The translations under genes were made by a program, and so were the position numbers. The notes under the pieces were generated by a model, which did no database searches, was not told the DNA's origin, and saw nothing but the letters and a program-made list of their open reading frames with translations. A stretch of 64,000 nucleotides of DNA, taken from NCBI RefSeq assembly GCF_000315055.1, contig NZ_BAER01000017.1, forward strand, positions 62,001-126,000. Direction: 5' to 3'. This DNA comes from Paraglaciecola polaris LMG 21857 (GTDB lineage: Bacteria > Pseudomonadota > Gammaproteobacteria > Enterobacterales > Alteromonadaceae). Below are positions 1 through 64,000 of this stretch, in pieces; the first letter of the stretch is position 1, and every line of letters begins with the position of its first letter.

Positions 1-1237
1 AGAAAAAGTCATTGGTGGCATTGGTATAGCTCACTTCCCAAAAACCATGTTCTAACTCGCCTTGTAACGCAGTGTTAAAACGAAAGGTATCCGATTCAGT
101 ATGCGCAAAATCAGGTGCTTTACCGTTACCCTCTGCACGGCCAAAAAAGGTTACGGCTTGACCAAACGGATTCTCAGGATGATCAGCAGGTACAACTGGG
201 CCGGTTAATATAGGGAAACTTGGTGCGCCCCCCCGTGAAGCTCTGTTACGCGCGAAGCTGACTTCAGTAGTCCAGCTCATAGTGTCAGATACTTCGTATT
301 CCGCTTTAACATAAGCATTTAGGCGTGATTCGTCCGGTACATATGAGTAATCTTTACCGAAGTCAAACATACACATACCCACATCTAAACCGGGTACTGT
401 GCCTGGAGGAGCAAGTAAATTAGCGGCCCCGCCGAATTCTTCACAACCGTACGGGTCAATAAAAGGTGTTGCCCCGATGAAATAAGAACCAGGGTTACCC
501 AAAGCACTGCTGTCATCTTGAGGTCGACTTAAACGACGATCTTTAATAAATAGTGGTGAACGATTGGTATAACTCACTGCCGCAATGATGCTACTTTTAT
601 CATTACTGGTTCCCCATAAACCTTGCAACACATATTCTTTATTGTTGCCGTGGGCACCGTCTTGATAATCTGCGCTGAGTTTGACCCCTTCATAATTACG
701 CTTGGTGATGAAGTTAACAACACCTGCTACTGCGTCTGAGCCATAAAGTGCAGAAGCACCATCTTTAATGATCTCCACTCTATCAATGGCAATCATAGGT
801 ACCAACGAGCTGGTATCTACAAAGTTCAAACCGGCATTGGTGGGCTGCGACGTGACAACCTGACGTTTGTTATTCAACAATACCAAAGTTGAGGCAACGC
901 CTAAACCACGTAAGTTGATGTTTGATGTGCCCGCTGTGGCATTTTGGGTAAAAGCATCCGGATTGTTTTCCGCTCCAGTATTAATCGTCAATGTCTGCGT
1001 GATATCGGCGATGTTTTTCGCACCTAATGCATCAATAGCAACACTATCAACAACAGACAGCGGTGACGGTGATTCAAAGTTTTCGCTGCGACGAACGAAA
1101 CTCCCTGTCACCATAATCATTTCGATATCTTCTTTTTTCTTTACGTCGGCTTCTTGGGCCAATACTGAAGGGGTAGCAAATAGAAATTGAGCGGAAATGG
1201 CCGCAGCTAAAGCACTGACTCGTGTTTTTATCTTCAT
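1..1237 (-). CDS. TonB-dependent receptor, N-terminal part (cut by window edge)
   Basis: The reading frame is open from the ATG at 1237 to the window's left edge (about 412 codons), so only the N-terminal half is seen. The protein starts with a signal peptide (MKIKTRVSALAAAISAQFLF, cleaved near VLAQ), then a short basic and acidic linker ending in EMIMVTGSFVRR, which is a typical TonB-box region. A plug domain follows (SPSPLSVVD, INLRGLGVASTLVLLNNKR, IDRVEIIKDGASALYGSDAVAGVVNFITK), then the first barrel strands. Such outer-membrane receptors import substrates using TonB energy. The plug style matches receptors that marine Alteromonadales use for carbohydrates, lipids and other organic nutrients. 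The substrate cannot be read from the sequence. A FadR-like palindrome at 1452-1468 is the only regulatory hint. The family assignment is firm. Confidence 0.93.
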   Translation of the reverse strand, partial: MKIKTRVSALAAAISAQFLFATPSVLAQEADVKKKEDIEMIMVTGSFVRRSENFESPSPLSVVDSVAIDALGAKNIADITQTLTINTGAENNPDAFTQNATAGTSNINLRGLGVASTLVLLNNKRQVVTSQPTNAGLNFVDTSSLVPMIAIDRVEIIKDGASALYGSDAVAGVVNFITKRNYEGVKLSADYQDGAHGNNKEYVLQGLWGTSNDKSSIIAAVSYTNRSPLFIKDRRLSRPQDDSSALGNPGSYFIGATPFIDPYGCEEFGGAANLLAPPGTVPGLDVGMCMFDFGKDYSYVPDESRLNAYVKAEYEVSDTMSWTTEVSFARNRASRGGAPSFPILTGPVVPADHPENPFGQAVTFFGRAEGNGKAPDFAHTESDTFRFNTALQGELEHGFWEVSYTNATNDFF

Positions 1238-1451
1238 TGTGTGTTCTCGAGGTAATTATTAGATACAAATCGAGCGTGTAAACAACGGACTTACCAACCA
1301 CTCAGACCGCGCGTCAATATTGTCTAATAGTTATAATTCTTATCAGTAAGTGACTGATTCTCAGGCGCTAAACTAATGCGCCATAGTGATAGTAGGGGGG
1401 GAAAGAGGATATGTAAATGCAATGTTATTTATATGTGAACATTAACTCAAG

Positions 1452-1468
1452 TCATGGTCAGACCAGAT
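1452..1468. promoter_or_regulatory. FadR-like operator upstream of the TonB receptor
   Basis: The core TGGTCAGACCA (1455-1465) is a perfect palindrome about a central base and matches the centre of the known FadR consensus AACTGGTCNGACCAGTT. Read on the minus strand, the 17-mer begins ATCTGGTCTGACCA. It lies 215 bp upstream of the TonB receptor start and about 50 bp beyond the maoC stop, so it most likely serves the receptor. This is inferred from the motif alone. Confidence 0.5.
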
Positions 1469-1518
1469 GGCGTGAATTAGAGCAACCTCTTAGGTAAAAA
1501 GATTGCTCATACTAAAGT

Positions 1519-1965
1519 CTACCCGAGCAGCATCATTAAAAATGTACCCACCAAGGCAGGCTTATCACGGCCTTTAATATCAACTTGTGTATCGAAGCTA
1601 AAAAGCGTTCCCATTGCTTTACTTTCTTTTCTCGCCAATGTGGAAATGAAACGAATTTCGTCTTCCACCCTGACCGGCTCTAAGAAACGGATTTTATCTA
1701 CACCGTAATTTAAAACGGTTTGCGTACTGGAGTCGAGTTGTACCATACCGTAGAACGCTTCCGGCATAAGGGTGACACTTAGGTAACCGTGCGCAATCGT
1801 CGTTTTAAACGGGCTTTCTTTTTGACATCGCTCTACGTCTAAGTGTATCCACTGATGATCCCCCGTCGCCTCGGCAAACAAGTTAATCCGTGCTTGATCT
1901 ATCTTCATCCAATCGCTTGGTTCTAATTGCTCACCTACATCAAGTTGTAATAAATCTTTGGCCAT
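1519..1965 (-). CDS. MaoC-like (hot-dog fold) dehydratase
   Basis: This 148-residue single-domain protein is of the MaoC/NodN type, in the family of (R)-specific enoyl-CoA hydratases. The catalytic-type segment is ATGDHQWIHLD at about residues 33-43. It keeps the Asp and His of the hydratase motif but has Gln where classical PhaJ enzymes have Asn, as in the NodN subgroup. It ends with the conserved TIAHGYLSVTL segment and a C-terminal strand. The start at 1965 has a strong GAGGAG eight bases upstream. It is probably cytoplasmic and acts on acyl-CoA intermediates; the exact substrate is unknown. It stands alone, between the TonB receptor and a divergent M23 peptidase gene. Genes for fatty-acid oxidation nearby (fadE) fit a lipid role, but this is inference. 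Confidence 0.85.
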   Translation of the reverse strand: MAKDLLQLDVGEQLEPSDWMKIDQARINLFAEATGDHQWIHLDVERCQKESPFKTTIAHGYLSVTLMPEAFYGMVQLDSSTQTVLNYGVDKIRFLEPVRVEDEIRFISTLARKESKAMGTLFSFDTQVDIKGRDKPALVGTFLMMLLG

Positions 1966-2223
1966 CAGTGGCTCCTCGAATATGTAATTAATCTTTACGC
2001 TAGCACCGTCACTCTAGTGGTGACAACTCACCTGAATTTATTCAGATGTATAAATTTAAAGTGAACGACAAAATACTCACCACTATTTTCTTTGTAGCCC
2101 AAAAGGTTAAGTAATTTCATCGTAATAATTGCTTGTTCTATCTGAGACGAGAAATTAATTTATCGAATGTAGGTCTGTGTCTAATGTCTGCGAATATCGC
2201 ACAACAGCTTAATGAGGAAGAAA

Positions 2224-3018
2224 ATGCAAAAAATGTGGTTGAGCCTAGGTTTATTAAGTAGTGTGCCTTTTTTGACTCACGCCTACTGTATCGATGATTG
2301 GGCATGTTTTGACAAGATTAGTAATAAGCAAAAAGTAGAATATTGGTTACGTAATAACAAGCCTTACCCCATCACGTCTACACTTGAAGTGACGACCCGA
2401 AATCTGCACAGTACTGATAAGAAGCGCGTGCATTATAGTGAAACACGGGTTCTTGGCCCATTCGAACGGGTGAAAGTGTTGTCATTAAGTGTATTCGACC
2501 CGCTGCGCTCAACACGTATTAAGGAAAACTTTTTCTGGACACCCGGCATTCAAAACGCAGCCCACGATGACAGCTACCGCTACGCCTTACCTTATTCAGC
2601 AAATCATTCATTTCGATTAGTTCAGGGGGTGAACGGGGGGTTTAGCCATCATGGAGCTTCTCGTTACGCGTATGATTATGCGATGCCTGTCGGTACGCCC
2701 GTGCACGCAGCCCGCAATGGTCAGGTCATTGATCTTCAGCAGAAACATAACAAGGGTGGAGCAAGCCGCCGCTATTCTCGATTTGCCAACTTTGTGACGA
2801 TTTTACACACCGACGGCACCACGGGTGAGTATTATCATTTGCAGCAATACGGTGTCAAAGTAACGTTAGGTGAGCATGTTACCCGAGGTCAGTTGATCGG
2901 CTACTCGGGGAATACCGGCTTTTCTTCCTTACCCCACCTACACTTCGCGGTCTATCAAGCTAAAAGTCATGGTAAATACCAATCGCTCCCAATAAATTTC
3001 GTATCGTCGCAACCTTGA
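2224..3018 (+). CDS. secreted M23-family metallopeptidase
   Basis: This 264-residue exported protein has a signal peptide (MQKMWLSLGLLSSVPFLTHA) and a beta-rich N-terminal region of about 110 residues. A LytM/M23 peptidase domain covers about residues 120-260. Zinc ligands can be read as His143 and Asp151 in SHHGASRYAYDYAMPVGTPV, and His238/His240 in the HLH motif; His205 is the likely general base. The extended spacing between the first His and Asp occurs in a subgroup of M23 proteins. I chose the ATG at 2224 because GAGGAA lies just before it; an in-frame ATG at 2212 has no ribosome site. It probably trims peptidoglycan cross-links in the periplasm or is an endopeptidase of similar kind. 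It is not in an operon. Confidence 0.88.
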   Translation: MQKMWLSLGLLSSVPFLTHAYCIDDWACFDKISNKQKVEYWLRNNKPYPITSTLEVTTRNLHSTDKKRVHYSETRVLGPFERVKVLSLSVFDPLRSTRIKENFFWTPGIQNAAHDDSYRYALPYSANHSFRLVQGVNGGFSHHGASRYAYDYAMPVGTPVHAARNGQVIDLQQKHNKGGASRRYSRFANFVTILHTDGTTGEYYHLQQYGVKVTLGEHVTRGQLIGYSGNTGFSSLPHLHFAVYQAKSHGKYQSLPINFVSSQP

Positions 3019-3290
3019 CCTGCATCCCTGCTTGCGAAAACATAGGCCACAAAAAAATACCTGTCGACATAAGGCCATATACCTATAAACATTAGCCATA
3101 TTACGTTTTGCGAATAAGACTAACTCGCAAAATGGTGACTGGTACCGCTACTGAAAGTCGATTAGTGCCCATATATATTCAGTTTCAGCACGTCGCTGTG
3201 GTTAAAGCTTTACACACACAAGCCCTATTCTCGCCACACCTAAATTAAGAAATGTTTGATCTATTTTGAGAATTGCGTAGTATCAAACCC
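3019..3290. other. non-coding gap before fadE
   Basis: This AT-rich stretch holds no convincing gene and no terminator-like hairpin. A TTTTGCGAATAAG / ACTCGCAAAA inverted pair near 3105-3133 could form a weak hairpin. The fadE promoter is expected in its distal part, next to the FadR-like site. Confidence 0.4.
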
Positions 3291-3307
3291 AACTGGTCAG
3301 ATGAGCG
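3291..3307. promoter_or_regulatory. FadR-like operator in front of fadE
   Basis: AACTGGTCAGATGAGCG matches the FadR consensus AACTGGTCNGACCAGTT in 13 of 17 positions, with the left half-site perfect. It ends 14 bases before the fadE start codon, a position that fits repression. In enterobacteria and vibrios fadE is a FadR target, which supports the call. Confidence 0.55.
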
Positions 3308-3321
3308 GATGAGTAATCATT

Positions 3322-5577
3322 ATGAGTATTAGAACAAATCTTAAAAAAGTATTACCGGCAATTTCATTAACAGAGCAAGAAGCACTAGATGCAGGTGATG
3401 TATGGATTGAATCGTCAATTTATCGTGGAAGCCCTGACATGCAAGCGTTGCGTGCAATCCCGAAAGCGACATTAAGCGTTGACGAGCAAGCTTTTCTAGA
3501 CGGTCCTGTTCAGCAGTTGCTGAAAATGGTTGACGACTACGAACTGCAAAACGGTAATCACTTGCCGCAAAAGGTTTTGGACTTTTTATCGGTAAACAAA
3601 TTTTTTGCTCTCATCATTCCTAAAAAATTTGGCGGATTAGAGTTTTCTCCCTATGCCAACTCCACTATTGTTGCCACTATTGCTGTTAAAAGTAGTGCCG
3701 TAGCAGTAACCGTTATGGTGCCAAATTCTTTGGGCCCAGGTGAGTTACTCATGCATTATGGTACGACTGCTCAACAAGACCATTGGCTACCTAGCTTGGC
3801 CGTTGGTAAAGACATTCCTTGTTTCGCCCTAACCAGTCCTGAAGCAGGCTCTGATGCTGGCGCGATTCCAGATACCGGCATAGTTACCAAAGGTATGCAC
3901 AACGGCGAAGAAGTACTTGGTTTATCACTGACGTGGGACAAGCGTTACATTACCCTTGCGCCGATTGCCACCGTGCTTGGTTTGGCCTTTAAAGTATTTG
4001 ACCCAGAAAGCTTGCTCGGCGACACCGTCGAGTTAGGTATTACCTGTGCGCTTATTCCTAAATCTCACCCAGGTGTTGAATTGGGTAACCGTCATGATCC
4101 CATGGGTATTCGTTTTTACAACGGTACCACACGGGGAAACAAGGTATTCATTCCTATGGATTTCATCATAGGTGGCGAGAAAAACATCGGTCGCGGCTGG
4201 CAAATGCTTGTGAGCTGCCTAGGTGCTGGGCGCGGTATATCCCTTCCCGCTATGGGGGTTGCATCTGCACAATCAGCGCTGAAATCAACTGCTGAGTACT
4301 CATTTGTACGTGAGCAATTTGGTGTACCTATTGGGCGTTTTGAAGGCATTCAAGAAAAACTAGCTGATATTGCAGGTAAAACCTTCGTCTTAGAAGCAAT
4401 GCGTGTACTCACTACTGAAGGGTTAGGATTAGGTCTTAAACCATCCGTAGTAACAGCTATGGCTAAATACCACATGACAGAATTAGGTCGTGATGTATGC
4501 AATACCGCAATGGACATCCAAGCAGGCAAAGCAATTCAACGCGGCCCACAAAACACCTTAGCCAATAGTTATGCGGCTCAGCCCATTGCCATTACCGTCG
4601 AAGGTGCAAATATTCTGACTCGTAGCTTAATGATTTTCGGCCAAGGTGCGATGCGCTGTCATCCCCATATGAAAGAAATGGTCGACTTGATACACAGCGA
4701 CGACTCATCGGCTGATAAAGAATTCAACAAGGTGCTGGGTAAAACTATTCGCTTCAGCGTTAAAAATGCATTGCGTAGTTTTAGCAAAAGTTATGTGACC
4801 TTGACTCGTGGAGCTCAGTCTAGTCTGCCTGAAGTCAAGCCGTACGAAAAACGCATCAACGCGCTTTCAGCGAAACTTGCGCCCCTTGCCGATTTATCGT
4901 TACTGGTATTAGGCGGCGATTTGAAAAAGGCAGAAATGCTTTCTGCACGTTTAGGCGATGTAATGAGCTACCTTTACGCGTCAATGGCGGTAATACGCTT
5001 TTATGAGCAACGCGTGACGAATCGTATTGAAGCAAGGCCTTACTTTGATTACGCCATACAGTGGTGTTTACAACAAGGTGAGCAAGCTCTGAACGAATTT
5101 ATCAGCAACTTCCCGAATACGGCGACACGTGGTCTGATGCGTTTGTTAACCAACACCTATACCCGTTCGGTACCTGCGATATCTGACGAGTTGAAACGTC
5201 AGCTTTCGAATGCGACTATGGATCAAAGCAGTATCATGGCTGATTTAACGCATTTGGTTAAAGTTATTCCTGGTGATGCTAATCACATCAACCAAGACGC
5301 ATTTATCGCAAAACATGCTGTTATGCCAATTCTTAAAGTGGTGCAAAAAGCGCTACGGAAAAATCCGGTGGTACCTTTTGTTTCCTTTGAACATGCGGTC
5401 ACTACACTGCATGAAAATGGTGAACTAAGCGCAGACGATTTCGCTCGCGTGATCGATTATAACAATAAGCGACAGTTAGCCGTGCGTGTTGATGAGTACA
5501 CCTTTGACATGGAATTGCTTGATGCAAATCAACAACTAGTCAAAGCTGAACCAAAGACGCAAAACAACGCAGCTTAA
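3322..5577 (+). CDS. fadE: acyl-CoA dehydrogenase, FadE type
   Basis: This 751-residue enzyme catalyses the first, FAD-dependent step of fatty-acid beta-oxidation, acyl-CoA to trans-2-enoyl-CoA. The N-terminal, middle and C-terminal acyl-CoA dehydrogenase domains occupy about residues 70-470 (CFALTSPEAGSDAGAIPDTG in the FAD-contact region; EQFGVPIGRFEGIQEKLADIAG in the helical domain). They are followed by the FadE-specific DUF1974 region of about 250 residues. It is shorter than E. coli FadE (814) because it lacks the N-terminal membrane segments; it begins directly with a soluble helix. The ribosome site is weak. A FadR-like box sits just upstream and a strong terminator follows the stop. 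It is monocistronic. The family is certain; being the main FadE of the cell is likely. Confidence 0.9.
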   Translation: MSIRTNLKKVLPAISLTEQEALDAGDVWIESSIYRGSPDMQALRAIPKATLSVDEQAFLDGPVQQLLKMVDDYELQNGNHLPQKVLDFLSVNKFFALIIPKKFGGLEFSPYANSTIVATIAVKSSAVAVTVMVPNSLGPGELLMHYGTTAQQDHWLPSLAVGKDIPCFALTSPEAGSDAGAIPDTGIVTKGMHNGEEVLGLSLTWDKRYITLAPIATVLGLAFKVFDPESLLGDTVELGITCALIPKSHPGVELGNRHDPMGIRFYNGTTRGNKVFIPMDFIIGGEKNIGRGWQMLVSCLGAGRGISLPAMGVASAQSALKSTAEYSFVREQFGVPIGRFEGIQEKLADIAGKTFVLEAMRVLTTEGLGLGLKPSVVTAMAKYHMTELGRDVCNTAMDIQAGKAIQRGPQNTLANSYAAQPIAITVEGANILTRSLMIFGQGAMRCHPHMKEMVDLIHSDDSSADKEFNKVLGKTIRFSVKNALRSFSKSYVTLTRGAQSSLPEVKPYEKRINALSAKLAPLADLSLLVLGGDLKKAEMLSARLGDVMSYLYASMAVIRFYEQRVTNRIEARPYFDYAIQWCLQQGEQALNEFISNFPNTATRGLMRLLTNTYTRSVPAISDELKRQLSNATMDQSSIMADLTHLVKVIPGDANHINQDAFIAKHAVMPILKVVQKALRKNPVVPFVSFEHAVTTLHENGELSADDFARVIDYNNKRQLAVRVDEYTFDMELLDANQQLVKAEPKTQNNAA

Positions 5578-5594
5578 CAGCTGGCAGGGAAAGC

Positions 5595-5630
5595 AAAAGG
5601 GGGATGATATATTATCATTCCCCCTTTTTT
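5595..5630. terminator. bidirectional terminator between fadE and the sugar-acid operon
   Basis: A GGGGGATGATA stem pairs with TATCATTCCCCC (one bulged T). It is flanked by an A run on the left and six T on the right, so it can stop transcription from both converging genes. Confidence 0.85.
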
Positions 5631-5675
5631 ATATTGTCACACACGCCTTAGCGGCGAACGCTCAGCGAATGTATG

Positions 5676-6851
5676 CTACTTCACTTCCATGTGCGGTGAG
5701 CGATACACAATTTTATCGTTAAGGTCGATGCCAATTCCTGGCACTTCAGAGACTTCAAAAAAGCCATTTACCGGCTGAGGATCTTGAATACACAGTTCGC
5801 GGTTCCAATCTTTGATGGCATAAGTATGATGTTCGTGGATCAAGAAATTAGGGATTGCCGTTTCTAAGTGCAAGCTTGCAGCCGTTGCTACGGGTCCGCC
5901 ACATACATGGGCTTGAATACGAACATCGTAAACATCAGCATAATCACAGACCTTTTTCGCTTCAGTAAAACCACCACACAAACCAATATCAGGCTGCAAT
6001 ACATCCAAACTTTGATCTTCCAGATAGGGTCTAACACCCCAACGATTATATAAACGCTCACCACCCGCAATAGGAACATTAACCCGTTTAGCTACCTTGT
6101 CATGCAGTTTAGAATTAAGATAATTCACCGGTTCTTCATAAAACAAACAGCCTATATCCTCGACCATTTCACCCAATTGGATCGCGGTGGCGACACCCAA
6201 TAAGCTGTGACATTCGAAAATGATGTCCACATCATCCCCCACTGCATCTCGGATAGCCTGTAAGCGCGCTCTGAATAAACGCAGCTCAGGTTGTGTAAAC
6301 AATTTGGTGCGGTCAAAATGCCCCGCTCCCGTTTTATCATAAACAATAGGGTCAACCTTCACTGCATCATAGCCTTGAGCTACGGCTTTTTCTGCAGCTC
6401 GCCCATAATCCAGTGGATCGTTTAAACGCGTAACTTCACTGTCCCAGTCAAACTGTAATTGACTGGCATAGGTACGTAATTTTTCATTGGTTTTGCCCCC
6501 AAGCAGCTGATACAAAGGCACATTTAAGGCTTTCGCTTTTATGTCCCATAACGCGGTATCTATGGCACTCATCGCCGCATAAATGATGGGCCCGCCACCT
6601 AAACCCCAGAAACTCTCACGCAACATTCGGCTCCACAGCAACTCAGTGTTGACGGGGTTAAAGCCAATTAACATCGCCTCAGCAATCTCTTTGATCATGT
6701 GCGCCGCAGCACTGTGTCCTAAATCATAGGCGAGGCCTGCCTCCCCCACTCCACTGATGCCCTCATCGGTGTGAATACGTACAAACACAGGGTTCCAGAC
6801 TGGGCGTTTAGGGCATTCAATATCAAAAATTTCGACGCGGGTAATCTTCAT
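5676..6851 (-). CDS. enolase-superfamily sugar-acid dehydratase or cycloisomerase
   Basis: This 391-residue protein belongs to the mandelate racemase/muconate lactonizing enzyme family. The N-terminal capping domain (1-130) is followed by a TIM barrel. Catalytic features are visible: Lys165 in the VKVDP motif, metal ligands Glu213 (FECHS), Glu239 (YEEPV) and Glu265 (GGERL), and His315 in QAHVCGGP as general acid/base. His215 beside the first metal ligand resembles acid-sugar dehydratases such as D-galactonate dehydratase. Marine relatives in this group also include 3,6-anhydro-galactonate cycloisomerases of agar breakdown. The substrate is therefore an aldonic or related sugar acid, not settled by sequence. 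It is the second gene after the class II aldolase, 54 bp apart, with its own AGGAA ribosome site. Confidence 0.82.
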   Translation of the reverse strand: MKITRVEIFDIECPKRPVWNPVFVRIHTDEGISGVGEAGLAYDLGHSAAAHMIKEIAEAMLIGFNPVNTELLWSRMLRESFWGLGGGPIIYAAMSAIDTALWDIKAKALNVPLYQLLGGKTNEKLRTYASQLQFDWDSEVTRLNDPLDYGRAAEKAVAQGYDAVKVDPIVYDKTGAGHFDRTKLFTQPELRLFRARLQAIRDAVGDDVDIIFECHSLLGVATAIQLGEMVEDIGCLFYEEPVNYLNSKLHDKVAKRVNVPIAGGERLYNRWGVRPYLEDQSLDVLQPDIGLCGGFTEAKKVCDYADVYDVRIQAHVCGGPVATAASLHLETAIPNFLIHEHHTYAIKDWNRELCIQDPQPVNGFFEVSEVPGIGIDLNDKIVYRSPHMEVK

Positions 6852-6905
6852 TTAATGTATTCCTGAAAGAGTAAATTTAAATTGTGAGGCGTTCGATAAA
6901 AACGT

Positions 6906-7676
6906 CTATTCACAAAAAGAGGGGTCGAGTTTGTACGCTTTGCGTAACATAGCTGGCCACGCTATTTGACCGCCGGTTTCGCCGCTGTGCACCACATTAG
7001 CCTGAGCGTATATACCATCAACAATTGGCTGAGGTATCTCGATAACCGATTGATTAGCTTGCAATAAATCCATTTGAATTTCACATGCTCTTTGTAAATC
7101 ATAAAAACGCATAAACGCATCGCCGACTGTGGGCCCTAACGTTAGGCCTCCGTGGTTATGCAATAACATATGGTTGTTACTAGCTAAGTCGTCTTGTAAA
7201 CGTTTCTTTTCATCTCTGTTTACTGCCAAGCCTTCGTAAGCGTGGTAGCTCATAGATGAAAGTGAAAACATGGCGTACTGACTCCAAGGTTGCAGTCCGC
7301 CTTTTAAACTCGCGACGCTGATTGTAGCCTTAGTGTGCAAATGAATAATACATTGCGCGTCATGTCGAACTTCATGAATGGCACTGTGAATGGTAAAACC
7401 AGCTGGGTTGATTGAGTACGATGAACCATCAAGTATATTACCAACGAGGTCAACTTTGACTAAATTTGACGCGGTTACTTCGTCAAATGTCAGCCCAAAT
7501 GGATTGATAAGATATTCATCAGTATGCGGAATGCGCGCTGAAATATGGGTGTAAATTAAATCCCCCCAACGACTATCAGCCACCAGTCGATAACAGGCAG
7601 CTAAATCGACGCGAGCCTGCCATTCAACAGCCGAAACCTGACCTTTTAAACTTCTATCCGTTAACGCAAACACCAT
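6906..7676 (-). CDS. class II aldolase/adducin family protein
   Basis: This 256-residue cytoplasmic protein has the class II aldolase/adducin fold over almost its full length. Zinc ligands are seen at His112 and His114 (IIHLHTKA) and in the NHGGLTLG loop near residue 173. The catalytic Glu of fuculose-phosphate aldolase is not evident before the PAGFTIHSAI segment, so it may be a decarboxylase, epimerase-like or divergent aldolase. It is the first gene of a two-gene operon with the enolase-superfamily enzyme. Together they suggest dehydration of a sugar acid followed by further processing of the product. The start at 7676 is the only ATG near the domain boundary. Substrate unknown. Confidence 0.83.
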   Translation of the reverse strand: MVFALTDRSLKGQVSAVEWQARVDLAACYRLVADSRWGDLIYTHISARIPHTDEYLINPFGLTFDEVTASNLVKVDLVGNILDGSSYSINPAGFTIHSAIHEVRHDAQCIIHLHTKATISVASLKGGLQPWSQYAMFSLSSMSYHAYEGLAVNRDEKKRLQDDLASNNHMLLHNHGGLTLGPTVGDAFMRFYDLQRACEIQMDLLQANQSVIEIPQPIVDGIYAQANVVHSGETGGQIAWPAMLRKAYKLDPSFCE

Positions 7677-8084
7677 GGCTCCTTAACTTTTATGACACGT
7701 AAATAATCAATACAAAATATCAGGCATGGGCTAAACCAATTAAACCTGACGATAACGTAATACACTTATTCGTTGTGTACTTGCCCTCAGTTGAATGCCG
7801 AGCACTTAGATGATGCAGACAATACTAACTGAGTTGCAAATAATATCCGATACCGATGGGCTTTACCTTATGGGTTTTACATCTATCGCACTGGGTTTAC
7901 CCTGAATGATTAACAATTTCCTGTCTCTGGCATCTGTTGATATGCGCCTATTCAGCTTAATCAGGTATTAATTACTTTTGTCTCGCGCGCTGTGGCCGTG
8001 GCACAATAGGCCAATAATCGTAAACGCTTTATGCACTATTGCTTAGCGGATACCTCTCATCTTAACGACTCAAGGCAATACATT
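7677..8084. promoter_or_regulatory. divergent intergenic region with three TGGGTTTTAC-like repeats
   Basis: No gene is visible here. The region must carry promoters for the aldolase operon (minus) and ppiC (plus). Three similar 10-11-base direct repeats are present: ATGGGCTTTAC at 7856, ATGGGTTTTAC at 7870 and CTGGGTTTAC at 7891, separated by 14 and 21 bases. They may be operator copies for an unknown regulator. Confidence 0.3.
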
Positions 8085-8360
8085 ATGAAAGCAGGTGCAT
8101 GCCACATATTGGTAAAAACTGAAAAAGAAGCCCAACAACTGAAAGCACAGTTAGACAAGGGCGCTAACTTTTCACAACTGGCTAAAAAGCACTCCCAATG
8201 TCCGTCAGGAAAAAAAGGCGGCGACTTAGGTGAATTTAGCCCAGGCACCATGGTTAAAGCGTTTGATAACGTGGTATTTAAAAAAGAAATATTAACCGTT
8301 CATGGTCCAGTAAAAACCCAATTTGGTTATCACTTGATAAAAACCCTCTACCGAAATTAA
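8085..8360 (+). CDS. ppiC: parvulin-type peptidyl-prolyl cis-trans isomerase C
   Basis: This 91-residue single-domain rotamase closely resembles E. coli PpiC (93 residues). It has the start [16 protein letters not shown], the signature [16 protein letters not shown], and the end [14 protein letters not shown]. It has no signal peptide, so it is a cytoplasmic folding helper. An upstream in-frame ATG at 8031 would add 18 residues not found in the family, so I start at 8085. It is monocistronic and converges with the dioxygenase-like gene. Confidence 0.93.
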
Positions 8361-8384
8361 TAGAGGCCGTCTATCGCATTAAAT

Positions 8385-9212
8385 CTATAGCGGACTTGGC
8401 GTCGCTTGCAACCAATTGAGCGAGTCATATGCCGTTGTCCCACACGTCACGTGCAAGGTATACGCATGACGAGATTTAGACGATCGATTTGGCGCACTAA
8501 AATGCGGTAAAAGACCATCAAATACCACCAACGAACCTTTTTTTACTTCCAGCGGCTTGGCATTTTCGTCTTTTGGCCAGGGTGTTCCATCAAGCACCTT
8601 AAGCTCAGTGCTATCATCCGCAAAACGAATAAACTGTTCACGTAATGGAGTATCACTGCCATCAGCTTTAATTTGTAAACAACCATTTTCGATGGTGGCA
8701 TCTTCCACCGCAAACCAAAAGGTAATCACTGACAGTGGTGCACTTAGAAAGTAAGTTGCGTCTTGATGCCAGCGAATAACACCGCCTATCTTTGGTTGCT
8801 TAAAAATATACATTGATTGGTGAATTTGCGGTTTAATTAAACCCACATCTCGTGCTACCTGACTGATACGTGGATCATGGCTGAACGCTTTAAACACGGG
8901 ATTTAACGTATGAAGGGCATGACCAACTTTGTTGATACTGACCGCTTTGGCTTGCTTTAATTGCCCTTTTTCATCAAACGCTTCCTCTTCAAAGAAACAG
9001 CGAACTTTATCACCTGATTGCAAAAAGTAGTCATCTCGGGTCTTGCTGTGATCTTGGGTAGAGAAAATTGAACGAGTTGACCTTGGATCAAACTGCTCCA
9101 CAATGTTTTGAGCTTCGTTTTTAAGTGCCACCATTTCAGATCCGCTAAAAATTTCATTTAAAACGAGATAGCCAGTAGATTTAAAACGTTGCTGTTCTTC
9201 ACTGGTTAGCAT
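8385..9212 (-). CDS. phytanoyl-CoA dioxygenase (PhyH) family protein
   Basis: This 275-residue protein is a 2-oxoglutarate/Fe(II)-dependent oxygenase of the PhyH family. The iron-binding triad is His149 and Asp151 (RWHQDATYF) with His237 (LLPHFSAP); Arg248 is a good candidate for 2-oxoglutarate binding. The length is normal for the family. Bacterial members hydroxylate diverse small molecules and secondary metabolites; eukaryotic relatives act on branched acyl-CoA. The natural substrate cannot be named. It stands alone between ppiC and a diguanylate cyclase locus. Confidence 0.86.
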   Translation of the reverse strand: MLTSEEQQRFKSTGYLVLNEIFSGSEMVALKNEAQNIVEQFDPRSTRSIFSTQDHSKTRDDYFLQSGDKVRCFFEEEAFDEKGQLKQAKAVSINKVGHALHTLNPVFKAFSHDPRISQVARDVGLIKPQIHQSMYIFKQPKIGGVIRWHQDATYFLSAPLSVITFWFAVEDATIENGCLQIKADGSDTPLREQFIRFADDSTELKVLDGTPWPKDENAKPLEVKKGSLVVFDGLLPHFSAPNRSSKSRHAYTLHVTCGTTAYDSLNWLQATPSPL

Positions 9213-9281
9213 GATTTTCTTCCTAGGTTAAATGTTAATAAATTTTACTTAAAACAAGATATTGCCATAAATTGAGCCGTT

Positions 9282-10292
9282 CTAGATAGGGTTTTTATGA
9301 TGCGCTTGTTTGACCTTGTACATGGCTTGGTCGGCTTGTTTGAGCATATCACTGACGCTCCTTTGCACCTCACTAAACACCACGCAACCAACGCTAGCAG
9401 TTACGTTAATTTGGCCACTATCGGTATGAATATTAATATTTGTCAGACGACCCGTAAGCCGCTCTTCGAGAGCCCGTGATTGCGCCTCTCCGTCAAATTT
9501 TGCCAAGCCTACAAATTCGTCTCCCCCTAGACGACCCACCGCATCTTGATCACGCATTTGCTTTCGAATAATTTTAGCCAATATACGTAACACATCATCC
9601 CCCACCTGATGGCCATAACAGTCATTTATCTGTTTGAAATTATCCAAGTCGATATACAACAAACACAATATGCCACCGTTATCTTGATGCGCTTTAAGCA
9701 TCTTATTTGCTGAATTTTCCCATCCTCTACGATTAAGTAGTTCACATAAGGGATCGGTCATCGCTTGAGCCTGGGCTAAAATTTTATCTTGGTTGATGCC
9801 CTTTATCCGTTCAGAGGTTGCGATGGCCAGTAAAAAAGTTTCAACGGCAAATGAAAAAATCAGTCCGTAACGCTGTAAAAAAGGGCTCACATCCCCCAGC
9901 CATATACGAAAAATCATGGCGCTCAGAACTATACAAGAGGCAAGTAGAACAAGGCGTGCGGTATGTACTCTAACGTAAACCGCACAACTTATTAAACCAA
10001 ACGTAAATGCCATTAACCCAAAGGTCAAACGAGCCATAATGGTAGCGAGCCAAGCGAACCACTCCCCTCTTGGCATAAATAGGAGGGCGATAGAAATACC
10101 TAAAACGAGTCCTGCAGGGTACAAAACCGTTATGCGCGTTATTAAAGGCCAGCGGCCTTGCAAGTCTAATAACGAAACAACAAAAAAAGTGCCGGAAAAT
10201 ACCGTCAGCCCAGCAAATAATAGCTTCACCTGTCGAGTACTTAGTATTGTCGCGTCAAAAAATAAGTGTAAGTTGCCTTCTTGTAATAAAAA
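9282..10292 (-). CDS. diguanylate cyclase, C-terminal part of a frameshifted 7TM-DISM-GGDEF gene
   Basis: This reading frame carries most of a seven-transmembrane sensor domain (several hydrophobic helices) and a complete GGDEF domain. The GGDEF domain begins at TDPLCELLNRRGW, has the active site RLGGDEF, and carries an RDQD inhibitory site exactly five residues before GGDEF. It should make cyclic di-GMP and be feedback-inhibited. The frame has no plausible start of its own. It joins the upstream fragment (10241-10918) across a run of seven T (minus strand; 10288-10294). One extra T would give ...CAGMFFLLQEGNLHLFFD, a sensible 7TM-DISM helix. An open frame does extend to 10391, but those extra residues overlap the conserved upstream frame and are unlikely to be used. 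This is either a pseudogene, a phase-variable gene or a sequencing error. Confidence 0.8.
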   Translation of the reverse strand, partial: FLLQEGNLHLFFDATILSTRQVKLLFAGLTVFSGTFFVVSLLDLQGRWPLITRITVLYPAGLVLGISIALLFMPRGEWFAWLATIMARLTFGLMAFTFGLISCAVYVRVHTARLVLLASCIVLSAMIFRIWLGDVSPFLQRYGLIFSFAVETFLLAIATSERIKGINQDKILAQAQAMTDPLCELLNRRGWENSANKMLKAHQDNGGILCLLYIDLDNFKQINDCYGHQVGDDVLRILAKIIRKQMRDQDAVGRLGGDEFVGLAKFDGEAQSRALEERLTGRLTNINIHTDSGQINVTASVGCVVFSEVQRSVSDMLKQADQAMYKVKQAHHKNPI

Positions 10293-10918
10293 AACATTCC
10301 AGCGCAGAGAATATAATAGCAGTAGTGGCGGAAGCGCTTGTCCTTGAGGCTTCGGCCCATAAAATAAAGATAAAAAACTAATGTAATGCATAAACCAAAA
10401 AATAGGCCTAGTAATAAATTATGCCGTTGCCCCTTCAAAGCATAATCTGGCCATTTCTGTAAGGTCACACTAGAGAGGTAGTCTTGCTCAACATTTAGTT
10501 GAATTTCGGCAACAAAACGACCCGATGGTAAAGAAAATGTCAGTTGGTTAGCTGCTAAAGCGCCAACGTCTGATCCCTCAATACGCATGCTGCCGTGGTG
10601 GAGTAAGCGGTCATTTACCACCAGAACACCCGCTTGATTAATATCACAACGTAATATTAACGAGTTTGCAAATTGTAACAGAGGGACTTCAATGCTCTCG
10701 TTTAGCGGTACGTCTTGCTCGAAGTCATTGATCGAGACACTGCACAGATTATGCTCTTGGGCCAAAAGGGAGCTGCTAAATAAGCATAACCAACAGAGTA
10801 AAACAGGGAAAAGTAGCGAATAAGCCCTAGCGCGATAAGGGTAGAAAAAAACGAAGCTTATTAGCCTCAAACAAGACATCAATAATAACGACATGTAAAC
10901 AACACAAAAATACAGCAT
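10241..10918 (-). CDS. 7TM-DISM sensor, N-terminal part of the frameshifted diguanylate cyclase
   Basis: This part encodes a hydrophobic export signal (around SLLFPVLLCWLCLFSSSLLAQ), then an extracellular DISM2-like beta domain of about 130 residues. The first transmembrane helices of the 7TM-DISM module follow (LLLGLFFGLCITLVFYLYFM). The frame runs off into unrelated residues after CAGMFF and stops at 10241, 47 bases past the T7 tract. 7TM-DISM sensors bind carbohydrates or other small ligands in the periplasm and control output domains such as GGDEF. The start is uncertain: none of the ATGs at 10918, 10894 and 10879 has a clear ribosome site. As sequenced, the two parts cannot make one protein without a frameshift. 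Confidence 0.72.
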   Translation of the reverse strand: MLYFCVVYMSLLLMSCLRLISFVFFYPYRARAYSLLFPVLLCWLCLFSSSLLAQEHNLCSVSINDFEQDVPLNESIEVPLLQFANSLILRCDINQAGVLVVNDRLLHHGSMRIEGSDVGALAANQLTFSLPSGRFVAEIQLNVEQDYLSSVTLQKWPDYALKGQRHNLLLGLFFGLCITLVFYLYFMGRSLKDKRFRHYCYYILCAGMFFYYKKATYTYFLTRQY

Positions 10919-11085
10919 AGATAATGTATATACGTTATTTGAGGATTTGCCCGTTTGAAAGCGGATATTAGGCTAAAGTTTGATTTCGACTAAGTATTGG
11001 TTAATTTCACTTAGTATCGCGTTATTTCTAGTTTAGTAATCCCCTCCATATTAAATTATTAAATTAAAACAACTACTTACACACA

Positions 11086-11101
11086 TGGCACAACATCTGC
11101 G
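11086..11101 (+). promoter_or_regulatory. possible sigma-54 (-24/-12) promoter
   Basis: TGGCACAACATCTGCG has the GG and GC pairs ten bases apart required by RpoN and matches TGGCAC-N5-TTGC in nine of ten positions. It sits 48 bases before the ATG of the beta-solenoid gene at 11149, a sensible distance. A match this good is expected by chance a few times per window but rarely between genes. Confidence 0.4.
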
Positions 11102-11148
11102 TAAGCGGTAAGTATAGTTAAAAAATAATTTATCATTAACGAGGGATC

Positions 11149-11727
11149 ATGCCATATCTACTTGCCATTTTGAGTCTATCAACATTGCTATGCAATGCAG
11201 AATTAATAGCTTCAGACAAGAACCTCACCACTACAGACACGATTAACCAAAACATTTTAGTACCCGCCTATAGTCAAATCGATTCACTACATACCATCAA
11301 CGGCAATATTACCCTGCGGTCAGGGGTAAAGGTTAAGCAAATCAACTCCGTTAATGGTCAGATTGAAGGCGATACTGAGCTTAAGGTTACCGCCAATATA
11401 CGCTCAGTGAATGGTAATATCCGCTTAGCGCAAGGGAGTGTCGTTCAAGGGTCGATTAGTAGTATAAGCGGGAGTATTGTACTGAATAATGCGTTGGTGA
11501 CGGGAAATGTCACCACTTACCACGGCGATATTAGACTTAGCGGAGAAACCATTATCAAAGGCGATATCATCATTGGCGCTGCTAATGCGCCATCGAATAC
11601 CAGCTTAGTAGATTATTCTATGCCAACAATATGGATCTCTGACGAGGTTCAGATATTGGGTAGCCTGGTTCTGCTTCAACCCGCTGAATTACATATCACC
11701 AATGCAAGCATTGCCACCGATATTTAA
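11149..11727 (+). CDS. exported beta-solenoid (bactofilin-like repeat) protein of unknown function
   Basis: This 192-residue protein has an N-terminal export signal (MPYLLAILSLSTLLCNA). It then has short repeats of the form hINGNI / VNGQI / VNGNI / ISGSI about 20 residues apart (residues 45-150). Such hydrophobic-x-Gly strand repeats usually build a right-handed beta-helix, as in bactofilins and polymer-forming cytoskeletal proteins, but bactofilins are cytoplasmic. The ribosome site is strong (GAGGG before ATG). The gene lies alone between two c-di-GMP signalling genes and has a possible sigma-54 promoter. I do not recognise a named family; periplasmic or surface scaffold is a guess from the fold. 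Confidence 0.75.
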   Translation: MPYLLAILSLSTLLCNAELIASDKNLTTTDTINQNILVPAYSQIDSLHTINGNITLRSGVKVKQINSVNGQIEGDTELKVTANIRSVNGNIRLAQGSVVQGSISSISGSIVLNNALVTGNVTTYHGDIRLSGETIIKGDIIIGAANAPSNTSLVDYSMPTIWISDEVQILGSLVLLQPAELHITNASIATDI

Positions 11728-11794
11728 TATTTCACCGCTCGTGCCCACAACTCCTTTTAAGCGAACTAAAGACTCGGCAACCTAAACGCCATCG

Positions 11795-14700
11795 TTATGA
11801 CTCATTCGTTAGCCACTTTTTATCGATAAGCGCAAACGTATCTCCCATTGCGACTGGCCTAGAAAAGTAATAGCCCTGCAAGAAGTGACATTCATGTTGC
11901 TTGAAAAATTCGACTTGTTCGAGTGTTTCAATTCCCTCAGCGACACAATACATATCTAAACTTTGTGCCATGCGTAATATGGTTTCAATTAACGCCTCAT
12001 TATTGCTATTTATACCTATATCATCCACAAAGCTCTTATCTACTTTAATCACGCTAAGGGGGAATTCCTTGAGGTATTTTAAAGACGAATAACCCGTGCC
12101 AAAATCGTCCAACGCAATACAAAAACCAACTTCTTTCAAACGTTGCATGTATACAATGGCTTTTTGATAATCCTTCATCAGCGCACTTTCGGTTATCTCA
12201 AAGCGCACAGCATTTACCGGTAATTGGTTAGTGGCTAAAAAAGCAATAATATCGTTAATTGATTGTAATGATTCAAAATGACGAGCAGAAAGATTGATTG
12301 ATAAATAGCCTTTAAAATTGACCTCTTGCCAATATTTAAACATAGGAAGCGCCCGCTCCATCGCTTGTAACGTCATGCTTTCGATCAAGCCCAATTCTTC
12401 TGCCACCGGAATAAAGCGCCCAGGGGAAACTTTACCGGTGTCTGTAAACCAGCGCATTAGCAATTCAAAACCAACAATTTCATTCCGGCTTATATCAACT
12501 ATGGGCTGATAATGATTTTCAAATTTTTGCTGGCTATGGGCAGATTTAAGATCGCTTTCTAAAGCTAATCGCTGTTGCGCTAATACGTTCATTTTTGCCG
12601 TGAAAAATTGGAAATTGCTCCGGCCGTTTTCTTTAGCGTGATACATGGCAATATCTGCGTTTTGCAGCAATTCTTCTGCATTCAGTGCATCCTCTGGATA
12701 TAACGCGATACCAATACTCGATGACACGCTCACCATGTGGTTATCAAGCTGCACAGGGGTGTCGATAATGTTAATAATTTGACTGGCTAAATGAGTAAGG
12801 CCTTCGATGCTTTGCACATGCTCGATAAGTACCACAAATTCGTCGCCTCCAAGGCGGGCAATGGTATCTTCTTTACGTAAAAGGTTAAGTAATCGGGCCG
12901 ATATCTCTTGCAGCAGAGTGTCTCCCGCGCTATGCCCCAAGCTATCATTGACCTGTTTAAACTTATCTAAATCAATAAAAAACAATCCAAGAGTATGGGT
13001 GCCTCTTTGTGCTTGATCGATGGCATGATTTACCCGATCAAGTAACAGCGTTCTGTTAGGTAACCCAGTCAATGAATCGAAATTGGCGAGCTTCATCAAC
13101 GCCTGCTGAGCTTTTTTATGCTCACTGATGTCACTCAAAATGATCAAGTATGAATCTATGTCTGTTACATCATTGATGCTAGCCACCGCTTTAATGTAAA
13201 CCAGCACATCTCTAACTTCGTGGTTGTGTAAAATAATCTGGTCTTCACCGCGCCAATCATCCCCTGCCTTGAGCTCTTTTAACGTAGACCAAAATTGTAA
13301 CAACTCGGTTTCATTACCCCGATAAACATGACGTAGTTGACGGGCGATATCGTTTTGATCGTCAATGCCAAACGTATCACAAAATGCCTGATTTGCCGCC
13401 AGAGGCTCAGTATGTCGGTTACACACCAACACCCAATCTCGCGTATGCTTATATGCTTCACCGAATAAACGTAAGTCTTCCTGTTCGGTGATGCTTTCGG
13501 TAACATTGGTATAGGTGCCAACCACTTTTTGATTACCCTCATTCGCTGATCCGCCTGTGACATTCCCCACATCTCGATACCACAAGCAATGACCTTGCTG
13601 AGTGATCATTCGATAAGTGACATCTAACACCTTGTCCTTGCTACGAATAAACGCGCCCCACTGGCTTAAATAGTGCTCACGATCGCGGTTATGAATAAGC
13701 GCAATATGTTCCTCTCTCGGTACATATTCTAGTTTATCTCGGTAGCCTAGCTCACCAGTGATACGCGATGCGAGCACTTGGTCAGTCCATTCATCCCATT
13801 CCCATACACCGCTATTGCTGGCACGTAAAGCAAGTGATAATCGCGCTTTGCTTTGCAATGCTTCTCTGTGGGCACTGCGCAAACGTTGCGCTTGAAAACG
13901 GCGTCGCTTCCAGACTACGTATAGCACTAGCATAATCAACAAGGCATAACTCAAAAATGCCAAGGGCGATTTCCAAGGCGAATAATCCACCTTGATAAAA
14001 ATGGACGCGCTTGGGCTTATTTCCCCCCCTGACATACCGATAGCCGTCACGCTAAATTCATATGAGCCTGGCTCTAGTTTAGGAAAATAAACATGAGACT
14101 CGTCGGTCAATGGGTAAACGATGTCTCGGGCTCCTGTTAAGCGATATTGATATCGCGTACTGTGGATACTATCGAATTCCAAGGTTGAAAAGCTAATTCT
14201 CAAGCCCAAATCGTCATGCTGCAAATGAACCGTGCTGCCAGATAAGTCGGATAATGCAGAGGAATACTGCACAGAGGAAACACTAATATCCGTTATTTTA
14301 GGTGTCATCGTCGATGACGGGTTACTTGGCAATTGTGCCGGGTCAAACACCACCAAACCTTTTGGTGAACCAAATATCAGCTGGCCGTTAATGAGTTGCA
14401 AATTTGCACCTTGATTAAATTCTTCGTTTATTAAACCGTGACTGTGCCCATAACGCTGCAGCGTGTGGGACCTAGGGTTAAATTTAAGCAGTCCATTGTG
14501 GGAACTAATCCAAATACTCCCATTAGCATCTTGCTGCAAACTATAGATATTATTGGAGGGCAGCAGGTTACTTTTATCGAACAAATAGCGCTGTTCAAAG
14601 GTATCTCCGTCTAAACCAACTAGTCCGTAACCTGGGTAGCTGATCCACAATATATTTTGTGCATCTAACACCCAGCTATCGGCCGCGATATTTGCATGTA

Positions 14701-16378
14701 AGGTGTGATCCAATTGATGAATAGGCATCAGCTTGAGCTTAACTGGATCCCATTGATACAGACCCCCTAGCGCACTCAGCACCAGGTTGTTAGGAGCACT
14801 GGGTAACGAGGGTAAAATACTGTAAAGCAACTTGGTGATAGGCTGAGCATTTAATTCCGTTAGCGCAGTGACCTTATGAGTCACTGTGCTGTAGTGGTAA
14901 ACACCTTGCTCGTAAATAAAAAATAAATCGCCATTTCGATTAACATTTCCCGCAAAAATGTATTCACCAAGAATATTGGGCACTGGCTCACTATCAACCT
15001 TAATTACCTCTAACATTTCGGTATTTATATTAAAACGACGTAAACCATCCCCTGTTAATAGCCACAAATATCCCGTATCAGCGGCTAAGATCTGATGAAT
15101 ACTAGAAGCGGAATACTGAGGCATGTCTTCATCAGACACCATAAATTGGCGAGTGGTAGCCGTTTCGGTATTATAGAAATTTAAGCCGTTATCGGTCCCG
15201 ACCCAATATCCACTTGCATCTGACTGCCATAAACTCCACACGTTGTTGTCGCTAAGGGTCTTGTCAACGCGGCCTCCCGCACGATTAAACACGTTGTGAA
15301 AAACTTGCGAGGTACGCATCCAATGCAGGGCGCCATCCGAGCGAGTCCCCAGCCATAGGTTTTGTTTACCATCGAAGCCTACGTCATATATCACATCTTT
15401 AGACAAGAGCAGCCGACTGTCGGTAGGTCGTAATAAATGACTTATTTGCTGTGATTGTGCATCGTACGTGTAGATACCCTGATCGGTTGGCAGATAAAAC
15501 AGGCTATTGTCGGTGCTGCGAATTCGCCAAATATTGCGGCTCTCAATGAGTGTACTAAGTGGTTCAGGCTGAGTGCCTTGGGTAACAAACTGTTCAATCT
15601 GTGCCAACGAAAGGGTATACAATCCCTTGACTGTGCCTATCATCAAGCGGTCACGGCTGGCGTCCACATACAGTGTCTTTACATTTTTTTGGTCGTCATT
15701 AGCAAAACCTGCAAACAGAAAGCCCAAATCAACGGTTTTTTGTTGTGAGCGCGAATACACCAATAACCCTTCACTGGTGCCTATATACAATAAATCCCCT
15801 GACCACATTAGCGTGCGAATGAAATACCCTTTTTCGATCCGCGCCTGAGACATAGAGAAAACCGTGTTTAGGGCATTAGTTGGCCCGTCGTATGTCAATA
15901 CGTCCTCATCAAACGCAATCCAAATGTTACCCGTTTCGTCCTCAGCGAAAGCATTTGCCCCTTGCTGCCAGTCGGGAATAACCTGTGACTTACGGGCGTC
16001 GACTCGTGTGGCTTTGCCAGTGGTTAAATCAAGCTTGAACACGCCGGCACTAAAGGTCGCGATCCATAAATTTTCATGGCTGTCTTGCCATAAATCATTA
16101 ATCGTTTTTGCACCAAGTGCTGTGCCCTCTGGCTCAATGGCCTCAACTCTATAGCCATCGTAACGATTCAAGCCGGTATCGGTTCCCAACCATAAAAACC
16201 CCTGATTATCGACGTGCAAAACATTAATCGTGTCTTGGCTCAGCCCATTTTCAGTTGTTAATTGTGAAAAAACCGGCGTTTTCAATTCTGGCTTAGATAA
16301 ATCAACAATCGCTACCGCAAAAGCAGAATGGAATAACATCCCTATCCAGCTTACCAAACAACAATACTTACCTAACAT
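11795..16378 (-). CDS. ligand-propeller sensor with PAS, GGDEF and EAL domains
   Basis: This 1527-residue membrane protein has a signal peptide (MLGKYCCLVSWIGMLFHSAFA), then two-component-regulator propeller repeats (GLSQDTINVLHVDNQGFLWL and many WxGTxxGL motifs) and a Y_Y_Y domain. A transmembrane helix lies at about 800-822, then PAS-type domains, GGDEF (active RLGGDEF near 1178) and EAL. The EAL motif reads ELL near 1308, keeping the catalytic Glu, and DDFGTGYSS near 1426 is intact, so phosphodiesterase activity is plausible. Periplasmic ligand binding would set c-di-GMP levels. I start at 16378, where GGAG precedes the ATG; an open frame continues 66 codons further upstream without support. 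It is divergent from the M28 peptidase gene. It shares architecture with the gene at 31970. Confidence 0.9.
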   Translation of the reverse strand: MLGKYCCLVSWIGMLFHSAFAVAIVDLSKPELKTPVFSQLTTENGLSQDTINVLHVDNQGFLWLGTDTGLNRYDGYRVEAIEPEGTALGAKTINDLWQDSHENLWIATFSAGVFKLDLTTGKATRVDARKSQVIPDWQQGANAFAEDETGNIWIAFDEDVLTYDGPTNALNTVFSMSQARIEKGYFIRTLMWSGDLLYIGTSEGLLVYSRSQQKTVDLGFLFAGFANDDQKNVKTLYVDASRDRLMIGTVKGLYTLSLAQIEQFVTQGTQPEPLSTLIESRNIWRIRSTDNSLFYLPTDQGIYTYDAQSQQISHLLRPTDSRLLLSKDVIYDVGFDGKQNLWLGTRSDGALHWMRTSQVFHNVFNRAGGRVDKTLSDNNVWSLWQSDASGYWVGTDNGLNFYNTETATTRQFMVSDEDMPQYSASSIHQILAADTGYLWLLTGDGLRRFNINTEMLEVIKVDSEPVPNILGEYIFAGNVNRNGDLFFIYEQGVYHYSTVTHKVTALTELNAQPITKLLYSILPSLPSAPNNLVLSALGGLYQWDPVKLKLMPIHQLDHTLHANIAADSWVLDAQNILWISYPGYGLVGLDGDTFEQRYLFDKSNLLPSNNIYSLQQDANGSIWISSHNGLLKFNPRSHTLQRYGHSHGLINEEFNQGANLQLINGQLIFGSPKGLVVFDPAQLPSNPSSTMTPKITDISVSSVQYSSALSDLSGSTVHLQHDDLGLRISFSTLEFDSIHSTRYQYRLTGARDIVYPLTDESHVYFPKLEPGSYEFSVTAIGMSGGEISPSASIFIKVDYSPWKSPLAFLSYALLIMLVLYVVWKRRRFQAQRLRSAHREALQSKARLSLALRASNSGVWEWDEWTDQVLASRITGELGYRDKLEYVPREEHIALIHNRDREHYLSQWGAFIRSKDKVLDVTYRMITQQGHCLWYRDVGNVTGGSANEGNQKVVGTYTNVTESITEQEDLRLFGEAYKHTRDWVLVCNRHTEPLAANQAFCDTFGIDDQNDIARQLRHVYRGNETELLQFWSTLKELKAGDDWRGEDQIILHNHEVRDVLVYIKAVASINDVTDIDSYLIILSDISEHKKAQQALMKLANFDSLTGLPNRTLLLDRVNHAIDQAQRGTHTLGLFFIDLDKFKQVNDSLGHSAGDTLLQEISARLLNLLRKEDTIARLGGDEFVVLIEHVQSIEGLTHLASQIINIIDTPVQLDNHMVSVSSSIGIALYPEDALNAEELLQNADIAMYHAKENGRSNFQFFTAKMNVLAQQRLALESDLKSAHSQQKFENHYQPIVDISRNEIVGFELLMRWFTDTGKVSPGRFIPVAEELGLIESMTLQAMERALPMFKYWQEVNFKGYLSINLSARHFESLQSINDIIAFLATNQLPVNAVRFEITESALMKDYQKAIVYMQRLKEVGFCIALDDFGTGYSSLKYLKEFPLSVIKVDKSFVDDIGINSNNEALIETILRMAQSLDMYCVAEGIETLEQVEFFKQHECHFLQGYYFSRPVAMGDTFALIDKKWLTNES

Positions 16379-16619
16379 GCGACTCCGTTTTACAACCTGC
16401 TTGTTACCATCGCCATTGTAACGTGATGTTACATAAATACAAAAAAGCATTAACAAAAAATAGAGAAAATAATGCCACGCTTTATGCTTCGAATAAGCAA
16501 TAAGGTAGCCATTCACCTTTAATAGTGGCGCACTTAACGCATTATCGACGCGAGATACGTGAAATATGGATAACATGGCATTGAATCATCAACGGTTAAC
16601 ATAATAAGAAGAGGTATGA

Positions 16620-17999
16620 ATGAAACGTCTCCCCCTTACCAGCATGACTTTGGCGTTATGCTTTTTAAGTATGCACAGCCAAGCCCAAGTGACCCCTGCC
16701 TATCAAGATCAAGCGCAACTACATGCTATCGCCAAGGCTGTCTCCCCCCAGCGTATTGAACAGGATATCCGTTCACTCGTGGGATTTGGAACGCGTCACA
16801 CCTTGTCTGAAACACAATCTGACACTCAAGGTATTGGTGCAGCACGGCGCTGGATAAAAAGCGAGTTTGAGGATATTTCAAAGGCTTGTGGTGATTGTTT
16901 AGAAGTCTATTATTTATCTAAAAATATAAGTGCAGAAAAACGCATACCAGATACCACGGAAGTCGTCAGTGTTATCGCAATACAACGAGGAAGTCATGAT
17001 CCTAACCGTTATGTGATGATGTCAGGGGATATTGATTCACGGGTATCAGATGTCATGGATGCCACGTCGATTTCCCCCGGCGCGAACGATAATGCATCAG
17101 GCATTGCCGGTACACTAGAGGCGGCTCGTGTACTGAGCAAATATTCATTCTCTGGAAGCATTATTTATGCAGCCCTTTCAGGGGAAGAGCAAGGTTTGTT
17201 TGGTGGCAAAATATTAGCCGAACAAGCACAAAAAGACGGCTGGCGAATTAAAGCTGTGCTCAATAACGACATGATTGGTAATATTGAAGGTATAAACGGG
17301 GTGATCAACAACACGACGGCTCGCATATTTGCTGAGGGCACGCGTCAAACTGAAACCGCAGAAGAAGCACGCAGCAGACGCTTTACCGGCGGAGAAGTGG
17401 ACTCACCCAGTCGTAACTTGGCGCGCTATATTGATTGGATGGCCGACCGCTATATTCCTAATCTAGACACCATGGTCATTTATCGTTTAGACCGATTTGG
17501 GCGAGGTGGTCATCATCGCCCATTTAACGACCTCGGTTATCCAGGCGTACGTATCATGGAAACCAATGAAAATTACCATCGACAACATCAAGATTTACGT
17601 ACCGAAAATGGCATTGAATATGGAGACACGATAAAGGGTGTAAATTTTGCGTATGCAGCAAAGCTAACTGCACTTAATGCAGTATCTTTAGCGGGTATGG
17701 CGTGGGCCCCTTCCCCTCCAGTCAATGTACAAATTAAGGGTGCGGTCCAGCCAAGCACTACATTAAGTTGGGATACTTTGAACACCAAGCAAAATCCACA
17801 ACTAAAAGGATATAAAATCTATTGGCGTTACACCGATGCCCCCCAATGGCAATTTAGCCGTTATGTCGGCAATGTCGATAAGTTCACCTTGGAGAACGTT
17901 GTGATTGATAACTACTTCTTTGGGGTAGCCAGCATCAGTAATGACGGTGCGGAAAGTCCAATTGTATTCCCAGGGGCCGCAGGCGCATTTGGCGAATAA
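16620..17999 (+). CDS. secreted M28-family metallopeptidase with C-terminal FnIII-like domain
   Basis: This 459-residue protein has a signal peptide (LPLTSMTLALCFLSMHSQAQ), an M28 (aminopeptidase-type) domain at about 40-360 and a beta-sandwich fibronectin-like domain at about 365-455. Metal ligands seen are Asp157 (PGANDNASG), the Glu189-Glu190 pair, Asp217 (NNDMIGN) and a His in GGHHRPFND. The first ligand, normally His in a GHxDS motif, is Asp137 here (SGDIDSR), which is unusual. It probably releases amino acids from peptides outside the cytoplasm. The ribosome site AGAAGAGG is good. It is followed by its own terminator and is not part of an operon. Confidence 0.88.
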   Translation: MKRLPLTSMTLALCFLSMHSQAQVTPAYQDQAQLHAIAKAVSPQRIEQDIRSLVGFGTRHTLSETQSDTQGIGAARRWIKSEFEDISKACGDCLEVYYLSKNISAEKRIPDTTEVVSVIAIQRGSHDPNRYVMMSGDIDSRVSDVMDATSISPGANDNASGIAGTLEAARVLSKYSFSGSIIYAALSGEEQGLFGGKILAEQAQKDGWRIKAVLNNDMIGNIEGINGVINNTTARIFAEGTRQTETAEEARSRRFTGGEVDSPSRNLARYIDWMADRYIPNLDTMVIYRLDRFGRGGHHRPFNDLGYPGVRIMETNENYHRQHQDLRTENGIEYGDTIKGVNFAYAAKLTALNAVSLAGMAWAPSPPVNVQIKGAVQPSTTLSWDTLNTKQNPQLKGYKIYWRYTDAPQWQFSRYVGNVDKFTLENVVIDNYFFGVASISNDGAESPIVFPGAAGAFGE

Positions 18000-18011
18000 C
18001 CCTCGCTTAAT

Positions 18012-18040
18012 AAAGACTCAGGGTAACCCTGTGTCTTTTT
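18012..18040 (+). terminator. terminator of the M28 peptidase gene
   Basis: AAAGAC-CAGGG pairs with CCCTG-GTCTTT around a short TAA loop, with one T/T mismatch, and runs into five T. Confidence 0.8.
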
Positions 18041-18087
18041 CCCTCATTCCAACCTAGCGTTTATATCGCTACTGATTCAATACATAA

Positions 18088-18251
18088 GCAGGTTTTCATG
18101 CCTGCAAATGTGTTGGTTTTTTTTCCAACATTATATTGTTCAATTTTTTTGAACTTAAATATCAAAACATTCTAATTTTCTATTCGGCTATAAAGACCTA
18201 CATTTACCTCAACGGCGAAACGCTGATAAATAACAAAGCGAAATTCGCTTT
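18088..18251. promoter_or_regulatory. hairpin-rich leader upstream of doxX
   Basis: Four short perfect inverted repeats follow one another: GCAGG/CCTGC (18088-18105), TGTTGG/CCAACA with an eight-T loop (18111-18130), GTTCAA/TTGAAC (18138-18154) and AAAGCGAA/TTCGCTTT (18235-18251). The last lies 31 bases before the doxX start. They may be operators for the LysR regulator at 19522 or an RNA leader. Confidence 0.4.
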
Positions 18252-18281
18252 ACTACAATCAAATAAATTGAGGATAAAATC

Positions 18282-18731
18282 ATGAAAAATACCTTTATAG
18301 CAAAATTAATGTCTTCACGTGCTGGAATGGCCGCACTGGCGTTACGTATCCCTGTTGGCATTATATTTATCGCTCACGGGGCCCAAAAATTGTTTGGAGC
18401 GTTTGGCGGCTACGGATTAGAAGGTACTGGGCAATGGATGGCTTCCATTGGCTTAGAGCCGGGTTACACACTTGCATTAATGGCGGGTAGTGCTGAGTTT
18501 TTCGGTGGAATTGCCTTGTTACTAGGCTTGTTAACCCGTCCTGCGGCGGCCATTTTAGCCGTTACCATGATAGTGGCAATTTTTAGCGTACACATTAGTA
18601 ACGGTTTGTTCATGGCTAATAATGGTTACGAATACGCCTTAGCATTGCTTGCGGTGAGTGCTTCACTGATGTTTTCAGGTGCAGGTGCGCTATCTGTTGA
18701 CTCACATTTAGCCACACGTTTTTCTAAATAA
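18282..18731 (+). CDS. DoxX family membrane protein
   Basis: This 149-residue integral membrane protein has four predicted helices (LRIPVGIIFIAHGAQKLFG; LALMAGSAEFFGGIALLLGL; AAAILAVTMIVAIFSVHI; YEYALALLAVSASLMFSG). The HGAQKLFG segment in the first helix is typical of the DoxX/DoxD-like family. Members are linked to redox stress and thiosulfate:quinone chemistry, but most lack a proven reaction. It precedes a pirin gene by 25 bases, and a LysR gene follows; doxX-pirin pairs are common in proteobacteria and often respond to oxidative or quinone stress. Expression may be controlled from the hairpin-rich leader upstream. Confidence 0.88.
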   Translation: MKNTFIAKLMSSRAGMAALALRIPVGIIFIAHGAQKLFGAFGGYGLEGTGQWMASIGLEPGYTLALMAGSAEFFGGIALLLGLLTRPAAAILAVTMIVAIFSVHISNGLFMANNGYEYALALLAVSASLMFSGAGALSVDSHLATRFSK

Positions 18732-18756
18732 GCGGAATTTGATTAGGAGAAAGCGC

Positions 18757-19452
18757 ATGATTGATCTTCGTTTAGCCCATGAACGTGGCCAGGCAAACTT
18801 TGGCTGGCTCGATAGCAAACACACTTTTTCGTTCGGCTCATACCATGATGCCAAACACATGGGGTATTCAGCATTAAGAGTCATCAATGACGATAAAGTG
18901 GAACCCGGTGCTGGGTTTGGTACCCACGGCCACAAGGACATGGAAATTCTAAGTTATGTTACGCAAGGTGTTATTGCCCATAAAGATAGCATGGGAAACG
19001 TGAAACACTTACCAGTCGGAGAGTTTCAGCTCATGTCGGCTGGAAGCGGCATAACACACAGTGAATACAATGCCTCTGATACTGATGATTTAACCTTTTT
19101 GCAGATTTGGATCGTGCCGGATAGTCAGGGAGGTAAACCCGGTTACCAACAAAAAGACTTTGGACAAGCCCAAGGACTAACAAAGATCATGACGCAAACA
19201 GGCCAAGATGGCACACTAAAAGTTAAGCAAGACGCATCACTGAGCCAACTAATACTTGCTCCTGGGACAAGTTTGACACTGGCTATAGACAGCGAGCGCA
19301 ATACCTATATTCACCAAGTAGTTGGCGAAATAAACATTAACCAGCGGTGCTTGAAGCAAGGGGATGGTGCTAAAATCAATCAATTAACGACTTTGTTTCT
19401 GAGTAACCAAGGTGCACAAAGTGCTAGTGCGTTAGTATTTGATTTGCCTTAG
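18757..19452 (+). CDS. pirin family protein
   Basis: This 231-residue bicupin starts MIDLRLAHERGQANFGWLDS. The first cupin keeps the iron ligands His57 and His59 (FGTHGHKDMEILSYV), His101 and Glu103 (SGITHSEYN). Bacterial pirins of this type can act as quercetin dioxygenases or bind redox enzymes; the physiological role here is not known. An AGGAG lies eight bases before the ATG at 18757; an upstream in-frame TTG at 18739 overlaps that ribosome site and is not used. It forms an operon with doxX and ends at a strong terminator, so the following lysR is transcribed separately. Confidence 0.9.
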   Translation: MIDLRLAHERGQANFGWLDSKHTFSFGSYHDAKHMGYSALRVINDDKVEPGAGFGTHGHKDMEILSYVTQGVIAHKDSMGNVKHLPVGEFQLMSAGSGITHSEYNASDTDDLTFLQIWIVPDSQGGKPGYQQKDFGQAQGLTKIMTQTGQDGTLKVKQDASLSQLILAPGTSLTLAIDSERNTYIHQVVGEININQRCLKQGDGAKINQLTTLFLSNQGAQSASALVFDLP

Positions 19453-19471
19453 TTGCCTAGCTTCTGCATAC

Positions 19472-19506
19472 AACCGCACTGAAGGTACTTCAGTGCGGTT
19501 TTTTTT
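19472..19506 (+). terminator. terminator after pirin gene
   Basis: A perfect 13-bp stem (AACCGCACTGAAG with CTTCAGTGCGGTT) with a three-base loop is followed by a run of T. It ends 15 bases before the lysR start codon. Confidence 0.92.
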
Positions 19507-19521
19507 CTTAGGGATCATTTT

Positions 19522-20412
19522 ATGCGTCATGCAGTCACACTAGATGCACTTCGAGTATTAGAAGCAATAAATGCCAAAGGCAGCTTTGCCGCTGCAGCGG
19601 ACGCACTATTTAAAGTCCCATCAGCGTTAACATACACCATCAGTAAACTTGAAACGGATTTGGGTGTGGCACTTTTCGACCGCAAAGGCCAAAGGGCAAC
19701 CCTCACTCCTGCAGGAAAATTAGTGCTCGCAGAAGGCGTTGAGCTCCTTCAAGCAGCCAATTCGTTAGAAGAGCGCGTTCAACAATTAGAATCTGGCTGG
19801 GAAGCAAAGCTGATCATTGCTAAAGACACCGTCATCCCAGATGAGCCTTTGCTTGCGCTTATCGCCCAGTTTTGCCAATTGGACAAACACGTGGAGATAA
19901 CTGTTATTGAAGAAGCATTAGGAGGGGGTTGGGATGCCTTACAATCAAAACGGGCTGATATAGCACTTGGCGTAACAGGCGAGCTACCTAAAGGGCAATA
20001 TCACGTATCCCAGTTAGGTGAATTAGAATTTGTGTTTGTCGTCAGCGCTTCTCACCCTTTAGCCAATTTTATTGGCTTAATTGAAGGTCACCATATCCGC
20101 CAATTCCCCTACGTGGTCGTTGCAGATAGTTCTCGTAATTTACCCGGTCGTTCAAGCGGACTATTCGATAACAAACAGTTAATTCGCGTTAGCAGCATGC
20201 TCAGTAAAGCGAAAGCCCAAGTGGCCGGAGTAGGTGTTGGTTTTCTCCCTTTACATATCGCCAAACCATATTTAGATAATGGCACATTAATCGCTAAAGC
20301 TACGTCGTTACCCAGGCCACCTATTCCTTTATATTTCGCTAAAGAAAAATCAAAAACAGGTAAGGCTACCCAGTGGTTTTGGCAAAAAATCAGTCAACAA
20401 CAGTGGTTGTAG
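19522..20412 (+). CDS. LysR family transcriptional regulator
   Basis: This 296-residue protein has an N-terminal winged helix-turn-helix (LDALRVLEAINAKGSFAAAA, then LFKVPSALTYTISKLETDLG) and a periplasmic-binding-like effector domain from about 90 to 290. It follows the doxX-pirin operon in the same direction, so that operon is its likely target. The gene starts 15 bases after the pirin terminator, which leaves little room for a promoter; some read-through or a promoter overlapping the hairpin must supply transcripts. Effector unknown. Confidence 0.92.
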   Translation: MRHAVTLDALRVLEAINAKGSFAAAADALFKVPSALTYTISKLETDLGVALFDRKGQRATLTPAGKLVLAEGVELLQAANSLEERVQQLESGWEAKLIIAKDTVIPDEPLLALIAQFCQLDKHVEITVIEEALGGGWDALQSKRADIALGVTGELPKGQYHVSQLGELEFVFVVSASHPLANFIGLIEGHHIRQFPYVVVADSSRNLPGRSSGLFDNKQLIRVSSMLSKAKAQVAGVGVGFLPLHIAKPYLDNGTLIAKATSLPRPPIPLYFAKEKSKTGKATQWFWQKISQQQWL

Positions 20413-20460
20413 TATCGTCGGAAATATTTAAATCTGAGATTCAATAACAAAGATGAATAA

Positions 20461-20484
20461 AGCAGGGAGCTGATGCTCCCTGCT
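20461..20484. terminator. terminator between convergent lysR and curA-like genes
   Basis: A perfect 10-bp stem AGCAGGGAGC / GCTCCCTGCT with a TGAT loop. T-runs on either side are weak, so it may act as a two-way terminator of moderate strength. Confidence 0.65.
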
Positions 20485-20493
20485 CGTAACGTT

Positions 20494-21492
20494 TTAAAGC
20501 TTAACCATTAACTTACCCTTGTTACCTCCGGTCAACAGCATGTTTAAGCCGTCAACCGCTGATGGCAAACCATCAAGAACGTGGGCCCGGTATTTGATTT
20601 GGCCTTTCATCACGTAAGGGGTTAACTTTGCAAGTAACTCAGGCACTTGAGCATAATGATCAGGCATAGTGAAGCCTTGGATCATTAAACGCTTTTTAAT
20701 AATTGGGATCCAGTTCGGCCCAGCGCTAGGCTCTGACGACGCGTAATCTGAAATCATACCGCACACCGCGACACGACCATGTGCATTCATATGTTCAAAA
20801 ATATGCTGTTGTATTGTTCCGCCAGTATTTTCAAAGAATATATCTACACCGTTTACAGCAAGCTCAGTGAGTTTGGCATTCACATCATCAGTTTTATAAT
20901 TAATTGCCCCATCAAAGCCCAGTTCGTTTACCAGCCATTGACACTTATCATCGGAACCAGCCACACCGATAACGGTTAAACCATCTGCTTTTGCCAATTG
21001 CCCGACGATAGAACCTACTGAGCCTGCCGCACCACTGACGACTATGGTTTCGCCAGATTTAGGTTTTGCAACACCGTACAACCCTTGTGTTGCGGTCAAC
21101 CCAGGTAACGCAAAAACAGACAATGCTTGTTCCTCATCCACACCGGCAGGTAATTTATTTAGCCCCTGACCACTGCTAACAAAATACTCGGTCCAGCCCG
21201 TCATACCCATAACGCGATCACCTACCGCAAAATCTGGATGGTTGCTGTCGACGACTTCGCCTGTGCCTGAAGAACGCATTACATCTCCTAAGGCAACTGG
21301 CGGGATGTAGCTCTTGGTATCTGAACTCATCCAACCAATCATCGCAGGATCGAGGGACATATACGTTTGCTTAACAACAATTTCGCCTGGACCAGCACTC
21401 GGCAGTGCTTTTTGTACGACTTCGAAAGTTGATGCTGGTATTGGCCCTGGCTCAGGACGCTGTTTTAAATTAATTGCGGTGTAGGTTGTCAT
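20494..21492 (-). CDS. NADP-dependent oxidoreductase (CurA/leukotriene B4 dehydrogenase type)
   Basis: This 332-residue zinc-free medium-chain dehydrogenase/reductase starts with the family's NLKQRPEPGPIPASTFEV segment. The nucleotide-binding motif is GAAGSVGSIVGQLAK at about 154-168, and the C-terminal FTMPDHYAQVPELL region is typical. Such enzymes reduce the double bond of enones (curcumin, 2-alkenals, quinones) using NADPH. A GGAG ribosome site lies seven bases before the ATG. It is divergent from a LysR gene at 21646, which is its likely regulator; the operator candidate is the palindrome at 21604-21624. Function as enone/aldehyde detoxification is inferred from the family. Confidence 0.9.
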   Translation of the reverse strand: MTTYTAINLKQRPEPGPIPASTFEVVQKALPSAGPGEIVVKQTYMSLDPAMIGWMSSDTKSYIPPVALGDVMRSSGTGEVVDSNHPDFAVGDRVMGMTGWTEYFVSSGQGLNKLPAGVDEEQALSVFALPGLTATQGLYGVAKPKSGETIVVSGAAGSVGSIVGQLAKADGLTVIGVAGSDDKCQWLVNELGFDGAINYKTDDVNAKLTELAVNGVDIFFENTGGTIQQHIFEHMNAHGRVAVCGMISDYASSEPSAGPNWIPIIKKRLMIQGFTMPDHYAQVPELLAKLTPYVMKGQIKYRAHVLDGLPSAVDGLNMLLTGGNKGKLMVKL

Positions 21493-21603
21493 TGGCTATC
21501 TCCATTTGGTGTTAAATATTAAGCGTACTTTCACTGATTTTTCAGTGCTAATTATAATATTAAGGCTATTTTTGCTAAGATAACCCCCCAACAAAGCCAA
21601 TCT

Positions 21604-21624
21604 TTATTGTCTTTTAGACAATAA
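21604..21624. promoter_or_regulatory. LysR-type operator in the curA-like/lysR divergent region
   Basis: TTATTGTC and GACAATAA form a perfect 8-bp inverted repeat with a five-base centre and contain the T-N11-A pattern of LysR-type binding sites. It lies 21 bases before the lysR start, suited to autoregulation and control of the divergent gene. Confidence 0.55.
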
Positions 21625-21645
21625 TAAAACACTTATTGAAGATAA

Positions 21646-22554
21646 ATGGACCAACTACGCGCTATCCGATATTTTTGTAAAGTTGTGGAGACAGGCAGTT
21701 TTACTCAAGCTGCGCTGTCATTCCATGTTCCACCATCTTCGTTATCACGGCGGGTCGCGGACTTAGAGCGAAGCCTTGGCGCAACCTTATTAAAGCGTTC
21801 GACCCGTGCGGTAAAGCTAACGGAAATTGGTCGCACTTATTACGCACAAGTAAACGATATATTACGTCAGCTCGAATTAAGTAATGATACGGTACGCAGC
21901 TATCAAACCGTACCCACTGGGAAATTGCGTATCAGCGCCATGGTTGAATTTGGCGAGCCTATGCTATTTCCATTGCTAGAAGAATTTAGCGAACGCTATC
22001 CACAGATTATTCTTGATGTGAGACTCAGTGATGAGTTAACGGCATTTTCACGGGATGATGTAGATATTGCAATACGCGGTGGATATGCCCCAAATGAAAG
22101 AGTTGTAGCGATTAAACTAATGGGCAATCAATTTGTTAATGTTGCGACCCAAGAATATCTTGCACGCTATGGAGTACCAAATTCACCGTTAGAATTAGCG
22201 AATCATTACGGGTTGTATTATCGTACACCTAATGGGCCGCTGCGTTGGGTAAGCGAAATAAACGGACAATGGCAAGATGTGTCTGCCCCACAAGTCGCCA
22301 TTTCTAACAACGGCAAATGGTTATTAAGTAAAGTTTTAGCGGGGCAAGGTATGATGATGGCTCCAAGATGGCTGCTAAAAGATTACTTATTATCAGGTGA
22401 ATTGAAGGAGCTCGTGTTCAACCCTGCTATAAATATTACCTCGAGCGACGATTTAGGCATCTATCTTTTGTACCAAAAGCAGCGCTACCTGGTCCCTAAA
22501 GTCAAAGCCGCAGTGGACTTTTTGGTAGCCCGGATAAAAAGTGCCCATCCTTAA
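21646..22554 (+). CDS. LysR family transcriptional regulator
   Basis: This 302-residue protein begins MDQLRAIRYFCKVVETGSFT, followed by the recognition helix region VPPSSLSRRVADLERSLGATLL. It then has a substrate-binding-like domain ending near residue 295. It resembles the group of LysR regulators that sit divergent to oxidoreductase genes and respond to electrophiles or quinones. Its neighbour on the other strand is the CurA-type reductase, with a palindromic operator candidate in between. The ATG at 21646 is the natural start for the family. Confidence 0.93.
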   Translation: MDQLRAIRYFCKVVETGSFTQAALSFHVPPSSLSRRVADLERSLGATLLKRSTRAVKLTEIGRTYYAQVNDILRQLELSNDTVRSYQTVPTGKLRISAMVEFGEPMLFPLLEEFSERYPQIILDVRLSDELTAFSRDDVDIAIRGGYAPNERVVAIKLMGNQFVNVATQEYLARYGVPNSPLELANHYGLYYRTPNGPLRWVSEINGQWQDVSAPQVAISNNGKWLLSKVLAGQGMMMAPRWLLKDYLLSGELKELVFNPAINITSSDDLGIYLLYQKQRYLVPKVKAAVDFLVARIKSAHP

Positions 22555-22570
22555 CACTGACATAAATGTG

Positions 22571-23767
22571 CTACTGGGCAATCTCCAACAAGCTTTTGAG
22601 TAATAAATCATCATTATAAAAAGGAGCACTGCGCATCGTCACTAAGTCTCGCTGAACAACATTTATTCCTAGCTCCCTAAGACGATCAAATGGGATCCCA
22701 CCTTGATAATATTTGCTGTTTACATCGAGTAAGATAGTGCTGATATATTGTGACGCCGCGAGCGGCTGTGGTGTATTTTTTCGCATATAACTTAACAAGG
22801 TCAAAACACAATCTTCTAGGCTCATACCAATTTGCTCAGGGTCGTTTCCTAAGTTGGGAATGTACACCTTGGGTTGAGGATTTCGACTAATCGCTTCTCC
22901 AACCCCTACCGGCAATAAATTGGCGATAATGCTAGTAAAAAAACTACCGGGTGGGTAACAAATTAAGTCCGCTTGCTCAATGTATCTGCGATTTTCAGGC
23001 TGCAAAAAACAATCTACGGCTTTAGGAGCGTTAGGATTGTCACATAAATACAGCTTAGTAATAGCACTGCGCAACGCCGGTGTTTCCTTTGCCGTTAGTC
23101 GATGTTGACCAACAATAGATTCACCGCTTTGCAAATACGCCGCGATATGCAGACTATCATTGACAATCGGCCTAACGACCCCTCGAATATCTAGCATTTG
23201 ATTAAAAAAATCGATGCCGCGCTGCAATGAATTTTCACGTGAGTATTCAGTATCAATGAACAACAAATTACCAATGCTTGCCCCCTTTAAATCAAACTCA
23301 CGGGGTAAACACCCTAGGACCAACGCTATTTTTCGACAGAAAATTCGCCTATGAGTATCACTTAATACCGCCACAAGAGGATCCTGCCCATCTGCCATTG
23401 ACTGGAGGTGTTCCCGAAGCGCCTGCGGGGATGCTATTGAACAAAGCCTATAGCTCAATAAACGTGCAATCACATCTTGTTCATGGGTTTTATTATGGCT
23501 AAGTGCCAGCAAGCGATTGCGTAAATCTCCCATTGCGGGCATCGAAAATTGCTCACGGATTTTGGCCGAGCTTCCGCCTGAATCAAATGGTGTAACAAGA
23601 TGAATGGAATTATGTGTCGCCTGTACAAGCGGCTGACAAAAACTACGTAATGCACTACCGCCACTAAAAAACAGTAGTTTCTTACCTAATTGTGGGGCGA
23701 ACTTCGTCGCATCTAACGCCTTAATTTTAGGCTGAAAATGTGATTGCGGATAAGGTTTAACACGCAT
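22571..23767 (-). CDS. CofD/YvcK-family protein (CofD-like)
   Basis: This 398-residue protein belongs to the CofD (2-phospho-L-lactate transferase)/YvcK superfamily. It has LLFFSGGSALR near the N-terminus as the nucleotide loop, VTPFDSGGSSAKIREQFSMP and MGDLRNRLLAL as the classic second block, and LICYPPGSFFTSIIANLLP late in the chain. It is longer than YvcK (about 310). Some databases label similar long proteins 'GAK system CofD-like', a set of unknown function usually found with ATP-grasp and HprK-like kinase genes; none of those are present here. Coenzyme F420 synthesis is not expected in this organism. I start at the ATG 23767; a GTG at 23779 is also possible. Confidence 0.8.
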   Translation of the reverse strand: MRVKPYPQSHFQPKIKALDATKFAPQLGKKLLFFSGGSALRSFCQPLVQATHNSIHLVTPFDSGGSSAKIREQFSMPAMGDLRNRLLALSHNKTHEQDVIARLLSYRLCSIASPQALREHLQSMADGQDPLVAVLSDTHRRIFCRKIALVLGCLPREFDLKGASIGNLLFIDTEYSRENSLQRGIDFFNQMLDIRGVVRPIVNDSLHIAAYLQSGESIVGQHRLTAKETPALRSAITKLYLCDNPNAPKAVDCFLQPENRRYIEQADLICYPPGSFFTSIIANLLPVGVGEAISRNPQPKVYIPNLGNDPEQIGMSLEDCVLTLLSYMRKNTPQPLAASQYISTILLDVNSKYYQGGIPFDRLRELGINVVQRDLVTMRSAPFYNDDLLLKSLLEIAQ

Positions 23768-23930
23768 GGATCTGCACACTCATATGGCTAATACAGCCCT
23801 AGAAATATAGTTTTTATTATGGGCAATAGATTACACCTTCAGCCGAAAAAACCAAGTAACAAGTTGTATCTCACTATCGAGTGCGTTTTTTTGCGCCTTT
23901 ATAGCAACATATTTGCTCTTGGCAATATGG

Positions 23931-24176
23931 TCAACTGGAAAAGGTAAGCAAGGTAAAATGTGGATTCGTCTCGAGTGCTCGCATAGCTATAATCGTATCC
24001 AGTGGCACAGATTCTAGCCGCTCAATGGTCTCGATAACTATACATTCTTGTTTGTGTGCATTGTATTTGGTATCACGCGCTACCCCTTCAATTCGGCTAT
24101 CGTTTTTTGTCAGCAACTCGACGCGCAACTTATAAAGGCAGGCAATTTCGATGTAATCTTGCTCAGCACATTTCAT
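23931..24176 (-). CDS. rof: Rho-binding antiterminator Rof
   Basis: This 81-residue protein is similar to E. coli Rof (YaeO): CAEQDYIEIACLYKLRVELL at the start, then a small beta-barrel with ECIVIETIERLESVPLDTI. Rof binds the transcription terminator Rho and blocks RNA loading. The ATG at 24176 is preceded by GGAG at a good distance; an upstream in-frame ATG at 24188 overlaps this ribosome site. It lies downstream of ffh on the same strand but is separated from it by a terminator, so it has its own promoter. Confidence 0.82.
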   Translation of the reverse strand: MKCAEQDYIEIACLYKLRVELLTKNDSRIEGVARDTKYNAHKQECIVIETIERLESVPLDTIIAMRALETNPHFTLLTFSS

Positions 24177-24245
24177 ATCATTCTCCATTACGAGTTGAAA
24201 AACATTTAACGCTATGTGATATTTTTGTGAATTTAGCTAGATAAC

Positions 24246-24275
24246 AAAAAAATGACCTATCTAGGTAGGCCATTT
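24246..24275 (-). terminator. terminator of ffh
   Basis: Read on the minus strand, AAATGGCCTA pairs with TAGGTCATTT with one mismatch, followed by a run of seven T. It lies between the ffh stop and rof. Confidence 0.8.
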
Positions 24276-24318
24276 CTATATTCATATTTTTGTGTTTAGC
24301 TTTTCACAAAACGACACA

Positions 24319-25695
24319 TTAACGAGGGGGAAACATACCGCCTGGGCCACCAGGAGGCATCATACCTTTCATATTGCGCATCATTTTTTTCATGCCGCCA
24401 CCTGACATTTTCTTCATCATTTTTTGCATCTGAGTAAACTGTTTCAATAAGCGGTTAACATCTTGAATTTGGGTACCCGAGCCCATGGCGATTCGACGTT
24501 TGCGAGACCCTTTAATCGTATCGGGTTTGCTGCGCTCAAGTGGTGTCATCGAATTGATAATGGCTTCCATTTGATTAAACGATTTATCATTGGCTTTGTC
24601 TTTAACCTGAGCGGTCATATTACCCATGCCCGGCAACTTATCCATCATAGACATCATGCCGCCCATGTTACGCATCTGCTCCAATTGCTCTTTGAAGTCT
24701 TGCAGATCAAACCCTTTACCTTTTTGTACTTTTTTAGCAAGGCGCTGTGCCTTGTCTTTATCAACTTTACGCTCGACTTCTTCGATTAGACTTAAAACGT
24801 CACCCATTCCAAGGATACGAGACGCCACGCGCTCAGGATGAAACGGCTCTAAGGCATCAACTTTTTCACCCATTCCCAAGAATTTAATCGGCTTACCGGT
24901 AATATGACGCACAGACAATGCCGCACCACCACGGGCGTCACCGTCAGTTTTTGTTAGAATAACACCGGTCAATGGCAACGCTTCGTTAAACGCTTTTGCC
25001 GTATTCGCAGCATCTTGTCCTGTCATGGCATCAACCACAAACAAGGTTTCAACCGGCTTGACCGCTTGGTGAAGAGCTTGTATTTCGCCCATCATTTCCG
25101 CGTCAATATGCAAACGACCAGCGGTATCAACTAACAAGACATCAAAAAATTGTTTACGAGCGTAATCGACCGCACTATTCACTATATCAATAGGCTTTTG
25201 TTCAATCGTCGATGGGAAGCATTCAACACCCACTTCTGTCGCCAACGTTTCAAGCTGTTTTATCGCGGCGGGACGATAAACATCAGCACTAACGACCAAT
25301 ACTTTCTTTTTCTCACGCTGAGTTAAATATAGCGCTAACTTGCCGACACTGGTGGTTTTACCCGCACCTTGTAAGCCCGCCATGAGTACAACAGCTGGCG
25401 GCTGAGCAGCTAAGTCTAAGCCTTCATTGGCCTGTCCCATGACAGATTCTAATTCAGCCTGGACTATTTTAATAAATACCTGGCCCGGATTAAGGCTTTT
25501 AGATACTTCTGTTCCGACGGCACGGTCTTTCACCTGGGTGATAAAACTTTTTACTACAGGCAACGCAACGTCAGCCTCGAGAAGTGCCATCCGTACTTCA
25601 CGTAACGTGTCTTTTATATTGTCTTCAGAGAGCCGGCCTCGCCCACTGATATCTTTGAGAGTTTTGCCTAAGCGTTCCGTTAAATTTTCAAACAT
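24319..25695 (-). CDS. ffh: signal recognition particle protein Ffh
   Basis: This 458-residue SRP54 GTPase targets inner-membrane proteins co-translationally with 4.5S RNA and FtsY. The N domain (1-85) is followed by the G domain with GLQGAGKTTSVGKLA as P-loop (about residue 107), DTAGRLHID (G3), TKTDGDARGG (G4) and GLGMGEK-like closing loop. The C-terminal M domain is very rich in methionine (MRNMGGMMSMMDKLPGMGNM, then QKMMKKMSGGGMKKMMRNMK) and contains the RNA-binding MGSGTQIQDVNRLLKQF region. Length is as usual. It is divergent from ypjD, an arrangement conserved in gammaproteobacteria. Confidence 0.98.
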   Translation of the reverse strand: MFENLTERLGKTLKDISGRGRLSEDNIKDTLREVRMALLEADVALPVVKSFITQVKDRAVGTEVSKSLNPGQVFIKIVQAELESVMGQANEGLDLAAQPPAVVLMAGLQGAGKTTSVGKLALYLTQREKKKVLVVSADVYRPAAIKQLETLATEVGVECFPSTIEQKPIDIVNSAVDYARKQFFDVLLVDTAGRLHIDAEMMGEIQALHQAVKPVETLFVVDAMTGQDAANTAKAFNEALPLTGVILTKTDGDARGGAALSVRHITGKPIKFLGMGEKVDALEPFHPERVASRILGMGDVLSLIEEVERKVDKDKAQRLAKKVQKGKGFDLQDFKEQLEQMRNMGGMMSMMDKLPGMGNMTAQVKDKANDKSFNQMEAIINSMTPLERSKPDTIKGSRKRRIAMGSGTQIQDVNRLLKQFTQMQKMMKKMSGGGMKKMMRNMKGMMPPGGPGGMFPPR

Positions 25696-25926
25696 AGCAA
25701 ATCGATACGATATTAATTTTAGATAACCTAATGATACCTAAAATCTGCGCAGATAAGAACCAAAGCAACACAACAAATAAAGTTAATGAGAATTATTGTT
25801 AAACACTAGGTATGGTAGGTCATTATAGTTATACTCAGTCGTCTTAGAGCGAGAGTCATCCGTGTGTTTTGCCCTTCGGCTCCGATCGTGAATTCGCCCA
25901 ATATAGTTGGAAATCGAGGTTAGATA

Positions 25927-26715
25927 ATGTTGTTAGGCTTAGTCTGTTTTTGCCTATATGCTGGCGCCGCCAGTGTAATTTTGTTGAAGTTTTTTGACCA
26001 TAAAGGTCCTAATCTTAAATTATCTTATTTGCTCGCGGTTATCGCATTAGCGTTACACGCATGGCTGTTGAACAGTGATATTTTTGTCAGTATGGGTGAA
26101 AATTTAAGTATGCTTAATGTGGCATCGCTGGTGGCCTGGTTAATTAGTTTAACCATGTTGTTAGCGGCATTTACCATGCCGAATACAATTTTGCTACCCG
26201 TAGTGTATTCATTTTCGGGTGTCATTATACTCCTTGACCTGTTTATTCCTGACGCACACATTATGCACATAGGCGTGCAACCTAAATTGATGATCCATAT
26301 TGGTTTAGCCTTATTTGCTTATGCTTGTTTAGGCATAGCCTTGCTATACGCGTTACAACTGGCGTATATCAATATGCGATTGAAAGAAAAAAAGGCCTCG
26401 CTGCTTCATTCGTCATTACCACCGTTAATGATGGTTGAAGGGATACTTTTTAAATTGCTAACGGTCGGCACAATACTATTAACCCTGTCCTTAATCAGTG
26501 GCTTTATGTTCTTAGAAAACATGTTTGCTCAAGGACAAGCACACAAAACGATACTATCTATTCTCGCATGGTTGGTGTTCAGCGTTGAGCTTTTCGGTCA
26601 TTTCAAATTCGGCTGGCGCGGAAAACCCATTATTTTCGCCACCATTCTAGGTTCGGTCTTGCTCAGTTTAGCCTATTTCGGTAGCCGATTTGTCAAAGAA
26701 ATAATTCTAAGCTGA
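25927..26715 (+). CDS. ypjD: inner-membrane protein of the YpjD/CcsA-like family
   Basis: This 262-residue integral membrane protein has about eight helices and belongs to the cytochrome c assembly (CcsA/ResC-like) family. It sits in the conserved place next to ffh and before the CorC-like gene, as ypjD does in E. coli. Family members with proven function carry haem for cytochrome c maturation, but YpjD itself has no settled role. The HIGLALFAYACLGIALLYALQ helix contains the His typical of the group. Start ATG at 25927 follows GAGGTTAG. Confidence 0.88.
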   Translation: MLLGLVCFCLYAGAASVILLKFFDHKGPNLKLSYLLAVIALALHAWLLNSDIFVSMGENLSMLNVASLVAWLISLTMLLAAFTMPNTILLPVVYSFSGVIILLDLFIPDAHIMHIGVQPKLMIHIGLALFAYACLGIALLYALQLAYINMRLKEKKASLLHSSLPPLMMVEGILFKLLTVGTILLTLSLISGFMFLENMFAQGQAHKTILSILAWLVFSVELFGHFKFGWRGKPIIFATILGSVLLSLAYFGSRFVKEIILS

Positions 26716-26818
26716 TCCTGCATTTATGCTCTACATATAGTAAAATAAGCCAACTTTGCTTGAAACAAGGGAAAATTACCCTTAAAGTTTCGCTTTAACA
26801 ACCTTTAGGGATCCCTAG

Positions 26819-28108
26819 TTGGACGATATATCAACAAGTAGTCTATTTGTTCTACTTGGTATTTTAGTATTACTTTCCGCTTATTTTTCTAGCTCCGAAA
26901 CCAGCATGATGTCGATTAATCGATATCGCCTAAAACATTTAGGAAATGAGGGGAATAAGGGTGCACTGCGAGTCCAAAAACTGCTTGAGCGACCCGACCG
27001 ATTAATTGGACTCATTTTAATTGGCAATAATCTGGTCAATATTGCGGCATCTGCGGTTGCTACTGTTTTAGGCTTGCGCTTATACGGTGATATGGGTATT
27101 GCCATAGCAACGGTCGTACTGACCTTGGTCATACTGATTTTTTCTGAAGTCACCCCCAAAACAGTCGCGGCTCTTTATCCTGAGAAAGTCTCATTTCCAG
27201 CCTCATTTTTACTTTTACCTATGCTCAAGGTGCTCTATCCCCTAGTATTTTTGGTCAATGGGATCACTAACTTCATTCTTAAGCTATTACGCATTAGTAC
27301 TGACGATAGCGGTAGCAGTAGCCTAAGTCGAGAAGAACTCCGAACAGTGGTACATGAAGCGGGCGCTATGATCCCGAAAAAACACCAAGACATGTTGGTC
27401 GGTATTTTAGATTTAGAAAAGGTTACCGCAGAAGACATTATGGTACCGCGCAGCGAAATTGTTGCGATAGATATCACTCGTGAATGGAAAGATATCCAAA
27501 AACAACTGATTAATTCTCAACACACCCGAGTATTATTATACCGTGACAGCATTGATGATGCCGTGGGTTTTGTGCACGTGCGTGACGCATTACGTTTATT
27601 ATCAAAAGATGAATTTACTAAAGCCAGTTTACTGCGCGCCGTGCGAGAAATTTACTTTACGCCTGAATCGACCCCCCTGCATACGTTGATGTACAAGTTT
27701 CAAGCGGTAAAAGAACGTATTGGTTTAGTGGTGGATGAATATGGTGATATACAAGGCTTGGTTACGTTAGAAGATATTCTAGAAGAAATCATTGGTGACT
27801 TTACCACCAGCATGGTACCAGATCACAGTAAAGAGGCCGATACACAGCAAGACGGCAGTGTACTGGTAGACGGCAGTGCAAACGTACGTGAACTAAATAA
27901 AGAAATGGATTGGCAATTCCCCACTGAGGGGCCCAAAACCCTCAACGGTATTATTCTTGAGTATTTAGAAGATATTCCTGAAGCAAACATCAGTTTACGT
28001 TTAGCTGGTTATCCTGTTGAGATTATTGAGATGAAAGACAATGTAGTAAAAACTGTGCGTATTATGCCCCAGTTCTATTCTGCTCAAATAACAAACAATT
28101 CGGATTAA
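26819..28108 (+). CDS. CNNM/CorC-HlyC family transporter-associated protein (YfjD-like)
   Basis: This 429-residue protein has an N-terminal DUF21 (CNNM) membrane domain with four helices (residues 1-190; SAYFSSSETSMMSINRYRLK is the family's hallmark). Two CBS domains follow at about 200-330 (VPRSEIVAIDI; LVVDEYGDIQGLVTLEDILE), and a C-terminal CorC/HlyC domain. It matches E. coli YfjD in its first residues (MDDISTSSL against MEHISTTTL), which fixes the start at a TTG codon, 26819, with TAGGG upstream. Relatives export or balance Mg2+/Co2+. It follows ypjD by about 100 bases and may be co-transcribed. Confidence 0.9.
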   Translation: MDDISTSSLFVLLGILVLLSAYFSSSETSMMSINRYRLKHLGNEGNKGALRVQKLLERPDRLIGLILIGNNLVNIAASAVATVLGLRLYGDMGIAIATVVLTLVILIFSEVTPKTVAALYPEKVSFPASFLLLPMLKVLYPLVFLVNGITNFILKLLRISTDDSGSSSLSREELRTVVHEAGAMIPKKHQDMLVGILDLEKVTAEDIMVPRSEIVAIDITREWKDIQKQLINSQHTRVLLYRDSIDDAVGFVHVRDALRLLSKDEFTKASLLRAVREIYFTPESTPLHTLMYKFQAVKERIGLVVDEYGDIQGLVTLEDILEEIIGDFTTSMVPDHSKEADTQQDGSVLVDGSANVRELNKEMDWQFPTEGPKTLNGIILEYLEDIPEANISLRLAGYPVEIIEMKDNVVKTVRIMPQFYSAQITNNSD

Positions 28109-28159
28109 GCGCTGCTTATCAGTTACGCCTTGAAACATACAGCTAGTGATACACAGGTA

Positions 28160-28345
28160 CTAAGAGGATGGGCCTTTTGCTAAGCGGTTTTCGCGGATTT
28201 TTGCTTTAGCCAATTCGACTTTAGCATTCAGTTTTGTCAGGCGCTCAAAAATGCCCTGAAGCTCAGCGTCGTGAGTCAGTTGTGCATTTGAAACATGATG
28301 TTCTAACACCTGCTGTAAATATGCAGGTAAACTTTTGCCTGACAT
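28160..28345 (-). CDS. small conserved-looking hypothetical protein
   Basis: This 61-residue, mostly helical, charged protein (starting MSGKSLPAYLQQVLEHHVSN) has a heptad-like C-terminal half (FERLTKLNAKVELAKAKIRE) that could form a coiled coil. A GAGG ribosome site is well placed before the ATG. No signal peptide or membrane segment. I do not recognise a family. It lies 70 bases after sixA on the same strand and may share its transcript. Confidence 0.6.
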   Translation of the reverse strand: MSGKSLPAYLQQVLEHHVSNAQLTHDAELQGIFERLTKLNAKVELAKAKIRENRLAKGPSS

Positions 28346-28415
28346 GAATATAACCTCTCTTACGAGTTATCGGTTCTTATACTCAAATCTAAAGTGAAAG
28401 TTTAGCCTTTATCCG

Positions 28416-28889
28416 TTATAAAGGGTGATAAACCTCCAACACCTTCCCTGAGTGTGTGTCTGGTTGATAATCGACTATTACCATACTGGATGTATCAAAA
28501 AACAGTGAGTGTTGTACCCCAGTTAATTCATCTAAAAAATAGCTAACAAAAGGCATATGACTAACAATCAACAGTGATGTCGTCAGTTTATGCTCTTCTA
28601 ATAAGTAGTCAATATAATCATGGGTAAGCCAAATATTCCCTTCAGGCGTAACATCATTTGACACATCTTGTTGCAATACGTCAATTTTTTGACTAACTGT
28701 TTCCATTGTTTGCCGAGCTCTAACGTAGGGGCTAGCCAACCCCATTTCGATGTTTTGCCCTAGATAATGCTTACTTAACCATAACCCAGCAGCTAAGGCT
28801 TGTTGTTGTCCAAACTTCGTTAACTCACGAGAACTGTCGTCGTATTGAAGTGGCTCTGCATCACCGTGACGCATGATAATAATATGCAT
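28416..28889 (-). CDS. sixA: phosphohistidine phosphatase SixA
   Basis: This 157-residue histidine phosphatase starts MHIIIMRHGDAEPL, with the catalytic RHG motif at residues 7-9, ASPYVRARQT supplying the second arginine block, and SHMPFVSYFLDELTG holding the second His. SixA removes phosphate from histidine phosphotransfer domains such as ArcB and, in E. coli, from NPr of the nitrogen PTS. Length agrees with the family. It is divergent from the M16 peptidase gene at 28999. Confidence 0.93.
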   Translation of the reverse strand: MHIIIMRHGDAEPLQYDDSSRELTKFGQQQALAAGLWLSKHYLGQNIEMGLASPYVRARQTMETVSQKIDVLQQDVSNDVTPEGNIWLTHDYIDYLLEEHKLTTSLLIVSHMPFVSYFLDELTGVQHSLFFDTSSMVIVDYQPDTHSGKVLEVYHPL

Positions 28890-28998
28890 AAATTACTGCT
28901 GAATAGTTAACAAACTTTGTTACGCTTAATATAGCAAATAAATGTTTAAAAATCCGCGAGTTGAGTGATTTTTACGTTATGCTATTTAAGCGCGTTAT

Positions 28999-31779
28999 AT
29001 GACAATAGGATCTATTATTTTGCTTACTCATAACCTCGACCATCGACGTTATCAGTTCTCTCAACTCGAAAATGGCTTGAGAGTGTTAGTGATCGAGGAT
29101 CCTAGCTGTGACGTCAGCTCTGTTGCTGCAACGGTTGCCAATGGCCATTTTAGTGATCCTGTAGATTGTTTAGGGCTTAGCCATTTATTAGAACATATGC
29201 TGTTTCAAGGAAATAAAAAACATCCTCAGGTTGATGAGTTTAGTGCCTTTCTATCCTTACACGGCGGCTATGTTAACGCGGCAACAGGCTCAGAATACAG
29301 TCATTATTATTTTTCCGTAAATGACGAATATTTATCTACAGGACTCGATCACTTTGCGTATTTGCTCACCCAACCTCTTTTTAAACTCGATTCGATTAAA
29401 AAAGAAATAAAGGCCATAGATGCTGAGTTTTCTTTAAAAATACATGATGACTTACGCCGCTTATACGAAGTACATAAGGAAACGGCTAATCCTGAACATC
29501 CCTTTAGCAAATTTTCCGTCGGTAATGCAAACACCTTAAATCAGCTTAGCCATCAAGAAGTGCAACGACTTTTGCAGATATTACATCAACAAAAGTATGT
29601 GACTCACAATATGACACTGTGCGTCATCAGCCCACTTAGCACCGAATCAAGCGTTAAACTCGTTCACCAACACTTTGCTCACTTGAGTGCGACAAAAGCA
29701 CCTAACTCACAGACTCTTCCCCCATTATATTTACCCAAGCAATTAGGCGTAAGAATAGATATTGCACCGTTAAAAGCAGCCAAACGTCTTATCGTTACTT
29801 TTGCTTTGCCCAGCGTGCAAAAATACTATCGAACAAAACCCTTAAGTATTATCAGTGAATTATTAGCCGACGAAGGCCCAAATGGGCTACTTGGGTATTT
29901 TAAAACGCGCGGATTGGCCACAAATATTAGCGTGGGAGGGGGCATTGAAGGCAGCACGTTTAGAGATTTTAACGTGAATTTACAGCTAACTGAGCTAGGC
30001 ATAGGGCAGATAGATTCAATGCTGCAAACATTATTTCAATATATTCAGCTTATTAAGCAGCACGCTAAAATGCGTTTCTTTAATGAAAAAGAAGCGCTAC
30101 TACTGCAAGTTTGGCAGTTCGCCGATGCGATAAAAGCAACGGACGAAGCTATTGGTCTGGCGAGTGCCATATTTTACTATCCACCTGAGCATCTCGTTGC
30201 ATCAGAATACATATTAGATAAACCCGACCCGGCCATTGTCGATCACATCCTAAGCTTCTTTGTCCCCAGTAATATGCGGGTGAAAGTGGTGTCGCCCGGT
30301 GCCAAGACGACGCGAGTCAGCCGTTGGTATAAAACGGCTTATTCATTTTCGCCCATCAATCCAGCTCTACTCAAAAAATTACAACGAATTGAAAGTAACG
30401 AGATTTTGAGTTTACCTGACGATAATCCGTTTATAAGTGAATCCCACACCCTTGTAGAACAAAAAGACGCATTTTCAATCCCGCAAAAAGTTGCCGCCGC
30501 TGACGGGTTTAATCTATGGTTTGGCCAAGATCATCAATTTGGGCTGCCCAGAGGGGATTGCTACGTTTCATTCGACTGTAGAGCCGCCATCGATGGGACT
30601 GAAATCGCGACGATAAAAAGATTATGGATTGCGATATTAAATAGCCATTTTCAACAAAAATACTATCAAGCCAATGTCGCAGGATTAAACTATCATCTGT
30701 ATTCACATCAATGTGGGTTTTCCCTGCATACTAGCGGCTTCAGTGCGAAGCAGTTAAGCTTTAACCAAGCACTGCTTGAGCAGATCCATTCATTTGATGA
30801 CTTTTCTAAACATTTTGAACAAGTTAAACATCAACAATCACAAAGTTTACACAACAACTTATTAAATAAACCGATAAATAGGCTGTTTACCCGCCTTTCG
30901 GCGCTTATGCAACAGAACACTCACACACCATTAAGCATGGTGAGCTTCATGGAGAAAGCAACAGTTGAGCAGGTCCATGAGACTAAAAACAGCTTGCTCG
31001 GTGAACGATATATGGAAAGCTTAGTTTATGGGAATTGGTGTGAGGGGGAAGTAGAGCAGTTTTCTAAAAATTTGCAGCAACAACATGCTTTTTACACTGG
31101 GCACAAAAAGCTTTCTCGCAGTGTATTTAACTTATGCAAGCAAGACTTGTTGCTACATGCTCTGCCCTGTGAACATCCAGATGCTGCCGTTGTTATATAT
31201 TATCAATCACCCAAGGCTCAACGCCGAGATACCTTATTGACCATATTATTAGAACAACTAGTATCGCCAGTATTTTTTAACTTTGCTCGCCAAGAAGCGC
31301 AATTGGGTTATTTAGTCGGCAGTGGTTACGTGCCATACAACCAACATCCGGGGATGGCTTTTTACGTACAATCCCCCCAATATTCGGCTCAATACCTGAT
31401 TACCATTATTCGCGACTTCTTGCAGAAACTCACCGTGAATCTATTGCCCTACCAAAAAAAGTGGCCAGATATCAAACGTGGAGTAATGAAACAGCTTTGT
31501 GGCAAGGACGCTAACTTAGGGATGAAAAGTCAGCGTTTATGGTCCGCATTAAGCAATCAAGATTACCTATTTACACAAAGCCAAGACATTATGAATGAGT
31601 TATCAAACCTTGAATTTTCAGACCTGATGTCATTTGTTAATGGTTTAGCATTAGGCCAAAATATCGGCGAATTAATACTCTATAGCGACCCCAACCAGCA
31701 CATCACTCCAAGTGACTTAGGCGCCGTATCATTGGATGACATTTCAGCGTTCAAAAAACATACACCTTTAGTAGAATAA
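28999..31779 (+). CDS. M16-family (insulinase-like) zinc peptidase
   Basis: This 926-residue protein has the four-domain organisation of protease III/insulysin. The inverted zinc motif HLLEH is at residues 62-66 and the third ligand is in KAIDAEFS about 75 residues later. The C-terminal half is inactive and helps close the chamber. It is near E. coli PtrA in length (962) but shows no signal peptide, so it is predicted to be cytoplasmic, unlike PtrA. The ATG at 28999 has no clear ribosome site; a TTG at 29020 is preceded by AGGA at nine bases and is a fair alternative. Peptide degradation is the likely role. Confidence 0.88.
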   Translation: MTIGSIILLTHNLDHRRYQFSQLENGLRVLVIEDPSCDVSSVAATVANGHFSDPVDCLGLSHLLEHMLFQGNKKHPQVDEFSAFLSLHGGYVNAATGSEYSHYYFSVNDEYLSTGLDHFAYLLTQPLFKLDSIKKEIKAIDAEFSLKIHDDLRRLYEVHKETANPEHPFSKFSVGNANTLNQLSHQEVQRLLQILHQQKYVTHNMTLCVISPLSTESSVKLVHQHFAHLSATKAPNSQTLPPLYLPKQLGVRIDIAPLKAAKRLIVTFALPSVQKYYRTKPLSIISELLADEGPNGLLGYFKTRGLATNISVGGGIEGSTFRDFNVNLQLTELGIGQIDSMLQTLFQYIQLIKQHAKMRFFNEKEALLLQVWQFADAIKATDEAIGLASAIFYYPPEHLVASEYILDKPDPAIVDHILSFFVPSNMRVKVVSPGAKTTRVSRWYKTAYSFSPINPALLKKLQRIESNEILSLPDDNPFISESHTLVEQKDAFSIPQKVAAADGFNLWFGQDHQFGLPRGDCYVSFDCRAAIDGTEIATIKRLWIAILNSHFQQKYYQANVAGLNYHLYSHQCGFSLHTSGFSAKQLSFNQALLEQIHSFDDFSKHFEQVKHQQSQSLHNNLLNKPINRLFTRLSALMQQNTHTPLSMVSFMEKATVEQVHETKNSLLGERYMESLVYGNWCEGEVEQFSKNLQQQHAFYTGHKKLSRSVFNLCKQDLLLHALPCEHPDAAVVIYYQSPKAQRRDTLLTILLEQLVSPVFFNFARQEAQLGYLVGSGYVPYNQHPGMAFYVQSPQYSAQYLITIIRDFLQKLTVNLLPYQKKWPDIKRGVMKQLCGKDANLGMKSQRLWSALSNQDYLFTQSQDIMNELSNLEFSDLMSFVNGLALGQNIGELILYSDPNQHITPSDLGAVSLDDISAFKKHTPLVE

Positions 31780-31969
31780 TCTAGCGACATTTATTGAATG
31801 AACAGAGGAAAGCGCTAGTTGTTAATGAATCTGGCAAATAGCACTAAAAAGTAACGATAAAAACTTGTTAACCCCCCGTTAATTAGGCATATTTAGATCG
31901 ATGGGCACTATGGATTGGTACCTAAAAATTTAATAATTACAAAGCAGAAAAACTGCTGACGGGTGTTAA

Positions 31970-34900
31970 TTGCATATTTTAAAGATTCAATCCTTTTTTT
32001 GCCGTATGTGGCTCGTGACTGCCACTTTAGGCTTTTCATATTTGGCCCATGGCCAATCTTTCTCATTTGATAATTCAACCAAAGCCGATGGTCTAGCGCA
32101 AAATACCATCACTGATATTATTGAAGATAAACGCGGTTTCATGTGGTTCGCCACAGCCAATGGATTAAGTCGCTTCGATGGCTACGAGTTTATCAATTAT
32201 CAGCATAATACAAACGATATAAATTCACTACCTCACGATTTTATTAGAAACTTACTTATTGATAATAAAGGTAATTTATGGGTAGGGACACAAAATGGCT
32301 TGGCGAGGTATAATACTTTAACCGACAATTTTATTCGCTATAACCAACAAAATAGCAATTTAGATAATAACATTATTAATGCCCTCAGCCTTTCTCATTC
32401 CGGCGATGTGCTCGTGGCAAACGAAGCTAATTTGTACACCTATTCACCTAAAACCAATGACTTCACTCCGTTAGAAATTACAGCGTCCCATACCCCACCT
32501 GAAATCAAATCGATGCTTGCAGAGGAAGAATTAACTTGGATAGGCACCTATGGACATGGCATTTATGTTTTAGATAATAATACGCGAATGCTTCACAATC
32601 TCAGCAATAAAAATCCTTTCAATATTTTAATTGAAGCCGAATATCTCTTTGATATCAAACACTATGGTGATAATTATTGGTTTGCAACTGAGTTAGGCGC
32701 GTACGTTTGGAACAAAAAAAGCAATTTATTTCGCCATTTTAACACTGACTCTGTTCCAAATCTGCTTGGGAACGAAGTACGCAGTATCCAGTTAGGCAAC
32801 GACGGAAACATATGGTTAGCGACCTCAGTGGGATTAACTATAGTAAATAGTGATTTTAGCGTTACTAAACACGTATCGCTTGACAATGGAGCAAGCAATA
32901 ACGTCCAGCGAAGTGACACGGGTATATTTTTACTAAACTTATACCGTGATAGTAATAATACATTATGGCTAGGTTCTCATACCGCTGGCATTTATAGACA
33001 CAATCAAGACTCCGCACTTTTCCGTCATTATGTGGCTGAGCCATCGACTGAAAATACTCTTTCAGGCAATGTTGTATGGGCAATAAAACAAGATAGTAAC
33101 GGTATTATTTGGCTCGCGACACAATCAGCAGGAGTTTCAGAGTTCAATATGAAAACAGAGCATTTTACCTCTTGGTTAAATGGCTTTGATTACAGCATAT
33201 GGGATATAACTATAGATAAACAAGATCGCCTCTGGTTTGCTACTAGTGGAGGTATATACGTCTATGGTAAAAGCAACGACGGAGAGTTAAACCTAATCCG
33301 CAGCATATCAAAGGGTAGCTTTTTTGATAGAGTGCTATTTCATGACGATCGTGTGTGGGTAAAATCTTCGGACAACGTTTTACGTTGGATAAATACCAAC
33401 GACTTTTCTGAACATGAGATAAAAGTACCAGACAACAGCATTAAAACTCTTGAGCCCATATTCATCGATAGTAAACAGAAGCTTTGGCTAAGAGCTAATA
33501 ATGGATTAGTTCACTTCGATTTGAAAACACAAAAAATGACTCGACCTTCTTCCGATGCAATGGTTAACGGTAATAATTTCAGCTCGATATTAGAAACTGA
33601 AAAAGGATTTTGGCTTGCCTCCATTGAATTTGGCTTAATTGAGTTAGACAAGCAAAATTATCAAGTCATTCAAAGAATAAATGTTGATACTGGTTTGTAT
33701 GATAATCAGATAACAAAAGCACTGCAGGTAGGTGACAGTATTTGGCTCACTACTATGGCTGGTGGTATAGAAGAAGTGTCAATATTGTCAGGCGAAGTGT
33801 TACAAAAAATATCCCCTGAACGCCTTGATTTCAATGACTTTAATGAAGGTTCCGGCTTAGTTACATCTGACCAATATGTGTTGTTTGGTGGGGCTAAGGG
33901 ATTTCATTTATTTGAGCATAATCAAGTAACTCTTAACAATAAACCACAGTTACCTGAAAATATAAATACTCCTCCAATTATTACACATCTACGACTGTTT
34001 AATCGTGAAGTAACCGTCCACACAATTGGTAGTCCTCTCGATAATCCAATTTATTTATCCGATATACTCACGTTACCTAATAACTCAAATCATGTGGGCT
34101 TAACGTTCAGCCAACTAAACCCCTTGGACGCAGCAGGCTACACCTACAGGTATAGATTAGGTGGTTACTCCAACAAGTGGCTAGATGCTGACATACGTAC
34201 ACGAGAGGCGACATTTACCAACCTAGATTTCGGTCAGTATCAATTCGAAGTACAAAGCCGTCATAACATGAACCCTTGGTCAGATTCTGCAAAGTTAACC
34301 CTTAATATAGAGCCTCCGTTATGGTTACACCGCAATGCATTGGTATTGTATTGTATTTTAATCTTATTTATTGGGCTGACTGTGGTGAAGCAGTACCGAT
34401 CTAAACGTCTTGCACGTCTGGCTATTACTGAAAGTGAAGAGCGCCTAAAATTAACGCTGTGGAGCAGCGGTGACGAGTTGTGGGATTGGGATATATATCA
34501 AGGCCAAGTATTTCGCTCAAACACATGGGGCATTATGGACTTTCCCCAAGACGATATTCGGGTCAATAGCGCCTATCAAGCAAACATACACCAAAACGAT
34601 CTTAAGCGCGTCCAAGATGCTATGAACGAGCACTTGCAAGATAAAACCGAACATTTCGAAGTCACCTACCGTGCCAGTACATTTAAAGGCGAATGGTTAT
34701 GGGTGCTTGACCGCGGTAAAGTCGTTAGTCGTGACAGTAACAATCAACCTTTGCGAATGACGGGCACATTTAAAAATATCAGTCATTTAAAGATTGCTGA
34801 AGAACAATTAAAGTTATTCAAACGTTCCATAGAAACAATTTCTGACGGAGTGTTCATTGCCGATACCAGTTTTAGATATATCTCAGTGAACAAAGCTTAT

Positions 34901-36475
34901 TGTAAATATACAGGGGAAACCCGAGACCAAGCTCTGGCCAGTTATCTCACCTTCCATCAGTATCCGGGAGCCTTTACCGAAGAAGTCAAAAAATCACTGC
35001 GCCAAAAAGGTAATTGGAACGGCGAAGTAGAGTCACGTCGCATCAATGGCCAGAGATATGAGATGGAATTAAATATCGACGCCATCAATGATGAAGATGG
35101 TCGCATCAGCCATTACGTTGGGGTCTTCTCAGATATTACTTCTCGTAAGAGCACGGAAAAAGAGCTACTCAAACTGGCGAATACCGACCCGTTGACTGAC
35201 TTGCCTAATCGTTCATTTTTTCAAGCTAGCCATAACAATATTGTACGCCGCGGCACGCAGCATGCGCTTATCTGTTTAGACATGGATAACTTCAAAAAAA
35301 TCAACGACTCATTGGGCCATCAAACGGGCGATATGCTAATCAAACAAATCGCTAAGCGTCTGCAAAAATTAGCCGGCAAAAGTGCTACCTGTTATCGCCT
35401 TGGTGGAGATGAATTCAGCATATTGCTTGATAAAGACACGGATGTGCACAGTGTGACTCATTTCACTCAATCTATCTTAGATGATATGGCCAGACCCTTT
35501 TTGATCAATCATCAAGAGTTTGTACTCGGCGCTAGTGTGGGTATTGCCTTTTATCCTGAAGATGGAAGTTCTCCCCAAGAGCTATTAAAAAATGCCGATA
35601 CTGCCATGTATTTTGCCAAAAATGCCGGGGGCAATAAGTATCAGTTTTTTAGTGGTGAAATGAATCAAAATGCGGTTCGCCAACTGCAAATTGAAAATTT
35701 GATACGCCATGGCTTAAAAGAAGATCTGTTCAATGTCTATTACCAGCCTAAGATAGATATTGCCACAGGTAAGCTGGTGAGTATGGAAGCCCTAGTGCGT
35801 TTTGAACATCCGGAAAAAGGGATTGTCAGCCCGGCACAGTTTATTCCTTTGGCTGAGCAAACAGGTCAAGTAATCGATATAGGCGAAGTGGTACTCAGAA
35901 AAGCCTGTGAGGATACTAAGCGCTGGGTGAGTGCTGGTATATTCACCGGCCGAGTGGCAGTCAATATCTCAGCTCGTCAATTTGAGTTGCCCGATCTTGA
36001 TGAAATAATCGGCAGTATTTTACAAAAAGCAGACCTTTCCCCTTTGCATTTAGAATGCGAAATTACTGAAGGCACCTTGATGCAAGATCCTGACAATGCG
36101 CTTCGTATGATGACGCGTTTACGAGAACGTGGTATTCATTTAGCTTTGGATGATTTTGGTACGGGCTATTCTTCACTCGCTTATTTGAAGCGCTTTCCCC
36201 TTAATACCCTCAAAATTGATAAAGCTTTTATCGATGATATTGCCACCAGCAGTGTGGATCGGCATATGACTGCCGCTATTATTGACATAGCGCACAATCT
36301 TGGCCTTAAAGTCGTTGCCGAGGGTGTTGAGCATGAAGAGCAGATGTCAATTTTACGTCGTTATGAATGTGAGATGCTGCAAGGTTATCTTTATAGCAAG
36401 CCGCTTAGCTCTGCCCGTTTTGAACGATTACTAAAAGAAAATCACCAACTTAATCGTCTGTTGCAAGGAAGTTAA
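31970..36475 (+). CDS. ligand-propeller sensor with PAS, GGDEF and EAL domains (second copy type)
   Basis: This 1501-residue membrane protein has a signal peptide (MWLVTATLGFSYLAHGQ in the first 30 residues) and two-component-regulator propeller repeats up to about 690 (GLAQNTITDIIEDKRGFMWF; WVGTQNGLAR). A Y_Y_Y domain, a transmembrane helix near 787-810 and two PAS/PAC units follow, then GGDEF (RLGGDEF near 1145) and EAL (MEALVRF near 1273, DDFGTGYSS near 1393). All key residues of both enzymes are intact, so it may make and break c-di-GMP. The start is a TTG at 31970; the ATG at 32006 would also leave a signal peptide. The propeller half is noticeably more AT-rich than the enzyme half. No operon partner. 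Confidence 0.9.
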   Translation: MHILKIQSFFCRMWLVTATLGFSYLAHGQSFSFDNSTKADGLAQNTITDIIEDKRGFMWFATANGLSRFDGYEFINYQHNTNDINSLPHDFIRNLLIDNKGNLWVGTQNGLARYNTLTDNFIRYNQQNSNLDNNIINALSLSHSGDVLVANEANLYTYSPKTNDFTPLEITASHTPPEIKSMLAEEELTWIGTYGHGIYVLDNNTRMLHNLSNKNPFNILIEAEYLFDIKHYGDNYWFATELGAYVWNKKSNLFRHFNTDSVPNLLGNEVRSIQLGNDGNIWLATSVGLTIVNSDFSVTKHVSLDNGASNNVQRSDTGIFLLNLYRDSNNTLWLGSHTAGIYRHNQDSALFRHYVAEPSTENTLSGNVVWAIKQDSNGIIWLATQSAGVSEFNMKTEHFTSWLNGFDYSIWDITIDKQDRLWFATSGGIYVYGKSNDGELNLIRSISKGSFFDRVLFHDDRVWVKSSDNVLRWINTNDFSEHEIKVPDNSIKTLEPIFIDSKQKLWLRANNGLVHFDLKTQKMTRPSSDAMVNGNNFSSILETEKGFWLASIEFGLIELDKQNYQVIQRINVDTGLYDNQITKALQVGDSIWLTTMAGGIEEVSILSGEVLQKISPERLDFNDFNEGSGLVTSDQYVLFGGAKGFHLFEHNQVTLNNKPQLPENINTPPIITHLRLFNREVTVHTIGSPLDNPIYLSDILTLPNNSNHVGLTFSQLNPLDAAGYTYRYRLGGYSNKWLDADIRTREATFTNLDFGQYQFEVQSRHNMNPWSDSAKLTLNIEPPLWLHRNALVLYCILILFIGLTVVKQYRSKRLARLAITESEERLKLTLWSSGDELWDWDIYQGQVFRSNTWGIMDFPQDDIRVNSAYQANIHQNDLKRVQDAMNEHLQDKTEHFEVTYRASTFKGEWLWVLDRGKVVSRDSNNQPLRMTGTFKNISHLKIAEEQLKLFKRSIETISDGVFIADTSFRYISVNKAYCKYTGETRDQALASYLTFHQYPGAFTEEVKKSLRQKGNWNGEVESRRINGQRYEMELNIDAINDEDGRISHYVGVFSDITSRKSTEKELLKLANTDPLTDLPNRSFFQASHNNIVRRGTQHALICLDMDNFKKINDSLGHQTGDMLIKQIAKRLQKLAGKSATCYRLGGDEFSILLDKDTDVHSVTHFTQSILDDMARPFLINHQEFVLGASVGIAFYPEDGSSPQELLKNADTAMYFAKNAGGNKYQFFSGEMNQNAVRQLQIENLIRHGLKEDLFNVYYQPKIDIATGKLVSMEALVRFEHPEKGIVSPAQFIPLAEQTGQVIDIGEVVLRKACEDTKRWVSAGIFTGRVAVNISARQFELPDLDEIIGSILQKADLSPLHLECEITEGTLMQDPDNALRMMTRLRERGIHLALDDFGTGYSSLAYLKRFPLNTLKIDKAFIDDIATSSVDRHMTAAIIDIAHNLGLKVVAEGVEHEEQMSILRRYECEMLQGYLYSKPLSSARFERLLKENHQLNRLLQGS

Positions 36476-36838
36476 GACGGTACTTTTCCCTTTTTGCAAC
36501 ACTTACATACACGATGTTTTTGCTCGTATTAAAAATGCCACCCATGGGTTAACAGCCCCATACTACAAGTGCTAGCAGCCAACGTCCCGATTAAATAGCC
36601 GCATTTTTAAGCGTTAGTTCATTAAGGTTGGCATGAGTAAAAATCTATAACCTTATGTCGGCACTCGGCTTATTTTTTCATTTCACAAAACTCGGTAAAT
36701 TAAAGAAAAAGCCTTCTTACTTAGGGTGTCATTCCGACCTAAAAAATATTGGCACACTATAAGCATTAGTACTTATGACTGACAAATAATAGTCAGCGAA
36801 ACGTCAATAATAAAATAAATTATAAAGAGGAATATCCA
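36476..36838. other. non-coding region upstream of the small exported peptide gene
   Basis: I see no gene in it. A possible weak sigma-54 promoter (TTGGCACACTATAAGCAT, 36749-36766, GG and GC ten bases apart but AAGC instead of TTGC) lies about 75 bases before the peptide start. A small CTGAC/GTCAG inverted repeat is at 36779-36796. Confidence 0.3.
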
Positions 36839-36991
36839 ATGTTAAAAGCTTATGCCATCGCCCTAGCCCTTACTACTGCTGCTCCTGTTGTTACTCAATC
36901 AGTTGAAAGTGCTCAAGCACCTGAAGCAAATAAAACAGTTACAACGACTGTACAAACTAAAGCACTTAAAATCGGATCTATTCGATTCTAA
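36839..36991 (+). CDS. 50-residue exported peptide, unknown
   Basis: The peptide begins MLKAYAIALALTTAAPVVTQ and ends TKALKIGSIRF. It has a short hydrophobic N-terminal stretch that could be a signal sequence cleaved around VESAQA, then a Thr/Val/Ala-rich polar tail with a basic end. An AAGAGGAA ribosome site is ideally placed, and a strong terminator follows 40 bases after the stop, so the gene forms a compact separate unit. No known family comes to mind. Coding status rests on the ribosome site, the signal-like start and the terminator. Confidence 0.6.
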   Translation: MLKAYAIALALTTAAPVVTQSVESAQAPEANKTVTTTVQTKALKIGSIRF

Positions 36992-37030
36992 AGATGATTT
37001 ACATGCTAACTGAATGGATTTCATTCGGTC

Positions 37031-37058
37031 AAAAAAGAGAGAGGAACTCTCTTTTTTT
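37031..37058 (+). terminator. terminator of the small peptide gene
   Basis: AAAAAAGAGAG pairs with CTCTCTTTTTT around an AGGAA loop, followed by T. Confidence 0.85.
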
Positions 37059-37145
37059 ATGTCTAAAATTCAACCATGCTTCACCGTTATAAAATGGATA
37101 TCAGCTGATCGTCGTACGTCTATAACGATGCCATACTGGGGGGAT

Positions 37146-37176
37146 AAAAAAACCGAGCAACATAGCTCGGTTTTTT
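37146..37176 (-). terminator. terminator of the fadIJ operon
   Basis: AAACCGAGC / GCTCGGTTT stem flanked by A and T runs on both sides, 20 bases after the fadJ stop; it can also stop plus-strand transcription. Confidence 0.88.
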
Positions 37177-37195
37177 AATGTGGTTCTTTGAACAC

Positions 37196-39346
37196 TTAGC
37201 TATAAAACGTTTTATTGTCCTCAGCCATATCAGTTAAACATGTCGCCGGGCTAAACTTGTCACCCAGTTGCTGTTGATAATAAGTCAATCGCTCTACTAT
37301 ATGTTTAATACCTAAAGTATCCATATAACGGAAAGGACCGCCTAAAAACGGCGGAAAGCCAATCCCAAAAATAGCGCCTATATCACCGTCTCTGGCGCAA
37401 CGTACTACGCCCTCATCAAGACACATAGCCGCTTCGTTAAGCATTAGTAAAACACAACGTTCAGCGATAGTATTATCACTCAAGCGGCTGTTTGGCGTGA
37501 CTCCTAGTAAATCATAGACACTTTCATCGACATCTTTGCCTGGCTTTTTGCCCTCATAGTTGTAAAAGCCGCGTTTGTTCTTTTTACCCTTACGATCATC
37601 CGCCAATAATTTGTCGAATCCGGGTGCTGAGTTAAAACGTTCACCAAACTGTGCAACCAAGATAGGACTTATTTTAGTGCCTACGTCTATACCCACTTCA
37701 TCTAACAACTTAATCGGACCAACTGGAAAGCCAAATTTGACCAAGGCTTTATCAATTTGATCAATGGGTTCGCCCGATAATAAAATTTCCGCAGATTCAT
37801 TCATGTAGGGTGCAAGTATTCGATTTACATAAAAACCGGCCCCATCCTTCACCACAATAGGGGTTTTACCTTGCTTTTTAGCCAGTTCCACCGTGGTCGA
37901 TATGGTCTCATCTGACGTCCCTTCATGGGCAATGACTTCAGCTAATGGCATTTTATCAACCGGCGAAAAATAATGAAGACCAATAACATTTTCAGGACGC
38001 TGTGCATTTGCGGCAATTTGCGCAATCGGAATAGATGACGTATTCGAGGCGAATATAGTGTGCTGTGCACAGTGCTCTTCGACGTCAGCAACCATATTTT
38101 GCTTTAAGCCTAAATCTTCGAATACCGCTTCGATCACTACATCTGTGTTGTCAAAGCCGACGTAGTCAATAGCACCCGTCAAACGTGATAGCTGTTTTTG
38201 CATATCAGAATGCAACATGAAGCGTCGCTTCACTTTTTTATTTAAAATATCATATGAATACTGCATTGCGTGGGCTATGCCATCACTGCGAATGTCTTTA
38301 ATACGCGCAGGTAAATTCGCTTTAGTTGCCGTCACGAAAGCGATGCCACCGCCCATCAAGCCCCCACCAAGGACACCGATTTTTTTGAGTTTTTTGGGTG
38401 CAACACCTTCGATTCCATGCTCTTTTTTCATTTCAGTCGTAGCAAAAAATAGACTGCGTAACGCAGCTGACTCGGGTGTCATGACTAAGTGCCCAAAATG
38501 TTTAGCCTCTAATGCCATCCCCTGCTGGATACCTTTTTCTAATCCGGTCTCGATACAATCAATAATGCGTTCAGGTGAAGGGTAGTTCCCCAAGGTTTTT
38601 GCTTGGGTTTGCTTACGCGCTTGCTTAAACATCAATTTTCGCCCCATAGGGGTACGTTCAAGAAATGTTCCCATAACATCAAGTTTTACTGGCTTACGTG
38701 TCGGTTTGGGTTTTTTCGCCATCTCAATTGCCACATCCAGTAAAATAGAGCGCGGCACCATATCGTCAACAATTCCATACTTTTTAGCTTGTTTGGCACG
38801 AACCGACACTCCCGTCAGCATCATTTTCATCGCCTGTTGTACACTTATTAGACGTGGCAACCTTTGTGTGCCACCACTACCCGGTAACAAACCAAGTTGC
38901 ACCTCAGGTAAGCCCAACTGCGTTTTATTGTCATCGCTACACACCCGAGCATGACAGGCTAATGCGAGCTCTAACCCGCCACCTAATGCAGGGCCATGAA
39001 TAGCAGCGACAAACGGAATAGACATGTCTTCGATACGCTGAAAAACGGCTTGGCCTCCTTTGCCAATCGCTTCTGCATCAACCGCACTTTGGCAACTTGC
39101 CAGCATACTGATATCAGCACCGGCCACAAATGAGTTATCTTTACCACTGATAATCACGACGCCTTTAATGTCATTGTCGCTTTGAATTTGGTCAAGCATG
39201 TCGTTCACCTGATCGCCAAACTCAACTTTTAGTGTGTTCATGGTTTCCCCAGGAACATCCATACTTAAGATAGCAATGCCGTCCTCGCGCTTCGTTAATG
39301 TGAATGCACTCTGAGCAGGTTGTTGTGTGGTATTTTCGTTAGTCAT
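37196..39346 (-). CDS. fadJ: fatty-acid oxidation complex alpha subunit FadJ
   Basis: This 716-residue multifunctional enzyme has enoyl-CoA hydratase/isomerase (1-190; [38 protein letters not shown]) and 3-hydroxyacyl-CoA dehydrogenase (about 315-620; NAD-binding [15 protein letters not shown], then [15 protein letters not shown]). It is clearly FadJ rather than FadB: its opening ([25 protein letters not shown] split by the usual residues) and length match E. coli FadJ (714). It performs steps two and three of beta-oxidation together with FadI. It follows fadI by 11 bases, in one operon with a FadR-like box upstream. Confidence 0.95.
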
Positions 39347-39357
39347 AGTCTTTGCCC

Positions 39358-40668
39358 TTATTCAGTTTCAACGATCATTGCAGCGGCCAATCCACCAGCA
39401 GCGCACGCAGTTAATAAGCCGGTGCCACCACCACGGCGATTCAACTCATTCAGCATTTGAGTGATCATACGCGTACCGGTCGCGGCAAAGGGATGACCAT
39501 AAGCTAATGAACTGCCCATCACATTGAATTTATTCATATCAATTTCACCTGTCGCTTTACTGCGGCCTAGTTTATTTTGAGCAAACTTGTCACTGGCGAA
39601 CATCTTAATATTGGCTAATGTTTGTGCGGCAAAGGCTTCATGCATTTCAATTAACGTTAAATCATTTAAAGTCATACCTGCTCTATCAAGCGCCATTGGT
39701 GTCGCATATGACGGTCCCATTAACATGTCTTCCCACACGTCAATGGCCGCAAAGGCATAACTTTTAATGTAGCCTAAAGGTTTGTAGCCGAGTGCTTTAG
39801 CGCGACTTTCAGTCATCATTAACACCGCCGAAGCACCGTCAGTTAACGGGGTAGCATTCGCCGCGGTTACCGTACCGTGCTTCTTATCAAACACAGGACG
39901 TAACTTTGCATATCCCTCTAGAGTCGAATCAAAACGGACGTTATTGTCTTTTTCGAAGGCACCTTTGTAAGGCGCAGGGTAAGCAGTCATCACTTCATTA
40001 GCCAATTTCCCTTCATTCCAACTTTGGGCGGCTAGTGAGTGAGAACGATGAGCAAGCTTATCTTGATCTGCACGGCTGATGTTGTGACTCTTAGCCATTT
40101 GCTCAGCAGTTTGCCCCATGGACAATCCCGTTGAGTATTCAGCAACTGCAGGTGGTACGGGCAATAAATCCTTTAAACCTAGTTTTTTTAATACTGACCA
40201 TTTTTGGCCCAGAGTTTTGGTTTTCTGTAAATCCGTTAAGGCTCGTGCCAAATTCTTTGACACACCAATCGGCGACACAGAAGTAGAATCCGCACCACCT
40301 GCGATACCAACACTAATATTGCCCAGCATCATTGACTCAGCAATATTGACCGTAGATTGAAAACTCGTAGCACAAGCTCTCGAAACACTATACGCATCTG
40401 TGTGTACGCTCATGCCCGTACCCAGTACAATTTCACGGGCAATGTTCGGGGCTTCTGGCATTTGTACAACCTGTCCGTAAACCAATTGCTCAATTAACAA
40501 CGGGTCGACATTGTGCTTAACAAGCATTTCATTGACGACCATTTTGCCTAAATCTACAGCCGGGACGCCGTGAAAATTAGTCGCCATTTTAGCGAATGGT
40601 GTTCTCAAACCCGCTACGATGGCGATACGTTCGCCGCCTCGAGTAGTAACTGTTTGCTTTGCCGTCAT
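39358..40668 (-). CDS. fadI: 3-ketoacyl-CoA thiolase FadI
   Basis: This 436-residue thiolase has exactly the length of E. coli FadI. The nucleophile is Cys99 ([10 protein letters not shown]), the first His is in MHEAFAAQ and the second Cys is near the end in LLTACAAGG. It cleaves 3-ketoacyl-CoA to acetyl-CoA and a shortened acyl-CoA, the last step of each beta-oxidation round. First gene of the fadIJ operon; FadR-like operator 29 bases upstream of the ATG. Confidence 0.96.
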
Positions 40669-40696
40669 GATTTACCCTTATTGTTGAGTCACAACC

Positions 40697-40713
40697 AAGT
40701 GGTCTGACCTGTA
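40697..40713. promoter_or_regulatory. FadR-like operator in front of fadI
   Basis: AAGTGGTCTGACCTGTA matches the FadR consensus AACTGGTCNGACCAGTT in 14 of 17 positions with an intact GGTCTGACC core. It sits 29 bases before fadI, where binding would block the promoter. The position and the target gene agree with known FadR biology. Confidence 0.65.
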
Positions 40714-41073
40714 TTTAAGTTGGATTGTACAGGGAGAATTATAAATTTGAAAGTGCAGATAACATTGCGTCAATTGAATACGTTTACAATAGCAGCTTAG
40801 CCACCAAATGCAGCAAAGGTGTAGGTCAATTTCACTACTATTAGTTCCCCCCCACGACAGTAAAGCCTATATAAACTGACTGTCGCACGTCCGGTTCTAC
40901 TCCACATGCAATCAGTTTAATTATCCAGCGGATCATCTTTTTAAATATAAAGGGGGTTATTTGTAACATTGTTTTTCATCGATGGAACCCTATATAGGTA
41001 GCATTGTCTGTTTACACAGTTTATTTTCCCGTACACCTTTGTACGCAATTCAACGTAGGAATAATAAAAGCAC
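40714..41073. other. fadI-moxR divergent intergenic region
   Basis: No gene is visible here. A 7-bp inverted repeat, CGACAGT (40855-40861) and ACTGTCG (40879-40885), is separated by 17 bases and could be an operator for either side. The moxR promoter is expected around 40950-41040. Confidence 0.35.
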
Positions 41074-42030
41074 ATGCCTTCAACTCAATTCTCCCAGTTA
41101 CAAACGTATTTGGACTCGCAAATTATTGGTCAACCTACCTTGACCCAAAACCTACTTGTCGCATTACTTGCTGACGGCCACTTACTTGTTGAAGGCCCTC
41201 CAGGGTTAGCAAAAACGCGAGCGGTTAATTCATTAGCCAACGGCGTAGAAGGTGATTTTCATCGCGTTCAGTTTACCCCTGACTTACTACCAGCAGATCT
41301 CACAGGCACTGACATTTATCGACCGGAGACCGGGCAGTTTGATTTTCAAAAGGGGCCTCTTTTTCATAACCTGGTCTTAGCCGATGAAATAAATCGCGCT
41401 CCGGCTAAAGTGCAGTCTGCGTTGCTCGAAGCGATGGCTGAACGGCAAATTACCGTGGGCAATAAAACCTATCCACTACCTGAGCTGTTTTTAGTTATGG
41501 CCACTCAAAACCCTATCGAGCAGGAAGGGACATACCCTTTACCCGAAGCACAACTCGATCGTTTTCTCATGCACTTAGAAATTGATTACCCTGGCGCTGA
41601 AACCGAACTGGCGGTTCTTAAGTTAACCAGAAACGAAGCATTAAACACTGCGCCGGTTAACGCGCCAAGTTTATCTCAGCACGATATATTTAGTGCCCGA
41701 AAAGCGTTGTTGGAAATTCACCTAGATGAAAATCTTGAACAATATTTAGTCGAGCTGGTTATTGCGACACGTCAGCCACAAAAATACAGTAAGCAACTCG
41801 CCAGTTGGATCGAATTTGGTGCGAGCCCTCGCGCAACCATCGCATTGGATAAGTGTGCCCGTGCACACGCTTGGCTGATGGGCAGGGATTTTGTTGGCCC
41901 AGATAACATTCAAGCCGTTTTTCATAACGTTTTACGTCATCGATTACTGCTTAGTTATGAAGCTGAAGCTGAGGGTGTAACGAGAAATCAAGTGCTCGAT
42001 AGCATATTACAACTCGTTCCTGTGCCATAG
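41074..42030 (+). CDS. MoxR family AAA+ ATPase
   Basis: This 318-residue ATPase has Walker A GPPGLAKTR at residues 41-49, Walker B LVLADEINRA at about 108-117, the sensor-1 segment VMATQNPIEQEGTYPLPEAQLDRF and a C-terminal lid. MoxR ATPases act as chaperones that mature protein complexes together with von Willebrand factor A partners. It is the first gene of a six-gene operon (DUF58, DUF4381, two VWA proteins, BatD), the classic MoxR-Bat arrangement. Target complex unknown. Confidence 0.95.
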   Translation: MPSTQFSQLQTYLDSQIIGQPTLTQNLLVALLADGHLLVEGPPGLAKTRAVNSLANGVEGDFHRVQFTPDLLPADLTGTDIYRPETGQFDFQKGPLFHNLVLADEINRAPAKVQSALLEAMAERQITVGNKTYPLPELFLVMATQNPIEQEGTYPLPEAQLDRFLMHLEIDYPGAETELAVLKLTRNEALNTAPVNAPSLSQHDIFSARKALLEIHLDENLEQYLVELVIATRQPQKYSKQLASWIEFGASPRATIALDKCARAHAWLMGRDFVGPDNIQAVFHNVLRHRLLLSYEAEAEGVTRNQVLDSILQLVPVP

Positions 42031-42041
42031 GGCGATTATTC

Positions 42042-43001
42042 ATGCACGTAACACAAAATGTTAGCCAATGGTTAGACAACCACCATAGTGATGGGGTAAA
42101 TCTGCAGATCAAAGAACTGCTGTATTACCGCACTAAAGCCAGCTTACTGAATTTAAGTCTGCGTCGTCCTGCCCAAGCCAACCTCTCCGGGGGATATTTG
42201 GCTAAAACCAAAGGTCGTGGCATGGAGTTTGATGAAGCCCGACACTATCAACCTGGCGATGATATACGTGCAATAGATTGGCGCGTGACTGCACGTACAG
42301 GTAAAACTCATACGAAAATTTATCGAGAAGAGAAAGAACGTCCGGTTTTTGTATTGGCTGATTTGTCTAGCTCAATGCATTTTGGCACCCAGCTTTTATT
42401 CAAGTCCGTGCAGGTAGCACATTTAACGGCACTTATCGCATGGGCTGCGCATAAGCGAGGGGATCGTATCGGTGGATTAGTATTCAATCAAACTGAACAC
42501 AAAGAATTTAAGCCCTTTTCCCGGCAAAAAGCCGTATTGTCGTTACTTAATGGACTCACAAAGTTGCATACCCCTCACGACGTCCGGCCCAATCAAGTGC
42601 CCTTTTCTGACGCATGTGCTCGCCTTAGACGCCTTGCACACCCGGGAAGTTTGGTTTTCATTATCAGTGACTTTGCTAATTTAAATGACGCTGCTCAGCA
42701 GCATCTAGCCCACTTGAGCCGCCATTGTGAGGTGACTGCCTATCCCATTAGTGATCCCTTTGAGCATGCGCTGCCCCAGAGTCATTATCAGCAGATGCTG
42801 AGCCTGACAGACGGGCAAAACGAGCAACAAATTATAATTGGCGAAAAGCGTATCGCTAGCCAATATCAAATCGAGCATGAGCAACGCTTCAATACGATCA
42901 ATGAGCAATTAAAACATTGCCGTGCCAATGTCGTCCCCATTAGCTGTGCTATCTCATTAGAGCAACAATTAGCTAAACGCAGTAGTGAAAAAGCCGTATG
43001 A
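42042..43001 (+). CDS. DUF58 domain protein
   Basis: This 319-residue soluble protein has the DUF58 signature GRGMEFDEARHYQPGDDIRAIDWRVTAR at about 62-90 (positions 42215-42295) and a VWA-like fold behind it (VFVLADLSSSMHFGT, with a DxSxS metal site). It is the usual partner of MoxR ATPases. It starts 11 bases after moxR and its stop overlaps the next start (ATGA), so translation is coupled. Confidence 0.92.
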   Translation: MHVTQNVSQWLDNHHSDGVNLQIKELLYYRTKASLLNLSLRRPAQANLSGGYLAKTKGRGMEFDEARHYQPGDDIRAIDWRVTARTGKTHTKIYREEKERPVFVLADLSSSMHFGTQLLFKSVQVAHLTALIAWAAHKRGDRIGGLVFNQTEHKEFKPFSRQKAVLSLLNGLTKLHTPHDVRPNQVPFSDACARLRRLAHPGSLVFIISDFANLNDAAQQHLAHLSRHCEVTAYPISDPFEHALPQSHYQQMLSLTDGQNEQQIIIGEKRIASQYQIEHEQRFNTINEQLKHCRANVVPISCAISLEQQLAKRSSEKAV

Positions 43002-43501
43002 ATCCGCTAGATCAATTGAAAGATATTTACATACCTCCAGAAGTGGATGCCTGGCCACCTGCATATGGCTGGTGGCTTATTGCCATATTAACTACCCTAG
43101 CGATTATTATCTTCGCGCTCTTTTTTTATCGGCGCTATAAATATAACTTCGCTCGCCGAGAAGCGCTTAATTCACTTGTGTCAATCCACGCTCAACAGCC
43201 GGACTGGCCCATGCATAGCAACATACTGTTAAAACGAGTTTGTCTACATTATTTCCCTTCAGCGAATATCGCCAATTTACATGGGCAACTCTGGTGTGAA
43301 TTTTTAGTGAATCAATTACCTAAAGCACGGCGTAACCGATTTACTGAGGCGTACAGTGAACTACAGACGTTACTTTATCGCTCTACCGTTTCTGATGATG
43401 CTAACTTTGACACTATTCACCAGCAAATTACCCTGTGGTTAAAACACGCGAGTTTTACCGCCAAAAGTAACGGTAAACAGCTAGGAGAAAAGCATGTTTG
43501 A
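42998..43501 (+). CDS. DUF4381 membrane protein
   Basis: This 167-residue protein has one transmembrane helix at about 25-45 (WWLIAILTTLAIIIFALFFY) after a short N-terminal WPPAYGWW segment, then a cytoplasmic helical domain. This is the DUF4381 family found between DUF58 and VWA genes of Bat operons. It overlaps both neighbours by a few bases, indicating one transcript. Confidence 0.88.
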   Translation: MNPLDQLKDIYIPPEVDAWPPAYGWWLIAILTTLAIIIFALFFYRRYKYNFARREALNSLVSIHAQQPDWPMHSNILLKRVCLHYFPSANIANLHGQLWCEFLVNQLPKARRNRFTEAYSELQTLLYRSTVSDDANFDTIHQQITLWLKHASFTAKSNGKQLGEKHV

Positions 43502-44510
43502 GTTCGCCTGGTGGTGGATGTGGTTTACCCTTCCCTTACCTTTATTAGTCTATTTCCTCCCTGCAAAAGCGCCTGTACAGTCTGCAGCATTAAGGGTTCC
43601 CCACTTACCCCAAGGTTTACAAAGTGTGAACAAGCCACCGTCAAGCAAACGCATATTTTTGACAATAGCAACTATCGGCTGGCTCGCGCTCATTGCGGCC
43701 AGCGCACGTCCCCAATGGTTAGGTGATCCAGTTAGCATACCCGCCGAAGGGCGAGACCTGATGATTGCAGTCGATTTATCGGGCAGTATGAAAATAGATG
43801 ACATGCAAGTAAATGGTCGGCAAGTTGATCGCCTACAGATGATCAAGTCGGTGTTGAGTGACTTTATACAGCGCCGTGTGGGCGATCGTTTAGGTTTGAT
43901 ATTTTTTGCAGATACCGCTTATTTACAAGCCCCATTGACCTACGATAGAGATACCGTTGCACAACTGCTTGACGAATCCTTAATAGGCTTAGTCGGCGAA
44001 CAAACCGCCATTGGTGATGCGATAGGTTTAGCCATCAAGCGCTTTCAAAGTAAAAAAGAATCAAACAAGGTGTTAGTGCTTCTAACCGATGGCCAAAATA
44101 CCGCAGGCAATATCACCCCTGAACAAGCTAATGAATTAGCGATCGCCAATGGGGTAACACTTTACACCATTGGAGTAGGTGCGGATCAAATGGTGGTGCA
44201 GAGTATTTTTGGACGCCGCCAAGTCAACCCTTCCCAAGAACTAGATGAGGGTATGTTGACCAAGCTCGCAGAGTCTACAGGTGGTCGCTATTTTCGCGCC
44301 AGAGACGCGCAAAGTTTACAAGAAATATATAGCAAACTGGATGAACTAGAACCCATCGCCCGTGAAAGCAGACAAATGCGACCATTACAGGCTTTGTATT
44401 TCTACCCACTCGCACTCGCATTATTCATTACCTTGTTGCTTGCGCTTAACCCCCTGATGTCAGGTTTAATAAACAAGCGGAGAAATATCACTCAAGGAGG
44501 AGAAATTTGA
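43494..44510 (+). CDS. VWA domain protein, BatA type
   Basis: This 338-residue membrane protein has N-terminal helices (about 5-22 and 54-70), a von Willebrand A domain with a complete metal site DLSGS (94-98), DTAYLQAPLT and LLTDGQNTAGN, and a C-terminal helix (ALYFYPLALALFITLLLAL). The VWA domain faces the periplasm. BatA-like proteins work with MoxR and BatB-D, and are linked to stress tolerance. The start has AGGAG upstream and overlaps the previous gene by eight bases. Confidence 0.92.
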   Translation: MFEFAWWWMWFTLPLPLLVYFLPAKAPVQSAALRVPHLPQGLQSVNKPPSSKRIFLTIATIGWLALIAASARPQWLGDPVSIPAEGRDLMIAVDLSGSMKIDDMQVNGRQVDRLQMIKSVLSDFIQRRVGDRLGLIFFADTAYLQAPLTYDRDTVAQLLDESLIGLVGEQTAIGDAIGLAIKRFQSKKESNKVLVLLTDGQNTAGNITPEQANELAIANGVTLYTIGVGADQMVVQSIFGRRQVNPSQELDEGMLTKLAESTGGRYFRARDAQSLQEIYSKLDELEPIARESRQMRPLQALYFYPLALALFITLLLALNPLMSGLINKRRNITQGGEI

Positions 44511-46051
44511 TGCCTGATTTCAATATCACCGACTTTCATTTTTTGCGTCCGTTATGGCTTTTAGCGCTTATTCCTCTGCTTCTATTGGTGGTGTTTCTGC
44601 GCCGTATGAATCACCAACATTCTGGTTGGCAATCAGTGTTGCCCAATCACCTTTATCAACATCTGGTGGCGCATAACGGGATTAAATCCTCAAAACCTCC
44701 TCTGTATCTATTGACCATCGCCTGGGTTTTAGCCTCACTGGCATTAGCCGGTCCAACATGGCAGCGGCTGCCACAACCTGTATATCAACTCAATAGCGGA
44801 AAAGTAGTAGTATTGGATATGTCACTCTCTATGCGTGCCACAGACATTAAACCTAATCGTTTAACCCGTGCCAAATACAAAGCCATTGATTTAGTAAAAG
44901 CTATTGCCGAAGGAGAAACGGGACTAGTTGCTTACGCTGGAGATGCATTTACTATCAGCCCTTTAAGTTCCGATGGGCAAAATCTCACAACCCTCATTCC
45001 CAGTTTATCCCCAGAGATCATGCCGGTGGCGGGTAGCGAACCGTTTCTTGGTTTGCAGTCAGCAATCGAGTTATTGGGTAACGCTGGGTATCAGCAAGGT
45101 GAAATCTTTTGGATAACGGATGGTATTGAAAACAGCCAAGTCGCCGAAGTCAGTAAACTGCTTGCTGATTCGCCCTATCGCTTATCAGTATTGGCGGTGG
45201 GCACGCAAGATGGTGCTCCAATTCAATTGTTAAACGGTGACTTTTTAAAAGATAGCAGTGGTGCAGTTGTTGTCCCTCGACTGCGCGCCAGTAACTTACA
45301 AACCTTAGCTCGAAAAGGAGGCGGTCGTTATATCACAATGCGCTCCGACGATAGTGATATAACCTACTTAAAAAATCAGCGGGTTTTACAATCTGAGCAA
45401 GAAAAAGAAGGCCAAGCAGATGAAAAGTTTGGTGATAAATGGCAGGAAATGGGCCCCTACTTACTATTGCTGCTCGTGCCGCTTGCTGCCTATGGCTTTC
45501 GCCGTGGTCTCATTGGTATTTTTTTGCTGTTCGTGTTGTTTCCAGGCTATGCACCTGATGCAAGCGCCAATTGGTGGGACGATATGTGGCAGACAAAAGA
45601 TCAGCAAGGCCAATTAGCGTTCAACCAGAATAATTTCAACGCCGCAACTGAGCATTTCAACGATCCTATGTGGCGCGGTACGGCAGCATATAAAGCCAAG
45701 GACTATGCCACTGCATTGGATGCATTTCAACACGCCACTGGCGCTCAAGCGCGTTATAATGAAGGTAATGCCTTAGCCCAATTAGGTGAAATTGAAGACG
45801 CCATAAAAGCCTATGAGGAAGCACTTGCCATTGACCCTAATTATCAAGATGCGCTGACCAATAAAACATTACTTGAAAAGCAAGAGCAAGAAAATCAGAA
45901 CAGCGGCGATCAGCAAGATAAGTCCCAGCAGTCAGAAGACCAAGACAAGTCCGAGCAAGATAACGAGCAAAATCAGTCTCAAGATCAACAAGGTGACTCT
46001 CAGCAGCAAGAAAATCAGGAGCCAGAGCAGAATCAATCAACAAAAAAATGA
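44510..46051 (+). CDS. VWA-TPR protein, BatB/BatC fusion, truncated by frameshift
   Basis: The reading frame holds two N-terminal helices, a VWA domain with metal site DMSLS (about 103-107), a helix near 305-330, and two to three TPR units (GAQARYNEGNALAQLGEIED, AIKAYEEALAIDPNYQDALT). A Gln/Glu/Asn/Ser-rich tail follows. It then stops at 46051 right after seven A (46042-46048). The conserved C-terminal end of the family (RMQTLLNRVPDDPAFLLKRK) is found in the next frame, 46047-46466, so one A too many breaks the gene. The start ATG at 44510 shares its A with the batA stop and follows AGGAGGAG. Likely a sequencing error or real frameshift. Confidence 0.88.
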   Translation: MPDFNITDFHFLRPLWLLALIPLLLLVVFLRRMNHQHSGWQSVLPNHLYQHLVAHNGIKSSKPPLYLLTIAWVLASLALAGPTWQRLPQPVYQLNSGKVVVLDMSLSMRATDIKPNRLTRAKYKAIDLVKAIAEGETGLVAYAGDAFTISPLSSDGQNLTTLIPSLSPEIMPVAGSEPFLGLQSAIELLGNAGYQQGEIFWITDGIENSQVAEVSKLLADSPYRLSVLAVGTQDGAPIQLLNGDFLKDSSGAVVVPRLRASNLQTLARKGGGRYITMRSDDSDITYLKNQRVLQSEQEKEGQADEKFGDKWQEMGPYLLLLLVPLAAYGFRRGLIGIFLLFVLFPGYAPDASANWWDDMWQTKDQQGQLAFNQNNFNAATEHFNDPMWRGTAAYKAKDYATALDAFQHATGAQARYNEGNALAQLGEIEDAIKAYEEALAIDPNYQDALTNKTLLEKQEQENQNSGDQQDKSQQSEDQDKSEQDNEQNQSQDQQGDSQQQENQEPEQNQSTKK

Positions 46052-46330
46052 CAGTCAACAAAGCACTGAAAATAGTCAGTCAGGGCCTAACGACACATCT
46101 GCTGATGCTCAGGATAAGCAACAGCAAGATAAACAAGGTAACCAGCCACCACAGTCACCAGATGAACAACAAAACAACGAAGATCAATCTCAATCATCTG
46201 CTCAACAAGAAAAAGAGCAACAGGCGCAATCAGCCCAAACCGCTGGGGATCCCCAGGAGACAAAATCTGAGGATCAACAGCAAGCACAAGGATCCCAAGC
46301 TCCCCAAGAACTGACTGATGAACAGAAAGA
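45870..46330 (+). repeat. low-complexity Gln/Glu/Asn/Ser-coding tract
   Basis: About 460 bases built of CAA, CAG, GAA, GAT and AGT-type codons encode an acidic, glutamine-rich unstructured linker in the BatB protein. Repetition is of codon type, with no fixed unit or spacers. Confidence 0.75.
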
Positions 46331-46466
46331 GAATATGCAGCGTATGCAAACCCTACTAAATCGCGTTCCCGACGATCCGGCATTTTTACTTAAACGTAAA
46401 ATGCAGATCGAAAATCAACAACGCAGACAACAACGTACACCGACTCAACGACAAAGGAATTGGTAA
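46047..46466 (+). CDS. C-terminal part of the frameshifted BatB/BatC gene
   Basis: In the frame one base on from the VWA-TPR gene, the Gln-rich linker continues (NDSQQSTENSQSGPNDTSAD). It ends with the conserved tail LTDEQKENMQRMQTLLNRVPDDPAFLLKRKMQ (positions 46306-46403) and a basic QRRQQRTPTQRQRNW. The VPDDP-LLKRK segment is typical for the end of TPR-containing Bat proteins. It has no ribosome site of its own. Removing one A from the A7 run (46042-46048) would join both parts into a protein of about 650 residues. An open frame reaches back to an ATG at 45873, but that stretch overlaps the real linker in another frame. Confidence 0.72.
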   Translation, partial: NDSQQSTENSQSGPNDTSADAQDKQQQDKQGNQPPQSPDEQQNNEDQSQSSAQQEKEQQAQSAQTAGDPQETKSEDQQQAQGSQAPQELTDEQKENMQRMQTLLNRVPDDPAFLLKRKMQIENQQRRQQRTPTQRQRNW

Positions 46467-46471
46467 CAGCA

Positions 46472-48196
46472 ATGATGTTATTTACCCGCTATTTATTTCG
46501 TTCATTCCTGCTCTTTTGTGCACTGTCATCGTTGACATACGCACAAGTAAGCGAGTTATCCGCCACTGTCGATAAAAACCCGGTATTGGCCGATGAATCA
46601 ATTACCTTAAGTGTGGTGGCTTCCGGCGATACGTCCAGAGACGCATTTGACCCTACTGCGTTAAATGCTGATTTCATCGTGGGCAGAACGTCTGTGAGCT
46701 CGCAAACACAAATGATTAATTTTGACACCACACGCACAACCGTTTGGACCACAACGCTTATTCCTCGTAAACCGGGGCGCTTTATTATTCCTGCCTTTAC
46801 CGTTGAAGGTAAAAGTTCGGTGCCCATTAATATGATGGTGTTGCCGGTATCGGCGCGGCAAGGAACCGAGGGACGAGATGTATATGTGACCACGTCAGTG
46901 GATACCAAGGAAACCTATTTACAACAACAAATACGCTATACCGTGAAATTATTCCTAGCCAGAGATTTACAACGTGGCAGCCTCTCTGCTCCAACGCTAA
47001 TAGACGGCGAAATTCGTCAAATCGGAAAAGACGCTGAATACAACGATATCGTAGACGGAAAACGCTATCGTATTATCGAGCGCACGTTTGCTGTTATTCC
47101 ACAAAAAAGCGGTACCTTTACCATTCAAGGCCCTGTATTTGAGGGGGAAGTTGTTCAGGATAGGCAGCAAAGCTTCGGCTTCTTCAATCGCAGTAAAGCC
47201 ATTAGCCGCGTTGGCCCACCACAAGAAGTGACGGTTAAACCCATCCCACAGAATTATTCAGGTACCTGGTTACCCAGTGACTATGTTGAACTCCATGAAG
47301 AATGGCAACCAGACGCTAAGCAATTTAAAGTAGGTGAGCCGATCACCCGTACCTTAACATTGACCGCAGTGGGTGTTGACGAGGCTCAACTTCCTAACAT
47401 CAACAGCCAATATCCTGATAGCGTAAAGGTATATCCAAATCAGGCCAATACAACGACCATAGAAAAAGACAAAACGCTTATTGCCCAGCGTACCGAGACC
47501 ATTGCAATTATCCCCAGCCAAGCGGGTGAAATCACCTTTGCAGAAGTGAAAGTTCCTTGGTTTAATATTGTCAGTGGACAAGTTGAGTACGCCACACTTG
47601 CTAAACGCACAGTGACTATTATGCCCAGTTTGGGTGATTCGATTACGCCTAATCCCCCTCCAACCCAAACTTCCGAGCAAGCCACAAACCCGTCAACGCC
47701 TTTAGCGATAACAGAGCCAAATGCAACGGCGACAGTACAGGTTGCCTCGGGTACACAATGGTGGTCTTGGAGCAGTTGGGTATTACTGTTTTTATGGATA
47801 GTAACGGTCATAGGCTGGGTAGTGCATGTCAACTTGTCTTCGCGATCGGTACGGCAATCGAGTCCAGTGACAGGCGCTGCTCTGCCGGAAATAAAGGCAT
47901 GGAAAGCACTGCAATCTTCGGTTGGCACGCAAGACTGTAACATGATTATGTCTGCGTTAACGGTATGGCTAAACGCTCTTACAGGCCAAACAGGGCAAGC
48001 CCTGCCTCAGCTGCAACGACGATTGCAAAATGAGCAACTCAATCATGAGATAAACCAGCTGTACGCAGTAAAGTTTCGCGTAGGCGATAACCAATGGCAA
48101 AATGATAACTTTATGACTGTGATGACACTAATTCGACAACAAAAAAAGGCCAGCCAAAAAAGTAACGAGAAGCTTGCCCCGCTCTATCAGTCGTAA
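46472..48196 (+). CDS. BatD family protein
   Basis: This 574-residue protein has a signal peptide (MMLFTRYLFRSFLLFCALSS, cleaved after TYA), a large periplasmic region of beta-sandwich (BatD/oxygen tolerance) repeats at about 20-420, a linker rich in Pro and Thr, and a transmembrane helix (WVLLFLWIVTVIGWVVHV). A cytoplasmic C-terminal helical domain follows. BatD proteins form a complex with the VWA partners. It is the last gene of the moxR-bat operon. An upstream in-frame TTG at 46460 overlaps the previous stop; the ATG at 46472 gives the cleanest signal peptide. Confidence 0.9.
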   Translation: MMLFTRYLFRSFLLFCALSSLTYAQVSELSATVDKNPVLADESITLSVVASGDTSRDAFDPTALNADFIVGRTSVSSQTQMINFDTTRTTVWTTTLIPRKPGRFIIPAFTVEGKSSVPINMMVLPVSARQGTEGRDVYVTTSVDTKETYLQQQIRYTVKLFLARDLQRGSLSAPTLIDGEIRQIGKDAEYNDIVDGKRYRIIERTFAVIPQKSGTFTIQGPVFEGEVVQDRQQSFGFFNRSKAISRVGPPQEVTVKPIPQNYSGTWLPSDYVELHEEWQPDAKQFKVGEPITRTLTLTAVGVDEAQLPNINSQYPDSVKVYPNQANTTTIEKDKTLIAQRTETIAIIPSQAGEITFAEVKVPWFNIVSGQVEYATLAKRTVTIMPSLGDSITPNPPPTQTSEQATNPSTPLAITEPNATATVQVASGTQWWSWSSWVLLFLWIVTVIGWVVHVNLSSRSVRQSSPVTGAALPEIKAWKALQSSVGTQDCNMIMSALTVWLNALTGQTGQALPQLQRRLQNEQLNHEINQLYAVKFRVGDNQWQNDNFMTVMTLIRQQKKASQKSNEKLAPLYQS

Positions 48197-48361
48197 TCAC
48201 CATGCCTAGTGTGCAAATCTGGATGTGATCCACAGGTTTGCACTATTTTGCCCCTTGTATTTTTATTCCTTCATCCCTGTTGTGCTGGTGATAACGCTAG
48301 TTTGCACTCTGGTCTGCATTAACGAATAATAGGAATAAATAATACAGGCGGAAATTTAATA

Positions 48362-48919
48362 ATGAATTTGCGAAAGCATTTTAAAAAAGCCTCGGTCTCT
48401 AGTGACATGCTAGATAAACAAAAACGATATGAAACCCTTGTCTATGCCTTACATGGCGATATATTTCGCTATGCGTATTGGCTGGTTAAGGATAAAGCGG
48501 TTGCTGAAGACATAGTTCAAGAGACCTTCTTGCGCGCTTGGAAGTCCCTGGATTCACTAAAGGATGAAAAGGCTGCTAAGTCTTGGTTGATTACCATCTT
48601 ACGCCGTGAAAACGCACGGCGGTTTGAACGTAAGCAATTTGATTTAGTGGATATCGATGATGTAGCTATCTCTGACGACCAGTTAACTCACGAGGTCGAA
48701 ATTGAGCATCGAGAGTTACGTAAAATAATGGCTTCGTTGAGCGAAGAGTATCGCGAGCCATTAATGTTACAGATTATGTTTGGATTCAGCGGCGAAGAAA
48801 TTGCCGCGCAATTGGATTTAAACAAAAACACCGTCATGACCCGTTTATTTCGGGCACGAAGCCAAATTAAAGAGGCACTAGAGAAATCAGATGACAATCG
48901 AGAACGGAAAAATGGATGA
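48362..48919 (+). CDS. ECF-type RNA polymerase sigma factor
   Basis: This 185-residue sigma-70 family member has only regions 2 and 4. Region 2 reads DIFRYAYWLVKDKAVAEDIVQETFLRAWKS at about 32-61 (positions 48452-48545); region 4 has the helix-turn-helix FGFSGEEIAAQLDLNKNTVMTRLFRAR near the end. No extracytoplasmic-stress ligand can be read. It is co-transcribed with a downstream DUF3379 anti-sigma candidate whose start lies inside its last codons. Confidence 0.94.
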   Translation: MNLRKHFKKASVSSDMLDKQKRYETLVYALHGDIFRYAYWLVKDKAVAEDIVQETFLRAWKSLDSLKDEKAAKSWLITILRRENARRFERKQFDLVDIDDVAISDDQLTHEVEIEHRELRKIMASLSEEYREPLMLQIMFGFSGEEIAAQLDLNKNTVMTRLFRARSQIKEALEKSDDNRERKNG

Positions 48920-49619
48920 TTTAGAGTTTCGCAGAACCATTTATGCTGATCCCAATTGCGATGACATACGAGTCAAAGAAGCGGCAGCACAGGATCCTGC
49001 AAAGCAAGAATTTTGGTCTGAACAAAAGAAAATTGACGCGAGCTTAAAAGCGGCAACAAAAGTGAAGGTGCCAGAAGATTTGGCTCACAAACTGATTTTA
49101 CGTCAAACCATGCAAACTCATCAGCACGACAAGAAACGTGCACGGGTTCACCTAGCGTTAGCAGCATCACTAGCGTTCGTGGTTGGCGTGAGTTTTACCG
49201 TATGGCAGCAACAAAATTACATTGATGTGTCCCAGCAATCACTGGCGCACGTTTACCATGAAGGACCGCATGCTCTTGATGCCAATGAAGATTTTTCATT
49301 GCAACAGGTCAACGCTAAATTGGCTCAGTATGGCGGCCATATAAATGAAGACGTTGGCCAGATTTACTACGCCAATCATTGTGACTTTAAAGGTGTTAAA
49401 AGCCTGCATTTAGTGATGCAAGGGGAAAATGGTAAAGTCACTGTTTTTGTCGTTCCCCACAAAGACGGTTACAAAGCGAAAGAAAAAGTGAGTGATGGAT
49501 ATTTAACGGCAGAGGCAGTTGAACTGCAGCACACTAGCTTAGTCATCGTCGGTGAAAATGTGCATGATGTTGAGCAAACTAGAAACAAACTCGCTAAGCG
49601 AATGACGTTTTCCGCATAG
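48912..49619 (+). CDS. DUF3379 protein, probable anti-sigma factor
   Basis: This 235-residue protein has a cytoplasmic N-terminal region (MDDLEFRRTIYADPNCDD) of about 80 residues, one transmembrane helix (VHLALAASLAFVVGVSFTVW) and a periplasmic domain of about 130 residues. It belongs to DUF3379, which is regularly paired with ECF sigma factors in Alteromonadales and Vibrionales. I infer that it holds the sigma factor inactive at the membrane. The ATG at 48912 overlaps the sigma stop by eight bases; an in-frame ATG at 48891 is less typical of the family. Terminator follows. Confidence 0.83.
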   Translation: MDDLEFRRTIYADPNCDDIRVKEAAAQDPAKQEFWSEQKKIDASLKAATKVKVPEDLAHKLILRQTMQTHQHDKKRARVHLALAASLAFVVGVSFTVWQQQNYIDVSQQSLAHVYHEGPHALDANEDFSLQQVNAKLAQYGGHINEDVGQIYYANHCDFKGVKSLHLVMQGENGKVTVFVVPHKDGYKAKEKVSDGYLTAEAVELQHTSLVIVGENVHDVEQTRNKLAKRMTFSA

Positions 49620-49649
49620 AACACGCCCTAAGTGTACTCAAATAAGATA

Positions 49650-49671
49650 AAAAGGAGCTTTAGCTCCTTTT
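49650..49671. terminator. bidirectional terminator after the anti-sigma gene
   Basis: AAAAGGAGC / GCTCCTTTT stem with a TTTA loop, flanked by A and T runs; it lies between the convergent anti-sigma and acetyltransferase genes. Confidence 0.85.
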
Positions 49672-49696
49672 ATTTGCCTCAAATTCAGCATTCTCT

Positions 49697-50152
49697 TTAT
49701 AAAGTAGAAAGATACATATCTATGTGCTCTATTCCCCCATCATCATAAACTAGGCCGTGTTTTTCAAAGCCAAATTTACGGTAAAACGCAATCGCATTGG
49801 TTTGTGCTGATAACATGATATTTTTCACGGCATAGTGTTGCTCAATGATTGAAATACACTGCTTGATTAATTCCTTGCCCAAACCAGTTCTTCTATGAGA
49901 AGCAGCGCAAACTACCCTTTCAATTTTAGCCATTTGGCCGTTGTCGGTTTCTCTAGCACGAGCATATCCCACTAATTCGTCACCTTGATAGATACACACA
50001 TGCCAGCTTAATTGATCATGGTTATCTATATCCTCGTAAATACTTTGTTGTTCAAGCATGAAAATTTGTTGTCGCAAACGCAAAACAGCGTACAAATTAG
50101 CCAATTTCAGTTGTGCAAAGGGCATTGCGTGGGTTTTATATAGTTGCGGCAC
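49697..50152 (-). CDS. GNAT acetyltransferase, ElaA family
   Basis: This 151-residue protein is homologous to E. coli ElaA: LYAVLRLRQQIFMLEQQSIYEDIDNHDQ at the start (positions 50029-50112) and the acetyl-CoA binding motif VVCAASHRRTGLGKELI, then AQTNAIAFYRKFGFEK. The substrate of ElaA is unknown. I start at a GTG (50152), which has AGGA at seven bases and gives the usual length. The open frame continues to 50233 but that extension has no family counterpart. Divergent from putP. Confidence 0.87.
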   Translation of the reverse strand: MPQLYKTHAMPFAQLKLANLYAVLRLRQQIFMLEQQSIYEDIDNHDQLSWHVCIYQGDELVGYARARETDNGQMAKIERVVCAASHRRTGLGKELIKQCISIIEQHYAVKNIMLSAQTNAIAFYRKFGFEKHGLVYDDGGIEHIDMYLSTL

Positions 50153-50257
50153 TAGTGTATTCCTATGTTGCTTGTTAGCATGAGGGGAAAAGAGACGCGA
50201 TTTTGCTACAGCGTATTTTTTAACCTTATTCACTCCCCATAATAAATGAAGGACACG

Positions 50258-51793
50258 ATGGAAGCAGCCACTTTTTTATCCTTAGGATTGTATTTTCTTG
50301 CCATGTTAGGAATTGGCGTATATTCATTTAAACAGGCCAATACAGACGTCGAGGGTTATATGCTCGGTGGCCGTAATTTGAGTCCAAAAGTCACTGCGCT
50401 TTCCGCTGGAGCATCCGACATGAGCGGTTGGATGCTCATGGGGTTACCAGGTGCAATGTATCTATCCGGTCTTTCAAGTGCATGGATAGCCATAGGGTTA
50501 GTCATAGGCGCTTATCTTAACTATATATTAGTGGCTCCGCGATTACGGGTTTACACGGAAGTCGCAAATAATGCGATTACTATCCCAGATTACTTCGAGA
50601 ACCGTTTTAACGACAAAAGCCATATCTTACGTATTGTATCTTCAATCGTAATTGTATTATTTTTCACCCTTTACACGTCATCCGGCGTTGTCGCTGGCGG
50701 AAAATTATTCGAAACCTCTTTCGGTTTAAATTATGAGTTAGGACTCTATATAACGGCGGGAGTGGTTGTGGCTTACACCCTCTTTGGCGGGTTTATGGCC
50801 GTGAGCATTACCGACTTTGTTCAGGGCTGCATCATGTTCATTGCTTTAGTTTTAGTGCCTGTCGTGGTGCTTATTGACCTAGGTGGTTGGCAAGGCGTCA
50901 CTCAGTCCTTAGGCACACTAGATGGCCAATACCTAAATATGTTTAGGGATGCATCAAATGGTCAAGCCGTATCGACAATCGCCATTATTTCTATGCTTTC
51001 TTGGGGCTGTGGATATTTTGGTCAGCCACATATTATCGTGCGTTTTATGGCAATTCGCAGTGTGAACGACATCAAAACTGCACAAACCATAGGTATCTCC
51101 TGGATGGTTGTTGCGATCACGGGCGCCTTAGCCACAGGTTTGCTGGGTTTAGCCTATGTTACCCAACACGGTTCGCAGATGAGCGATCCGGAGACCATAT
51201 TTATTTACTTATCCCAGTTACTTTTTCACCCCCTGATTGGTGGCTTTTTATTAGCGGCTATTTTAGCGGCCATAATGAGCACCATATCCTCTCAACTTCT
51301 TGTGACCTCAAGCTCATTAACCAGTGACTTCTACCAAGCATTTTTTCGACGTGATGCCAGTCAACACGAACTGATTATTGTCGGCCGGATATCGGTTGTA
51401 TTAGTGGCACTTGTGGCGATTTATTTAGCTTACGATCGGGACAGCAGCATTTTATCTTTAGTCAGTAACGCCTGGGCTGGATTTGGTGCGGCATTTGGCC
51501 CATTAATTCTATTTAGTCTATTTTGGAAACGCATGACACTCATCTCAGCCATAAGTGGAATGTTAGTGGGTGCGGCAACCGTGTTATTGTGGATTTACTT
51601 GCCGGTGACGATCAATGGTCAAACCCTAAGTGCTTGGTTGTATGAAATTGTGCCGGGCTTTATTTTATCCAGCTTGACGATTGTAGTACTGACCTTATTG
51701 TCCGAACAACGAGACAATTCAGTAATAAAAACGTTTGAGAAAGTACAGACCACATTGAATGATTCAATTAATAGAGTTGAAAAAAATTCTTGA
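50258..51793 (+). CDS. putP: sodium/proline symporter PutP
   Basis: This 511-residue solute:sodium symporter has about 13 transmembrane helices. The signature GGRNLSPKVTALSAGASDMSG is in helix 2 (positions 50369-50430) and WAGFGAAFGPLILFSLFW occurs late in the chain, both typical of PutP. It imports proline with Na+, for nutrition or osmotic adjustment. AAGGA lies five bases before the ATG at 50258; the upstream ATG at 50246 overlaps this site. Not linked to putA here. Confidence 0.92.
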   Translation: MEAATFLSLGLYFLAMLGIGVYSFKQANTDVEGYMLGGRNLSPKVTALSAGASDMSGWMLMGLPGAMYLSGLSSAWIAIGLVIGAYLNYILVAPRLRVYTEVANNAITIPDYFENRFNDKSHILRIVSSIVIVLFFTLYTSSGVVAGGKLFETSFGLNYELGLYITAGVVVAYTLFGGFMAVSITDFVQGCIMFIALVLVPVVVLIDLGGWQGVTQSLGTLDGQYLNMFRDASNGQAVSTIAIISMLSWGCGYFGQPHIIVRFMAIRSVNDIKTAQTIGISWMVVAITGALATGLLGLAYVTQHGSQMSDPETIFIYLSQLLFHPLIGGFLLAAILAAIMSTISSQLLVTSSSLTSDFYQAFFRRDASQHELIIVGRISVVLVALVAIYLAYDRDSSILSLVSNAWAGFGAAFGPLILFSLFWKRMTLISAISGMLVGAATVLLWIYLPVTINGQTLSAWLYEIVPGFILSSLTIVVLTLLSEQRDNSVIKTFEKVQTTLNDSINRVEKNS

Positions 51794-51813
51794 TGTCTAA
51801 ATAGGGAATGTAA

Positions 51814-53034
51814 ATGAATTTTTATGCCGCTAGACAGCCAATTTTACATGCAGATAAATCGCTATTTGCCTACGAATTGTTGTTTCGGGATAGTTTGGAA
51901 AATACGTTTCCAAATATAAATGAAGATGAAGCCACCGCTAAAATGGTGGCTGGCTTACAGTTTAATTTGGGTTTAGAAAATTTGCTACCCAATACCTTGG
52001 CCTTTATCAATTTTACCCACAACTCTTTACTCGACGGTTACCCTTTGATGCTGCCCAAAGAACAGATTGTGGTAGAAATTTTAGAGACCGTCAAACCGGG
52101 TAAAAAGCTGTTAACTTCTTGTATCGAATTAAAGAAAAAAGGCTACATTATAGCGTTGGATGATTACATTCATCAGGCTGTTTGGGTGCATTTTTATCCT
52201 TATATCGATATTATCAAAATTGATTTTCAGGAAACCACTGACCATCAAATTTTACAAATAATTGACGCTATTAAGCCTTTCCCAAAAATCAAACTACTGG
52301 CGGAAAAAATTGAAACACATCAGGAATACTTACAAGCATTAGAGTATGGCTGCTGCTACTTTCAAGGTTACTTTTTCAGCAAACCAGAATTGATTAAAAA
52401 TACCGCCCTCACCCCTTCGCAAATGTCCATTGCAAAACTAATGGGGGAAATGGCAAAAGACGAACCCAATATTAAACTTATCAGCCAAGCATTTGAGTCA
52501 GACGTAAGTCTTTCGTTTAAATTACTGCGCTATGCTCAATCGCCTATTTTTAAGCGCACTAAACAAATCGAAACCATCAAACAAGCGATAGTGGTGTTGG
52601 GGCAAAATGAGCTTAGGCGTTTCGTATCGCTGTTGTTTACCGCACAATTTAGTGAAGGCAAACCAGCAGAACTCACGGTCATGTCGTTATCAAGAGCAAG
52701 GTACTGTGAATTACTCACCGAATATTCCAGTCAACGAGACGGCAGTGCGTCTGCATTTTTAGTCGGCTTGTTATCGTTACTCGATGCCATGCTGGATGCA
52801 GACATTGCTGAACTGATGGGAAAACTGCCTATTTCACAAGCGATCAAAGACAGTATTGTTCTGCGCCAAGGCCAACAAGCGCAATACTTAATGTTGAGTG
52901 AGTTTTTTGAAAGCGGTCAATGGAGCGACGTCAATCGCTTATGCGAGCGTCTTGAAGTGAATTTCGATGATGCCTTCGCCATGTTCCAGCAATCTCAATT
53001 ATGGGCAAAGGAACGTTTACAGGCGTTAAATTAA
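51814..53034 (+). CDS. EAL-HDOD signalling protein, EAL domain degenerate
   Basis: This 406-residue cytoplasmic protein has an N-terminal EAL-like domain (1-200) and a HDOD domain (about 205-395; ISQAFESDVSLSFKLLRYAQSP). The EAL signature is YELLFRD, which keeps the Glu, but the catalytic DDFGTGYSS loop reads DDYIHQAVW, and several metal ligands are changed. It is therefore predicted not to cleave c-di-GMP, as in YuxH-type proteins such as CdgJ, which work through binding. It follows putP by 20 bases with its own GGGAATG ribosome site. Confidence 0.9.
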   Translation: MNFYAARQPILHADKSLFAYELLFRDSLENTFPNINEDEATAKMVAGLQFNLGLENLLPNTLAFINFTHNSLLDGYPLMLPKEQIVVEILETVKPGKKLLTSCIELKKKGYIIALDDYIHQAVWVHFYPYIDIIKIDFQETTDHQILQIIDAIKPFPKIKLLAEKIETHQEYLQALEYGCCYFQGYFFSKPELIKNTALTPSQMSIAKLMGEMAKDEPNIKLISQAFESDVSLSFKLLRYAQSPIFKRTKQIETIKQAIVVLGQNELRRFVSLLFTAQFSEGKPAELTVMSLSRARYCELLTEYSSQRDGSASAFLVGLLSLLDAMLDADIAELMGKLPISQAIKDSIVLRQGQQAQYLMLSEFFESGQWSDVNRLCERLEVNFDDAFAMFQQSQLWAKERLQALN

Positions 53035-53059
53035 AGCTAAAGCAAATTAGTGTCACTTT

Positions 53060-53112
53060 GTCATGATATATTTTTAAAAGATATATCATGACCGCTCTTT
53101 TTCATGATATCG
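53060..53112. promoter_or_regulatory. palindrome and repeat upstream of cysD
   Basis: A perfect 12-bp inverted repeat, GTCATGATATAT and ATATATCATGAC (53060-53092) with a nine-base centre, is followed by a third TCATGATAT copy at 53102. It could be an operator for the cys operon or a terminator of the EAL-HDOD gene; the missing T-run speaks for an operator. Confidence 0.5.
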
Positions 53113-53164
53113 TTCTATGCATATAATATTTTAGTATATCCATTAACTTAGCATGAGAAACTCT

Positions 53165-54079
53165 ATGACTTCCTCGATTTCAACCGTTACACATCTGAAA
53201 CAGCTAGAAGCGGAAAGTATTCACATTTTTCGTGAAGTGGCTGCCGAGTTTGACAACCCTGTCATGCTTTACTCTGTGGGTAAAGATTCCTCTGTATTAC
53301 TGCATTTAGCACGCAAAGCATTTGCTCCGGGTAAAATACCTTTCCCGTTACTGCATGTTGACACCACCTGGAAGTTCCAGGAAATGATTGCGTTTCGTGA
53401 CAAGATGGCAAAAAAACATGAATTAGATTTATTGGTTCATATTAACCAAGACGGTGTTGATATGAACATTAACCCTTTCATTCATGGCAGTGCTAAGCAC
53501 ACTGATATCATGAAAACCGAAGGTTTAAAGCAAGCGCTAAATAAATATAAATTTGATGCCGCCTTTGGCGGTGCTCGTCGCGATGAAGAAAAGTCACGCG
53601 CTAAAGAGCGTGTTTATTCGTTCCGTGATGAAAACCATCGCTGGGACCCAAAAAATCAACGTCCTGAGTTATGGAACATTTACAACTCGCAGATCAATAA
53701 AGGCGAAAGTATACGAGTATTCCCTATGTCAAACTGGACTGAACTGGATATCTGGCAATACATTTATATGGAAAACATTGAGATCCCATCTTTGTATTTG
53801 GCTAAGCCCCGTCCAGTGGTGGAGCGCGACGGTCTATTGATCATGGTAGACGATGAACGCATGCCACTTAAAGAAGGCGAGAAGGCTGAAATGCGTTCCG
53901 TTCGTTTTAGAACGCTTGGCTGTTACCCTTTAACTGGTGCGGTTGAATCTACTGCCGATACCTTGCCTGAAGTCATCCAAGAAATGTTGCTAACCAAAAC
54001 GTCCGAACGCCAAGGCCGAGTAATCGATAACGATTCATCAGGCTCCATGGAGAAGAAGAAGATGGAAGGCTATTTTTAA
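53165..54079 (+). CDS. cysD: sulfate adenylyltransferase subunit 2 CysD
   Basis: This 304-residue catalytic subunit of ATP sulfurylase makes adenosine 5'-phosphosulfate from sulfate and ATP. It has the PP-loop motif [17 protein letters not shown] and the blocks [20 protein letters not shown] and [16 protein letters not shown], and ends [20 protein letters not shown], almost residue-for-residue with E. coli CysD. I start at 53165, which fits the family length; the ATG at 53153 is also possible. First gene of cysD-cysC-cysQ-cysN-SLC13, with overlapping TAATG to cysC. Confidence 0.97.
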
Positions 54080-54675
54080 TGGAAGACAACATAGTTTGGC
54101 ATCAACATGAAGTGAACAAGGCGCGGCGCGGCGAAGCGAAAAAGCAAAAACCTTGCGTTATTTGGCTCACCGGGCTAAGTGGCTCTGGCAAGTCGACTAT
54201 CGCTAATTTATTAGAAAAAAAACTGGCGGACAAGGGTAAACACACCTACTTGCTTGACGGCGATAATGTTCGTCACGGCTTAAATGGTGATTTGACCTTT
54301 AGTGATAAAGACCGAGTTGAAAACATCCGCCGTATCAGCGAATTGGCTAAGCTCTTTGTTGATTCAGGCTTAATCGTCATTACCGCTTTCATTTCGCCAT
54401 TTAAAGGCGAACGTGATTATTGCCGGGCGCTATTAGAGGACAACGAGTTTGTAGAAGTATTTGTAAACACGCCAATAGAGGAGTGTGAAAAACGCGATCC
54501 CAAAGGTCTCTATCAGAAAGCCCGTTCAGGTGAAATAAGCGATTTCACTGGGATAAGTTCGCCCTACGAAGCCCCTGAAACAGCTGAAATCACCCTAGAT
54601 TTCAGCGGTCAAAGTGCCCAAGAATCTGCTGAGCAACTGTTCTCTCAATTGCAACAAAAAGGATTGATTGACTGA
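54079..54675 (+). CDS. cysC: adenylylsulfate kinase CysC
   Basis: This 198-residue kinase phosphorylates adenosine 5'-phosphosulfate to PAPS. Walker A is GLSGSGKST (about 31-39), followed by [25 protein letters not shown] and [23 protein letters not shown]. Length is usual. The ATG overlaps the cysD stop (TAATG) and its own stop overlaps the cysQ start (TGATG), so the three are translationally coupled. In E. coli cysC follows cysN; here it follows cysD directly. Confidence 0.96.
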
Positions 54676-55463
54676 TGTTAGATGACAAATTAATAGCCAG
54701 TATCACTGCCATCGCCCATCAAGCGGGTGATGCTATAATGACCATATATCAACGTGATTTTGCCATCTACGAAAAGTCAGATGCGAGTCCGCTAACCGAA
54801 GCTGATTTAGCTGCTCATCATTGTATTGTGGATGGATTGCGAGCGGTTTCTTCGTTACCGATTTTATCAGAAGAATCCGCCAACATTCCTTGGTCTGAGC
54901 GTCAAACATGGAGCCAGTATTGGTTGGTTGACCCGCTAGACGGCACTAAAGAGTTCATCAAAAAGAACGGGGAATTTACCGTTAACATCGCCCTTATCGA
55001 CAATGGCGAGCCGGTATTTGGTGTTGTATACGCTCCCGTACTTAAACAAACCTACGTGGGTGTTGTTGGCCAAGGTGCATACAAGCTTGAAGGCGATAGT
55101 CGCGTTGCAATCACTCCAAAAGTTAAGACTGATGATGAAGAGTGGCGCATAGTGGGTAGTCGTTCACACCAAAGCCCTGATATTCAAGCCTTGCTCACTA
55201 AACTTGGCGGAAGTCCTGAGCTTGTGGCCATGGGCAGTTCGTTAAAACTATGCTTAGTCGCCGAAGGTGCTGCACATTTGTACCCGCGCTTAGGCCCCAC
55301 ATCTGAATGGGATACTGGAGCAGCCGATGCTGTGGTGCGCGCCGCGGGTGGCAAAGTGACTGTCATCGAAAGTGCTGCAGATGTATTTAACAAGGACGCC
55401 AAGCCCCTTAGTTATAATCAAAAAGAATCCGTTTTAAACCCTTATTTTCTTGTGAGTTGCTGA
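54675..55463 (+). CDS. cysQ: 3'(2'),5'-bisphosphate nucleotidase CysQ
   Basis: This 262-residue enzyme of the inositol monophosphatase family converts the toxic by-product PAP to AMP. It has [23 protein letters not shown] (metal site, positions 54930-54998), EESA near residue 70 and [15 protein letters not shown] near the end. Its place inside the sulfate activation operon fits removal of PAP made when PAPS is used. It starts within the cysC stop codon. Confidence 0.95.
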
Positions 55464-55465
55464 TC

Positions 55466-56875
55466 ATGAATAGCGAAAATGCCTTATTACAATCCGACAT
55501 CCTTGCCTACCTAGAACAGCATGAACACAAAGACATGCTGCGTTTTTTAACTTGCGGTAGCGTAGATGATGGGAAAAGCACCCTGATTGGTCGTTTATTA
55601 CACGACTCAAAAATGATTTATGAAGACCAATTAGCCGCTATCACCAAAGACAGCAAAAAATCTGGTACCACAGGTGATAAAGTTGACTTGGCCTTATTGG
55701 TAGATGGTTTAGCTTCTGAGCGCGAACAAGGTATCACCATTGATGTTGCCTATCGTTACTTCTCTACAGATAAGCGTAAATTCATCATTGCGGATACTCC
55801 TGGCCATGAGCAATACACCCGCAACATGGTTACAGGTGCATCAACCTGTGATTTGGCCATCATTCTTGTAGATGCGCGCGCGGGGGTTAAAACCCAAACT
55901 CGTCGTCATTCGTTTTTAGTCTCTCTACTTGGCATTAAGCATGTCATAGTGGCGATCAATAAAATGGATTTGATGGAGTTCAGCGAAGACGTATACGAAA
56001 GCATCAAAAAAGACTACTTGGTATTTTCTGAGCAGCTTGATATTCCTGATATACAATTTGTGCCTATATCGGCGCTGGACGGCGATAACGTCGTCAATAA
56101 AAGCGAAAACACCCCTTGGTTTGAAGGCACAACACTAATGAAAACCTTGGAAAATATCGAAATTGCCGATGATGCAAATATCGATGACTTCCGATTCCCA
56201 GTGCAGTACGTCAATCGCCCCAACCTTAATTTCCGCGGTTTTGCCGGTACCGTTGTCTCAGGCCAAATAAAGAAAGGCGATAAAATTACCGCCCTTCCTT
56301 CTGGTAAGCAATCTAGGGTTCGCTCTATTGTTGGTTTTGAGGGGGAACAAGACGTCGCCCATACGCCACTAACTACCACTATCACCTTAGAAGATGAAAT
56401 TGATATTTCTCGTGGTGACATGATTGTTAAGTCAGATAATTTGCCTTTGCAAAGCAACGCCTATCAAGTGAATTTGGTGTGGATGGACGAGACCCCGTTA
56501 ATGCCTAACAAACAGTATGGCTTTAAGTTTGCCACTAAATTTGTGCCCGGTAGCGTGACAGATATCGAGTATCAGATTGACGTCAACACGATGGAACACA
56601 AAGATGCCGTGCGCCTTAATTTGAATGAAATTGGGGTCGGTAAAATCAAGCTCACGCAATCCGTTGCTTGTGATCCCTATACTAAAAATCGTGAAACAGG
56701 TGCGTTCATCATAATTGACCGATTAACCAATGGTACCGTAGGTGCTGGTATGGTTATCGATGCCGTTCAAGAGTCTGGACAGAAAGCTGAGTTTTCAGAA
56801 TTCGAACTTGAATTCAATACCTTAGTTAGAAAGCATTTTCCACATTGGAATGCCACTGATATCACTAAGCTATAG
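55466..56875 (+). CDS. cysN: sulfate adenylyltransferase subunit 1 CysN
   Basis: This 469-residue GTPase subunit drives the sulfurylase reaction by GTP hydrolysis. P-loop [15 protein letters not shown] (about 32-46), [12 protein letters not shown] (G3) and NKMDL (G4) are present, followed by elongation-factor-like beta domains. The ATG at 55466 follows the cysQ stop by two bases; an in-frame TTG at 55457 is an unlikely start. No CysC domain is fused at the C-terminus, consistent with a separate cysC. Confidence 0.96.
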
Positions 56876-56893
56876 GCGCGACGTCAATATTAT

Positions 56894-58621
56894 ATGGACA
56901 TAAACCAGTTACTGGTAATAGCGATATTTGCCACCACATTAGTGGCGCTTATTCTTACGAATAAGCGCCCTTCTTCTATTTTTGCAGGCTCGTTACTGGC
57001 ACTTATTCTTTGCCAGCAATTAAGTGTTGTCGACGTTGTTAACAACTTTACTAACCAAGGTTTAATCACCCTGATACTGCTGCTTATCGTCAGTACAGCG
57101 GTGGATAAAACCTCATTAGTAAAACGCCTAGGCCGGACACTTATTGTGGCCAGTTTTAAACACAGTTTCTGGCGCTTATTTGGCTTAACGTTCTTCTCAT
57201 CAGCTTTTTTAAACAACACTGCTGTCGTCGCCAGCTTAATCGGCCCCACTAAGCAGAATCAATATCATCCTGCTTCACGTTTACTTATCCCACTTTCCTA
57301 CGCGGCTATTTTAGGCGGCACGGTTACCCTTATTGGTACTTCTACCAACTTGATCGTGGATAGTTTTATGCGTGAGCATGGTCACCCGGGGTTTAATTTC
57401 TGGGACTTCACGTTATATGGACTAGTCGCAGGATTAAGCTGTGGTTTGTTGATGTTTATCCTTACCCCTTTGCTGCCTGTGATTGAAAATAAGAACCGTC
57501 AGTACAACAGCTATTTTATCGAAGCAAAAGTAGAAGCAGATTCTGAACTGGTCGGCAAAAGTGTTGAACAAAACCATTTGCGTAATTTGCCCGAGCTGTT
57601 CTTAGTTGAGGTGGTCAGAAATGGTAAACTCATCAGCCCGGTGAACCCCGAATTAGTCATTCAAGAGAATGACAAACTGATTTTTTCCGGGGATATACAT
57701 AAAGTTGATAATCTCAGTCATATCAAAGGCCTTACCTTGTTTGCTGAATCAAACGGTTTGTTAAGAGAAAACCTCACCGAGGTGATCATTTCCAACCGCG
57801 CGCAAATTATCGGCAAGACACTTAAGAGTGTCGGTTTTCGCGCATTGTTTGATGCCGCTGTGGTGGCAATACGCCGAGACGGTGAAACCCTGTCCGGTAA
57901 ACTAGGCGAGATTAAACTTCAGTCAGGTGATTTTTTATTGCTCGCCACAGGGCCAGATTTTGTTAAACGCCAAAATTTAACCAAAAACTTTTTTATCCTG
58001 TCAGAGAAAAAAGTCGCCACAAAATTACTCAATAAACAAGAGTGGGTTACATTAGGCGGGTTTGTCATCACAATTGCGTTAGCGGCCACGTCTATGATTT
58101 CACTGGCCACTGGTTTGGTGTTCTTTTTGGCACTATTAGTTGCTACAGGCGTCACATCCACAAACGAGATTAAACGTCACCTCCCCCTTGAATTAATCAT
58201 TGTTATCGTCGGCGCGCTAAGCCTAGCCAGCGCTTTAGAAGGCGCGGGGGTGATTAACTCCCTTACCCACTTAGTTGAACCCTTAATGGCCAACTCAAGC
58301 CCATTTATGGCATTAGTAATGGTTTATTTAACCACCTTATTATTAACTGAGGTGGTAACAAACAATGCCGCTGCAGCATTAATGTTTCCGTTTGCGTATG
58401 GATTAGTAGAAAGTTTAGGTGTGCCCCTTATGCCATTCGCTTTAGCCGTTGCCTTTGCTGCTAGTGCTAGCTTTATCTCACCCTACGGTTATCAAACCAA
58501 CTTGTTGGTATTCAGTGCGAGCAACTATAAATTCAAACATTTTATTAAATTCGGTTTACCGATTTCCATTTGCTATTCCACTATCGTTTTAGCCTTGCTT
58601 AAATATACCTATCAGCTGTAA
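56894..58621 (+). CDS. SLC13-family anion permease with RCK_C domains, probable sulfate importer
   Basis: This 575-residue membrane protein has two sets of helices split by two TrkA-C (RCK_C) domains (about 205-375; DSELVGKSVEQNHLRNLPEL, REDNLTEVIISNRAQIIG-like). The SLC13/ArsB-type helix hairpins are visible as FLNNTAVVASLIGP and TEVVTNNAAAALMFP, with LIGTSTNLIVDS for Na+/anion binding. It is the last gene of the cys operon, 18 bases after cysN, so sulfate is the likely cargo. Such permeases replace CysTWA in many marine bacteria. Confidence 0.9.
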   Translation: MDINQLLVIAIFATTLVALILTNKRPSSIFAGSLLALILCQQLSVVDVVNNFTNQGLITLILLLIVSTAVDKTSLVKRLGRTLIVASFKHSFWRLFGLTFFSSAFLNNTAVVASLIGPTKQNQYHPASRLLIPLSYAAILGGTVTLIGTSTNLIVDSFMREHGHPGFNFWDFTLYGLVAGLSCGLLMFILTPLLPVIENKNRQYNSYFIEAKVEADSELVGKSVEQNHLRNLPELFLVEVVRNGKLISPVNPELVIQENDKLIFSGDIHKVDNLSHIKGLTLFAESNGLLRENLTEVIISNRAQIIGKTLKSVGFRALFDAAVVAIRRDGETLSGKLGEIKLQSGDFLLLATGPDFVKRQNLTKNFFILSEKKVATKLLNKQEWVTLGGFVITIALAATSMISLATGLVFFLALLVATGVTSTNEIKRHLPLELIIVIVGALSLASALEGAGVINSLTHLVEPLMANSSPFMALVMVYLTTLLLTEVVTNNAAAALMFPFAYGLVESLGVPLMPFALAVAFAASASFISPYGYQTNLLVFSASNYKFKHFIKFGLPISICYSTIVLALLKYTYQL

Positions 58622-58686
58622 TCATTGCCGCTCATGTCTGGCCTATTCTATTAAACAGCTGCTAACGGGATTTAAACACGACAAAT

Positions 58687-58720
58687 AAAAAGACGAGTGT
58701 GATAACACACTCGTCTTTTT
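58687..58720. terminator. bidirectional terminator between the cys operon and rluF
   Basis: A perfect 15-bp stem AAAAAGACGAGTGTG / CACACTCGTCTTTTT with an ATAA loop; flanking A and T runs suit both strands. Confidence 0.95.
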
Positions 58721-58792
58721 CAGGTTCGGTAAAGTATTTCCAGTCAGCCAACAAGCCATAATCGGCCTTGATTATCCAGAACTCCCGCTTCA

Positions 58793-59698
58793 TCAACTTG
58801 GTTTAATCGGACGCCTAGGGTTAACATTTTTACGCTGTGTATGCGTCTTTCTTGCAGGGTTGGAATTGGTTGCTCGCACACTTGGCCTGATAGCCTTCGG
58901 TAATGGCTTAGTCGAGGCATCATCACTTAGCAAACCCGCATCTGGGGTTAAAGCGGTCTTGTTCGAGTCTGCAACGACGCTGTTAATCTCGTTCATTTCA
59001 TCAGCCGTTAAATCGCGCCATTGACCAACTTTGAGTCCAGCCAAGCGAATGGACATAATGCGACTGCGTTTTAATTTAGTTACACCGTAGCCTAAATACT
59101 CGCACATTCTGCGAATTTGTCGATTTAGGCCCTGGGTCAAAATAATACGAAATACAAACTTGCTCTGCATGGTTACTGTGCAGGGTTTAGTCACTGTATC
59201 TAGTATGGGCACTCCTGCGCCCATAGCATGTATAAAGCGTTCATTCAATGGCCGATCGACAGTGACAATATACTCCTTGTCGTGCGCATTTTCGGCGCGC
59301 AAAATTTTATTGACGATATCTCCGTCACTGGTTAGAAATATCAGTCCTTCAGACGGTTTGTCTAAGCGCCCTATTGGGAAAATACGCTCTGAGTGACCTA
59401 TGGCATCAATGATATTGCCTTTAATATGGCGCTCTGTGGTGCATGTAATCCCCACAGGTTTGTGATAAGCCAAATAGACGCGATCAGATTTATTCTCTGC
59501 GCTGGCTTGAATTTGGCTTCCATCGACACGAACGTCATCGCCGGGCTGCACTTTTGTGCCCAATTCAGGTATCACACCATTGATGGTAACGCGTTTACTT
59601 TCGATCAGTTTATCCGCCTCTCGGCGCGAGCAAAATCCTGAGTCGCTAATAAATTTATTCAAACGAATGTTGGATGCTACAGAATTAGATGTATTCAA
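58793..59698 (-). CDS. rluF: 23S rRNA pseudouridine(2604) synthase RluF
   Basis: This 301-residue RsuA/RluB-type enzyme has an N-terminal S4 RNA-binding domain (RLNKFISDSGFCSRREADKL), the catalytic Asp in IGRLDKPSEGLIFLTSDG, and QGLNRQIRRMCEYLGYGV. E. coli RluF modifies U2604 of 23S rRNA, and the closest match in motif spacing is RluF. The C-terminal 65 residues are basic, low complexity and likely disordered. An in-frame stop lies 12 bases before the first codon, and no ATG precedes the S4 domain, so the start is a TTG at 59698. Confidence 0.9.
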   Translation of the reverse strand: MNTSNSVASNIRLNKFISDSGFCSRREADKLIESKRVTINGVIPELGTKVQPGDDVRVDGSQIQASAENKSDRVYLAYHKPVGITCTTERHIKGNIIDAIGHSERIFPIGRLDKPSEGLIFLTSDGDIVNKILRAENAHDKEYIVTVDRPLNERFIHAMGAGVPILDTVTKPCTVTMQSKFVFRIILTQGLNRQIRRMCEYLGYGVTKLKRSRIMSIRLAGLKVGQWRDLTADEMNEINSVVADSNKTALTPDAGLLSDDASTKPLPKAIRPSVRATNSNPARKTHTQRKNVNPRRPIKPS

Positions 59699-59827
59699 AT
59701 TATTTCGCTACTTAATGTGAGAAAAAGCGCACAGGTGCGCAGTCCTGTACATTAAATATATATTCGCTAAGCCTAGGTGACTTTCTTCCCCTCAGGGCTA
59801 TTGCACGCGAATTTAACCCTATAACAA

Positions 59828-62626
59828 CTATATAAAACAGCGCTCGGCACGAAGCAATAACGCGTGTTCTTGCTGTCCGACAGGACCGTGCTGGATCCAC
59901 CGTTTAAGCAACACATATTTATCGTATTCAACGCCTTGTTGCAGTTTATCAGCCATTAACTGTAACTGTATTTCTTTGCGTAACGCCACATCTGAGTCAG
60001 GAGACGATACATCGCTAAGTAATTCAAGCATTAAAGTTAAATTATGCCTAGGCACATCAACATCGCATTGGCCCTTAAATGACTGTTGCCACTGAGCCGG
60101 CAACACATCAATATTTTGAGGAATTTCAGGTGATTCCCAGCGTTTTAAAATGGCAAACAGTTCGTTGAAACTTTCCTTCTTAACTTGGCGTTTTAACACC
60201 TCAAGCTTAGCTTGTCTTTCATCAAAAAGTGCATTTAAACGGCGACGAAAATTGATACTTAGCGATTTTGGTAATGCCTCTAACAGCGTCTCAAGTTCGC
60301 TTTGTACGCCAAAAGCGTCATCAAGTTCACCGATTGTATTAGCGTTTTTTAGCGACTGCTGTATCTGTTTCAATAACCCGTTAGCAATTTCACCCTGCTC
60401 TGCATCCGCTTGTTTTTGCTGTAAATTAAACGCTTTACGCTGTGCAAACACGCTGTCATTGGCTTCACGAAATTGATTCCATAATGGATTCTCAAGTTTG
60501 CGCTGGGCCGGTCCTACTTGCTTCCATCTTTCTTGTAATACTTTGGCTTGCTCAATTGCACCAGAGATATCTTCAGCGGCAGACAATGCGAGTGCCTGCT
60601 TGATTAACGCCTGTTTTTGCAGTGCATTGTCGCTAAAGTATGCTTCGACTTGCACTTTAAGAGGCATGAGTGCCTGGCGATATTCGTTATTCAAATCAGC
60701 TTTAAGGGTAAAGTCTACATCCCCTATCGCCTGCCATTTTTGCTGAATTTGCTGGACAGTTTTTGCCAATACATCCAGGGCTAATGCTTGCTCGCTCAAC
60801 TGCGCTATTTGCTGGAGTACGGCCTGTTTGTGCACTAGATTATCCACGCGTTGCTGCTGCTGCTTTTCAAAGTGCTCACGGCATGGAGCAAATGCCTGTT
60901 CAATCAACACGTCAAACTGCATGTTGAGCCCATCGTCTTCTGGTGTACTTAGCACTCCAAGACTATTCCAACGCCGGCGTAACTCTTTAACCTGCTCTGC
61001 GCGCAATGAAACAGATACGTTTGCGGCCACTAAGTCTTGTGCCTCTTCGATCAATGCAGGTTTACGTGGTAAAGCAATATATGCCTGTAGCGATTTAAGT
61101 TCTTCAACCTTCAAACTCGTTTGCTCAAAAATCCGAGCGTTGCGAGCTTGTTCTTGCTCGGGCAATAGCGCAAACCACTTACTGACTTTACTAAATAAGC
61201 CCATTGCTGCTTTGTATTTACCCTGCTCGATCAGTGACTCGATGGCTTTGGTTTTACTGCGTATGCGATTGACATCTTGTGTCACGCCTGCCGAGAGTGA
61301 TTTAATCGCGCTTTGCCATGCCCCCTGCGCACTTGCAAACTGGCTATCGAGCTCTTTAGGCCAGCTATCTTGATAGGATACTCTTAGCTCGCGCCATTGG
61401 CCTTTTATTTGCTGTAACACTGATTTAGCATTCTCAACCTCTGTCCCCTGATTCGGCACCGTTCGTTCAGCAAAGTCAGCTAACAACGCTCGCGCTTGCT
61501 TAAGGGCATCTTGAAACGCAGGAAGATGGTTATAGGTATGTTGACGCGTGAGCAGCGCATGGTGCATGTCTTGCAGTTGTTTAACCGCTTGCTTCATCCC
61601 AGCTTTTTCAGCATCACTCATCAAGCTTTCAAGGCGCGAAGTACGATTTTGAATTTCGGTCTGTGCTTGTTCTGTTTGCGCTAACGTCACAGCTGAAATA
61701 TCACCAGAGACCATGTCAGATAACCATACTAACACTGCTTGGGTATCTGCCATTGCATGTTGCACGTTATTGAGCACGTCTTGTTTTCTTTGCTGTGCAT
61801 GGTACATAGGTGCAAGTTCAGCATCTAAGATCGTCAGCTTATTATCGAGTTCGGCGTATTTACTGTTGAACGCCTCACGCTTGTCACTGCTAAGGCAATC
61901 AAACTGTATTTCAAATGCCGCGTATTCCTTGCTTAGTTCACCGCGAATAGCGACGAGCTTCGCATAATCTCGCTGGTCTTTCAGTGCCAATAACCGAGAT
62001 AATACCAAGCGGGTGCCTTTTTCGACTTCAACGGGCTGGACTTTACTGAACTGAATACGAGTAAGCTTTTCTTGCGCTTGTGCTTTGATTTGTTCTGAGC
62101 GCGTTTTTTTGATTACCTTTTGTAAGCTGCTTTCAGTATCGGCATACACCAATAACGCGCTTTGCAGTGCTTCATCATCACTTGCCAGTAAAATGGGCAT
62201 AGCCAGCTGTGGCTTATTGAGCGTAGCTAGAATATTCAGCACCAGTTTTGGCTCATGTTGCACCCATGATTGTTTCAGTAAGCGTTCAAGCAATTTATTA
62301 TTTTTGCATTCATAAGCGAAGGCGAGTTTTTCATCTCTTGCCATAGTGCTTTCGTCGTCACTGAACAATGTGCTTTCAACTACTTGTTGAGCACGTTTAG
62401 CGATCCGATCATTTTTGGCGATTTCGGCCATTTTATACCACAGCACAAAACTATTTAATTTAGCCAGTGCCGCTAAACTCACGTTAACGTCTTCATCGTT
62501 AAATGCCAATTCGTGTAGAATCGATTTTTGTTCAGGTACTTCCGCAGAAAGACTGCCTATCGCTGTTATTCTGACCGCGGGTTTGGGATCTTGATGCTTA
62601 GGACGAAACAGGTTTTTAAATATCAT
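59828..62626 (-). CDS. DUF349 repeat protein
   Basis: This 932-residue, helical, soluble protein has an N-terminal HEAT-like stretch (MIFKNLFRPKHQDPKPAVRI then ITAIGSLSAEVPEQKSILHE) and several DUF349 units. These show the W-(K/R)-x-(I/V/L)-G motif (WQAIGDVDFTLKADLN; WKQVGPAQRKLENPLWNQF; RWNSLGVLSTPEDDGLN). Coiled coil is likely throughout. Function is unknown; DUF349 proteins occur in many bacteria. It starts inside the yeaC gene (11-base overlap), so it is co-translated with yeaC. Confidence 0.9.
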   Translation of the reverse strand: MIFKNLFRPKHQDPKPAVRITAIGSLSAEVPEQKSILHELAFNDEDVNVSLAALAKLNSFVLWYKMAEIAKNDRIAKRAQQVVESTLFSDDESTMARDEKLAFAYECKNNKLLERLLKQSWVQHEPKLVLNILATLNKPQLAMPILLASDDEALQSALLVYADTESSLQKVIKKTRSEQIKAQAQEKLTRIQFSKVQPVEVEKGTRLVLSRLLALKDQRDYAKLVAIRGELSKEYAAFEIQFDCLSSDKREAFNSKYAELDNKLTILDAELAPMYHAQQRKQDVLNNVQHAMADTQAVLVWLSDMVSGDISAVTLAQTEQAQTEIQNRTSRLESLMSDAEKAGMKQAVKQLQDMHHALLTRQHTYNHLPAFQDALKQARALLADFAERTVPNQGTEVENAKSVLQQIKGQWRELRVSYQDSWPKELDSQFASAQGAWQSAIKSLSAGVTQDVNRIRSKTKAIESLIEQGKYKAAMGLFSKVSKWFALLPEQEQARNARIFEQTSLKVEELKSLQAYIALPRKPALIEEAQDLVAANVSVSLRAEQVKELRRRWNSLGVLSTPEDDGLNMQFDVLIEQAFAPCREHFEKQQQQRVDNLVHKQAVLQQIAQLSEQALALDVLAKTVQQIQQKWQAIGDVDFTLKADLNNEYRQALMPLKVQVEAYFSDNALQKQALIKQALALSAAEDISGAIEQAKVLQERWKQVGPAQRKLENPLWNQFREANDSVFAQRKAFNLQQKQADAEQGEIANGLLKQIQQSLKNANTIGELDDAFGVQSELETLLEALPKSLSINFRRRLNALFDERQAKLEVLKRQVKKESFNELFAILKRWESPEIPQNIDVLPAQWQQSFKGQCDVDVPRHNLTLMLELLSDVSSPDSDVALRKEIQLQLMADKLQQGVEYDKYVLLKRWIQHGPVGQQEHALLLRAERCFI

Positions 62627-62897
62627 TTTGAGTGAACCGCGCTATGGTGTTTGTTTCATTAAGCTCTTGCTTGAATTGCTGACGACTCTTTTGCACTATC
62701 TCGCCATCAGCACCTACTGTCATATGTTGATCAGATTTAAGCACTTTGGCTTGATATAGCATCACGGCTTGCATTGTAGATTCCCTTTGACCGTCCGTTA
62801 ATGGTTTTCCATCTAACCATTTACCTGTTTCTACCGTTTGCAATAATCTTTGATAGACCTCTGGGGTCATCGACTTCAGTAACATTTCTGGGTTCAT
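62616..62897 (-). CDS. yeaC: DUF1315 protein YeaC
   Basis: This 93-residue protein matches E. coli YeaC: MNPEMLLKSMTPEVYQRLLQ, ETGKWLDGKPLTDGQRE, MLYQAK, and HMTVGADGEIVQKSRQQFKQ. Function is not known. Its start shares a base with the zinc-ribbon gene's stop (TAATG) and its end overlaps the DUF349 gene, forming a tight three-gene operon. Confidence 0.9.
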   Translation of the reverse strand: MNPEMLLKSMTPEVYQRLLQTVETGKWLDGKPLTDGQRESTMQAVMLYQAKVLKSDQHMTVGADGEIVQKSRQQFKQELNETNTIARFTQNDI

Positions 62898-63223
62898 TAA
62901 TTAGACTTCTTGACAAAAACTAAACGCACTCGATTGACTATGTACCAAACAAAACCAATTATCGCGACACCAACGGCAATATTGTACTGAAGCTCTCCAG
63001 GCACTGCCCCTCCCCAATACATAAACCCGAAACCCGCCACAAACATTAACATCGCGATCAGGGACTGAGTTTGAATACTTTGGGATTTCAGGTATTTCTG
63101 TAAATTGCGTTTACGGGCAATATCGTCTTCGCTAGCATTGCCCATTGCGAAACCACAGTGGTTACATTGCTCAGTTTTATCAGAGATTTTTTTATTGCAC
63201 GATGGGCAATCAATTAACGCCAT
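62897..63223 (-). CDS. zinc-ribbon membrane protein
   Basis: This 108-residue protein has an N-terminal zinc ribbon (two CxxC pairs: CPSC at 6-9 and CNHC at 20-23), a charged linker and two transmembrane helices (SLIAMLMFVAGFGFMYWGGA and YNIAVGVAIIGFVWYIVNRV). The ATG follows GGAG at seven bases. It is the first gene of the yeaC-DUF349 operon. No known function. Confidence 0.8.
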   Translation of the reverse strand: MALIDCPSCNKKISDKTEQCNHCGFAMGNASEDDIARKRNLQKYLKSQSIQTQSLIAMLMFVAGFGFMYWGGAVPGELQYNIAVGVAIIGFVWYIVNRVRLVFVKKSN

Positions 63224-63276
63224 TATTCACTCCACTACATTTTGGTTAAACAAATTATCGTGATACTAGATCACGA

Positions 63277-63298
63277 AAGCGCGGACGGTGCCGCGCTT
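63277..63298. terminator. GC-rich hairpin after the symporter gene
   Basis: An 8-bp stem AAGCGCGG / CCGCGCTT with a six-base loop lies 18 bases beyond the symporter stop. The T-run is weak on the minus strand, so termination is probable but not certain. Confidence 0.5.
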
Positions 63299-63315
63299 AT
63301 TTTCTTAGATGATCA

Positions 63316-64000
63316 TTACGATTTATGTTCTTTATTGAAATCTTCCCAATATTTATTGACAGATTCTTTCATTTCTTTGCGAAGCAAAAATATGCCTAGC
63401 AAGTTAGGCAAAGTCATCACAACGATGGCGACCGCCGAAAGTGTCCACACGAGAGTGGTGTCTGATACTGCTGCCCACACAAAAGCAAATACATATACCA
63501 CGCGATAAGGCATCACCGAACGCGGCCCAAGTAAATAGGTCATGGCCCGGTCCCCATAATACGACCACGCAATAGCAGTAGAAAATGCAAACAGCAATAA
63601 GCCAACCGACACTATGTATTTACCCGACTCACCGAAGAACCCCTTGGTAAATGCCAACGCAGTCAAGCTCGCAGAATGAATGAGTGACTTACCTGACACC
63701 ACTATATTCTCTTTTATCAAGCCCCCATCAACCACCTTTAATTTACCGGTAAACAAATCGTCATCGTCACCAAAGGAGAACTTGACGTCTTCAGCCACCG
63801 AGCGGGCATTGAGCAAGGTGTAACCTGTGCTAATCGATTTACCATTTACAATTTGAATTTCACCATTAAAAGGCATGACTTCAGAGGTATCGAGATCATT
63901 GATGTACGCGTATAACTGCTGACGATCGCTGTCGACTGTATCTGTGTAACTACCCGCAACTATCATCATGTCGCTGCGATCAAACACATTTTGATGTTTC
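63316..64000 (-). CDS. sodium:alanine symporter (AGCS family), C-terminal part
   Basis: The frame is open to the right window edge, so only about 228 residues of the C-terminal part are seen. Typical AGCS helices are present: [33 protein letters not shown] and the following [20 protein letters not shown]. Between the Asp-Thr of the preceding helix (YTDTVDS region) and the [13 protein letters not shown] helix there is an unusually long polar, beta-rich insert of about 90 residues, where E. coli-like members have a short loop. The family imports alanine or glycine with Na+. The real start is outside the window. Confidence 0.85.

Follow-up and report, generated by a model that had tools for sequence, protein, structure and literature searches.

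The window gene, which lies in a 64,000-nucleotide stretch of Paraglaciecola polaris LMG 21857 DNA (the window), most likely belongs, on comparative sequence evidence, to the PspF (phage shock) regulon and not to a c-di-GMP programme. We consider it probable that it is a PspF-regulated envelope-stress gene. It had earlier been read, from sequence only, as perhaps being controlled with motility or biofilm genes; its upstream architecture points instead to the phage-shock activator PspF. The features on which this assignment is built, and those of the neighbouring genes, are collected in Table 1.

Table 1. Coordinates of the window gene, its promoter and its neighbours (positions in the window).
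Feature	Position	Strand	Remarks
CDS, 192 aa, probably exported beta-solenoid protein	11149..11727	+	divergent member of a mostly-lipoprotein family
Signal-like hydrophobic N terminus, residues 1-17, without lipobox	11149..11199	+	sequence; cleavage site predicted
Beta-solenoid region, residues 25-183	11221..11697	+	predicted structure
Sigma-54 -24/-12 element TGGCACAACATCTGCG	11086..11101	+	starts 63 bases before the ATG; recurs upstream of relatives
IHF-like site AAACAACTACTTA	11067..11079	+	1 mismatch to WATCARNNNNTTR; 19 bases upstream of the -24 element
PspF-type enhancer (UAS), core CTAAGTATTGGTTAATTTCACTTAG, predicted	10987..11014	.	motif match
Whole promoter match to model R1	10980..11104	+	37.6 bits, E 1e-10 in the window
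7TM-DISM/GGDEF gene (c10), in two frames, 10241-10918 and 9282-10391	9282..10918	-	intergenic region shared with the CDS
Reg_prop-PAS-GGDEF-EAL protein (c13), 1593 aa, neighbour	11795..16576	-	ORF, domains; beside the family gene only in the window's branch

The sigma-54 element departs from the consensus TGGCACNNNNNTTGCW at 2 positions. Sites within 2 mismatches of this consensus are no commoner in the window than chance predicts (34 against 41.3 expected), so the element proves nothing by itself and was dropped as evidence when taken alone. What makes it credible is that relatives retain it in a constant position before the gene, and in this respect the promoter proposed in the sequence-only reading holds, though the single-site match is at chance level. 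The element is present within 2 mismatches in 38 of 47 family upstream regions and within 1 in 30 of them, and four further upstream regions display it once start codons are corrected. For these tests four starts were corrected by hand, five others were trimmed and one locus (L008) was left out because sequence was lacking. The elements of L050 and L053 are doubtful since neither is accompanied by an IHF-like site.

In 31 of 38 promoters, the window's among them, the 30 bases upstream contain an IHF-like site that departs from the consensus at one position at most, compared with 5.9% of shuffles, and an exact site is found in 11, compared with 0.4% of shuffles. The site is mostly 17-19 bases upstream of the -24 element, and the highest-scoring enhancer match starts about 89-98 bases upstream in most of these promoters. 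The -24/-12 element keeps a fixed distance from the enhancer, and the promoter alignment displays the layout of enhancer, IHF-like site and -24/-12 element directly. Both this anatomy and its match to psp promoters are well supported.

The match to psp promoters was established with a 26-base enhancer motif trained only on pspF-pspA intergenic regions, 30 of which were fetched and 25 kept as non-redundant. Scores average 10.7 upstream of 47 family genes and 1.1 upstream of 244 control genes; 36 of the family regions exceed the 95th percentile of the controls and 21 the 99th (Mann-Whitney p=1e-18), and several of the top-scoring controls are identical sites viewed from the divergent neighbour. 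The window's own enhancer is weak by this motif, scoring 7.9 against a 95th percentile of 7.4. In E. coli the motif gives 13.8 for pspA and 16.7 for pspG, whereas 12 other genes that we take to be sigma-54 dependent score 9.4 (norV) or less. Control sequence from E. coli, 106 kb in all, has no site scoring 13 or more.

A second model, R1, describes the whole promoter and was built from 33 of 39 family promoters, four of them from the window's branch, without psp or window sequence. Six promoters were excluded by hand (L031, L033, L036, L039, L042 and L048), of which L031 and L036 are near-copies. Run over 32 psp loci (30 from the family and 2 from E. coli), R1 finds its best match in E. coli pspA (33.5 bits, E 3.9e-9, positions 6-126). 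The pspA promoter is also the best of ten E. coli regions, followed by hycA/hypA (24.2 bits), norV (19.6 bits) and hydN (19.2 bits); for hycA/hypA and hydN the match covers only the IHF/-24/-12 half, and for norV, whose activator is NorR, it covers the whole model. Within its own genome, where 150 of 3465 candidates were scored, the window gene ranks best (E 8.7e-9), and the genome's own pspA promoter reaches just 14.5 bits with R1.

The whole-length norV match bears on the idea that some other sigma-54 activator with a Fis-type DNA-binding domain drives the family, through an enhancer that merely resembles a PspF site. In the genome the PspF model does find 11 matches, but only one reaches the cut-off and the other 10 are taken to be other activators. 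Such an activator is nonetheless quite improbable here, because the psp-trained motif separates pspA and pspG from the 12 other E. coli sigma-54 genes and because R1, a promoter-only model, ranks E. coli pspA first. Taken together, the motif and R1 results argue for membership of the PspF regulon rather than of a c-di-GMP programme. The genome has a pspF gene over the TIGR02974 cut-off (C89:15901-16950), divergent from pspA and from a pair of small ORFs that occupy the pspB/pspC position. Since pspF is present in 195 of 196 family genomes, its co-occurrence with the window gene is uninformative.

We propose that damage to the inner membrane causes PspA to release the enhancer-binding protein PspF, which would then bind at or about the enhancer listed in Table 1. 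IHF would bend the DNA at the IHF-like site and sigma-54 RNA polymerase would start from the -24/-12 element, regulatory steps for which the comparative evidence from sequence is strong. We infer PspF binding and induction by stress, along with the export, location and molecular role of the product. The product would be exported and, in most relatives, lipid-anchored, probably in the outer membrane on its periplasmic side; the window's branch has no lipobox, and its protein would be soluble in the periplasm. The rigid beta-solenoid would most likely offer a scaffold or a surface for binding within the damaged envelope.

The flanking genes had suggested a c-di-GMP island with an enzyme of that pathway on each side. 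GGDEF and GGDEF-EAL genes are indeed present, but c10, on the left, runs across two frames: relatives of c10 are single frames of 539-565 aa to which the window's c10 aligns in two, with the break near 10253-10291, which suggests a frameshift or a sequencing error. A survey of 12 genus loci also speaks against the island, as c10 stands beside the family gene in 5 of the 12 and c13 in 4, all of the window's branch. The constant neighbour is c1, presumably a phytanoyl-dioxygenase relative, which adjoins the family gene in 12 of 12 loci, inserted genes aside, with c3, c2 and c5 coming next in most. That the protein is a periplasmic or surface scaffold under c-di-GMP, together with motility or biofilm genes, is thus hardly credible even with both enzyme genes adjoining, given that these neighbours are lineage-specific, one of them frameshifted, and that the promoter is psp-like.

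A homologue search, proposed along with the sequence-only reading, recovered relatives in the genus, GTDB family, order and class. Matches occur in 21 of 22 genus genomes and in 105 of 295 genomes of the GTDB family (Alteromonadaceae), part of the latter only weak and to longer DUF4097-like proteins. At E 1e-12 the family profile finds members in 26 of 295 order genomes and 6 of 274 class genomes, the window's genome being counted in. The related-locus search of genome contigs gave no relative, whereas the genome searches did find them. One DUF4097-like relative of 334 aa (L192:1120-2124, G000:C20) lies behind what may be genes for ECF sigma and anti-sigma factors, which places a similar fold in a separate envelope-stress setting.

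The typical relative is a lipoprotein of about 205-240 aa, and comparison of 12 genus loci identifies the window gene as the positional counterpart of this lipoprotein gene. A lipobox is present in 36 of 48 relatives, an upper estimate because start codons were chosen to favour it, and the call for L034 is doubtful. The residue following the cysteine is Ile in 24, Val in 6, Leu in 4, and Cys and Phe in 1 each. By the E. coli +2 rule, Ile, Val or Leu at this position directs a lipoprotein to the periplasmic face of the outer membrane, and so this is the predicted location of most relatives. The lipobox-less branch consists of the window gene and its counterparts in G006, G010, G009, G005 and G013.

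Control by PspF looks, from the promoter sequences, to be old in this order and not general to the fold. Outside the family, eight order-level relatives were compared: L159, from a different GTDB family within the order, shows every element of the layout, L141 scores 20.1 bits with R1, and L144, L145 and L160 have partial layouts, while L147, L148 and L149 yielded none of the psp-type layout. A psp-type promoter was also sought upstream of five distant class-level relatives and none was found.

The 192-residue product carries the NGN/NGQ (VNG-type) repeats that the sequence-only reading had described as bactofilin-like, and the solenoid fold is borne out by prediction; export, the remaining part of that description, is only probable. 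Although the N terminus is hydrophobic, its first 8 residues include no Lys or Arg, and export is for this reason graded as likely. The ORF begins with ATG, and both frame and promoter are intact in the window copy.

The window copy has lost its lipobox and, from sequence comparison, belongs to a fast-changing, partly decaying branch; it may be losing its function. Outside this branch, five pairs have dN/dS values of 0.05-0.13 and are under purifying selection. Within it, the values are 0.21 for L003/L004, 0.46 for L016/L019 and 0.17, with saturated dS, for L001/L003. N-terminal repeats are missing in part of the branch, G013 retains a 103-aa remnant (L062) whose promoter match is without the -24/-12 part, and G016 has no match. 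The loss of lipobox and repeats, the G013 remnant, the missing G016 match and the L016/L019 value would all fit a decaying remnant, in which case the family would be PspF-regulated and this branch without lipoprotein function. We regard this as somewhat unlikely: the window copy keeps an intact ORF, the solenoid prediction for it is confident, its promoter tops the own-genome R1 scan of 150 out of 3465 candidates, and the L003/L004 and L001/L003 values, the latter read with its saturated dS, are lower.

Structure prediction, also proposed with the sequence-only reading, gave a beta-solenoid with good confidence, and the fold is well supported. AlphaFold2 placed residues 25-183 of the window protein in the solenoid (mean pLDDT 85.7), using an alignment of 40 (A2) of the 48 family loci; the canonical lipoprotein form, modelled with 34 (A3), reached a mean pLDDT of 84.4. 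A Pfam scan of the window protein found no model at its cut-off, Toastrack DUF4097 and bactofilin being nearest. The PDB sequence search, with the window protein and family profile as queries, returned chance-level matches only; the PHROGs search returned weak matches only, to one virion family and otherwise to families without a known function; and Foldseek against the PDB gave none at E <= 0.001. Among the Foldseek matches listed, the highest probability (0.80, 18% identity) belongs to PDB 8z5u chain 0, a 180-residue component of a polar flagellar motor, on which a literature search found nothing.

Similarity to bactofilins (PF04519) is seen in the solenoid repeats, in weak profile matches and in the BacA structure (2n3d), which aligns to the predicted solenoid over nearly its own length (102 of 103 residues, Z 11.1, rmsd 2.5). 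With 29 of 34 relatives matching the bactofilin profile at E <= 0.01, the protein could be a true exported bactofilin that polymerises into periplasmic filaments. This is unlikely, however. The window protein scores 18.9 bits against a Pfam cut-off of 27.9, which is passed by one of the 11 relatives with displayed scores (L045, 32.0 bits), that is by one of 12 proteins when the window is counted (window, L065 and ten more), although the best relative E-value suggests at least one further protein over the cut-off. Moreover, many other beta-solenoids match as well or better, reaching Z up to 13.6, so that BacA is one among a crowd. The family is set apart from bactofilins by its psp-type promoter and by a lipobox or signal peptide.

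The preferred reading, an exported solenoid under PspF control, finds parallels in the Toastrack partners of PSP (LiaG, YvlB and LiaX), whose right-handed beta-helix repeats are tied to the PSP/Lia response (PMC11237479). By analogy with these partners and with enterococcal LiaX, which is described as recognising daptomycin in the extracellular medium (PMC9752123), we infer a role as scaffold or binding surface. The family differs from the Toastrack partners in reaching no curated cut-off among the scores compared, in being without a fused transmembrane domain and in having its own promoter rather than sharing an operon with pspA. With the Toastrack model (PF13349, DUF4097; cut-off 22.9) the window scores 18.2 bits and L054 18.3. 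The LiaX model (NF038025) is matched weakly by 34 of 34 relatives, with 27.3 bits for the window and 30.1 for L065 against an NCBIfam cut-off of 350. The VIA structural matches listed are mostly generic beta-solenoids; none of those listed is described as Toastrack, nor was the Toastrack's intertwined N-terminal seven-stranded region seen among them, an absence that excludes nothing.

The known E. coli PspF targets are described as only the psp operon and pspG (PMC9239133). Like pspG, the window gene is a single gene outside the psp operon with a PspF-type enhancer and a sigma-54 promoter, and family promoters are built like that of E. coli pspA, with the enhancer, the IHF-like site and the -24/-12 element in common; the difference lies in the product, here an exported beta-solenoid and mostly a lipoprotein. 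Among the papers listed by literature searches, which cover few subscription papers, none was found to describe the family as a target of PspF. The results suggest a new exported helper in the phage-shock response. A tentative but quite plausible extension is that the phage-shock response of these gammaproteobacteria, presumably marine, deploys an envelope effector of its own, a PspF-switched, separately promoted beta-solenoid lipoprotein exported to the outer membrane. If so, then with enterococcal LiaX, Gram-negative PspF and Gram-positive LiaFSR would both send a beta-solenoid beyond the membrane guarded by PspA or LiaH. With a widespread exported family under a psp promoter, the phage-shock response would reach across the periplasm and its outer effectors could be approached directly; the Toastrack/bactofilin-like fold would also be tied to Gram-negative PSP through regulation, not operon neighbourhood.

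Further psp-type sites occur in the same genome. The second-best R1 match (150 of 3465 candidates scored) is a psp-type promoter (L082:6687-6812, minus strand, G000:C29) that immediately precedes a second gene of the PspA family, one located outside the pspF locus. The third, on the same scan, lies around 1814-1951 of L190 (G000:C52), where a strong PspF-type enhancer (23.8) and a sigma-54 site precede an operon (genes 1899-6602) for a membrane-fusion-like protein and a pump that we take to be RND-type. From its sequence this efflux operon is a candidate member of the PspF regulon, which would then be wider still. A gene for a small exported-looking protein, presumably OsmY-like (L191, 1577-2191, minus strand, G000:C119), has sigma-54 and IHF-like sites without a convincing PspF enhancer.
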